Positions 1 through 38,366 of a stretch of 38,366 nt of DNA are shown here, piece after piece. A program made the position numbers and the translations under genes. Origin of the DNA: Alphaproteobacteria bacterium (GTDB lineage: Bacteria; Pseudomonadota; Alphaproteobacteria; Sphingomonadales; Kordiimonadaceae); contig JAJFIT010000116.1 of assembly GCA_021774775.1 (NCBI GenBank), forward strand, positions 1-38,366, written 5' to 3'. Within the stretch, counting starts at the first letter, position 1. The number at the start of each line of letters is the position of its first letter. Below the pieces are notes generated by a model. It saw nothing but the letters and a program-made list of their open reading frames with translations, ran no database searches and was not told where the DNA came from.

Positions 1-202
1 ATGAAATAATTTCTAAACATGCCTGTCCCCCAACGCGGTTCGATTATTCTATGGCACTTTAGCGTATATCATACTTTATCAATAACCTCATAGTCGGTTA
101 CGATTTCAGTGGCGCAACATGCTGCGCGATCTGGACGGATAAAAAGCCTCAATCTCTTCAGATTCGGTGAAGCACACTAGACCTTATCAGGGCATCTATG
201 AC

Positions 203-703
203 CTAAAGCGACGGCAACTCGGGCGAGACCACAACGCCGTCGCTGTCGGCAATAATCCAGTAGCCTGGCTTTATCACGATGCCGCCAATGGCCAATTCGG
301 CGTCAACTTCGCCGCGGCCAGCCTTCACGCTTTTACACGGGCAGGTCCCAATCGCCTTAATGCCGATGTCTTCTGCGCAAATCTCGTGCAGGTCACGCAC
401 GCAGCCGTTGATTATAACCCCGGCCCAGCCGTTTCGAGCGGCGTCTGCGGCCAGATTACCGCCCAGAAGCGCAGTGCGCCTGCTGCCGCCGCCGTCTACA
501 ACAATCACCCGCCCTTCGCCGGGCGCGGCAACCAGATTTTTAAGTTCAGAATTATCATCCAGTGTTCTGATAGTCACAGCCGGGCCGACAAAATCCCGCC
601 GACCGCCATAATCGACAAACGCAATAGGAACGGTAAACACAGCCTCACCCAACGCATCGCAAACGTCCGCAGTCGCTAATTTGGGTGTGGTAATGACGGT
701 CAT
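203..703 (-). CDS. RraA-family protein / putative HMG-CHA aldolase
   Basis: A 166-residue protein of the RraA / class II 4-hydroxy-4-methyl-2-oxoglutarate aldolase fold. Visible family signatures are DYGGRRDFVGPAVT (31-44), the glycine-rich VVDGGGSRRTALLGG (68-82) and GCVRDLHE (100-107). R103-D104 match the Arg-Asp pair that the metal-dependent aldolases use for substrate and divalent-cation binding; E. coli RraA, a regulator of RNase E, lacks this pair. The sequence therefore favours an aldolase or oxaloacetate-decarboxylase activity over RNase E control, though neither is proven. The length is normal. It lies 15 bases behind a small gene on the same strand and probably shares its transcript; its own Shine-Dalgarno is weak (AAAGACTG). 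Confidence 0.85.
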   Translation of the reverse strand: MTVITTPKLATADVCDALGEAVFTVPIAFVDYGGRRDFVGPAVTIRTLDDNSELKNLVAAPGEGRVIVVDGGGSRRTALLGGNLAADAARNGWAGVIINGCVRDLHEICAEDIGIKAIGTCPCKSVKAGRGEVDAELAIGGIVIKPGYWIIADSDGVVVSPELPSL

Positions 704-718
704 CTAACAGTCTTTAAG

Positions 719-928
719 TTAATCCTGTTTATGGATAATAGGCACAAGCATGTCGCCCCACGACCCTTCTTCATTGTGGTAACGTGACGCACGCATCAGT
801 TCCACAGTCACGCCCTTGCTTACCGCGCCGATCACAGCATCATTCAGGCGGTGCAATGCATTGGCAACTTGTCTGATTGCCATCTCCTGGCTTTCTTCCA
901 TGCTTGAATCAGCTGGTTTTTCGGTCAT
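719..928 (-). CDS. Small conserved-looking hypothetical protein
   Basis: A 69-residue acidic protein that I do not recognise. Residues 12-45 look helical (AIRQVANALHRLNDAV followed by GVTVELMRASRYH), and the end carries a hydrophobic GDMLVPII stretch. There is no signal peptide and no cysteines. The ATG at 926-928 is preceded by a good ribosome binding site, GGAGAG, at a five-base gap, which supports a real gene. It is first in a probable two-gene unit with the RraA-family gene. Function unknown. Confidence 0.6.
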   Translation of the reverse strand: MTEKPADSSMEESQEMAIRQVANALHRLNDAVIGAVSKGVTVELMRASRYHNEEGSWGDMLVPIIHKQD

Positions 929-1045
929 GAATTCTCTCCGTTAGTGGCACGATATACCGGGGCGTCACGTGTTACTGGATACACAAGATTGATTTTGAAA
1001 TTTTCTATTATAAAAAATATAGATCACGACATAATAAAACAATGC
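929..1045. promoter_or_regulatory. AT-rich intergenic region, probable promoter for the minus-strand pair
   Basis: This spacer separates the methyltransferase stop from the small gene upstream of the RraA-family gene. On the minus strand it holds a perfect TATAAT hexamer (1007-1012), but only a poor -35 match (around 1029-1034) at the right distance. The region is markedly richer in A and T than the flanking genes. Promoter function is inferred from position and composition. Confidence 0.3.
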
Positions 1046-1828
1046 CTATTTAGGTTTTTCAGCGAATTTCGCCGCTGATGTTGCCTGATCACATCGATTT
1101 ATTGATACTCCGGTATAAACCGGTTTCACCTGTTTTCGGCCTTTGGGCTCCGGCAAGGCACCATAAACTTGCTTGCGCGCAGACACAATCAGGGCACCGC
1201 CCAGGTTCTTTCCCAGCGAATGAAGGCTTCGCTCCATCACCCTCATCATACCGGCTGCTCCCGGCCATTTCAGCGGCGGCACCATAAGCGCCGTATCCCA
1301 TTTTTCCGCAGGCAGCATCTGGTCGTGCATCAGCGACGATATCTGCGAGCGTGAATAGGGCTGGCCGTATCCAAACGGTGTTGTATCCAGCGCCGACCAC
1401 GTCCTGCGCCGGTTTGGCACCACCGCAATTACCTGCCCGCCAGGCGCAAGTATGCGCCATATCTCGCGGAACAGATGCGCCGGGCGGTCACTGTGTTCCA
1501 GCGCATGGATAACCAGCAATCGCTGCACGGAAGAATCTGCAATTGGCATGTGATAATCGTCCACCAGCGCCGTCGCGCACGCCTTCATGGACGGCCAATG
1601 ACAAACCCCCTGGGCTGCTGGCATTAATGCAAAACCCGGGTTTCGGGAATTTTTGGTACTCGACTGCGCCGCAGACAGGTCCAGATACGGTAGCGGATAA
1701 CCCAGACCGTAAAGGGGCGCAGCGGGTGCTTTCCACAGGGGCTGGACACACTGGTGAACCAGATGGCTGACAGATGCACCAACCGGGCTTCGGTAAAAGC
1801 GATCTAGTGACAATACGTCGGGCCGCAC
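1046..1828 (-). CDS. Class I SAM-dependent methyltransferase-like protein
   Basis: A 260-residue methyltransferase-domain protein of a type common in alphaproteobacteria. It begins with DRFYRSPVG, then GLGYPLPYLDL (around 41-51). The later half of the methyltransferase fold is clear: SVQRLLVIHALEH (about 99-111), FREIWRILAPGGQVIAVVPN (about 119-138) and TPFGYGQPYSRSQI (about 149-162). The usual glycine-rich SAM-binding motif I (E/DxGxGxG) is missing; the equivalent position reads ALMPAAQGVCHWP. The start codon is GTG at 1826-1828 with AAGGA six bases upstream. Substrate unknown; it may have diverged from catalysis. It is divergent from the MFS gene. Confidence 0.8.
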   Translation of the reverse strand: MRPDVLSLDRFYRSPVGASVSHLVHQCVQPLWKAPAAPLYGLGYPLPYLDLSAAQSSTKNSRNPGFALMPAAQGVCHWPSMKACATALVDDYHMPIADSSVQRLLVIHALEHSDRPAHLFREIWRILAPGGQVIAVVPNRRRTWSALDTTPFGYGQPYSRSQISSLMHDQMLPAEKWDTALMVPPLKWPGAAGMMRVMERSLHSLGKNLGGALIVSARKQVYGALPEPKGRKQVKPVYTGVSINRCDQATSAAKFAEKPK

Positions 1829-2013
1829 GTCAATTCCTTCATGTCAAAAATAACCAATAGTCTGAATAGCTTTTCTGTGTTTAACACTATATGCGGTTTG
1901 GTACCAAGCAGGCTTCGCTGCAACCAGACCAAACATGCCAGGGCGGCGTTCCTGCGGCAGGACCATTTCTGTCACCTGCAATAATGCCCGAACGGCCCGG
2001 AAAGAGTAGCGCT

Positions 2014-3240
2014 ATGCCAGTCATTCTTTTGGCAGTATTCATTGATTTGGTCGGGTTCGGCATGATCGTTCCCATCTTGCCGTTTCTGACCACCGCATAC
2101 GGCGGCGGCACCCTGACCGGCACAACGCTGATTTCGGTCTATGCCTTTGCGGCTTTTGCCTTTGGCCCCATGTGGGGGCGTGTCTCAGACCGGATTGGCC
2201 GCAAACCAGCGCTGGCAATAACTTTTTTCGGTGCCGCGCTCGCATACCTGCTGCTCGCCTTTTCCTCGACTCTTTGGATGGTATTTCTGGCCCGCGCCCT
2301 GTCAGGGGCCATGACCGGTAACATCGGCATTGTAATGGCAGCAATGGCCGACATGAGCGACGACGCGAACCGCGGCAAGGCCCTGGCAAAAATCGGCGCT
2401 GCCTTTGGCCTGGGTTTCGCCTTCGGGCCGGGCATCGGCGGCTATCTCAGCACGGTTGGTGGCGGCACCAGTGTGTTCCTGCCGGGAATAGCGGCATGCG
2501 GTCTATCGCTGCTGGCGATGGTTTTGACCGCGATTTATGTGCCGGAAACAAGCCCGGGCACCATTGCACCCGCAACCGGTGAACCAGAGGGCAGCGCGGA
2601 CAAACCAGTGCGTGATGCTGGTAAACTGCCTGATTCGCACTGGCGCTCCATCATTCTCGCGCCCAACCGCCTGTCGCTTTTCACCATGTTCATCGTAACG
2701 GCAGTGGGCCAAAGCATAAGCTTTTCCATCGCGCCATTTTGGGCCGATAGTGTGCTGGGCTGGACCGCGCGGGAAGTTGGCTTTCTGTTAATGGGAACCG
2801 GGGTCTTTATCTTCATCGTGCAGATTTGGGCGGTTGAACCGCTATTTCGCGTGATCGGCGAGGTTCGTTCGCTGCAGCTCAGTTCAGTTTTTCATATTGC
2901 CGGTTGTTTGATCATTATTTTTGGCCCTGCCAGTTTATCGACCGCCATCATTGGTTTCCCACTGGTTCTGGGGGCGCTGACAATCAGTTACCCGGCGCTC
3001 AATAGCTTGCTGTCACGCGGCACTGATCGCCGCATTCAAGGCGCTGCTCTTGGTCTGTCCAACGGCTTTTCCTCTATTGGCCGTATTGCCGGGCCCATAG
3101 CAGCAGCGCTGTTTTTCAGCCACGCGATGCCGGGGGCACCCTTTGTTTTTGTCGCTATAATCGGGGCGTCTATTTTCGCATGGTCGTGGCATGAAAACCG
3201 CCAGCGGCCGCATAAAAGAAACCTGCCGCCGCCAGAATAA
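2014..3240 (+). CDS. TetA-type MFS transporter (DHA1 family)
   Basis: A 12-helix major facilitator protein of the drug:H+ antiporter-1 family. TM1 carries FIDLVGFGMIVPILPF and the loop after TM2 carries GRVSDRIGRKPAL, the classic MFS motif A. ALSGAMTGNIGIVMA lies in TM4. A hydrophilic loop rich in Pro, Glu and Gly separates the two six-helix halves. The frame stays open upstream to 1891, but those 41 residues are Gly/Pro-rich and unlike the family. ATG 2014 follows GGAAAGAG and puts TM1 about five residues from the N terminus, as in TetA, giving 408 residues; ATG 1984 is an alternative. Substrate cannot be inferred, and resistance should not be assumed. Confidence 0.88.
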   Translation: MPVILLAVFIDLVGFGMIVPILPFLTTAYGGGTLTGTTLISVYAFAAFAFGPMWGRVSDRIGRKPALAITFFGAALAYLLLAFSSTLWMVFLARALSGAMTGNIGIVMAAMADMSDDANRGKALAKIGAAFGLGFAFGPGIGGYLSTVGGGTSVFLPGIAACGLSLLAMVLTAIYVPETSPGTIAPATGEPEGSADKPVRDAGKLPDSHWRSIILAPNRLSLFTMFIVTAVGQSISFSIAPFWADSVLGWTAREVGFLLMGTGVFIFIVQIWAVEPLFRVIGEVRSLQLSSVFHIAGCLIIIFGPASLSTAIIGFPLVLGALTISYPALNSLLSRGTDRRIQGAALGLSNGFSSIGRIAGPIAAALFFSHAMPGAPFVFVAIIGASIFAWSWHENRQRPHKRNLPPPE

Positions 3241-3248
3241 AAAACGTC

Positions 3249-3273
3249 CGAGTAGAGACTGCTAGCCTACTCG
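3249..3273. terminator. Possible bidirectional stem-loop between convergent genes
   Basis: CGAGTAG (3249-3255) and CTACTCG (3267-3273) form a 7-bp inverted repeat around an 11-base loop. It sits between the ends of the MFS gene and the lipoprotein gene and includes the lipoprotein stop codon. There is no clear T tract, so terminator function is uncertain. Confidence 0.3.
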
Positions 3274-3950
3274 TTCGCCGCCGCCAACGCGCATTCGCCC
3301 GCTATCGGGGCCAACCACTGTCCGGCCTCGCGGCTGATACGGGTCATCCCATCATGGAATGCTTCGATAATTTCCTCACCGTTTGCGGCACTCACTTGCG
3401 ACGACGCTGACAGTGTCGGCTGGCCGATTAGGCGGTTGTCATTGTAGCGAACTAAAGTAAATTCAACCTCGATATCAACCCGGTCATCGCCAGCGCTTGC
3501 GCCTGGTACAAATTCAAATGCCCAAACTTTTACCCCGAGCCGACAGCCTGCTCGCACATCTATCGCGCCCTGCCCCAAGAGCCGCGTACCCGACATACTG
3601 CCAATCGCGCGAATGAAATAGTCACGGATCAAGTCTGTTGAACTGGACGACCAGCGCACGCCCTGCAGGCTGGTGCGTTTCCTGTTTTCCAGTGCGACAG
3701 CAACATCAACGCCGCCCAGCCCGTCGCTCATCAATGGTTCTTCCACGTAGATAATCGTCGCCATGTCGCTTGTATTTACGTTTGCACCGTCATACTCCAG
3801 ACTGAAAACATCGTCGGCAGGTCCGTCATCACCAAATGAAATCAAGGGCCCACAGCCCGCCAGCATCAACGCCGCAGCCCCGACAAACAGTGCGCGAACT
3901 GATTGGACACGGTTTGAATTTGTTAATTGTCGCGTTGGGTTTTCCATCAA
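3267..3950 (-). CDS. ABC-type transport auxiliary lipoprotein (PqiC/LetC-like)
   Basis: A 227-residue outer-membrane-type lipoprotein. A basic N terminus is followed by a hydrophobic stretch and the lipobox LAGC with Cys33. The mature part fits the ABC_trans_aux / PqiC family, which partners MCE proteins in lipid transport across the envelope. FSLEYDGANVN near residue 49 and TIIYVEEPLMSDG near 65 match the conserved start of that domain. Its ATG overlaps the end of the mlaD-like gene by four bases (ATGA), indicating translational coupling. It is last in the operon and takes the place that mlaC or mlaA might have elsewhere. Confidence 0.85.
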   Translation of the reverse strand: MMENPTRQLTNSNRVQSVRALFVGAAALMLAGCGPLISFGDDGPADDVFSLEYDGANVNTSDMATIIYVEEPLMSDGLGGVDVAVALENRKRTSLQGVRWSSSSTDLIRDYFIRAIGSMSGTRLLGQGAIDVRAGCRLGVKVWAFEFVPGASAGDDRVDIEVEFTLVRYNDNRLIGQPTLSASSQVSAANGEEIIEAFHDGMTRISREAGQWLAPIAGECALAAANE

Positions 3951-4918
3951 TTGCCATCCTCAACGGTGCTGCGTTTTTTAAGATCATATTCTGCTTCTTT
4001 GGTGCCAAAAATCACCCCGGCCGGATTTTGTTCGATACGGCTCATCAGCCGCGACAGGTTCCGGGCTGTTACCCGCAAATCCAGAATCATTCTGGATACC
4101 TCAGGCAGGCTGGTATTGACAAATTGTGTCACGGCACCCTCGTTCGCTGCAACCATACCGTCAACCCGCGCCAACAGGGTGGTGGCGGTTTGCATGGTGG
4201 TAATTGCCTCGGTGACCAATTTTTTGGCATCGTCTTCAATCAGGGCATTGCTGTTTTCAACCAGCTGATTGATTTTAGCAGCCGCGGTTTTGGTTTGCGC
4301 AAGAATTTCCTTTACGTCCGCAACCATGGTCTCCAAATCATCGGTACTGTCCGCCAGATTACCCGCCAGCCGGTCACTATTGCGCAACACGCCTGAAACG
4401 CTGGCGATATTTTCGTCGCTGAGAAGTTTTTGGATTTGCCCAACCGCAAGAATCGCTTCATTGACCAGATTAGGCGCACTCTCAAATATTGCGAGAATCG
4501 GCGACGGAGCAGACTGAATTATCGGGCGCTCCTCACCCGGGTGAGGTTCAAGTGGCGGTGCGTCTGGCGACCCGCCAGAAAGCTCGATATAGGCAACCCC
4601 GGTCAAACCCTGAAACTGCAACTGCGCAATCGATGCATCGCTTACCGGCACTTCTGCGCGCAACCTGATCCATACCCGCACCTTGCTGGGGTCATCAGGT
4701 GCCAGCGTAATATCGCGCACATCGCCGACAGGAATACCCGAATAATAAACAATACTGCGCTTCAACAGGCCGCTGACGGTGCCTTCAAAATAAACGTCAT
4801 AGTCGCGGTATTCTGCGTCCAGATCAACTTTGGCGATCCAGATAGCAAAGGCCACAAGTCCGGCCAGAAAGGTGAGAACAAATCCACCAACCAACACATA
4901 TGACGCCCGAGTTTCCAT
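3947..4918 (-). CDS. mlaD: MlaD-like MCE domain protein
   Basis: A 323-residue inner-membrane-anchored MCE protein. One N-terminal TM helix (about 7-29) is followed by an MCE domain (about 38-117) with YFEGTVSGLLKRSIVYYSGI and the conserved FQGLTGVAYIEL. The remaining 200 residues are largely predicted coiled coil (NLVNEAILAVGQIQ onward). E. coli MlaD is much shorter (183 residues), so this is the long type with a helical extension that could form a tube across the periplasm. MCE proteins bind phospholipids and move them between membranes. The gene is third in the operon, between the ATPase and the lipoprotein. Confidence 0.92.
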   Translation of the reverse strand: METRASYVLVGGFVLTFLAGLVAFAIWIAKVDLDAEYRDYDVYFEGTVSGLLKRSIVYYSGIPVGDVRDITLAPDDPSKVRVWIRLRAEVPVSDASIAQLQFQGLTGVAYIELSGGSPDAPPLEPHPGEERPIIQSAPSPILAIFESAPNLVNEAILAVGQIQKLLSDENIASVSGVLRNSDRLAGNLADSTDDLETMVADVKEILAQTKTAAAKINQLVENSNALIEDDAKKLVTEAITTMQTATTLLARVDGMVAANEGAVTQFVNTSLPEVSRMILDLRVTARNLSRLMSRIEQNPAGVIFGTKEAEYDLKKRSTVEDGN

Positions 4919-4962
4919 CCAGCTGTTTCCTATTCGCTACCTAAACCAATTATACACGCGGG

Positions 4963-5769
4963 CTAAACAATGCCGGCGGCGCGGGCCCGCGGTCCACCAA
5001 AATATTCTTTGACCCACGGATGGTCAAACTGCACCACATCGGCCAGCGGCGCGTTGATCAAAATCCGTTTATCTCCGAGCACAGCAATACGGTCGCACAC
5101 TCTGTACAGGGTGTCGAGGTCATGGGTGACCAAAAAAACCGTCAGCCCAAGCGACTGGCTCAAGTCCTTGACCAGACCGTCAAATGCGGCTGCACCGATC
5201 GGGTCAAGCCCTGCCGTCGGCTCGTCCAGAAACAAAACCCGCGGGTCCAGTGCCAAAGCCCGGGCCAGCGCCGCGCGCTTGCGCATACCGCCCGACAGGT
5301 CGGACGGAAACTGGCAGGCCGCATCCAGCGGCAACCCCGCCATGGTAATTTTGCTGCGGGCCAGATCGTCCATCACATCAAGCGGCAAGTGGTAATATTC
5401 GCGTAACGGTACCTGCACATTCTGGGCAACTGTCAGCGAACTGAACAAAGCACCATCCTGAAACAAAACGCCCCAATCCTGGCGCGATGCCCGTTCCTCG
5501 TTCCGCGACAGCGATGCCTGATCGCGGCCATTAATCTCAATGGTGCCTGTAACCTGTTTGTTCAGGCCAATGATCGTGCGCAGCAAAACCGACTTGCCCG
5601 AGCCGGAGCCGCCAACAACACCGAGAATTTCGCCGCGCCTTACATCCAAATCCAGGTTTTCATGTACCACATGCTCGCCGAAGGCAGTTTTCAACCCGCG
5701 GATTTTAATAATCGCATCCTGACCGTCCGGCCGCGGTGCTGTGTCTGGTTTCTGAGCGATATCGTCCAT
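4963..5769 (-). CDS. mlaF: MlaF-like ABC transporter ATP-binding protein
   Basis: A 268-residue ABC ATPase. Walker A is GGSGSGKS (53-60), the Q-loop glutamine is Q104, the signature is LSGGM (158-162), Walker B is VLFLDEP (178-184) and the switch histidine is H216. The signature LSGGMRKRAALARAL is the form seen in MlaF/Ttg2A-type ATPases. It is expected to energise the STAS-MlaE permease encoded nine bases upstream. The C-terminal tail VKEYFGGPRARAAGIV resembles the MlaF C-terminal extension. Confidence 0.94.
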   Translation of the reverse strand: MDDIAQKPDTAPRPDGQDAIIKIRGLKTAFGEHVVHENLDLDVRRGEILGVVGGSGSGKSVLLRTIIGLNKQVTGTIEINGRDQASLSRNEERASRQDWGVLFQDGALFSSLTVAQNVQVPLREYYHLPLDVMDDLARSKITMAGLPLDAACQFPSDLSGGMRKRAALARALALDPRVLFLDEPTAGLDPIGAAAFDGLVKDLSQSLGLTVFLVTHDLDTLYRVCDRIAVLGDKRILINAPLADVVQFDHPWVKEYFGGPRARAAGIV

Positions 5770-5778
5770 CGTCAGCCC

Positions 5779-6936
5779 CTATAGCCCGATACTGGTGAAA
5801 AAGATTGCGAACAAAGCGTCAAAGGCGATCACCAAAAATATCGCCTGCACAACGCTTTTGGTTGTGCGCGAACCCAGTGCATCTGCGCTGCCTTCAACTC
5901 GCAGGCCCTGATAACACCCGCAAGTGGCGATAATGGCCGCAAAAAACGGTGCCTTAATGATACCAACCCAAAAATGATCCACTGATATTTCTTCACGGAA
6001 ATAAACGATGAAATTACCGGGTGATATATCCAGCTGCACCCACGCCATCAACATGCCACCTGCAATGCCGACAATATCCGCGTAAAACGCCAGAAGCGGC
6101 AAGCAGATCAGCATCGCAATCAACCGCGGCAGTACCAGCACATCAATTGGGTCCATACCCAGTGTGCGCATGGCGTCCACTTCTTCGTTCAGAACCATGG
6201 ACCCTATTTGAGCGGTAAACGCGCTGCCAGACCGGCCCGCAATGATGATTGCGGTGAGCAAAATACCCAGCTCACGCAGATGAGAGATACCCATCATGTC
6301 GATGACAAAAATATCCGCCCCAAACCGGGCCAGCTGAATCGCTCCCTGGTTAACCATAACCGCACCGATCAAAAAGGAGATCAGACCCACAATGCCCATG
6401 GCCCGCAGGCCGGTTGTGTCCATCTGGTGAATGATCGGAATGAGCCGCACCCGGCCCGGATCAACGATTGACCCCATCAACCTGATCAGTACAAGGCCAA
6501 GGAAACTAAGCAGACGCGCCAACGAGCGCAGCGCCATCCAAAAGGCTTCGCCGGTTTCCGCGAGAGGCACAATATACCAGGGAAGGGTTTCAGGCTCCAT
6601 ACGCGCGGGCGGCGGGCAACAGGTAATAACGTCCAACAGCGATTTATGAGCATCGGGCACGCCTGTCAGCGTCGCTTCGCAGTGTTCACCAACCTTGCCC
6701 GCAAACCGGCGCACCAACACTGCGCCCGTGGTATCAAGCCTGTCCAGTCCACCACAATCCAGCATTGAGGATGATAGATTTTGTGCGCCAGCGGACTTCG
6801 GCGAAAACAGCGCGCGCATGGCTTGATCGATGGCGTGTGCATTCTCAATAACCCAGTCGCCCTTCAGCAGGATACGGGTATCCGCCCCGACACCCTCGAT
6901 GCTGACAAAGTCATTATTTTGAGCTGCTGTGTTCAT
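5779..6936 (-). CDS. mlaE: MlaE-family permease with N-terminal STAS domain
   Basis: A 385-residue inner-membrane permease. Residues about 10-105 form a STAS-like domain (ILLKGDWVI, LDCGGLDRLDTTGAVLVRRF), corresponding to the separate MlaB protein of E. coli. The MlaE domain follows, with the hallmark ELGILLTAIIIAGRSGSAF (222-240) and QIGSMVLNEEVDAMRTLGMD (243-262) and five to six TM helices. It is the first gene of the lipid-transport operon. The 130-base region upstream shows no clear promoter. Fusion of MlaB and MlaE functions is common in alphaproteobacteria. Confidence 0.93.
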   Translation of the reverse strand: MNTAAQNNDFVSIEGVGADTRILLKGDWVIENAHAIDQAMRALFSPKSAGAQNLSSSMLDCGGLDRLDTTGAVLVRRFAGKVGEHCEATLTGVPDAHKSLLDVITCCPPPARMEPETLPWYIVPLAETGEAFWMALRSLARLLSFLGLVLIRLMGSIVDPGRVRLIPIIHQMDTTGLRAMGIVGLISFLIGAVMVNQGAIQLARFGADIFVIDMMGISHLRELGILLTAIIIAGRSGSAFTAQIGSMVLNEEVDAMRTLGMDPIDVLVLPRLIAMLICLPLLAFYADIVGIAGGMLMAWVQLDISPGNFIVYFREEISVDHFWVGIIKAPFFAAIIATCGCYQGLRVEGSADALGSRTTKSVVQAIFLVIAFDALFAIFFTSIGL

Positions 6937-7069
6937 TCACTGTTCGCCGATCACGTCCGTCCAATGTGCCGCTAAACCAATTATTGCATAGCCTCGCCGA
7001 CAATAGCAGTGTTGGCAAGTGGTTATGCAGCACGCGATACAAATGTGATTGCGCCCGGTCCCGCGGAAT

Positions 7070-7864
7070 TTATCCCGCTTGACGGTCCGCCAAAATTTCC
7101 GCCGCCAATTTTTTAGACCGGAAGTTATCCACGTCAATCGGCGCTTCGGGAAACGGCATCCTGACAGCAATAACCGATGTCCTGAATTTCTTCGACATAC
7201 GCTCCATGCCCCGGTCCAGGCTATAAATAGCGAAGCGGTAGGCAATGGCATTCCACAGACCAAAGGCTTTCAACACCCGGTAAAGTGACTTGGCAAACTG
7301 GCCACCAGTTTGGAATACGCTCACCAGATCAACGGTTTCCCTGTCCATGATCGCATAGAGATTGCAGTTGGAATATTCATCGTCCGCAAACTTGTGAAAC
7401 CGTCGCTGGCCGTCCGGATAAACGTCCAGCAACACCTTTTTCTCGGTCATGGCGAGTGCCGACCGGGCGTCGGCTTTGTAAATTTCGCTGCAAAAATGAG
7501 CGATCATCGGCGGCGACAACAAAACATTGTCTGCCGTTGTCACGAGCGCAGGCAGCAATTCATCCCCCTCAACGGCAAGCACAAAGCTGGAATATAAATC
7601 GGTTCTGGCGAGAACCACCCGCGCCTTGCCCGCAGCCTTCATGCGCTCATAGGCGGGCACGCCGTCCAGAACATCCAATTGATCGATGGAAATGGTTACT
7701 TGTTCAATTTCCGGGCTTTGGTCAAGGCAATCCAGCACATGCTCGACCAGCTTTTTACCAGCCATCTCAATGAGACATTTATGAGAAACGCCAGCGTCCG
7801 CTGCCAATTCATTGATAACACCGGGCCGCTGCGCTGCCATTACAACCGCATGGAATTTTTTCAA
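7070..7864 (-). CDS. MobA-like nucleotidyltransferase, uncharacterised
   Basis: A protein of about 264 residues with a nucleotidyltransferase (GT-A/MobA-like) fold. The N terminus reads FHAVVMAAQRPG, then GVSHKCLIEMAGKKLVEHVLDCL with the conserved Lys, and later ALVTTADNVLLSPPMI, the Asp-containing metal site of this family. The usual LAGGxSxRxG loop is replaced by AAQRPGVINELAADAG, so it is not a molybdenum-cofactor enzyme proper. The open frame begins at TTG 7870, but GAGGA lies only two bases from it; the next TTG at 7862-7864 has an eight-base gap and is the likelier start. It lies 19 bases behind the ATP-grasp gene and is probably cotranscribed. Product unknown. Confidence 0.8.
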   Translation of the reverse strand: MKKFHAVVMAAQRPGVINELAADAGVSHKCLIEMAGKKLVEHVLDCLDQSPEIEQVTISIDQLDVLDGVPAYERMKAAGKARVVLARTDLYSSFVLAVEGDELLPALVTTADNVLLSPPMIAHFCSEIYKADARSALAMTEKKVLLDVYPDGQRRFHKFADDEYSNCNLYAIMDRETVDLVSVFQTGGQFAKSLYRVLKAFGLWNAIAYRFAIYSLDRGMERMSKKFRTSVIAVRMPFPEAPIDVDNFRSKKLAAEILADRQAG

Positions 7865-7889
7865 CTGCAAATCCTCTATGTAAGGTCGC

Positions 7890-8903
7890 TTATATGAGAT
7901 CAGCTGGGCTGATAAGGCCTTGGCGCAGCATACTATGACAGACGATAGTTTCGATCAATTCCTGGTAATCAACCCCGGCACCGCGCGCGGAAAATGGCAC
8001 AGCCTTTTTCGACCAGAGATTACAGCTAAGATTAACTTCAAGGAAATTTAGCGAATCGGTGCTGGCATCATATTTAAACTCCATGCGCGCATAGTCGCAG
8101 GGCCATATTTCGGGCAGAATATTTTCTGCATGCCGGTGCAGCCGGTCAATGATCGACTGTTCGTTGTATATCTCAAGAACAACATCGTCGCTTGGTGTCA
8201 AATGCCGCTTTTGTTCGTAGGAACGAATGGCCAGCGGATCGTCGACCACGAAACGCACAACCGGCAATATCCACAGGTCTTTTCCGCCAATTATCGGCAC
8301 CGCCAATTCGTATCCATCAACAAAATCCTCCACAATTGCATCATGACCAAGCGAGTGCAGATAGTCGATATGATCTTTGGCATCGGCCCAGGTTTCAACG
8401 GATTTAATCCCCCAGGATGCAGAACTTGCATTCGGCTTAACCACCAACCTGTCGGTTTTGAAGTCGGGTGCGTTGATTGCATGGCAACCGCGGCGGTATA
8501 TTTCCCAGTCTGGCGTTGAAAGCCCGCGGTTTTTCGCCGCCAGCTTCATCAGGTGTTTGTCATCACCCAACCCGCGCAATATGGGGCTGGCCCCCAGATA
8601 GGGTATGTTATTGTAGGATGATATAAGCGGCGCAAGCATTTCGCTGTTGACGAAACCACCACGATTATAAAGTGTGAAAAGAAAATCATAATCCTGGGTT
8701 TCAAAAAGTCGCTCATAGCGGCTGCAAGCCTCTATATTGAAACCAATCGCCCGCAACGTTTCGCGTAACTCATAATGATAGGTCGCGTGGCTTCCGTCTT
8801 CCTGGTCTGGCGTTCCGTCACCTTCGGCCCATTTTGCCAGAAATAGAATTTTTAGTCTTTCCTTGGCCTCATCCTTCAGGCGCAAACACTGTTCGTGTGG
8901 CAT
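7890..8903 (-). CDS. ATP-grasp ligase, D-Ala-D-Ala ligase-like
   Basis: A 337-residue ATP-grasp enzyme. An N-terminal domain starts at KILFLAKWAEGDG. The segment YNNIPYLGASPILRGLGDDKHLMKLAAKNRGL (about 94-125) matches the region before the ATP-binding core in D-alanine ligases (yLGas...DKh..K). DRLVVKPNASSASWGIKSV carries the nucleotide-binding lysine, IVEDFVDGYELAVPII the lid/phosphate region, and ARMEFKYD...LNFLEVNLSCNL the metal-binding Glu and Asn. Such enzymes join a carboxylate to an amine or hydroxyl via an acyl phosphate. It is not ddl itself: no mur/fts context, and the sequence is divergent. GAGG stands five bases before ATG 8903. Confidence 0.85.
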   Translation of the reverse strand: MPHEQCLRLKDEAKERLKILFLAKWAEGDGTPDQEDGSHATYHYELRETLRAIGFNIEACSRYERLFETQDYDFLFTLYNRGGFVNSEMLAPLISSYNNIPYLGASPILRGLGDDKHLMKLAAKNRGLSTPDWEIYRRGCHAINAPDFKTDRLVVKPNASSASWGIKSVETWADAKDHIDYLHSLGHDAIVEDFVDGYELAVPIIGGKDLWILPVVRFVVDDPLAIRSYEQKRHLTPSDDVVLEIYNEQSIIDRLHRHAENILPEIWPCDYARMEFKYDASTDSLNFLEVNLSCNLWSKKAVPFSARGAGVDYQELIETIVCHSMLRQGLISPADLI

Positions 8904-8919
8904 AATAACCTCATTTTTT

Positions 8920-8944
8920 CAGTGATTCTGTCTATTCATCACTG
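8920..8944. promoter_or_regulatory. Dyad CAGTGAT-N11-ATCACTG upstream of ATP-grasp gene
   Basis: Perfect 7-bp arms (8920-8926 and 8938-8944) are separated by 11 bases. The dyad lies 17 bases upstream of the ATP-grasp start, in the region divergent from pip. It could be a repressor or activator site, or a hairpin in the leader transcript just before the ribosome binding site. No assignment to a regulator family is possible. Confidence 0.4.
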
Positions 8945-9112
8945 TGAAACAATCGTTAGCGCCCTCCACACGCGCTGCTCGAACTCCCCTTTAAGTCATC
9001 CCGTCTACATCGTTTTGGGGGCCATGCCAAATAGTTTTGAATGGTAACAAACACGTACACCCACTTGTCACGCACCAAGACCCCGGCTAGACTTAAAAAA
9101 AAAGGAAAAAAA

Positions 9113-10078
9113 TTGCGCGCGGACGGAAAAGCGGCCTTACGGACATTATACCCTGCCATTCAGCCCTATCATAAAGAATGGATAGCAACCGGCGATAACC
9201 ACCGAATTTATGTGGAGCAGTCTGGCAACCCTAACGGCTTGCCTGTTTTATTTGTCCACGGTGGTCCAGGCGGCGGCAGCAGCCCTATCCAGCGACGTTT
9301 CTTCAACCCCAGCAAGTACCGAATCATCCTGTTTGACCAGCGTGGCTGCGGCCAGAGCAAACCCCACGCATCGCTGAAAAACAACACAACCCAGCATCTG
9401 ATCAATGATATGGCACATATTCGCAAACAATTGGGTGTTGATAAGTGGATATTATTTGGCGGCTCGTGGGGCAGCACACTGGCGCTTTTATATGCTCAGG
9501 CATTCCCCGATCATGTGCATAGCCTGATCTTGCGCGGTATTTTTCTGATGCGTCAGCGCGAACTGGACTGGTTTTACAAAGATGGTACAGGACGTATTTT
9601 CCCGGAATCCTGGTCCCGCTTTACCGGCTTGGTCCCGGAGGAGGAACGCAGCGATGTAATCGGTGCCTATTACCGGCGATTGACCGAACCGGAGTTTGAA
9701 GAAACCCGCCTGAGATTCGCAAAAGAATGGAGCCTGTGGGAAGGCAGCACCGTGACACTTGTGCCCGACGAAGAACAACGCGCGCACTCGGTCGACCCTG
9801 TATTTGCGCTCGCCTTTGCACGCATTGAAGCGCACTATTTCCACAATCAGGGCTTCCTCAAAACTGACAATCAAATCCTCAGCGACGCGGGCAAGCTGAT
9901 TGGCATCCCAACCACTATCATTCAGGGCAGATACGATTCGATTTGCCCGCCCATTTCCGCCTGGGAACTGTCGAAGGCCATGCCGTGGGCAAAACTCAAA
10001 ATGGTGGCAGTGGCGGGCCATTCAGCGTTTGAAACCGCAATTCAGCACGAACTTATCTGCGCCACAGACGCTGCGTGA
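9113..10078 (+). CDS. pip: Prolyl aminopeptidase (proline iminopeptidase)
   Basis: An alpha/beta-hydrolase that removes N-terminal proline from peptides in the cytoplasm. Signatures, numbered from the chosen start: HGGPGGGSSP oxyanion region (49-58), DQRGCGQS (75-82), nucleophile S118 in GGSWGS, Asp275 in GRYDSICPP and His303 in VAGHSAFE. The frame extends upstream to ATG 9041, which has no Shine-Dalgarno and would add 24 basic residues foreign to the family. TTG 9113 has AAAGGA (9101-9106) six bases ahead and gives 321 residues, close to the family's usual length of about 310-320. The stop lies inside a GCTGCGT-G-ACGCAGC palindrome (10070-10084). Confidence 0.93.
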   Translation: MRADGKAALRTLYPAIQPYHKEWIATGDNHRIYVEQSGNPNGLPVLFVHGGPGGGSSPIQRRFFNPSKYRIILFDQRGCGQSKPHASLKNNTTQHLINDMAHIRKQLGVDKWILFGGSWGSTLALLYAQAFPDHVHSLILRGIFLMRQRELDWFYKDGTGRIFPESWSRFTGLVPEEERSDVIGAYYRRLTEPEFEETRLRFAKEWSLWEGSTVTLVPDEEQRAHSVDPVFALAFARIEAHYFHNQGFLKTDNQILSDAGKLIGIPTTIIQGRYDSICPPISAWELSKAMPWAKLKMVAVAGHSAFETAIQHELICATDAA

Positions 10079-10187
10079 CGCAGCCTGCGGCACAGTGATG
10101 CGGCATGTTGCCTCAAGACATTGACGCCCGCTGAAAAGTTGGACATAGATAGCGCCGGGTTTTGAAAACAACGGACCAAGTGCGTCG

Positions 10188-10649
10188 ATGAAAAACATTC
10201 TGATCAGCATCTTAATCCTGGCAACGCCGGTATCTTTACCCGTGATCGCGCATGGCACCGAGCCACATGCTACCCTCGATATTTCGCAAGCATGGGCGCG
10301 CAAAACTGGGTCTCGCACCGCATCAGCAGCTGTTTATGTAGACATTAAAAACCTGTCTGAAACGATGGAAAGATTGCTGTCTGCCGGGTCAGACCGAGCA
10401 TCAATGGCAATGATCCATCGCTCGTCCGAACGGGACGGTATTATGCGCATGAAAATGCAGGACAGCGTGGAAATTCGCCCGGGTGCCACAGCTTCATTTG
10501 AACCAGGCGGATTGCACATAATGCTGACCAATTTGGACGAACCACTCAAACAAGGGCAGCTATTTCCGCTTCGGCTTACTTTTGAGCACGCCGGACAGGT
10601 GGAAATATTCGTGGAAGTAACCGGCATTGCCGGACTTGAAAAACAATAA
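10188..10649 (+). CDS. Periplasmic PCuAC copper chaperone
   Basis: A 153-residue exported copper-binding protein. An N-terminal signal peptide (about 1-21, ending VIAHG) precedes a PCuAC cupredoxin-like domain. The family Cu(I) motif H-X10-M-X21-H-X-M is exactly met by H77, M88, H110 and M112. PCuAC proteins carry copper to the CuA or CuB site of cytochrome c oxidase. No Sco1 or oxidase gene is beside it here; its neighbours are pip and, convergently, hemH 21 bases away. Ferrochelatase nearby fits a loose link to cytochrome assembly, but this is inference. Confidence 0.9.
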   Translation: MKNILISILILATPVSLPVIAHGTEPHATLDISQAWARKTGSRTASAAVYVDIKNLSETMERLLSAGSDRASMAMIHRSSERDGIMRMKMQDSVEIRPGATASFEPGGLHIMLTNLDEPLKQGQLFPLRLTFEHAGQVEIFVEVTGIAGLEKQ

Positions 10650-10670
10650 ACGCATTTTGCGGCGCTACGT

Positions 10671-11717
10671 CTAAATCCAACCTGCTGCGTCCCGGCGCAC
10701 AACACCCTCCAGCATATCCATGCCGCCCGCGCTGTCATTCAGGCAGGGGATATAGTGGAAGTGCGTGCCGCCAGCCTCCAAAAACTGTTCCCGCAGTTCC
10801 ATGTTCAACTCTTCCAGTGTCTCAAGACAGTCGGCGGAAAAAGCCGGTGCCATCACCGCAAGCTTTTTGACCCCGTCTGCCGCCAACTGATCAACCATTT
10901 TATCGGTATAGGGGCTGACCCACTGCGCCGGGCCCACCCGCGACTGAAATGACGTGACAATTTCGTCTGCGCTGTAACCAGCGGCTTCCTGAAATAACCG
11001 CGATGTTTTCCGGCAATGGCAGGGGTACGGGTCGCCTTTGTCAAAATAGGCCTGCGGTATCGAATGATAGGACATCAATATTTTTTCCGGCTGCCAGTCA
11101 AGCGTATCCAGTGACGTTTTTGCCGACTCAGTCAAGGCCGCAATATAGGCCGGGTCATCGCAGTAGCGGGCGACTGTATGCACGGCCGGTTGCCAGCGCA
11201 TTTTTCCCAAACATTCAAAAGCCTTGTCAAAGGTGGACGCTGTTGTCGTCGCGCTATATTGCGGATACAGCGCGAACAATATTAGCCGCTCGCAGCCCGC
11301 TTCCTGCAACTCGCGAAGCCCCGCCGCAATTGACGGGTTGCCGTATCGAAACGCCCACGCAACGGTTAATTCATCACCGAAGGCTTCGCCCAGTTTTTCG
11401 CATTGGGACCGCGCATAGGTCCTCAGCGGCGATTCGCCGCGCTCATAATCCCAAATTTTCCCGTAAGCCCGTGCCGATTTGGCGGGCCGGAACGTCAATA
11501 TAGGACCGTAAAGAATAGGCAACCACAACAGACGCGGTGTTTCAATGACCCGCGGGTCAGACAGAAATTCGGCCAAAAACCTGCGTACAGAACCGTATGT
11601 GGGCGCATCCGGTGTGCCCAGGCTCATCAGCAAAAGCCCGGTTTTACCGTGCTTCACGGGCAGATGCTCAGGCGGATATTCTGATGGCAACAAAGTATCG
11701 TGATTTGATTTCGGCAT
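10671..11717 (-). CDS. hemH: Ferrochelatase
   Basis: A 348-residue enzyme that inserts Fe(II) into protoporphyrin IX, the last step of protoheme synthesis. Seen: LLLMSLGTPDAPT near the N terminus, FRYGNPSI, LYPQYSATTTAS, catalytic H218 in SYHSIP, and E299 in SADCLETLEE. GDPYPCHC follows the His motif as in many bacterial members. Eight cysteines are present (106, 142, 169, 186, 233, 235, 297, 325); some bacterial ferrochelatases carry a [2Fe-2S] cluster, but I cannot assign ligands. It is transcribed toward the copper chaperone gene, with 54 bases separating it from the upstream metallohydrolase gene on the same strand. Confidence 0.96.
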   Translation of the reverse strand: MPKSNHDTLLPSEYPPEHLPVKHGKTGLLLMSLGTPDAPTYGSVRRFLAEFLSDPRVIETPRLLWLPILYGPILTFRPAKSARAYGKIWDYERGESPLRTYARSQCEKLGEAFGDELTVAWAFRYGNPSIAAGLRELQEAGCERLILFALYPQYSATTTASTFDKAFECLGKMRWQPAVHTVARYCDDPAYIAALTESAKTSLDTLDWQPEKILMSYHSIPQAYFDKGDPYPCHCRKTSRLFQEAAGYSADEIVTSFQSRVGPAQWVSPYTDKMVDQLAADGVKKLAVMAPAFSADCLETLEELNMELREQFLEAGGTHFHYIPCLNDSAGGMDMLEGVVRRDAAGWI

Positions 11718-11771
11718 TCGCGCTGGCTTTCACTCAAATTTTCCCGGATCTTGAGGCTCCCGTACCGGCCT

Positions 11772-12863
11772 CTAGTGCAATATACGCACAAGCATTGCGC
11801 CCGGTTCTCTCAGTGGGTCTGTTGCCACCGATAAAACCACGCCGTCACGCGGCGCATAATAGCTGGCCAGCTCACCGCCGTATGCGTCAACCATTGTTGC
11901 CACCTTCTGGCCTTTCTTTACTCGATCTTTCAGGCCCACATGAATATAAGCAAATCCGCCAACATCCGTGTAAATATTAACCGATGTAGCGCCGACAACA
12001 GGCTCAACTGCTGGCCCGACCCTGTCACCCGGCAGCATATCAAGGCCTTTCATCAGATTTTGCAATCCTGCGACCGACCGGGCAACCAATTCCGGCTGCC
12101 ATCGTTTCGGGCCACCAACCTCAAGGGTAACGGACGGAACCCCGGCCCGCATCAGCGCGGTTTCCAGCGTACCGTCCTGGCCGCGATCATTTTTGATCAG
12201 GTCAGGCGACAGATCAAACGCCATCTGCCGCGATGTGGGGTTTCGGAAATCGGCAAACACAAACAGCGGATAATCTGACCCTCGGGTCTGGGTATGCAAG
12301 TCAACGGCATAATCAGCGTTATTTTTGAATAGGCTATGCCAAAGTCGGCCCACATATCGCTCGGCCGCATTGCCGCCGTCCAGCCTGCCAGGGAACAAAC
12401 GGTTAAGGTCAGCCATGTTGCCGCCTTCGTCCGACCCCACGAAATGCCGGTTGTTGGCATTCATGCCGGGCTGGTTGACGCCGGGCACCACAACAAGCGT
12501 GCCGCGCAGCGCGGTGACATCAATAGACTGCAACAGCCCATGAATGACCGAAATGCCGTTCAACTCGTCGCCGTGCACCGCTGACGTTAACAAAAGTTTT
12601 GGCCCCGCCGCTGCGCCCTTGGCCACCAACAACGGTACCCATATGGCTTCGCCTGTGTTGGTGCTGCCGGCATTAAATTTCAATCGATGAAGCCCGGCCT
12701 GCATCGTCGACACCGAAAGGGACGTTACTGCCGTCGCTGGGGCTTCCTGATCACCCACAGCCGTACCGCCGCCGGGCACCGCAGACTGGCCACTAGCAAG
12801 CGCAGCAACACCCGTCCCCATAAGGGTCAGAGCAAAAGCCACAAACGTTATAGTTTTCGTCAT
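11772..12863 (-). CDS. Exported succinylglutamate desuccinylase/aspartoacylase-family protein
   Basis: A 363-residue zinc metallohydrolase of the AstE/AspA (M14-like) family. The fold signatures are SAVHGDELNGISVIHGLL with zinc ligands His and Glu (HGDE), NRLFPGRLDGG for substrate binding, DLHTQTRGSDYPLF with the third zinc ligand, and TLEVGG with the catalytic Glu. A C-terminal beta-barrel module (GLKDRVKKGQKV, YYAPRDGVVLS) resembles a hybrid-motif domain. The start chosen, ATG 12861-12863, opens a clean signal peptide ending VAALAS; the frame extends 38 residues further but that part is not signal-like. The enzyme is therefore probably periplasmic, so it is unlikely to serve cytoplasmic arginine catabolism. 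Substrate unknown. Confidence 0.85.
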   Translation of the reverse strand: MTKTITFVAFALTLMGTGVAALASGQSAVPGGGTAVGDQEAPATAVTSLSVSTMQAGLHRLKFNAGSTNTGEAIWVPLLVAKGAAAGPKLLLTSAVHGDELNGISVIHGLLQSIDVTALRGTLVVVPGVNQPGMNANNRHFVGSDEGGNMADLNRLFPGRLDGGNAAERYVGRLWHSLFKNNADYAVDLHTQTRGSDYPLFVFADFRNPTSRQMAFDLSPDLIKNDRGQDGTLETALMRAGVPSVTLEVGGPKRWQPELVARSVAGLQNLMKGLDMLPGDRVGPAVEPVVGATSVNIYTDVGGFAYIHVGLKDRVKKGQKVATMVDAYGGELASYYAPRDGVVLSVATDPLREPGAMLVRILH

Positions 12864-13022
12864 AAACTCAAGGTCTTTTCTACTGATGCTCTTTACCATA
12901 TCAGGGCCCTGTGCGGGACAGCATTCGTAAATTTGGCTGACATAATGATTGTTATATACATTAAATTGCAATGACATAGTTCATTTTGAGGTTGCACCAA
13001 GCGCGACAAATGGGCCAAACAA

Positions 13023-13057
13023 GACTATAGTCTGAATTTCAGATGGCCAAGTTGGCC
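13023..13057. promoter_or_regulatory. Two palindromes upstream of the CDF gene
   Basis: GACTATAGTC (13023-13032) is a perfect 10-bp palindrome and includes a TATAGT -10-like hexamer. GGCCAAGTTGGCC (13045-13057) is a 6-bp inverted repeat about one base. Both lie 35-70 bases before the CDF-transporter start, where an operator would be expected. No regulator is identifiable. Confidence 0.3.
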
Positions 13058-13092
13058 GCAAGAACGGACAAGGCGCAAACGAGGGACAATCA

Positions 13093-13719
13093 ATGGGCGC
13101 AGAATGCTGCAATGACGTAAAGTTTGACGGGGTTGACCCGACATACAAGCGCGTGTTGCTGATTGTCATTGCCATCAACGCTATTATGTTTCTGGTTGAA
13201 ATGCCCATGGGTTTTGTTGGCCAATCGCAAGCACTCAAGGCCGATGCACTGGATTTTCTGGGCGACACCCTGACATATGCAATTTCTCTGGCTGTCATTG
13301 GTAAAACCGCCACCCTGCGCGCCAAAGTCGCGCTATTGAAGGGTATCAGCCTTGCTGCCATGGGCATATGGGTTTTGGGCTCCACCCTTTATGCGGTTTT
13401 TTATATGCAAACGCCAACTGCCATGATTATGGGGTCGGTTGGCTTCGCAGCACTGGCGGCAAACGTTATCAGTGTGCTGCTACTAATGCGCTTCAAGGAC
13501 GGCGACGCCAATGTACGCTCGGTATGGCTGTGCAGCCGCAACGATGCCATCGGTAATATTATGGTAATGGTCGCAGCATCAGGCGTATGGCTGTCCGGCA
13601 CAGGCTGGCCAGACCTGATCGTCGCCAGCTTTATGGCTTCATTATTCCTGTCGGGTGCCTTCACAATTATTCGCCAGGCGCGCCATGAGTTGGCTCACAA
13701 CCGTGCGCCAGCGGAATAA
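13093..13719 (+). CDS. CDF-type cation transporter, short form
   Basis: A 208-residue integral membrane protein of the cation diffusion facilitator type, with about six TM helices. The metal-site helices are visible as ALKADALDFLGDTLTY (TM2) and SRNDAIGNIMVM (TM5), each with paired Asp or Asn/Asp residues. An N-terminal MGAECCNDV supplies a Cys pair before TM1. It ends soon after TM6 and lacks the cytoplasmic C-terminal domain of full-length CDF exporters (about 300 residues), which is typical of this short subfamily. GAGGGA precedes the ATG. It begins a likely operon with the LplT-like gene, six bases downstream. Confidence 0.82.
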   Translation: MGAECCNDVKFDGVDPTYKRVLLIVIAINAIMFLVEMPMGFVGQSQALKADALDFLGDTLTYAISLAVIGKTATLRAKVALLKGISLAAMGIWVLGSTLYAVFYMQTPTAMIMGSVGFAALAANVISVLLLMRFKDGDANVRSVWLCSRNDAIGNIMVMVAASGVWLSGTGWPDLIVASFMASLFLSGAFTIIRQARHELAHNRAPAE

Positions 13720-13725
13720 CCCGGC

Positions 13726-15060
13726 ATGGCAGAAAACGCGGAAGAAAACGATAAACATTTCCTGTTAACCCAGCGGTTTTTGCCGCTGTTTTTAACTCAG
13801 TTTCTGGGCGCGTTTAACGACAACCTGTTCCGGCAGGCAGTAATCATTTTGATCACTTTTCGTTTTGCTGCCGAAGTATCAGTGGCACCGCCTATCCTGA
13901 CAAATCTGGCAGTTGGGCTGTTCATTTTGCCGTTTTTCCTTTTCTCGGCGCTGGCGGGACAGTTGGCTGATAAATTTGAAAAATCCAACCAGATTGTCTG
14001 GATAAAGCTGTGGGAAATCGCCCTGATGATCTTCGGTGCTTTCGCTTTTTACGCTGAAAGCCTGACCCTGATGATTATCGTTCTGGCCGGGCTCGGACTG
14101 CAATCCACCTTCTTTGGCCCGATAAAATACGGCATTCTGCCCGACCTGATGAAACGCACGGAACTGCTGTCTGCCAACGCACTGGTAGAGGCCGCAACCT
14201 TTGTTGCGATACTTTTGGGTTTAGTCATCGGCGGCATGCTGGTACTCAGCGAAGGCGGGCTGACTCAGGTATCTTTGTTCATGATCGGGATTGCAGTTGT
14301 TGGCACACTGACCGGACGCATGGTACCCAAAACCGGACCGGCAGCACCGGACCTCAAAATTAACCTGAATATTTTCGCTTCCACAGGTCATCTACTGAAA
14401 TCCAGCTGGTCCAACGACATCAGTCGCAGAGCGATCATTGGCATCAGCTGGATTTGGCTGCTGGGCACAATTTTTATCGCACAAATTCCCGATATCGTAA
14501 AAAACCGCCTTGGCGGCGACGAGCAAATCGTCACGCTGTTTATGGCGTGTTTTTCACTGGGTATAGGAGCAGGCTCGTTGATCTGCAGCCGTCTGCTGAA
14601 AGGCGTGATAACTGCCAGGCTTGCGGCACCAGCCCTCGCGGCACTGGCGATTGTTTCAATCACAATGGTTGCCATGTTGCCCGCAGCTGGCCCTGGCACA
14701 ATTGTTGGGTTCGATGCGTTCCTTCAGTCACCGACCAATATCATAATCACGCTTTTGATGATTTGTATCGCTGTGGGTGCGGGCATCGTAATCGTGCCGC
14801 TTTATGCAATTTTGCAGGACAGGACCGACCGGCAGGAACGCTCACGCACCATGGCCGCAACCAATATTGTCAACAGTGGCTTTATGGCCGTTGGCTCGCT
14901 GGTGGCGGCGGGCTTGATCGGCGCAGGCGTCAGTTCGCCGCAGGTTCTGCTGATTACCGGTGCCGCGAACCTGATATTTATCCCGGTTATTAAGCGTTTA
15001 CAGCGCGACCTGCAGACCCGCCTGCCGACATCAGCGCAGCCCAGCGAGGCTGCAAGATAG
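13726..15060 (+). CDS. LplT-like MFS transporter (lysophospholipid transporter type)
   Basis: A 444-residue, 12-helix MFS protein. The N terminus reads QRFLPLFLTQFLGAFNDNLFRQ, the hallmark of LplT and of the MFS half of acyl-ACP phospholipid acyltransferase fusions. GQLADKFEKSNQIVWIKLWEI and FGPIKYGILPDLM also match that group. LplT flips lysophospholipids inward so that they can be re-acylated. No acyltransferase (aas/plsC) domain is fused or adjacent; the next gene is a YhhN-type lysoplasmalogenase instead. The spacing of six bases behind the CDF gene implies cotranscription. The substrate is inferred from family only. Confidence 0.85.
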   Translation: MAENAEENDKHFLLTQRFLPLFLTQFLGAFNDNLFRQAVIILITFRFAAEVSVAPPILTNLAVGLFILPFFLFSALAGQLADKFEKSNQIVWIKLWEIALMIFGAFAFYAESLTLMIIVLAGLGLQSTFFGPIKYGILPDLMKRTELLSANALVEAATFVAILLGLVIGGMLVLSEGGLTQVSLFMIGIAVVGTLTGRMVPKTGPAAPDLKINLNIFASTGHLLKSSWSNDISRRAIIGISWIWLLGTIFIAQIPDIVKNRLGGDEQIVTLFMACFSLGIGAGSLICSRLLKGVITARLAAPALAALAIVSITMVAMLPAAGPGTIVGFDAFLQSPTNIIITLLMICIAVGAGIVIVPLYAILQDRTDRQERSRTMAATNIVNSGFMAVGSLVAAGLIGAGVSSPQVLLITGAANLIFIPVIKRLQRDLQTRLPTSAQPSEAAR

Positions 15061-15079
15061 ATACATTTGAATCAAAGAC

Positions 15080-15109
15080 TTGAGGCATTTGGCCAACCGG
15101 GATTATACT
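15080..15109 (+). promoter_or_regulatory. Candidate sigma-70 promoter for yhhN-type gene
   Basis: TTGAGG (15080-15085) and TATACT (15104-15109) are separated by 18 bases. They lie just before the AAAAGGGGA ribosome binding site of the lysoplasmalogenase gene and downstream of the LplT-like stop. This supports the later TTG start and some independent expression. Confidence 0.4.
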
Positions 15110-15129
15110 GCGGCAAAAGGGGAACAGAC

Positions 15130-15849
15130 TTGGCTCGTATTTTCCACCGCCGCAAACAACCGATTGTCGAAGCCATTGGCCAGTTGATGGTTTTTTTGTC
15201 GTTTCTCGGCGCGGTCCTGTATGGAGGCGGCTGGTACCCTGACGGCCTACTGTGGCAGGTGCTGGCAAAAGCCAGTGCGGTCAGTTTTCTGATATTATTT
15301 GTTTTGGTCACCTCTCAGACAACCAATCATTTGCTATTGTTGCTGGCGCTGACAGCCTCGGTGCTGGGCGATGTTTTATTGGCAATTCCTGCGGAAAACA
15401 GCTTCCTGCGCGGTTTGTTGGCCTTTTTTGTTGCCCATGTATTTTACGTTGGACTGTTTTTAAAAAACCGCTTGCCGTTTGAAGATGTGTCCAATATCCG
15501 CATGCAAATCGGTGGGCTGATTATCGCCGCGGCAGGGATCGGAGTATTTATACTCTATAATGGGAATCTGGAAACCATGCTCATCCCGGTTATCGCTTAC
15601 AGCGCGGTACTGACCCTGATGACAGTCAGCGCACTATTTAGCAGGTTTCCAATCAAACTGGTGGGAACCGGAGCAATATTATTTCTGATTTCTGATTCTA
15701 TTCTCGGTGCCCAGACATTTCTTAATGTCAATCTGGGCGGTTCCCTGAGCGTTTGGGTCCCCTATTTCCTAGGGCAATTATTTCTTACGCTGGGCGTGAT
15801 GCTATATGATGAGCGACCCACCAATTTTGGTGGCTACCGATTTGACTAA
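15130..15849 (+). CDS. YhhN/TMEM86-family lysoplasmalogenase
   Basis: An integral membrane protein of about 239 residues with eight or so TM helices. The family core is visible as LLLLLALTASVLGDVLLAIP (the conserved Asp after SxxGD) and LISDSILGAQTF (the second conserved Asp), with AFFVAHVFYVGLF between. YhhN/TMEM86 enzymes cleave the vinyl-ether bond of lysoplasmalogens, releasing a fatty aldehyde and a glycerophospho-headgroup. TTG 15130-15132 with AAAAGGGGA (15115-15123) six bases ahead is preferred; TTG 15067 would add 21 residues and lacks a Shine-Dalgarno. It lies behind the LplT-like gene on the same strand. Confidence 0.82.
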   Translation: MARIFHRRKQPIVEAIGQLMVFLSFLGAVLYGGGWYPDGLLWQVLAKASAVSFLILFVLVTSQTTNHLLLLLALTASVLGDVLLAIPAENSFLRGLLAFFVAHVFYVGLFLKNRLPFEDVSNIRMQIGGLIIAAAGIGVFILYNGNLETMLIPVIAYSAVLTLMTVSALFSRFPIKLVGTGAILFLISDSILGAQTFLNVNLGGSLSVWVPYFLGQLFLTLGVMLYDERPTNFGGYRFD

Positions 15850-15898
15850 TCGGCTAAAATCACTCAATAAACTTAACTCCAAATAATAGTGTCGGAAC

Positions 15899-16813
15899 AT
15901 GCTCGTCGTGGAACAAAATAAAAAGAAGCTGCAAAAGAAGGCCGCCATCCTGGTGGAAGCGCTGCCTTACATGCGCAAATACAGCGGCGAAACCTTCGTG
16001 ATAAAATACGGCGGTCACGCCATGGGCGACGCCAAACTGGCGCGACAGTTCGCAGCTGATATCACCCTGCTTCGTCAGGTTGGTATCAACCCGGTTATTG
16101 TTCATGGCGGCGGTCCGCAAATCGGTGAAATGCTTGGCAGACTATCGATTGAAAGCGAGTTTGTTGACGGCCTGCGGGTTACCAGCAAAGCAACCGTGGA
16201 AGTTGCAGAAATGGTCCTGTGCGGATCCATTTGTAAATCAATCGTCGCGGACCTGAACGCAGTTGGCGCCCGCGCTATCGGGCTGTCTGGCAAAGACAGT
16301 TCACTGGTAACTGCAAAAAAGGTCGAGCGCAGCAAACCCGACCCGGACTCCAACATCGAAAAAGCCATTGACCTGGGCTTTGTCGGCGAACCGGCGATTG
16401 TTGACCCCACCATCCTGACCCAGAGTATCGCCAACGGTATTATTCCAGTGATATCGCCGATCGCAGTGGGCGAAGACGGCAACACGTATAATATCAATGC
16501 CGACACCATGGCCGGGGCCATTGCCGGGGCACTGGGTGCGCGACGTTTTGTTCTGCTGACCGACGTACCCGGGGTTCTCAACAAAGACGGTGACATGCTG
16601 ACCGAATTGACCGGCGGTGATATTGCTGACTTAAAGGCAAACGGCACCATCACCGGCGGCATGATCCCGAAGGTAGACACCTGCCTGCACGCAATTGGGC
16701 AAGGTGTACGCGGCGCAGTTATTCTGGATGGGCGGGTCACTCACGCCATTTTGTTGGAAATTTTTACTGAAAGCGGCGCTGGCACGCTGATCAGAGGCCA
16801 GACACCGGCCTGA
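15899..16813 (+). CDS. argB: Acetylglutamate kinase
   Basis: A 304-residue amino-acid kinase that phosphorylates N-acetylglutamate in arginine biosynthesis. Seen: [14 protein letters not shown] (phosphate-binding Lys-Gly-Gly), [54 protein letters not shown] and [14 protein letters not shown]. The N-terminal helix ([27 protein letters not shown]) is that of arginine-sensitive hexameric enzymes, so feedback inhibition by arginine is likely but not shown. It stands alone here, convergent with the DUF2336 gene. Its stop codon lies in a 20-bp tandem repeat. Confidence 0.97.
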
Positions 16814-16847
16814 TTTTTGCCAGTTATGCCTGATTTTCGCCAATTAT
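16808..16847. repeat. Imperfect 20-bp tandem repeat at the argB 3' end
   Basis: Two adjacent 20-base units (16808-16827 and 16828-16847) match at 18 of 20 positions. The first contains the last codon and TGA of argB. Slippage or a local duplication would explain it. No terminator hairpin or coding role is evident. Confidence 0.75.
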
Positions 16848-16863
16848 GACGGCGCGCAAACCG

Positions 16864-18129
16864 TTAGTCCTGATCGGTGAAATAGCTCAAATGCCATTCC
16901 AATTCACTGTCCTTTATCGGGTATTTGTTACCGTCTTTCGCCGACAATAATTGCGCTGTTGGCACCAGAGCGAAACTTGTCTGCACATCATAAGCGGTTC
17001 GCATTGTCAGTCCGGCTTTCCAGCATAAGGCCGTAACAACACGGCCACTTTTGGACATAATAACCTCGCGCACTGTCTCTGGCGGCAAGTCGGCCATCAC
17101 GGCCAAACACTGCATTAACAGCTCGCGCCTGTTGCCTTCAATTTGCTCAAGAACGAATTTATCGTCCAGCATACCGCGTTCAAAATAATCCTGCGCTTTC
17201 GCCGCAAGCCTGGCCTGTTCGTCGTCCCCGACCTTTTCGTCAGCCAACCGTTCGCGAACCTTGTCCAGCAATTCCTCCGCCTGTTCCTCAGACAGCTGGC
17301 TTTGCTCCATCATGGCATGTACCAGCGCCGACGCCACAAACCCGGCAATGCGTCTCATGGCCCTAATAGACAGTTGCGGCCGAAGCGACAGGGGTTTGTG
17401 CAAATCTTCCACGCTGGAGGCCTGTGAAATTATCTGATCGAGCGTATCTTCGCGTATCTGCGCATTTTTATTGGTTAACAGTGCCGCCACAGCCGGAACA
17501 TCCAGCGTTCCTGCGATGTCGGACGACACCTGTTCAGATACTGTCTTACGACTGGCAATGGCCTCCAGCGCACCCGAACTGACACCGGCAGCGATAATTT
17601 CGCGCAGGTCTTCATCGTTAAGTAGCGGCGAATACTGCAAAATAGGACCACAAACAATCTCTTCAATGTCGCGGGCAAGCTGGTCAACCAGCGCCTTTGG
17701 CACATCCGCACTACCTTTGATTTCCTCTGCGACCATGGCCCGAATCCTGGGCAACTGGTCCTGAGCCAACGCCTCAAGAACCTTGATCGATTTATCGCGG
17801 ATGGTTTGCTGGTCCTCGGATTTCATGCCCGGGACAAGCCTGCCAATTTTACGGGCCAGTTCTGCCCGCACATTTTCGTCCGCATCATTTTTGAGAATTT
17901 CATCGGCCTGGATCGGCGTCGAGGCGTTGCCAGCGATTAACATACGAACCGTAGGCGATTGGTCTTCCGCCAGAAAATATAATACTTCCGGGCGCGCATT
18001 CGGCCGGGCGGCCAATTGCTTCTTCTGATCTTCTGATCCAGCCTTCAGAATTGACTGCTCTTCCTCCAGTGACAGGGATGCAGGCAAAGTTTTTTCGCCG
18101 CTAAAAATTGACTTGATTTTCTGCAGCAT
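16864..18129 (-). CDS. DUF2336 protein (HEAT-like repeats)
   Basis: A 421-residue cytoplasmic protein of the alphaproteobacterial DUF2336 family. The first half reads as HEAT-like helical repeats (ARPEVLYFLAEDQSPTVRMLIAGNAS, DADENVRAELARKIG, LPRIRAMVAEEIKG). A central segment (SPLLNDEDLREIIAAG, IASRKTVSEQVSSDI) is the family's most conserved part. No catalytic motif is present, so a scaffold or protein-binding role is likely. Its ATG overlaps the TGA of the diguanylate cyclase by one base (TGATG), so the two are translationally coupled. DUF2336 proteins recur beside signalling proteins, but their function is unknown. Confidence 0.85.
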   Translation of the reverse strand: MLQKIKSIFSGEKTLPASLSLEEEQSILKAGSEDQKKQLAARPNARPEVLYFLAEDQSPTVRMLIAGNASTPIQADEILKNDADENVRAELARKIGRLVPGMKSEDQQTIRDKSIKVLEALAQDQLPRIRAMVAEEIKGSADVPKALVDQLARDIEEIVCGPILQYSPLLNDEDLREIIAAGVSSGALEAIASRKTVSEQVSSDIAGTLDVPAVAALLTNKNAQIREDTLDQIISQASSVEDLHKPLSLRPQLSIRAMRRIAGFVASALVHAMMEQSQLSEEQAEELLDKVRERLADEKVGDDEQARLAAKAQDYFERGMLDDKFVLEQIEGNRRELLMQCLAVMADLPPETVREVIMSKSGRVVTALCWKAGLTMRTAYDVQTSFALVPTAQLLSAKDGNKYPIKDSELEWHLSYFTDQD

Positions 18130-19793
18130 CAGGCCATCCCTCCTGCCATCACCTGTTTTGGCCCTTCAGCGACAGAGGCAATAGCCACATTGCTTCGTCC
18201 GGCGTTTTTAACTTTGTAAAGGGCCGCGTCTGCGCGCTCGGCCATGCCAGCGAATTTCAGGTCCAACCCCGGCGTTGACGCACAAACCCCAACAGAGGCC
18301 GATAGCTTCAATTGATCCGCGCCGATTGTTTCCCTGACTGTCCGCATATTATCAATCAGCGACCTTGCTTTCAGCGCCGCATCATCCGGTGAAATATCTT
18401 CCAGCCACAAAACAAACTCATCTCCGCCGTATCGGCCCACCAAATCACACGACCGCACCAGAGTTTGCATCCTGTCTGCCACCATTTTTATCGCGGTATC
18501 GCCGGCCTTGTGCCCAAGCGTGTCGTTAACTTCCTTGAAATGATCCAAATCGACAAACAACAGGCAACCGGACTGGCCGGACCGGCACTGATGGCGCAAG
18601 CGACGCTCTACCGAATCGACAAAAGCCCGCCGGTTCAAAATTCCGGTCAATTCGTCAAGCGAGGACAATCGTTGCAATTTATTGATAAGTTGGGCTTTAC
18701 CAAAGGCCGCGGCGAGCGAGTCGGTAATATCTGCCAGCAAAGATTTTTCGTGACTAGCCCAGGGGTAGGTCGCTGTGTCACGGCAGATTACAAACATGCC
18801 AATCCCGCTGCCGCTCTCTTCCAAGCGCACAGCAAGGTGATTGTTGTCGCCGTCCTGCACCTGAATTATTGGGTCTGCCGCCAGGGCCAATTTTTGCCAA
18901 ATTTCGCCGATGTTTGGCACCACCGGCGATTCGCCGCAAATAGCAGCAGGCACCAGACCTTCGGGAAATTTGACAACAGACCACACCAGATCGGCCCTCA
19001 ACACGTCCATCAATTCATTGGAGGCGCTATCAAGCAGCATTTCGGATGTGTCGGCGGTATTGATCAGACTAACGATTCGCTGCTGCACACTCAGCCGCTG
19101 ATTATCCAACCGGGTCTGGCGGTCAGAAGCCACTTGCGATGAAACATCCCGGCACACGCCTCGTACTCCGGCCGTTTTATTGTCGCCCAGCTGGACGGGT
19201 TCAACCGTAAAGCTGACCCAGTATTTTGTGCCCATACCAAAATCGACTTGCACCGCATCAAAAGTGTAGGCTTTTTTCGATGCAAACGGATTGCGCGATG
19301 GCATCTTGCCGTTTGGCCAGAAAATATCGTCCGCCGACCGACCAATCCAGCCTGCCAGTTTTTGACCGAATGCCTCGTCCGGCGAAACAAAACGAAAAAT
19401 CCGGTCACCGTCCACCTCAAAACAGAAATCAACCGCCCGGTCGAGCAGGCCTTTGAACATGCCGCGGCTTTCCAAAAGCGCTTCGGTCATCCGGTCAGAC
19501 ACAGTTGTGTCGCGTGCGGTGATCATGACCCGGTCAGCAAAGTAAACCCCGGTCAGGGAGTAACGGGTGCCGTCAGGCAGGGTCATCCGCTCTTCTGCTA
19601 CCGACCGATTAGCTTTCACCGCTTCAAAAAGGGACACAATCTCGGGGACTTGTGCTTCCCACGCCTTCAACAGCGCAAAGGCGTTGCTGCTATTGTCAAC
19701 CACGCTGCCGCTCAGGCCAATAGAAACAGCACAAACGGTGGTTTCCGTCAGCCTCGTCGTACTTTTTGGGTTATTTTTTCTGAACTTCAGCAT
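18129..19793 (-). CDS. Diguanylate cyclase with PAS and GAF-like sensor regions
   Basis: A 554-residue soluble cyclase. A PAS-like domain occupies about 108-220 (RAVDFCFEVDGDRIFRFVSPDEAFG, EPVQLGDNKTAGVRGVCRDVS). A GAF-like region follows (about 240-365, ending SHEKSLLADITDSLAAAFGKAQL). The GGDEF domain begins at SSLDELTGILNRRAF (about 377-391), with GGDEF at 456-460 and an intact RxxD inhibitory site at R447-D450, five residues upstream. It should make c-di-GMP from two GTP under product feedback. There is no EAL domain and no TM segment; the first 105 residues hold a further, unassigned domain. It is coupled to the DUF2336 gene. Confidence 0.93.
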   Translation of the reverse strand: MLKFRKNNPKSTTRLTETTVCAVSIGLSGSVVDNSSNAFALLKAWEAQVPEIVSLFEAVKANRSVAEERMTLPDGTRYSLTGVYFADRVMITARDTTVSDRMTEALLESRGMFKGLLDRAVDFCFEVDGDRIFRFVSPDEAFGQKLAGWIGRSADDIFWPNGKMPSRNPFASKKAYTFDAVQVDFGMGTKYWVSFTVEPVQLGDNKTAGVRGVCRDVSSQVASDRQTRLDNQRLSVQQRIVSLINTADTSEMLLDSASNELMDVLRADLVWSVVKFPEGLVPAAICGESPVVPNIGEIWQKLALAADPIIQVQDGDNNHLAVRLEESGSGIGMFVICRDTATYPWASHEKSLLADITDSLAAAFGKAQLINKLQRLSSLDELTGILNRRAFVDSVERRLRHQCRSGQSGCLLFVDLDHFKEVNDTLGHKAGDTAIKMVADRMQTLVRSCDLVGRYGGDEFVLWLEDISPDDAALKARSLIDNMRTVRETIGADQLKLSASVGVCASTPGLDLKFAGMAERADAALYKVKNAGRSNVAIASVAEGPKQVMAGGMA

Positions 19794-19914
19794 TCACTTT
19801 GATCACATAACTGGAAACTATCTGGTGCATACGGTAAGACCACACGGTTAAAGTTGTTTTAACATTTGCAGATCATTCAACGCATACACTGGCAAAGCTT
19901 ACACAGGATCCCAT

Positions 19915-20631
19915 ATGGCCGACCAAACTATCGCCGATGACAAAATGAGCGATCATCACCCAATCTTTTCCGAAGACCGCGACATATTTGTGTTTGATCT
20001 GGACAACACCCTGTATCCAGCGGAAAGCGACTTGTTCTCACAGGTTGATGTTAAAATTGGCCAGTATGTTCAAAGCTTGCTGGGTCTCGACCCTGCCGCA
20101 GCACGCAAAGTACAAAAGGGCTATTTACTGGAACACGGCACCACGTTGGGTGGGTTGATGGCGAACCATGATGTTGATCCGCAGCATTATCTGGACAGCG
20201 TGCATGACATCGACCTGTCACCGATAGCAAATGACCCTGCGCTGCGTGAAATGCTGCAGTCTCTCACAGGGCGACGACTGGTTTTCACCAACGCTGACCA
20301 GCCCTACGCAGAACGCGTGCTGGACCGCCTTGGCATCGGCGATCTTTTCGAGGGCATATTCGATATTCATGCCGCCAGCCTGGCCCCTAAACCACGGCCG
20401 CATGTCTATGATATGTTTCTGGGCAAATACGGAGTGGACCCCGCGCGCGCCATCATGTTTGAAGATATGGTTCGAAACCTGATACCGGCGCATGCTTTGG
20501 GCATGGCAACCGTGTGGATCAATACCGGCAGCACATGGGGCGAGGCCGACTATGACGCCAGTAAAGTGCACGCCGAGACCGAAAGCCTGCACGGATGGCT
20601 TGATAACCACATCTCGCGCCAAAAATCATAG
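19915..20631 (+). CDS. Pyrimidine 5'-nucleotidase (HAD superfamily)
   Basis: A 238-residue HAD phosphatase. Motif I is FVFDLDNTLYP (nucleophile Asp and DxDxT form), motif II is RLVFTNAD, motif III Lys lies in ASLAPKPRPHVYD, and motif IV is AIMFEDMVRNL. The family (SDT1/yjjG-like) removes phosphate from pyrimidine nucleotides. In alphaproteobacteria it commonly precedes dapD, as here, 110 bases upstream on the same strand. AGGA precedes ATG 19915. The adjacency to lysine/diaminopimelate genes is conserved but its meaning is unclear. Confidence 0.9.
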   Translation: MADQTIADDKMSDHHPIFSEDRDIFVFDLDNTLYPAESDLFSQVDVKIGQYVQSLLGLDPAAARKVQKGYLLEHGTTLGGLMANHDVDPQHYLDSVHDIDLSPIANDPALREMLQSLTGRRLVFTNADQPYAERVLDRLGIGDLFEGIFDIHAASLAPKPRPHVYDMFLGKYGVDPARAIMFEDMVRNLIPAHALGMATVWINTGSTWGEADYDASKVHAETESLHGWLDNHISRQKS

Positions 20632-20636
20632 GCTTT

Positions 20637-20648
20637 CACCGGCCGGTG
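20637..20648. promoter_or_regulatory. 12-bp palindrome CACCGGCCGGTG
   Basis: A perfect 12-bp palindrome lies five bases after the nucleotidase stop codon and three bases before the -35 box of the presumed dapD promoter. It may be an operator or a compact hairpin ending the upstream transcript. There is no T tract. Confidence 0.35.
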
Positions 20649-20650
20649 CA

Positions 20651-20678
20651 TTGACTTCAAAGGCTGGACCGCTATTGT
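20651..20678 (+). promoter_or_regulatory. dapD: Candidate sigma-70 promoter for dapD-dapE
   Basis: TTGACT (20651-20656) and TATTGT (20673-20678) are 16 bases apart, about 65 bases before the dapD ATG. The -35 box matches the consensus at five of six positions and the -10 box at four of six. This gives dapD-dapE a transcript independent of the nucleotidase gene. Confidence 0.45.
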
Positions 20679-20741
20679 TTGCCAGCTTTTTAACCACCAT
20701 GCCACGCTCTGCTTAACGGGCGCATTATAAAGGGTTCTGCA

Positions 20742-21587
20742 ATGGACTATTCCCAGCTGGAAACGACAATAACCGAAGCGTTTGACGCGCGTGATACCAT
20801 TAGCAGCGACACCAAAGGGGCGGTGCGCGAAGCCGTGGACATCGCCTTGGGTTTGTTAGACAGCGGCACGCTCAGGGTTGCCAGCAAGGCAGACGACGGT
20901 TGGCAGGTGCATCAGTGGTTGAAAAAGGCCGTATTACTTTCTTTCCGGCTAAACGACATGGCTTTGATAGCAGGCGGTGCCGGCGAAAACACCAACTGGT
21001 GGGACAAGGTTCCCAGCAAATTTGAAGGCTGGGGCGAGGCAGAGTTTCGGGCTGCCGGTTTCCGCGCCGTGCCCGGCTCCATTGTGCGCCGTTCAGCCTA
21101 CATATCAAAAGACGTGGTTTTGATGCCGTCTTTTGTAAATCTGGGCGCACATGTGGGCGAAGGTACAATGGTTGATACCTGGGCCAGCGTTGGTAGCTGT
21201 GCGCAGGTTGGCGCTCATGTCCATGTCTCGGCCGGTGCCGGGATCGGCGGCGTATTGGAACCATTACAAGCCAACCCAACAATTATTGAAGACAATTGTT
21301 TTATCGGCGCGCGGTCAGAGGTTGTTGAAGGCGTTGTCGTCGAAGAAGGTTCGGTTATTTCAATGGGTGTTTTCATCACCGCGTCAACAAAAATAATTGA
21401 CCGCAATACCGGCGAAATTTTCAGGGGCCGCGTGCCAGCCTACAGCGTTGTTGTTCCCGGCAGCCTACCGGGAAAACCGCTGCCCGACGGCAGCCCCGGC
21501 CCAAGTCTTTCCTGCGCAGTTATCGTAAAGCGGGTTGACGAACAGACACGCGCCAAAACATCTGTCAACGATCTGCTGCGGGACTGA
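20742..21587 (+). CDS. dapD: 2,3,4,5-tetrahydropyridine-2,6-dicarboxylate N-succinyltransferase
   Basis: A 281-residue trimeric left-handed beta-helix acyltransferase that succinylates tetrahydrodipicolinate in the meso-diaminopimelate/lysine pathway. Hexapeptide repeats run through the middle and C-terminal part (about 117-230): [78 protein letters not shown]. The family motif with VLEPLQA is intact, and so is the C-terminal [17 protein letters not shown]. Length is normal. It is followed three bases later by dapE, the next but one enzyme of the pathway. Confidence 0.97.
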
Positions 21588-21590
21588 CGC

Positions 21591-22751
21591 GTGCCGCTGA
21601 TCGATCCCATTGAGCTGTCGCAGGCGCTGATCCGTCACCCGAGCGTAACGCCCGACACCGGTAATACGCTGGATTTGCTGGCTGAACATCTGACGGAAAT
21701 GGATTTCGATTGTCACAAACTGGTTTTCGAGGAAGAAGGCACTGACCCGGTGCCCAACCTTTATGCGCGGCTGGGGACAGGTGCACCCAATTTTTGTTTC
21801 GCTGGCCACACCGACGTTGTGCCAGTAGGGGCTGCCCATAATTGGAGCGTTGATCCTTTCGCCGCTGACATAAAAGGCGGCAACTTATACGGACGCGGCG
21901 CATCCGACATGAAGTCAGCCATCGCCGCCTTTGTCGCGGCAGTGAGCCGTTATCTGGAGGGCCAAGTTCCCGGAGAAGCATTTGGTGGATCCATATCGCT
22001 TTTGATCACCGGCGACGAGGAGGGCCCGGCGGTGAACGGCACCAGGAAAGTGCTGGACTGGTTGCGGACGCGCGGCGAAGCCATTGATTATTGCCTGGTC
22101 GGCGAACCAACCAACCCGCAGGAGTTGGGGCAAATGATCAAAGTGGGAAGGCGCGGCAGCCTGCACGGTATGCTAACGGTGCACGGCATTCAGGGCCATG
22201 TAGCTTACCCGCACACGGCGAAAAACCCGATACCGGATTTGGTTGCGGTGCTCGGCGAACTGAACAAGGAACCGCTGGACGGCGGCAATGAACTGTTTCA
22301 GGCGTCAAACCTTGAAATCGTCAATATCGATATCGGCAATGACAGCCACAATGTCATCCCGGCAGAGGCCAAGGCCCGGTTTAATGTGCGGTTCAATAAC
22401 GAGTTTACCCCCGAAGACCTGCAGGCAGAACTGACCCGCCGAATGAAACGCGCAGGTGTTGAATATCAGATCGACTGGTGGGTATCCGGTGACAGTTTCC
22501 TCACCGAAAAAGGCCCACTTTCTGACGCGGTTGTCAGAGCGGTTGAGCAAGCAACAGGTAAAACGCCCGAACTTTCAACCACTGGCGGCACCTCGGATGC
22601 GCGCTTCATTAAAAACATGTGCCCGGTTGTTGAATTTGGCCTGGTCGGCGCGACCATGCATAAAATCGACGAACATGTTGCCGTGTCTGACATCGAAACA
22701 CTCAGCAATATTTATCTGGATATTATTAAGCGCTTGGTCTCACCGAAGTAA
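21591..22751 (+). CDS. dapE: Succinyl-diaminopimelate desuccinylase
   Basis: A 386-residue M20 dinuclear zinc hydrolase that releases L,L-diaminopimelate from its N-succinyl form. Metal ligands and catalytic residues are visible in [11 protein letters not shown] (His and Asp), [16 protein letters not shown] (bridging Asp), [17 protein letters not shown] (catalytic Glu-Glu), and the C-terminal [14 protein letters not shown] (His). [12 protein letters not shown] is the DapE substrate motif. The dimerisation lid domain spans about 180-290. It begins with GTG 21591, three bases after the dapD stop. Confidence 0.96.
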
Positions 22752-23154
22752 TCTCGCCGCGCAGTTCAGTCGAAAGAGAATTCACCGTGAATAATATGCA
22801 ACCCAGACAACTATAAAGTTTTAGTTTCTTCTTATGCGTGTATTTGGTATGATTACTCAGTTGGTCAATAAGTGACCTGCGGACCGTGGCTATCACAGTC
22901 AGTTAAATTGTTTGGCATTAAGCACTTCTGGCGTTTCCAAAGCGACATATATACGGTCGCTGGCGGCACCGCTTCGTCACGGCAGAGCAATTTGATCTGG
23001 TTGAGAGCAATGCGGTTGTGACGTGACAGGACCTGCACCCCTGCGCCTGTCTTATCTGCAGGAACCAATGCACCAACAGTGGTGGCGGCCGTGCACCCCC
23101 ATGCTGATCTAGCAGTTATGGTCGCCACCATTTCTCTCCAATACCCAAAATATG
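22752..23154. other. Gene-poor interval between dapE and the GFA gene
   Basis: About 400 bases with no confident gene. A weak stem AACTA/TAGTT followed by a T-rich stretch near 22810-22835 might end the dapE transcript. On the minus strand one modest frame (22865-23131) is listed separately. I see no tRNA, hairpin-rich RNA or repeat. It may hold a decayed gene. Confidence 0.4.
22865..23131 (-). CDS. Doubtful hypothetical protein
   Basis: An 88-residue frame that I do not recognise. GGAGAG precedes ATG 23131, but at only two to three bases; a GTG immediately after is better spaced. The predicted product has four scattered cysteines and a mixed, unpatterned composition (GAGVQVLSRHNRIALNQIK, then VPPATVYMSLWKRQ). 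It follows the GFA gene on the same strand with 23 bases between. It could be a small real gene, a remnant of a longer one, or chance. Confidence 0.22.
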   Translation of the reverse strand: MVATITARSAWGCTAATTVGALVPADKTGAGVQVLSRHNRIALNQIKLLCRDEAVPPATVYMSLWKRQKCLMPNNLTDCDSHGPQVTY

Positions 23155-23532
23155 TCAGGTAATTTGGTCGATTGAGGCTTCCCAATTTGCACCGTTAAAA
23201 TCAGTGACGGTCATGCCGTCCAGCGTGGATTTGTCAACGCAGCGTGCGTTGACCGACCATCCGTCCGGGTGGCTGCGTGGCACATAAAAGGCTTTAACCC
23301 CGCAGGTTTTACAGAACATATGGCGCGCTGTTCCTGTATTAAACCGATATTCGGTGAGATTGTCCTCGCCTGAAGTAATGCAGAACGCATCTGCCTTTAC
23401 AATAAGGTGCAAAAATCCTGTGGCCGCACAGATGGAACAAGTACATGACGTTACGTCAAGGGTGGCCGGGGCCTGCACCTCGAACCGAACCGCGCCGCAG
23501 TGGCACTTGCCCCTGTGAGTAACGGTTTCCAT
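23155..23532 (-). CDS. GFA-family zinc protein
   Basis: A 125-residue protein of the GFA (glutathione-dependent formaldehyde-activating enzyme-like) family. Its zinc-binding cysteine pairs are KCHCGAVRFEV (about 9-19), SCTCSICAATG (about 29-39) and FCKTCGVKAFY (about 93-103). Most family members have no known activity, and the formaldehyde name should not be carried over. Its ATG begins at the base directly after the recR stop codon, so it is very likely translated from the recR transcript. It is a normal-length, intact member. Confidence 0.88.
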   Translation of the reverse strand: METVTHRGKCHCGAVRFEVQAPATLDVTSCTCSICAATGFLHLIVKADAFCITSGEDNLTEYRFNTGTARHMFCKTCGVKAFYVPRSHPDGWSVNARCVDKSTLDGMTVTDFNGANWEASIDQIT

Positions 23533-24138
23533 CTATCCCACCTCGCCGCGCGCCCGTAGCGCCGCCGCCAAGGTGCCGTCATCCAGATAGTCAAGCTCGC
23601 CGCCCACTGGCACGCCGTGAGCCAGTGCTGTTACTTTTGCGCCGCTATCCGCCAGCCGCTCGGCCAGATAGTGGCTGGTGGTCTGCCCGTCCACTGTGGC
23701 GTTAAGCGCAAGGATAACTTCGACAACACCGCCCTCTGCTGCGCGGTTAATCAGACCCGCCACATTCAAATCATCTGGCCCTACGCCGTCCAGCGCCGAC
23801 AGCGTGCCGCCCAGCACATGATACAGCCCCTTGAAAGTCTCAGAGCGGTCCAATGCCCACAGGTCGGCCACCTCCTCCACCACACAGATCACGGTTTGGT
23901 CGCGGCGCGCGTCTTCACACACATGGCAGGGGTTATGGGTATCCACATTGCCGCACTGGTCACATATTTGCACGCGTGCGGCCACGTCGTTAAGCGCAGT
24001 GGCCAGCGGCACCATGACACTGTCTTTTTTCTTGAGCATTTGCAGCGCCGAACGCCGGGCCGAGCGCGGCCCAAGGCCGGGCAGTTTGGCCAGAAGCTGG
24101 ATCAGCCTATCAATGTCGCTGCCGTGAGAACGGGGCAT
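23533..24138 (-). CDS. recR: Recombination mediator protein
   Basis: A 201-residue RecR. It shows the N-terminal helix-hairpin-helix ([20 protein letters not shown], about 12-31), a C4 zinc finger ([16 protein letters not shown], about 59-74), and a Toprim domain starting [27 protein letters not shown] and [22 protein letters not shown] are family signatures. With RecO and RecF it loads RecA on SSB-coated gaps. Its ATG overlaps the stop of the GIY-YIG gene by one base (TGATG), and it is followed without a gap by the GFA gene. Confidence 0.97.
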
Positions 24139-24401
24139 CAGTTATCCTTTGCCAGAAAGTCTTCAAGAAGCTTTTTGCGGAATTTCCGGTCGCGTTTCAA
24201 GTCCCATTCCCGGCTCATGGCGTCAGACCGGTTTTTAAACTCTTCGGTGTAAAGAATTTGCCACTGCCGCCCGCGGGTTGATTTTGCCCCGAAGCCACTG
24301 TTGTGCGCAGCCAGGCGTTTTTCCAGATCATTGGTCCAGCCCACATAGGTTTTCGGCGTGCCATTGATGCTGCCAAGCACATAAGCGAAACAATAGTTCA
24401 A
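24138..24401 (-). CDS. GIY-YIG superfamily nuclease domain protein
   Basis: An 87-residue single-domain GIY-YIG protein (UPF0213/YhbQ-like). FAYVLGS and [19 protein letters not shown] correspond to the GIY and YIG strands and the conserved Arg helix, and [20 protein letters not shown] holds the conserved Glu and a basic helix. Related small proteins can act as structure-specific or general nucleases, but most are untested. It sits directly upstream of recR and overlaps it by one base, which ties it to the recombination operon in this organism. Confidence 0.88.
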
Positions 24402-24417
24402 AAAGCTACCCTATTTT

Positions 24418-24873
24418 CTACCCTGCGCCCTTTTCACTTTCGCGCACATCAAATTCAAAACAATATGCCCCTTTGGAATGGCCAAGATTCATGTAATTTT
24501 TTGCAAAATAAAACGATTGATAATTACCGTAATCAATATTCGAAGTTTCAAAGTTGGCACACAACTCAAAAACATACTCAGAAATAAGCCTATAACCATA
24601 TAACTCTTCTGAAATCGGATCTTGCATGAAATTTCGCGTAGAATCACTCTTGGTAGCTTCAACAACAGTTTCGGTAAGAGCCTTACCATCTTGATGATGA
24701 ATGAGAAGGATATTTGCCACCTCTTTTAGGTCAGATACTCGTCTACTATCATTTTTCCGGAGCTGCATCTTCGCTGGCGAGTCAATCACGCTAATAGCCA
24801 GAAATACAAGCCCCACAAACAACGCTAAAAAACCTAAGAAGAAAAACAGAAATCTTTTTCTAACCTTCATCAC
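24418..24873 (-). CDS. Membrane-anchored pilin-like partner of DUF5671 protein
   Basis: A 151-residue protein with a basic start and one N-terminal TM helix (about 8-30), then a helix NDSRRVSDLKEVANILLIHHQDGK and a small C-terminal region DPISEELYGYRLISEYVFELCANFET. This layout (RxxDLxxIxxxLxxYhxD, then DPxS...Y.Y...YELCAxFET) recalls the globular part of type II secretion pseudopilins and of proteins encoded next to DUF5671 genes. There is no prepilin peptidase site (G|FTLxE), so it is not a processed pilin. It overlaps the DUF5671 gene by 14 bases. AT content is higher than in the flanking genes. Confidence 0.65.
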   Translation of the reverse strand: MMKVRKRFLFFFLGFLALFVGLVFLAISVIDSPAKMQLRKNDSRRVSDLKEVANILLIHHQDGKALTETVVEATKSDSTRNFMQDPISEELYGYRLISEYVFELCANFETSNIDYGNYQSFYFAKNYMNLGHSKGAYCFEFDVRESEKGAG

Positions 24874-25516
24874 TAGCTTCCAAACCTGCTTCAGCCAGCT
24901 TTATGTCTCTGTAATAGTAGGCAATGACAGCACCAGCGATAACCAGAACAATGACAACCTTCAAGACAAGGCGCAGCGTGACGTCGCCAGATAAAAAAGC
25001 TAAAACAAGAGCAATCAGGTCACCTAAAACGGTCATCGTGGCTGTAAACAACGCAAGATAGGTCAGCCATTGCCTACCGGTTGGCATGCCACAATTCGAA
25101 GTTAATTTTCGCTTTTCCTCAGCTCGCCATGCCACGAACAAATACACCGGAACGAATACCACACTCCAGGCAAGCCAGTATCTCACCGAACCTTCCAAAT
25201 TCTCAACACTGCCATAATCAGTGGGGTAAGGCATTTGAAGTTCAATAATATTGAATGCGAGAAAAATTAATCCAAAGCTAGCTAAGTGCAATGCTACAAA
25301 TAGAAACAAGTAAAAAACGGTGTCTTTTGCAGCCAGTGAAAATTGCTTACTCGGGACAGGCACAGGAAATTCAATGTCATGAAAAGCTGAAATAGCTTGA
25401 GTAACTTCTTCTTTTTCCCAGCCTGCTGCTTCCAACGCACCCTTAATCTCTGTACGGCTCAAGCCTTTGCCTAGTGACTTCTCCACAAACTCCGCCAAAC
25501 CTTTATTGACCGCCAT
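24860..25516 (-). CDS. DUF5671 membrane protein with N-terminal helical domain
   Basis: A 218-residue protein. Residues 7-46 form a three-helix module (FVEKSLGKGLSRTEIKGALEAAGWEKEEVTQAI), of the sort often fused to DUF5671. Four TM helices follow (about 63-88, 108-130, 147-172 and 178-203), starting with AAKDTVFYLFLFVALHLASF, the DUF5671 signature. Function unknown. A strong AGGGGG precedes ATG 25516. It lies 73 bases behind ybaB, in an AT-rich gap that could carry its own promoter, and overlaps its partner gene by 14 bases. The pair interrupts the usual ybaB-recR neighbourhood. Confidence 0.75.
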   Translation of the reverse strand: MAVNKGLAEFVEKSLGKGLSRTEIKGALEAAGWEKEEVTQAISAFHDIEFPVPVPSKQFSLAAKDTVFYLFLFVALHLASFGLIFLAFNIIELQMPYPTDYGSVENLEGSVRYWLAWSVVFVPVYLFVAWRAEEKRKLTSNCGMPTGRQWLTYLALFTATMTVLGDLIALVLAFLSGDVTLRLVLKVVIVLVIAGAVIAYYYRDIKLAEAGLEASDEG

Positions 25517-25589
25517 GCAACCCCCTATCGCGTATAAATTACAGTTTTAAGCTATTGCATTTAGATTGCAAAAGTAAATCAGGGCAACC

Positions 25590-25913
25590 CTAAAAAGGCA
25601 TTTTAAAGTCAGCCGGCAGGCCCATGCCGCCAGCCAGATTTTTCATCTGTTCGGCGGCAGCGTCTGCCACTTTGGCTTTTGCCTGATTGTGGGCAGCGAC
25701 GATCAGGTCCTCCAGCACCTCGCGGTCCTCGGTGGAAAACAGGCTGTCATCGATCGAAACATTTTTCATCTCGCCGGTGCCGTTCAGCGTTACCTTCACC
25801 ATGCCTGCGCCCGCCTCTCCCTCAACTGTCATATCCGCAAGACCGGACTGCATGTCACCCATTTTGGACTGCATTTCCTGAGCTTTTTTCAGCATTTCAG
25901 TGAGATTTTTCAT
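25590..25913 (-). CDS. ybaB: YbaB/EbfC nucleoid-associated protein
   Basis: A 107-residue DNA-binding protein of the YbaB/EbfC family. The layout is a long N-terminal helix (LTEMLKKAQEMQSKMGDMQSGL), a beta core (TVEGEAGAGMVKVTLNGTGEMKNVSID) and a C-terminal helix (VLEDLIVAAHNQAKAKVADAAAEQMKNLAGG), ending in the usual GMGLP...PF. Dimers bind DNA as tweezer-like clamps. It is 17 bases downstream of dnaX with a GGAG Shine-Dalgarno, the conserved arrangement. Confidence 0.95.
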   Translation of the reverse strand: MKNLTEMLKKAQEMQSKMGDMQSGLADMTVEGEAGAGMVKVTLNGTGEMKNVSIDDSLFSTEDREVLEDLIVAAHNQAKAKVADAAAEQMKNLAGGMGLPADFKMPF

Positions 25914-25930
25914 CGGTATCGCTCCAAACT

Positions 25931-27718
25931 CTAAAAATCGAACTCGTTCTTGTCTTCTTCAGGGTCTTCGTATGTTAACCCATCATCTGCGGCAGCAGCT
26001 TCCTCCAACTGCTCATCCAGCGTGCGCTTGTCACGCACCGCCAACAAACGGGCTTCAGGGAACACGTCCAGCAGGGCTTTTACCGCCGGGTCTGCCAGCG
26101 TTTCGTCGCGGCGTTTTTTGTTGCGCGCGTCATGCTGTTCTTTCAGCGTGGTGCTGGCAGGCGCAGCGCCGTTGTCGACCGAGATCATCCAGTCACTGCC
26201 GGTCCAGGCCTTCAGGCACTGTTTGGCGCGCATGACAAAATCATTGGGCGTGCGTCCAGTGGTGGTGATCGAAAATGCGCTGGGCTTATAGTCCACGATC
26301 CGTACATGATCGGTCAACACAGTTGCCAGAATACCCTCTTTTTCGGCCTGAAACAGCGCCACCATCTTCTCGAAACTAACCGGCATCGGATGCAAGGGAT
26401 GATCACCAACCTCTTCTGCTCGAAGCGCAACAATATCAGCAGAACGCGGTTGCGCGGCTTGTTGTTGGGCCGCCTGCGTTTGTTGCTGCATCGGCCCAGA
26501 GGCTGTTGGACCAGCTGCAGGGCCGCCCGCAGAGGTACTTGATGCCGACGGTTGCGCCGGGTTATTTTGCAATTTTTTCACCAGGTCTGCCGGACTGGGC
26601 AAGCCGGACGCATAGGCCATACGAATAAGCACCATTTCGGCAGCGGCGATCGCGCTGGGCGCAACCCGCACCTCGGAAAGGCCTTTCATCAGCATCTGCC
26701 ACGCGCGCGTCAGGTGCGGCATACCAAGGCTTGCTGCCATCTTGCCGCCCTGTTCTTTCTCGGCTTCCGACACCAGCGCATCGGTGCCAGTGTCGGGCGT
26801 TACCTTCAAACGAGTTAACCAGTGCGACACCTCAAGAAGGTCATTGATCACCACAACCGGGTCCGCGCCGCTGTCATACTGGGTGCGCAGCGTCGCCAGC
26901 GCGTCAGCGATCTCGCCTTTCATGATCTGCTCGAACAGGTCCAGCACCTGCGCCCGGTCAGCAAGGCCCAGCATATCACGCACCTGGGTTTCAGTTACCT
27001 TGCCCGCGCCGTGGGCAATGGCTTGGTCCAGCAATGACAGGCTATCGCGAACCGAACCTTCCGCCGCGCGAGCAATCAGCGTCAGCGCGCCGTCTTCCGC
27101 CGTGCAATTCTCATTCGCCACCAGTTTGGCCAAATGGTCAACCAGCGTTTGGGCCTCAACCCGCTTCAAATCGAAACGCTGACAGCGTGACAGCACTGTC
27201 ACGGGCAATTTGCGAATTTCAGTGGTCGCGAAAATAAATTTCACGCTTTCAGGTGGCTCCTCCAGCGTTTTCAGCAGTGCATTGAAAGCCGACTTGGACA
27301 GCATGTGCACTTCGTCAATGATATATATTTTATAGCGCGCAGAAACCGGCGCATAACGCACGCTTTCAATAATCTCGCGGATATCATCGACCCCGGTCCG
27401 CGATGCGGCATCCATCTCCAGCACGTCCACATGGCGGCTTTCGCTGATCGATTTGCAATTGTCACATTCGCCGCACGGCGCAATGGTCGGGCCGTCGGCG
27501 GCTGTGCAATTCAGCGCCTTGGCGATAATGCGGGCGGTAGTGGTTTTACCCACCCCGCGAACGCCGGTTAGAATAAATGCATGCGCCAAGCGGCCGGTAT
27601 CAATAGCGTTGGAGAGCGTGCGCACCATGGCTTCCTGCCCGATAAGGCTGTCAAAGTCAGCCGGGCGGTATTTGCGCGCAAGAACGCGGTAATTTTTGTC
27701 TGGTGCCTGCTCGCTCAT
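25931..27718 (-). CDS. dnaX: DNA polymerase III subunit tau/gamma
   Basis: A 595-residue clamp-loader ATPase. Walker A is GVRGVGKT (52-59), the zinc module uses C71, C82, C85 and C88, Walker B is IIDEVHML (133-140) and the SRC motif is 177-179. Domain III runs to about 375, followed by a Pro/Ala/Gln-rich linker (about 385-430) and the tau-specific C-terminal part that binds the polymerase and helicase. I see no in-phase A AAA AAG frameshift site; an A6 run at codons 381-382 is out of phase. In Caulobacter the short form arises by ClpXP processing, and the linker here would allow that. Confidence 0.96.
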   Translation of the reverse strand: MSEQAPDKNYRVLARKYRPADFDSLIGQEAMVRTLSNAIDTGRLAHAFILTGVRGVGKTTTARIIAKALNCTAADGPTIAPCGECDNCKSISESRHVDVLEMDAASRTGVDDIREIIESVRYAPVSARYKIYIIDEVHMLSKSAFNALLKTLEEPPESVKFIFATTEIRKLPVTVLSRCQRFDLKRVEAQTLVDHLAKLVANENCTAEDGALTLIARAAEGSVRDSLSLLDQAIAHGAGKVTETQVRDMLGLADRAQVLDLFEQIMKGEIADALATLRTQYDSGADPVVVINDLLEVSHWLTRLKVTPDTGTDALVSEAEKEQGGKMAASLGMPHLTRAWQMLMKGLSEVRVAPSAIAAAEMVLIRMAYASGLPSPADLVKKLQNNPAQPSASSTSAGGPAAGPTASGPMQQQTQAAQQQAAQPRSADIVALRAEEVGDHPLHPMPVSFEKMVALFQAEKEGILATVLTDHVRIVDYKPSAFSITTTGRTPNDFVMRAKQCLKAWTGSDWMISVDNGAAPASTTLKEQHDARNKKRRDETLADPAVKALLDVFPEARLLAVRDKRTLDEQLEEAAAADDGLTYEDPEEDKNEFDF

Positions 27719-27792
27719 ATGGGATTTCTCAACAAACTGTGTGGAACGTCTCTAATGGTACATATCGAAGAAGATATAATCAAACTACCAAA

Positions 27793-28662
27793 TCAAGAGC
27801 ACTGTTTTTTTATCAGGATTAAACTCGTTAACGCAGCCTTGTCTTCGTCCGTATATGAATTGAAGTCTTGATGAGTATTCATACTGGCCAAGGCAACCAA
27901 ACTTTTCTCATCAATTATTCCTTCAAAAAGGACGGACTCAAGCCCATCGACGTCAAATAGTTTCGCATAATCAGAATGTCGCAGCCGATTCTGATATTCT
28001 TGCTTATTGATGTGAGTCAGCAACCATACGAATTTCGAATATCTCAAAAAATTAAGTCGGGATATGGACTTGTCTTTATGTTCAAAATGATCGCTGTTAT
28101 CAACAATATGAAACATTAAACCGGCAGGTTTAAGAGCGTTCATCATTTGGGGTATCATATCGGCAAGAATTTTCGGCGAAATATGTTCCAAAACCGTGCG
28201 AGAGCATATTATATCAGCGCTCTGTTTTTTTACCTGCTCGAAGTCAAATGGACATAAATAGTCAAAATCTAGCGGTCGACGAAGATTCGCTAGAATTTCC
28301 GATTGCTCGATACCAGTTGCTAGTGCGATGTCTTCTGCTTGTGATTCGACGAAATCTCTCGCCTGCCGTCGGGTCGCCTCATCCATCAGAGGCTCTACAT
28401 CTGTCAAAACCAGTTTTTTAGCGCCAACAGAATGAAATATATAAGGAATCGTGGGCACCCACCCTGTGCCAATTTCCAAAACAGTCCCAAAACATGCGCC
28501 CGCATTTTTTAATGCGACAACCATCTCCAACCCCTGTTCAAAGGCGTAACTGTCATTCGCATGCAGAGACTCATAAGGTCTCATAACTCTCAATTGCTGA
28601 CGTAAAAAATTCTTAAACGGAATTAGACTTTTTACCGTTGAAAAAAATACTTGCTTCCACAT
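27793..28662 (-). CDS. SAM-dependent methyltransferase, probable acquired gene
   Basis: A 289-residue class I methyltransferase. Motif I is VLEIGTGWVPTIPYIF (about 61-76), the acidic end of strand 2 is LVLTDVEPLMDEA (about 85-97), and IICSRTVLEHISPKILADMI and GLMFHIVDNSDHFEHKD follow. No substrate-specific motif is recognised. The N terminus is basic and hydrophobic (VFFSTVKSLIPFKNFLRQQ) and may associate with membrane. AAGGGGG precedes the ATG. The coding sequence is clearly richer in A and T than dnaX and recR, which, with its place between the SRP RNA and dnaX, suggests insertion by transfer. Similar enzymes occur in surface-glycan loci. Confidence 0.8.
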   Translation of the reverse strand: MWKQVFFSTVKSLIPFKNFLRQQLRVMRPYESLHANDSYAFEQGLEMVVALKNAGACFGTVLEIGTGWVPTIPYIFHSVGAKKLVLTDVEPLMDEATRRQARDFVESQAEDIALATGIEQSEILANLRRPLDFDYLCPFDFEQVKKQSADIICSRTVLEHISPKILADMIPQMMNALKPAGLMFHIVDNSDHFEHKDKSISRLNFLRYSKFVWLLTHINKQEYQNRLRHSDYAKLFDVDGLESVLFEGIIDEKSLVALASMNTHQDFNSYTDEDKAALTSLILIKKQCS

Positions 28663-28751
28663 CAGTTTAACCCCCTTAAAGAAACATACCTAAAGTTGGT
28701 AACAAGCCAATATAAATCGACACGCTAGAGATCATTAAATTGATTTGAAAG

Positions 28752-28848
28752 GATGGGAGAGCCAAACGACCCAGGCACAACCCGTTACGGCTGCTTCCTC
28801 TCGGACCTGACCGGATTGGCGAGCGGCTTGTCCGCCAGCTCTCCCGAG
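28752..28848 (-). ncRNA. ffs: Signal recognition particle RNA (4.5S, small bacterial type)
   Basis: The conserved SRP apical domain is read on the minus strand at 28789-28812: GGTCAGGTCC, a GAGA tetraloop of the GNRA class, then GGAAGCAGCC. The ends pair through GGGAGAGC (28838-28845) and GCTCTCCC (28755-28762), giving a hairpin of about 95 nt, right for the alphaproteobacterial small SRP RNA. With Ffh it targets membrane proteins to the translocon. Exact ends are estimated from the closing stem. Confidence 0.95.
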
Positions 28849-28850
28849 GG

Positions 28851-28880
28851 TTATATGGCAACTGTTAAAAGCACTTGCAA
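28851..28880 (-). promoter_or_regulatory. ffs: Candidate promoter of the SRP RNA
   Basis: On the minus strand, TTGCAA (28875-28880) and ATATAA (28851-28856) are 18 bases apart. The expected start would fall within a few bases of the SRP RNA 5' end. The opposite strand leads to nudC. Confidence 0.4.
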
Positions 28881-28945
28881 GCGAAATAGCACGCGCTAGG
28901 TATAAACACAGTACAAAATAAGCGGCATCCATTAAAGGCGACCTT

Positions 28946-29866
28946 ATGGCTCTTCAGGCAATTCAAAGCTTCTTCTCGGGCAACCCTTTGGACCGGGCCG
29001 ACCACCTGCGCAAGCAAGATGCCACCATGGCCGACCTGTTGAAGTCGGCTGAGGCTGGCTTCATGCTCGTGCTGAACGGTGAAATTTTGAGCGATCCGGT
29101 GGGCGGGATATGCTGGTTGAGTTACCGCCAATGCGCCTACCTGCCCCTTGGTACCCAAATTTTCCTTGGTCTGGAGGGCGGGGCTCCGCGTTACGCTGCT
29201 GAACTGGAAGGCAAGGCAGCGGATTTTGATGGCCTTTTCCCTGACGCCAAGTTCCGCGATGCCAAATTTCGAGACGCCAGGGCGCTGGGTATGAAAGCCG
29301 GTTTTTCCCACCCGGAACTGGGTATTATTGCCCAGGCAAAGTCGATGTTGAGCTGGCACCGGAGCCACCGTTTTTGCGCCCAGTGCGGCGTAGAATCCGC
29401 TTTGGTTAAAGCGGGCTACGAACGCCTGTGCCCTTCCTGTAACGCCAGCCATTTCCCGCGCACGGACCCGGTGGTTATCATGCTGGCCTGCCACGGCGAC
29501 GAGGCTCTGGTTGGGCGCGGTCCGCAATTGCCGCCCGGGTATTTTTCTGCCCTTGCAGGTTTTATGGAGCCGGGTGAAACCATTGAAGAAGCCGTTGCCC
29601 GCGAATTGATGGAAGAAGCCGGTGTCGAAGCAACCTCCGTGCAGATAATCGCCAACCAGCCCTGGCCGTGGCCGTCCAGCCTGATGATTGGCTGCACAGC
29701 AGAGGTGAGGGACAAAAAACTTACGCTCGACGAGACAGAAATTGACGACGCCCGCTGGATAACGCGCGCTCAGGCAAGAGCTGCGCTGGCGGGCGAATCA
29801 GCTGATTTTATGGTGCCTCCGCCGATCGCCATTGCCCACGATTTAATCAAATATTGGACAACCTAA
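28946..29866 (+). CDS. nudC: NADH pyrophosphatase / NAD-cap decapping hydrolase
   Basis: A 306-residue Nudix enzyme that cleaves NADH, and in E. coli removes NAD caps from RNA. It shows the N-terminal NudC-like domain, a C4 zinc ribbon (FCAQCG and RLCPSC, about 148-170), the Nudix box GFMEPGETIEEAVARELMEE (about 209-228) and the NudC signature NQPWPWPSSLM (normally SQPWPFPxS). RTDPVVIML precedes the Nudix fold, as in NudC. A short tandem repeat, DAKFR-DAKFR-DAR, lies between the N-terminal and zinc domains. AAAGG stands ahead of the ATG. It is divergent from the SRP RNA. Confidence 0.93.
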   Translation: MALQAIQSFFSGNPLDRADHLRKQDATMADLLKSAEAGFMLVLNGEILSDPVGGICWLSYRQCAYLPLGTQIFLGLEGGAPRYAAELEGKAADFDGLFPDAKFRDAKFRDARALGMKAGFSHPELGIIAQAKSMLSWHRSHRFCAQCGVESALVKAGYERLCPSCNASHFPRTDPVVIMLACHGDEALVGRGPQLPPGYFSALAGFMEPGETIEEAVARELMEEAGVEATSVQIIANQPWPWPSSLMIGCTAEVRDKKLTLDETEIDDARWITRAQARAALAGESADFMVPPPIAIAHDLIKYWTT

Positions 29867-29892
29867 AAATTAAAATACGTGGCAAGCGTAAT

Positions 29893-29936
29893 TATTGATT
29901 AATCATTGACCCCTATATTCATAGCACCTAATCAAT
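29893..29936. promoter_or_regulatory. Inverted repeat ATTGATTA / TAATCAAT upstream of the PAS gene
   Basis: ATTGATTA (29893 region) recurs as its complement TAATCAAT about 28 bases later, and the first copy lies in a perfect 10-bp palindrome TGATTAATCA (29896-29905). The region precedes the PAS gene by 30-70 bases and is AT-rich. A promoter with an operator is plausible but unproven. Confidence 0.3.
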
Positions 29937-29963
29937 GGGTGGGGGGTCGCTGGAGACAGCGCA

Positions 29964-30467
29964 ATGAAAATGAGCGATGTACAGGACCATGTCCTGCGAT
30001 ATTGGCTTAAAAACTGCCCTGATAGCGGCGGTGTCTATCCCAGCCGACAGGACATCAAGGTTAGCGACATGCGCCGCCGGATGGCCCATATTGCGATTTT
30101 AGACATTGAAACAGACCCGGTAGATTTTCGCTACCGGCTAATTGGCACTCGCTTGTGCGAATTTCTGTCCCGCGACTATACCGGTGAAAAAATGTCCAAC
30201 CTGGAAGGCAAAGGGCCAGGCAGTGAGATTTGGGCAATATTCGAACGGGTCATGCAAAGTGGGGACCCCCTTTATTGCAAAGTTCCGTATGTCGGACCAA
30301 AAGCGGACTTCAAGCAGGCTAGCAGCCTGTATCTACCACTGGCGACTGATCATAAAACTATCGACAAAATTATGCTGGTATCGCATTTCGAACGAGCGCA
30401 GCTGGACCATACACCGTTTGATTTCGGTTGGATGGAATCCAGGATATATTCCGTTTTGCCGAGTTAA
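29964..30467 (+). CDS. PAS domain protein (PAS_5 type)
   Basis: A 167-residue protein of the PAS_5 family, common in alphaproteobacteria. VLRYWLKNCPDSGGVYPSRQDIK and HIAILDIETDPVDFRYRLIGTRL are its conserved start; GTRLCEFLSRDYTGEKM follows, and YLPLATDHKTIDKIMLVSHFE closes the fold. There is no output domain, TM segment or signal peptide, so it is a stand-alone sensor or adaptor. Ligand and partner are unknown. GGAGA precedes the ATG. It converges on the pterin dehydratase gene with about 30 bases between. Confidence 0.82.
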   Translation: MKMSDVQDHVLRYWLKNCPDSGGVYPSRQDIKVSDMRRRMAHIAILDIETDPVDFRYRLIGTRLCEFLSRDYTGEKMSNLEGKGPGSEIWAIFERVMQSGDPLYCKVPYVGPKADFKQASSLYLPLATDHKTIDKIMLVSHFERAQLDHTPFDFGWMESRIYSVLPS

Positions 30468-30500
30468 ATGGTCAAAAATCAGGAACACCGGAATCAATAA

Positions 30501-30809
30501 TCAGCAAAAACTCTCCATCGCCTTCGCCATTTGAATATCAAGCTTTGTGACGCCGCCGCCTTCATCGCCAGTATCGTGTGTTGTCAGTTTAACCTCGACC
30601 TTGTTGTAGACATTGAACCATTCAGGGTGATGGTCAATTTTTTCTGCGAGCAGCGCTGCCCGGTTCATGAACGCCCAGGCTTCGCTAAAGTCACCAAATC
30701 GAAACGTCTTCAAAATCGCCCTTTGCACGGCGTCATAGCGCCAGCCCGACAAACCACTGAGCGCATTGCCGCGATCTGCCTGTGATAATATTATCGGCCG
30801 TTCCGCCAT
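30501..30809 (-). CDS. phhB: 4a-hydroxytetrahydrobiopterin dehydratase (pterin-4-alpha-carbinolamine dehydratase)
   Basis: A 102-residue enzyme that dehydrates 4a-hydroxytetrahydropterin to recycle the cofactor of aromatic amino acid hydroxylases. The family core EKIDHHPEWFNVYNKVEVKLTTHD (residues 56-79) holds the two catalytic histidines and the EW pair. LSGWRYDAVQRAILKTFRFGDFSEAWAFM precedes it. The length is typical. No phenylalanine hydroxylase gene is in the window. It lies 19 bases behind the sirtuin gene and is probably cotranscribed. Confidence 0.94.
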   Translation of the reverse strand: MAERPIILSQADRGNALSGLSGWRYDAVQRAILKTFRFGDFSEAWAFMNRAALLAEKIDHHPEWFNVYNKVEVKLTTHDTGDEGGGVTKLDIQMAKAMESFC

Positions 30810-30828
30810 AACTTGTCCTTTCAGGTCA

Positions 30829-31554
30829 TCATGCCAATAATTCTTCCACCAGCAAAGGCATCAATGTTCCGGCTTCGCCGTGCCGGGTTTCTGCGAAATA
30901 ACTGGCACCGTCGCTTGGCTCCAGATTCACTTCGATGGTGTGCGCCGTGCCTGCCGCGCGAACCAGCGACACGAAGCCCGCTGCCGGGTAAACACTGCCA
31001 CTGGTGCCAATTGAGATAAACAGATCACATGCGCATAGCAAACTTTCAATTCGGTCCATTTCAAACGGCATTTCACCGAACCAGACAATGTGCGGACGCA
31101 GGGCCGACTGGTTAAAACAATTCGGGCACTGGCTTGCCTGGTCGCAGTCGTCCGGCCACAGGAAAACACGCCTGCAACACACGCATCGCACTTTACCCAG
31201 CTCACCGTGCATATGGATGATGTTCGTGCTGCCGCCACGCTCGTGCAGGTTATCAACATTCTGGGTGACAATGGTTACTTGCCCGTCCAGTTTGGTTTCC
31301 AGCGTGCCAAGCGCGGTGTGCGCCGCATTGGGCTCAACATTTTTCAACTGCGCCCGTCGGGTATTGTAGAAATTCTGCACCATATCCGGATCGCGGCGAA
31401 ACGCTTCCGGGGTCGCAACATCTTCGATACGATGCTGTTCCCACAGGCCGCCATTATCCCGAAAGGTGGCCACGCCGGATTCCGCCGATACGCCCGCCCC
31501 GGTCAGCACAACAATGTTTTTATAGCTGGCCACTCTCATTACCTTCTGGCACAT
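30829..31554 (-). CDS. cobB: NAD-dependent protein deacylase, Sir2 family (class III type)
   Basis: A sirtuin that removes acyl groups from protein lysines using NAD. Seen: VVLTGAGVSAESGVATFRD (15-33), TQNVDNLHERGG (97-108), the catalytic His of IIHMHGEL (about 116), a zinc ribbon (C124, C127, C143, C146) and SIGTSGSVYPAAG. FYNTRRAQL places Tyr63 and Arg66 where class III sirtuins bind succinyl or malonyl groups, so desuccinylase activity is likely. Start choice is uncertain: ATG 31554 lacks a Shine-Dalgarno, ATG 31539 has AGAAGG two bases away, and GTG 31533 has it eight bases away. Confidence 0.93.
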   Translation of the reverse strand: MCQKVMRVASYKNIVVLTGAGVSAESGVATFRDNGGLWEQHRIEDVATPEAFRRDPDMVQNFYNTRRAQLKNVEPNAAHTALGTLETKLDGQVTIVTQNVDNLHERGGSTNIIHMHGELGKVRCVCCRRVFLWPDDCDQASQCPNCFNQSALRPHIVWFGEMPFEMDRIESLLCACDLFISIGTSGSVYPAAGFVSLVRAAGTAHTIEVNLEPSDGASYFAETRHGEAGTLMPLLVEELLA

Positions 31555-31562
31555 TTCTTTCT

Positions 31563-31589
31563 GGCTATTTACCTATAGCCTAGTTTTTT
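31563..31589 (+). terminator. Terminator-like hairpin in the cobB/phosphatase divergent region
   Basis: GGCTAT (31563-31568) pairs with ATAGCC (31575-31580) around a six-base loop, followed by TAG and six T (31584-31589). Read on the plus strand it resembles an intrinsic terminator, but no plus-strand gene ends here. It may be a leader element or a stop to stray transcription. Confidence 0.35.
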
Positions 31590-31618
31590 GGCCATGGAAC
31601 ACAAGCAGGAGAATAAGT

Positions 31619-32092
31619 GTGACGGCGGTCCTTTTTGTATGTATGGGCAATATTTGTCGCTCGCCGATGGCCGAAGGCGCCTTTCGCAGTGCCGCCGAAA
31701 AAGCCGGTTTGCTCGACCGGCTCACTATCGATAGTGCCGGCACCATTGGCTATCACGCCGGTGCTGCCCCCGACCCGCGCGCGCAAGCCGCTGCAACAGC
31801 CCGGGGTGTGGACATCTCGGGCCACCGATCCCGCAAAGTGACCGCCAGCGACTTTGAGGCCTTCGACTATATTATGGTAATGGACCGGGAAAATTACGGT
31901 GACCTGATGGCCAGATGCCCTGACGGACGGCAAGACCGTATTCAACTGTTTTTAAGCTATGCGCCCGGCGTGCCAATTGATGAAATGCCAGACCCTTATA
32001 TTGGTCCCGCCAGTCAGTTTGACACCTGTTACAATGCCGCCGCCGACGCTGCCGAGGGCCTGCTTGATGTCCTCAAATCGCAGCACCTGTAA
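31619..32092 (+). CDS. Low-molecular-weight protein-tyrosine-phosphatase family protein
   Basis: A 157-residue cytoplasmic phosphatase. The P-loop CX5R is VCMGNICRSPMAEG with nucleophile Cys8 and Arg14; the general acid Asp lies in MPDPYIGPASQFD near the C terminus; and IDSAGTIGYHAGAAPDPRA is the family's second conserved block. GTG 31619 is the start, with CAGGAG upstream. It is followed after five bases by a fructosamine-kinase gene. Members found beside such kinases may dephosphorylate sugar-phosphate adducts on proteins instead of phosphotyrosine; there is no kinase or capsule gene nearby to suggest a tyrosine-phosphorylation circuit. Confidence 0.92.
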   Translation: MTAVLFVCMGNICRSPMAEGAFRSAAEKAGLLDRLTIDSAGTIGYHAGAAPDPRAQAAATARGVDISGHRSRKVTASDFEAFDYIMVMDRENYGDLMARCPDGRQDRIQLFLSYAPGVPIDEMPDPYIGPASQFDTCYNAAADAAEGLLDVLKSQHL

Positions 32093-32097
32093 CCAGG

Positions 32098-32973
32098 ATG
32101 GCCGGTTCAATCAGAGAAAAACTTGAAACAGCCCTTGGGGCCGCGATTGTGCGTTCAAAGCCGTTGAGCGGCGGCGATATTGCTGATGTGTCGCTGCTGA
32201 CACTGGCTGACGAGCGGCAAGTCGTTGCCAAAAGACCGAGGATGGACCAGCCAGACACCACAGCCGTCGAAAAAATGATGCTTAAACATCTGGCATCCAA
32301 ATCGTCGTTGCCGGTGCCGGAAGTTTTGTTTCAAAGCAAAGGTATTCTTGTACTGAGCTATTTACCCAACAGCGGCACGGCCAACAGCGCGGCCGTGGCA
32401 AAAGATGCGGCCCGGCATATTGCCGGGCTGCATGCCGTTAGGCCCAAAGGCAACAGACCTTTTTTTGGCTTTAACAAAGACACTTATATCGGCCCGCTAC
32501 CGCAGCAAAATAAACCGTCCGACAATTGGTGTGTTTTTTTCAGGGAGCGACGCCTGCTGGCGATGGCCACCTCGTGCGCGCGCACCGGTAGGTTACCCTC
32601 GGCCCTTATGACGCGAATCGAAAATCTAGCTGCACAGTTGGATGACTTTCTTCCCGCAACACCTGTGTCCAGTCTTTTGCACGGCGACTTGTGGGCAGGC
32701 AATATGCTGATGGACGGTGACCATGTGGTGGGCTTTATCGACCCCGCCATTTCCTATGGTCACAATGAAATGGACTTGGCGTTCATTGACCTGATGGGCG
32801 GCCTGGACCCGGTGTTTTTTGATGCCTACACCGAATTTACGCCGATTGACGCTGATTTTTTCAAAGACCGAAAATCAATTTACCAACTGTGGCCGCTTTT
32901 GGTGCATGTCCGCCTGTTCGGCGGGGGATATGTTAACCAGGTGGAACAAATTATCGACGATTTGGGCTTTTGA
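32098..32973 (+). CDS. Fructosamine/ketosamine-3-kinase family protein
   Basis: A 291-residue kinase of the FN3K family (APH-like fold). The N lobe shows VVAKRPRMD with the ATP-binding Lys. The catalytic loop is LLHGDLWAGNMLM with its Asp and Asn, and the metal Asp is in VVGFIDPAISYGHNEMDLAFIDLMGG, all diagnostic of the family. These enzymes phosphorylate C3 of sugar adducts on protein amines, after which the adduct falls off; bacterial members prefer ribulosamines and erythrulosamines. It lies five bases behind the phosphatase gene, so the two should be cotranscribed. Confidence 0.92.
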   Translation: MAGSIREKLETALGAAIVRSKPLSGGDIADVSLLTLADERQVVAKRPRMDQPDTTAVEKMMLKHLASKSSLPVPEVLFQSKGILVLSYLPNSGTANSAAVAKDAARHIAGLHAVRPKGNRPFFGFNKDTYIGPLPQQNKPSDNWCVFFRERRLLAMATSCARTGRLPSALMTRIENLAAQLDDFLPATPVSSLLHGDLWAGNMLMDGDHVVGFIDPAISYGHNEMDLAFIDLMGGLDPVFFDAYTEFTPIDADFFKDRKSIYQLWPLLVHVRLFGGGYVNQVEQIIDDLGF

Positions 32974-33078
32974 ACCGACGGCCCGACATCACAGTCACCG
33001 TAATGTGAACTGAAACGACGAAGAAAATCCAGTATTCAGAGAAAAACACAGCGCGACAAATCGAGGGTTACTGGCCAA

Positions 33079-34020
33079 ATGGCGACGCTTAGAAAAATTC
33101 TTAAATCCTTCAAATTCTGGCTGACACTTGTGGTGTTGCCGATGGTGCTGGTCGGCTGTGCTGGCATTTTTATGGATTTCGAATCAGATTTCGTCAGCGA
33201 CGACTATGTTTCCCGTGAAACATTACAGCTGGACGTGGCGGGCGGCATCGAGCTTAGTTATTTACGCGGCGGTGACCCAGGTGGCCAGCGGGTTATCTTC
33301 GTCCACGGCACGCCAGGCGATGCAGGCGGCAACTGGTACAATATGCTCAAAAACGTGCCAGATGGTTTTGAGTTTATCGCCGTGGACCGACCGGGTTTTG
33401 GCTTCACGCGCCCCAAGAAACAAGTGGTCGAACTGGACGCCCAAGCGGCAGCATTGGCCCCACTGTTTGTCACCCGAGGCGACAAAAAAACTATCCTCGC
33501 GGGCCATTCGCTGGGCGGGCCTATCGTCGCCGCAGCGGCGGCCAATTACCCTGACGACGTTGGCGGCATTTTGGTGCTTGCCGGAGCACTTGATCCGGAC
33601 CTGGAAGATGTCCTGTTCATCCAGCATGTGGGCAACGTGCCACCGTTTAGCTGGTTACTGAATACCGTGTTGCGCAACTCCAACCGCGAGTTGATCGCAT
33701 TGGAAGACGAGCTCCGATTGCTGCAGCCCAAGCTGTCAGGCATCAAACAACCGGTTACCATCATTCACGGCACCGAGGATGATTTGGTGCCCTATGCCAA
33801 TGTTCCCTTTATGGAGCGCACCTTGACTGGCACGCGCAAGCTGGACGTCATTAAGATTGAGGGAATGGACCATTTTCTGCAGTGGCGACAGCAGGATGTG
33901 GTGATGAATGCTGTGCTGGAGATGGCTAAAACCATGGCGCTTGATGCAAAGGCGACAGGGGAAGCCCTCTCGGCAACTAATGCCGCTTATTCAGCGCTGA
34001 CCACTGCCCATTCCCGGTAA
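33079..34020 (+). CDS. Lipoprotein alpha/beta hydrolase
   Basis: A 313-residue hydrolase. The N terminus has a basic stretch, a hydrophobic core and the lipobox VGC (Cys27), so it is probably a membrane-anchored lipoprotein facing the periplasm. The hydrolase core shows VIFVHGTPGDAGGNW (oxyanion), the nucleophile in AGHSLGGPI, the acid in IIHGTEDDLVP and His in IEGMDHFLQW. Substrate unknown. The last 34 bases overlap the end of thpR on the other strand. GAGGG precedes ATG 33079 by about a dozen bases. Confidence 0.88.
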   Translation: MATLRKILKSFKFWLTLVVLPMVLVGCAGIFMDFESDFVSDDYVSRETLQLDVAGGIELSYLRGGDPGGQRVIFVHGTPGDAGGNWYNMLKNVPDGFEFIAVDRPGFGFTRPKKQVVELDAQAAALAPLFVTRGDKKTILAGHSLGGPIVAAAAANYPDDVGGILVLAGALDPDLEDVLFIQHVGNVPPFSWLLNTVLRNSNRELIALEDELRLLQPKLSGIKQPVTIIHGTEDDLVPYANVPFMERTLTGTRKLDVIKIEGMDHFLQWRQQDVVMNAVLEMAKTMALDAKATGEALSATNAAYSALTTAHSR

Positions 34021-34595
34021 AGTTCATCGTCAGAAAAATCGCCCGCACTCATATCGTGGCCATAAGCGTGAAATTCAGCCTCATGGCGGAAAAACGAGCC
34101 CTCAGAGGTTCGTTCGCTGGAAAAAAGAACAAAACGATCAACGGACATTGCTGCGGTTTTCAAATTCTGATTGCTGGTTAACCAGTCACCGACCCGTGCC
34201 TCTGCGCCTCTGCGAAAGCGAGCGAGCGTAACATGCGGCTTATATTTACGGCGGTCAATTTCCACATCAATTCTATCGAGCGCCGAGGCAATTTTTTCGT
34301 GCAAATGCAGCAGCGGAGTTTTATCCGCAACGCCTGCCCACAGAATTTTTGGACGCTTGGGTTTGCCGAACATACCGACACCCTCAAGCGATACTTCAAA
34401 GGGATCAAACCGTATACCCGCAAGCGCATCCTCAATTTCCCGCGTTACTTTTCGCGAGGCATCGCCAATAAATGCAAGGGTGAGATGCAACTGGTTGTCA
34501 CGCTGCCAATGGGCGTTTTCGACGCCGCCCCGAGCCACGGAAAGGTCTTGGGTAAGGGGTTCATGGATGTCCAAGCCGACGAAAAGACGAGCCAT
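33987..34595 (-). CDS. thpR: RNA 2',3'-cyclic phosphodiesterase
   Basis: A 2H-family phosphoesterase of 202 residues, related to LigT/ThpR, acting on 2',3'-cyclic phosphate ends of RNA. Both catalytic HxTx motifs are present: HLTLAFIG (about 37-44) and HVTLARFRR (about 120-128). RLFVGLDI and ILWAGVADKTPLLHLHEKI are family signatures. ATG 34593-34595 has a perfect AGGAGG five bases upstream; the GTG two codons earlier lies too close to it. The gene ends 34 bases inside the lipoprotein hydrolase gene in the opposite orientation. Confidence 0.92.
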   Translation of the reverse strand: MARLFVGLDIHEPLTQDLSVARGGVENAHWQRDNQLHLTLAFIGDASRKVTREIEDALAGIRFDPFEVSLEGVGMFGKPKRPKILWAGVADKTPLLHLHEKIASALDRIDVEIDRRKYKPHVTLARFRRGAEARVGDWLTSNQNLKTAAMSVDRFVLFSSERTSEGSFFRHEAEFHAYGHDMSAGDFSDDELYREWAVVSAE

Positions 34596-34654
34596 CTGCA
34601 CCTCCTGAAATTTACCTAAAGGTTGGCAATGAGGCGATTCTAGCGCGGAAATTT

Positions 34655-35344
34655 CTAACGCGAAAGAGCTTGTTTCACATAAGGGCCAATTTTTTCAATA
34701 ATGATCGCCACGCCTTCTTTGGTCGGGTGCAAACCATCCGCCTGGTTCAATTCGGTGATCGTGGCCACACCGTCCAGAAAAAACGGATACAAGGGCACGT
34801 CGTATTGCTCGGAAAGCTCAGGGTATAGCGTGTTGAACGAGGCTTCATAATTCGGCCCCCAACTGGGCGACGCCAACATGCCTGCAACCAGGGTGGGGAT
34901 GTCGCGTTCGGTCAGTGTTTTGAGCATTGCATCCATATTCACGCGAGTGATCTCAGGCGCAACACCACGCAGGGCATCGTTGGCACCCAGTTCAAGAATA
35001 ACCAGATCAGGCTTGCCTGACTTTATCGGCGACAGGGCCCAATCAAGACGCGAACGACCACCCGAGGACGTGTCACCCGACACGCCGCCGTTGATAACTC
35101 GCACCGCCTGGCCCAGTTCTTTTTCAAGCCAAACCTGCAATTGATCGGTAAAACCCTCACCCGCAGGCAGACCGTACCCGGCCGTCAGGCTATCGCCGAA
35201 GGCCAAAATTGCAATAGGTTCAGCACCTGTATCGGTTATTTCCCGCGCGTTTGCCGCAAAAAACAGGCTGCCTGCCGCAAAAATGAGCGCATAGGCTGCA
35301 AAAAGCTGCAAAGGTAATATTTTGGTGAGACGATTGACCTTCAT
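34655..35344 (-). CDS. tesA: Arylesterase / lysophospholipase (TesA-type GDSL hydrolase)
   Basis: A 229-residue periplasmic SGNH hydrolase. A signal peptide (about 1-34, LFAAYALIFAAGSLFFAANA) precedes block I AFGDSLTAGYGL, block II NGGVSGDTSSGG, block III LELGANDALRG and block V DGLHPTKEG. The Ser, Gly, Asn, and Asp/His catalytic residues are all present. TesA hydrolyses acyl esters and acyl-CoA thioesters. Divergence from an ABC ATPase and permease matches E. coli tesA/ybbA-ybbP. The intergenic region is only about 70 bases. Confidence 0.94.
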   Translation of the reverse strand: MKVNRLTKILPLQLFAAYALIFAAGSLFFAANAREITDTGAEPIAILAFGDSLTAGYGLPAGEGFTDQLQVWLEKELGQAVRVINGGVSGDTSSGGRSRLDWALSPIKSGKPDLVILELGANDALRGVAPEITRVNMDAMLKTLTERDIPTLVAGMLASPSWGPNYEASFNTLYPELSEQYDVPLYPFFLDGVATITELNQADGLHPTKEGVAIIIEKIGPYVKQALSR

Positions 35345-35387
35345 GATCCGAATACCTAGCTATAGACGTAATTAACAATAATAAACT

Positions 35388-35393
35388 TATAAT
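35388..35393 (+). promoter_or_regulatory. Candidate -10 element of ybbA
   Basis: A perfect TATAAT lies 24 bases before the ybbA ATG and eight bases before its GAGGA ribosome site, implying a very short leader. The -35 region (35365-35370, GACGTA) is poor. Confidence 0.3.
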
Positions 35394-35416
35394 TGGCAGC
35401 GAGGAATAAAAATACA

Positions 35417-36157
35417 ATGGCAAAGCCACACCCCATCATTCAACTCACGAATGTGTCACTGACACTCGAGTCCGGTGCAGGACCGGTTAACATCCTGAAA
35501 GAAATCAATTTTGGCATTGAAAAAGGCGAGACAGTTGGCATTGTCGGCCCGTCCGGTTCAGGCAAATCTTCTTTGATGAGCTTGATGACAGGGCTCGAAC
35601 AAGCCACATCAGGCAATGTTTTGGTCGACGGCCTGGCCTTTGAAGGGGCCAACGAGGACGATTTGGCCCGCCACCGGTTAAGCCGCGTGGGCATCGTCAT
35701 GCAGGCGTTTCATCTTATTCCCACCATGACCGCGCTTGAAAATGTCGCGGTGCCGCTGGAACTGGCGGGAGTAAACGACGCCTTTGACCAGGCATCGCGC
35801 GAACTGGAAGCAGTTGGCCTTGCCCACCGTATGGACCATTACCCGGCGCAGCTGTCTGGCGGCGAGCAACAAAGAGTTGCTCTTGCGCGGGCATTGGCGC
35901 CACAACCGGCTATCCTGTTCGGCGACGAACCCACTGGTAATCTGGACGGCAAAACCGGCCGCGCCATCATTGATTTGATTTTTGACCTGTCAAAAAGTCG
36001 TGGCTCCACGCTGATTCTTGTGACCCACGACCCGGCACTGGCTGACCGGTGCGACCGGGTTATTTCCATGTCGGATGGCCGCATTGTTGACGACACCGGC
36101 GACACCCAGTCTGTCAGCGGCGAAGGTGACCTGATGCAAAAAGCGACGCAGCCATGA
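35417..36157 (+). CDS. ybbA: ABC transporter ATP-binding protein (YbbA/LolD type)
   Basis: A 246-residue ABC ATPase of the macrolide/lipoprotein-exporter subgroup. Walker A is GPSGSGKSS, the Q-loop is in VMQAFHLIPTMTALENVAVP, the signature is LSGGEQQRVALARAL, Walker B is ILFGDEPTGNLD and the switch His is in LVTHDPALADRCDR. The frame opens at TTG 35393, but ATG 35417 with GAGGA at 35401 is the likely start. The stop overlaps the permease start (ATGA). It powers the YbbP-type permease downstream. Confidence 0.94.
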   Translation: MAKPHPIIQLTNVSLTLESGAGPVNILKEINFGIEKGETVGIVGPSGSGKSSLMSLMTGLEQATSGNVLVDGLAFEGANEDDLARHRLSRVGIVMQAFHLIPTMTALENVAVPLELAGVNDAFDQASRELEAVGLAHRMDHYPAQLSGGEQQRVALARALAPQPAILFGDEPTGNLDGKTGRAIIDLIFDLSKSRGSTLILVTHDPALADRCDRVISMSDGRIVDDTGDTQSVSGEGDLMQKATQP

Positions 36158-38366
36158 TAACCCGAGACGCAAAAACACCGATTGCAGTGAAGCTGGCGCT
36201 GAGGGAACTACGCGCTGGCCTAAACGGTTTCAAGGTTTTCATGGCCTGCCTGATCTTGGGTGTAACTGCCATTGCCGCCATCGGATCGCTCACGCGCGCC
36301 ATTCAGGAAGGCCTTGAGCGAGAAGGTCAATCGATCCTCGGCGGCGACATTGAAGTTAATATTTACCAGCGCGAAAGCACGCCCGAATCGGTTGCATGGT
36401 TTCAGGAACAAGGCCAGATGTCGTCTTCGGCGCGGCTGCGTACCATGGCGCGGGTTGACGGCGTGCCGTCGTCCACGCTGGTTGAACTGCGCGCTGTCGA
36501 CAATCTGTACCCACTGTATGGATCATTTGAAACATCGCCCACGCTTGATAACGACGCACTTTTCTCTGCCGACGGCGGCACCTGGGGTGTTGCCATCGAC
36601 CCGCTTCTTGCGGAGAAAATGAAAGTAGCTGTTGGCGACACGCTGGTTTTCGGTCGCATCAAAGCTGATGTGCGCGCCCTAATCGACCGCGAGCCAGACA
36701 AAGCCAACCTGGGCTTCCAGCTTGGCCCCACTGTAATGATTGGCCGCGAGGCCCTGGCTCAAACCGGGCTGGTAACCACCGGCAGTCTGGTGAACTTCTA
36801 TTATAAAATACGCTTGCCTGCGGGCGCAGACGTAAACGCCGTGCGCGAGGAAATGAAGGCAGTATTCCCGGATGAGAACTGGCGCGTGCGTGACCGCGGC
36901 ACCAGCGCGCCGGGTCTGCGGCGTTTCATTGAGCAAATGGGCATGTTCCTGACGCTTGTCGGCATATCCGCTTTGGTGGTTGGCGGCGTCGGTGTCGGTA
37001 ACGCAGTACGCAGCTATATGGACCGCAAAACCCGCACCATTGCCACGCTGAAGATTTTGGGCGCAGACGGCAGCACTGTGTTTGCTACTTATTTCATCCA
37101 GATATTGTTTATTAGCACCATCGCGATCTCGGTTGGCCTGTTTGCTGGTGCTTTCCTGCCCGGCATATTGGCGCAATTTCTGCCTGACACGCTTCCGGTT
37201 AAACCTGAAGGCGGCGTATACCCGGTTGCGCTTTTACTGGCGGCAATATACGGCCTGATGATCACAGTTGCTTTTGCGGTATGGCCGCTGGGCAAAGCCC
37301 GCGACCTGCCAGCCGTGCGCCTGTTCAGGGCCATTGTTGCGCCCGAAGGCCGTTGGCCGCGGCTGATCTATACAGCAATTATTTTCGGTGCAGCAACCAT
37401 TGTTGTGTTGCTGGCTGTTGGCATGTCCGACAATAGAATTTTGGCCGCGGGCTTCATGGTTGGTTCAGGTGTTACACTCGGCTTACTGCATTTCGCCAGT
37501 TGGCTAATTGAAAAAACGGCGGCTTCCGCGCCCCGACCAAAGAACGCATTGGTGCGCTTGGCAGTTGCGAATTTGCACCGTCCTGGAGCTGCCACTGGTA
37601 CGGTGGTTATCTCGTTGGGGCTTAGTCTTACCCTTTTTGCTGGCATCGCACTGATTGGGGGAAATTTAAGCAAGCAATTGGGCGAACAGGTACCATCAGA
37701 AGCGCCAGCTTTTTTCATGCTGGATATTCAGCCCTATCAAGTTGAAGAGTTTGAAGCCACCGCAACCGGTATCGACGGCGTTGAGGATGTTGTCACCATT
37801 CCCAACTTGCGGGGCCGGGTAACCCATTTGAACGCGATACCAGCCAGCGACGTTGAAGTTGCCCAGGAAGTACGCTGGGTGCTGCGCGGCGACCGCGGCC
37901 TGTCCTACATGAAAGAGCTGAATAAAGGCAGCTCGCTGGTGGAAGGCAGCTGGTGGCCTGAGGGCTACGCGGGCGATCCTGAGATTAGCATGGGCAAGGA
38001 AGTGGCAGACGGGCTCGGCCTTTCGGTTGGCGACACTGTCACCGTGAATGTGCTGGGCCGCGACATCACCGCGCGCATTCGCTCGCTCAGGGAAATCAAC
38101 TGGGGCACTTTCGGTTTTAACTTCGTAATTTTGTTCGACCCCTACACCCTGGCGCAAGCGCCGCACACGTTCATGGCCACCTTGAAGGCGTCGGGTGAGG
38201 CCGAGCAAATAGCCCACTCGACCATCACCAGCAAATACCCCAACATCACTGCTGTGCGGATGAAGGAAGTGCTGTCTTCGGTCAACACAATGGTTGCACA
38301 GATCAGTACTGCTGTGGAAGCAACAGCTTCGGTCGCCATCATCGCGGGGATATTGGTGCTGGCGGG
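36154..38366 (+). CDS. ybbP: YbbP-type ABC transporter permease (partial, runs off the window)
   Basis: The first 737 or so residues of a long FtsX/MacB-superfamily permease; the 3' end lies outside the window. TM1 (GFKVFMACLILGVTAIAAIGS) leads into a large periplasmic domain, then the FtsX core (LTLVGISALVVGGVGVGNAVRSY, then KTRTIATLKILGADGSTVFATY), further TM helices and a second periplasmic domain (EAPAFFMLDIQPYQ, and EINWGTFGFNFVILFDP). This double arrangement fits YbbP, about 800 residues in E. coli. It starts at ATG 36154 inside the ybbA stop (ATGA). Substrate unknown; the tesA linkage suggests lipid or ester handling. Confidence 0.92.
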   Translation, partial: MITRDAKTPIAVKLALRELRAGLNGFKVFMACLILGVTAIAAIGSLTRAIQEGLEREGQSILGGDIEVNIYQRESTPESVAWFQEQGQMSSSARLRTMARVDGVPSSTLVELRAVDNLYPLYGSFETSPTLDNDALFSADGGTWGVAIDPLLAEKMKVAVGDTLVFGRIKADVRALIDREPDKANLGFQLGPTVMIGREALAQTGLVTTGSLVNFYYKIRLPAGADVNAVREEMKAVFPDENWRVRDRGTSAPGLRRFIEQMGMFLTLVGISALVVGGVGVGNAVRSYMDRKTRTIATLKILGADGSTVFATYFIQILFISTIAISVGLFAGAFLPGILAQFLPDTLPVKPEGGVYPVALLLAAIYGLMITVAFAVWPLGKARDLPAVRLFRAIVAPEGRWPRLIYTAIIFGAATIVVLLAVGMSDNRILAAGFMVGSGVTLGLLHFASWLIEKTAASAPRPKNALVRLAVANLHRPGAATGTVVISLGLSLTLFAGIALIGGNLSKQLGEQVPSEAPAFFMLDIQPYQVEEFEATATGIDGVEDVVTIPNLRGRVTHLNAIPASDVEVAQEVRWVLRGDRGLSYMKELNKGSSLVEGSWWPEGYAGDPEISMGKEVADGLGLSVGDTVTVNVLGRDITARIRSLREINWGTFGFNFVILFDPYTLAQAPHTFMATLKASGEAEQIAHSTITSKYPNITAVRMKEVLSSVNTMVAQISTAVEATASVAIIAGILVLA

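Follow-up and report, generated by a model that had tools for sequence, protein, structure and literature searches.

Phosphosphingolipid synthesis in Caulobacter crescentus provides the closest described systems for the nucleotidyltransferase considered here. Its product ceramide diphosphoglycerate is reported to be able to replace LPS in the outer membrane (PMC13228409). CC_1153 is described as a nucleotidyltransferase that is genetically required for this lipid, with mutants still making CPG and CPG2 being absent (PMC11324152). CpgD (CCNA_01210, COG1213) is described as a CTP:phosphoglycerate cytidylyltransferase (PMC12275187, PMC13228409), with CDP-glycerate as its product (PMC12275187). 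Bacterial sphingolipid head-group enzymes with measured activity are few. For the second enzyme of our pair the reference is the D-alanine–D-alanine ligase DdlB of E. coli, in which we take S150, Y216 and S281 to be the residues that hold D-alanine.

The DNA analysed (the window, 38,366 nt) comes from a Kordiimonadaceae genome that is 83.6% complete (G000). On its minus strand it carries an ATP-grasp ligase gene with a predicted Ddl fold (7890..8903, 337 aa, ATG start) followed by a type A nucleotidyltransferase (NTase) gene (7070..7870, 266 aa, TTG start). The two reading frames, with the 19-nt gap from ligase to NTase, fill positions 7070-8903 exactly, and this order and spacing are kept in orthologues. 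Compared with locus L053, dN and dS were 0.066 and 1.10 for the NTase and 0.051 and 2.13 for the ligase, dS being mostly saturated against more distant loci. Rather than being chance ORFs, both genes are real, intact, linked and under strong purifying selection.

A promoter-like element (TTGGCA-N17-TAGACG, 9002..9030) lies on the same strand some 100 nt before the start of the ligase gene. Its core columns are invariant in eight Kordiimonad loci, in the spacer between the ligase gene and its divergently oriented neighbour (alignment 62% identical on average). It was not among the predictions of the consensus promoter scan. We infer both its function as the ligase promoter and its direction, and the same spacer also precedes the divergent prolyl aminopeptidase gene upstream of the ligase. 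Because of the 19-nt gap and the conserved element, transcription as one operon, with the ligase as gene 1 and the NTase as gene 2, is supported, as the first-pass annotation had thought probable. Its further statement that no known pathway genes lie around the pair was wrong, since an Mla operon encoding MlaE, MlaF, MlaD and an ABC_trans_aux lipoprotein (6936-3267, minus strand) follows 133 nt downstream of the NTase. A conserved promoter before mlaE was considered and rejected, the spacer alignment there being just 48% identical. No RNA element was found in the gene pair; the sole Rfam match of the whole window is a bacterial small SRP RNA gene (RF00169, 28749-28846, minus strand).

The NTase scored above the Pfam cut-offs for NTP_transf_3 (27.6 bits, cut-off 27) and CTP_transf_3 (25.5 bits, cut-off 22.6), and its AlphaFold model has a pLDDT of 94.7. 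With structure matches of Z up to 23.5 and its catalytic residues kept, it belongs to the nucleotidyltransferase superfamily. The nearest solved structure is TTHA0179 of Thermus thermophilus (PDB 2dpw; Z 23.5, rmsd 2.7 over 230 residues; sequence profile E 8.7e-16, 19% identity), deposited as a hypothetical transferase. CpgD and CofC are absent among the structure matches listed, which excludes neither. R15, K31, D114, D246 and D248 are invariant in all 44 type A and all 13 type B rows; by analogy with relatives, R15, K31 and the acidic residues would have catalytic or metal-ligand roles. Identity with MobA was rejected: the two MobA models score 12.3 and 12.4 bits, where the cut-offs are 164 and 151.85.

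Two subfamilies of this NTase could be told apart. In a tree of 62 NTases, from which proteins shorter than 230 aa and identical copies were omitted, 44 including that of the window form a clade, type A, with support of 100/99. NTases linked to a bacterial ceramide synthase (bCerS) homologue fall outside this clade, with their branching partly unresolved. The type A alignment and the type B alignment (13 rows, 12 of them bCerS-linked) match over 266 columns (hhalign 100%, E 1.8e-76). Type A carries N115, G190 and Q191 in 44/44 rows, the latter two within a GGQF motif, and type B has H115 (10/13), E190 (11/13) and R193 with K194 (13/13). The window NTase lacks the type B signature and, because of its type A signature and separate clade, is filed as a sister subfamily and not as CC_1153 itself. 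Type B is in turn putatively equated with the CC_1153 family by synteny, because its gene order CpgD-NTase-bCerS corresponds to CC_1152-CC_1153-CC_1154.

The window NTase thus resembles CC_1153 in that type B NTases are its full-length homologues and in that its genome, too, contains ceramide pathway homologues. It differs in its active-site residues (N115 and GGQF, as against the H115, E190 and RK that are usual in type B), in lying outside the sphingolipid locus with an ATP-grasp ligase as partner, and in that no CpgD-grade homologue was found in its genome. CpgD shares the nucleotidyltransferase class, acts in the same pathway as CC_1153 and offers a plausible model of the reaction. In contrast to this likeness, the profile match of the window NTase to CpgD-like proteins is weak (82% probability, 125 columns), the R-to-K spacing is 16 (R15, K31) where CpgD has 10 (R16, K26), and TTADN stands in place of the N110-G111-D112 motif of the CpgD-like rows (R14-K24). 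Orthology with CpgD was rejected on the weak profile match and the different motif spacing. The window genome also encodes a second NTase of the family, a divergent paralogue outside type A in the tree (L070:8532-11216, contig C217), adjoined by PAP2 phosphatase and glycerophosphodiesterase (GDPD) genes.

We then considered the genomic company of the NTase family in a class-wide sample of 289 genomes that includes the window genome. The family occurs in at least 33 genomes, from 21 taxonomic families by hand count, and a bCerS homologue in 40 (weakest accepted match 8.8e-65). All 33 NTase carriers hold a bCerS homologue, and among the 249 bCerS-negative genomes no NTase was found in a search that scored at most the best eight candidates per genome, so that a miss is possible (Fisher p 7e-37, kinship ignored). 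Within the class sample the NTase family is restricted to genomes that have a ceramide synthase homologue. In 24 of the 33 the two genes lie side by side, by hand count from coordinates. Eighteen NTase loci from this sample (L092-L109) were inspected: in 13 (L097-L109) the NTase is beside bCerS, and the NTases of L092-L096 are of type A and have no bCerS next to them.

The bCerS protein matches GNAT weakly (21.3 bits, cut-off 20.7) and is identified by synteny from its position and the Caulobacter cluster (PMC11324152). L100, L101 and L104 have a CpgD-like gene directly on the other side of the NTase, and in L103 such a gene lies at a distance of 0.9 kb. Residues of these CpgD-like proteins match those reported for CpgD (PMC13228409), namely R, K and N110-G111-D112 and, at an offset of 5, S170 and W201. 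A CpgD-like enzyme of 50-53% identity was present in all six other type B genomes tested, the query's own aside. Near bCerS there are also genes that on our own reading we label LptF- and LptG-like, a DAGK-type kinase gene and, in L102 and L105, serine palmitoyltransferase (Spt). A gene labelled tam41-like on its presumed fold gave no Pfam match and fits the CDP-DAG-synthase-like CC_1161 by position only.

The window genome carries such a set on contig C145, with Spt, a DAGK-type kinase, LptF/LptG-like genes, a MatE-like gene (match below the Pfam cut-off), a fatty-acid desaturase and bCerS. The C145 Spt scored 626.7 bits against NF047603 (below the cut-off of 670) and 599.1 against NF047599 (above the cut-off of 500), and with Spt and bCerS the host has ceramide pathway homologues. 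The core sphingolipid gene set was present in all eight Kordiimonad loci fetched, that of the window genome included. None of the eight contains an NTase, the window genome's locus ending at the contig end just past bCerS, and the window NTase itself is adjoined by the ligase and mlaE.

In an order-level sample of 59 genomes (the window genome and 58 others) bCerS is nearly universal (58/59), so co-occurrence cannot discriminate at this level; bCerS occurs without the NTase in 8 of the 59 and in 7 of the 40 class genomes. The Spt family model at E 1e-60 also matches control genomes such as E. coli and B. subtilis and passes its cut-off in none of the 14 genomes, and Spt was therefore judged by bit scores. 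One genome with ligase and NTase (G354) had just a 243-bit match of BioF size and no Spt was found there, and a further ligase-bearing genome (G348) had only an Spt fragment; the other 9 of the 11 named-locus genomes and all seven further ligase genomes tested gave a clear match (at least 466 bits). A CpgD-grade homologue was absent from all 13 Kordiimonads, eight having no match and five weak ones (best E 6.3e-14), and because of this absence the Kordiimonad head-group route probably differs from that of Caulobacter. The link of the operon to lipids is well supported by gene context.

The ligase matches Pfam Dala_Dala_lig_C with 59.6 bits (cut-off 24), so that for both genes the enzyme class proposed by the first-pass annotation was upheld by Pfam matches above cut-off. 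Its AlphaFold model (pLDDT 90.0) finds DdlB as best solved structure (Z 30.0, rmsd 2.4 over 296 residues). The ATP and Mg ligands K116, K156, E192, R273, E289 and N291 are invariant in 27 ligase rows and position 275 is acidic, which together with the fold places the protein in the ATP-grasp superfamily. While fold and ATP-grasp residues are shared with DdlB, identity is about 20% and the D-Ala pocket residues are replaced: mapped by motif via Pseudomonas DdlB, S150 corresponds to an invariant A162, Y216 to an invariant R233 and S281 to K/R300 (27/27 rows). The ligase has therefore kept the ATP-grasp machinery and replaced the D-Ala site. R233 and K/R300 add two positive charges, which suggests, on residue identity, an anionic substrate. 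A canonical Ddl was rejected, as Ddl models reach at most 80.6 bits (cut-offs 243 or more for the two best models) and TIGR01205 gives 75.0-75.3 bits against 245.65. With MobA models at no more than 12.4 bits as well, all far below cut-off, the divergence from both MobA and Ddl noted earlier from the sequence was confirmed.

Clear ligase orthologues were present in 20 of the 59 order-level genomes (E <=6.9e-77), seven more having much weaker matches, and the NTase family in 51 (E 0.001). The ligase gene lies within 1.7 kb of an NTase gene in 20/20 and within 300 bp in 19/20. Since some ORFs called in high-GC loci are spurious, partner genes were found again by search. Of 18 named loci recovered by ligase search, 15 hold the NTase in the same locus; in L066, L067 and L069 there is none beside the ligase in the locus DNA and the NTase is elsewhere in the genome. 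The first-pass annotation had made joint function depend on the two genes co-occurring and on neither belonging to a known unrelated pathway. The expected co-occurrence holds from the side of the ligase, but the NTase is more widespread (51/59 versus 20/59), and its family proved to be tied to a known pathway, phosphosphingolipid synthesis as reported in PMC11324152. The best-supported description is that the ligase is a dedicated partner of the NTase, and the NTase a sphingolipid-pathway-associated nucleotidyltransferase.

In the class search, ligase-like proteins of G343 (two copies), G100 and G276 scored far below the window ligase. Those of G343 and G100 have an N-terminal motif unlike that of the orthologues and no NTase, and are therefore treated as other subfamilies. 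A distinct Ddl-like ATP-grasp subfamily was seen at L090:3521-6664 (two copies) and L091:3838-5187; neither an NTase of the window family nor a bCerS homologue was found in the genomes of these two loci.

The slot flanked by the Mla operon and the aminopeptidase gene is occupied by alternative cassettes in most Kordiimonad loci. Some have ligase and NTase as in the window, others MmgE/PrpD and NTase (for example L081-L083, L085 and L086), L071-L073 have both, and further variants exist. Cultured strains with the operon include Kordiimonas aquimaris JCM 16665 (L057) and Eilatimonas milleporae DSM 25217 (L061), the second of which carries a PrpD cassette too (L125). An MmgE/PrpD gene (∼465 aa) was found near a type A NTase in L071-L074, L076, L077, L081-L086, L089 and L092-L094, and in the Kordiimonad loci these MmgE/PrpD-NTase genes occupy the same genomic slot as ligase-NTase. 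HAD phosphatase with a divergent NTase is seen at L076:7305-8838 and L084:7125-9889, and the L084 pair adjoins a CDP-glycerol glycerophosphotransferase-like gene (21.5 bits, Pfam cut-off 22.1). In L064 (Erythrobacteraceae), L067 (Sphingomonadaceae), L069 (Erythrobacter) and L079 an RNase E gene, and not mla, lies beside the module. The link to mla is therefore not general, and mla as the defining partner was rejected.

The type A clade divides largely by partner, needing 12 label changes where shuffled labels average 31.8 and none of 200 shuffles was as low; labels denote the nearest gene, which for one NTase each in L072 and L073, adjoining both partners, is the nearer of the two. The PrpD-partnered and ligase-partnered genes form largely, not perfectly, separate clades, the ligase label needing six changes on the NTase tree and the PrpD label three. 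One ligase-adjacent NTase (L068_2479) lies outside type A.

Because NTase relatives adjoin sphingolipid genes in many other bacteria, we propose that the ligase and NTase form a cassette for sphingolipid (phosphoceramide) head groups, a reading to which we assign a probability of roughly 0.45. The NTase would react an NTP, CTP being the likeliest, with a phosphorylated, phosphoglycerate-type carboxylic acid, so activating the acid and releasing pyrophosphate; the acid could be free or already attached to ceramide phosphate. With ATP, the ligase would convert a carboxylate, on the head group or on a precursor of it, to an acyl phosphate, to which an amine would then be joined to give an amide. 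Ceramide phosphate would receive the activated unit from a membrane phosphotransferase, and export of the lipid could run through LptF2/G2-type and perhaps Mla systems. We propose that a phospho-acid is activated and a head-group carboxylate amidated because of the enzyme classes and the known phosphoglycerate chemistry of the pathway; the nucleotide, the substrates, the order of steps and the amide product we only infer. A nucleotide-activated amide, as suggested from the sequence earlier, is one possible product of the pair. Literature searches on ATP-grasp or D-alanine ligases with nucleotidyltransferases, sphingolipids or MlaE found no ligase-NTase pairing in print, and a search on Kordiimonas lipids yielded nothing informative. 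As a small system, the operon could serve, in strains that are in culture, as a test case for the action of CC_1153-type enzymes and for the amidation of bacterial sphingolipid heads.

Alternatively, the pair might modify another envelope lipid or glycan, such as a glycerophospholipid, lipid A or core, or capsule, and share only ancestry with the sphingolipid NTase. We regard this as unlikely, though it is the foremost of the alternatives. The substrate of type A need not be part of a sphingolipid, as its active site (N115, GGQF) is unlike that of type B, and the position of the slot directly beside mlaEFD in most Kordiimonad loci fits such a role, as does the cassette relative in L084 with its glycerophosphotransferase-like neighbour. 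This is countered by the four loci with RNase E in place of mla and by the ceramide synthase homologue in every NTase carrier of the class sample. The same confinement weighs against the free small peptide-like metabolite of the first-pass annotation, a soluble nucleotide-activated dipeptide-like compound unrelated to lipids. The enzyme classes would allow that product, and no membrane-protein gene recurs beside the pair across all settings; yet the recurring neighbours (mla, aminopeptidase, ferrochelatase and others, annotated in part) look like a conserved chromosomal stretch and not a metabolite cluster. A lipid head group is the likelier product, and such a metabolite is on the whole rather improbable.

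A slightly smaller chance attaches to the ATP-grasp protein being a kinase, which would phosphorylate a small acid or amino acid from which the NTase then makes an NDP-compound. In Campylobacter O-methyl phosphoramidate synthesis a glutamine kinase is followed by its cytidylyltransferase. The cytidylyltransferase Cj1416 is mentioned in PMC12275187. NTases require a phosphorylated substrate, and the strict pairing with the NTase in the order sample would suit a kinase. By fold (Z 30.0) and closest relatives, however, the protein belongs with the Ddl peptide and depsipeptide ligases and not with kinase-type ATP-grasp enzymes, and the alternative partner MmgE/PrpD is no kinase family. That the ligase is a spare or relocated D-alanine–D-alanine ligase, as its Ddl fold and best family match might be read, is very improbable. 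Its D-Ala site is replaced, and another, better-scoring Ddl homologue was found in 12/12 genomes tested, including the ligase-free G010 and G012, although this homologue passed the TIGR01205 cut-off in just one of the 12. In the window genome the other Ddl pieces, on contigs C244 and C86, scored 111.9 and 102.4 bits versus 75.0-75.3 for the window ligase. A relocated housekeeping Ddl was rejected on this count.

Returning to the sphingolipid head-group cassette, a more far-reaching version can be put forward tentatively. Kordiimonads and sphingomonads may possess interchangeable cassettes of two genes, in which a type A NTase is combined with varying partners (the Ddl-like ligase, MmgE/PrpD and, less often, other proteins). 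Such cassettes would diversify sphingolipid head groups, with the ligase making amide-bearing, for example aminoacylated, phosphoceramides. If this were true, the ligase would be, as far as literature searches tell, the first amide ligase of the ATP-grasp type in sphingolipid synthesis. The alternative cassettes between mla and the aminopeptidase gene are in any case natural variants from which substrates might be guessed.

Two further gene arrangements were seen around the NTase. Directly after the type A NTase of L092 (10733-11593) and L095 (9657-10505) lies a P-loop protein gene that by eye is sulfotransferase-like, the L092 protein having no Pfam match. In L064 (6788-7990) a gene for a sugar-transfer associated ATP-grasp protein (ATPgrasp_ST) stands between NTase and ligase, placing three enzymes in a row.
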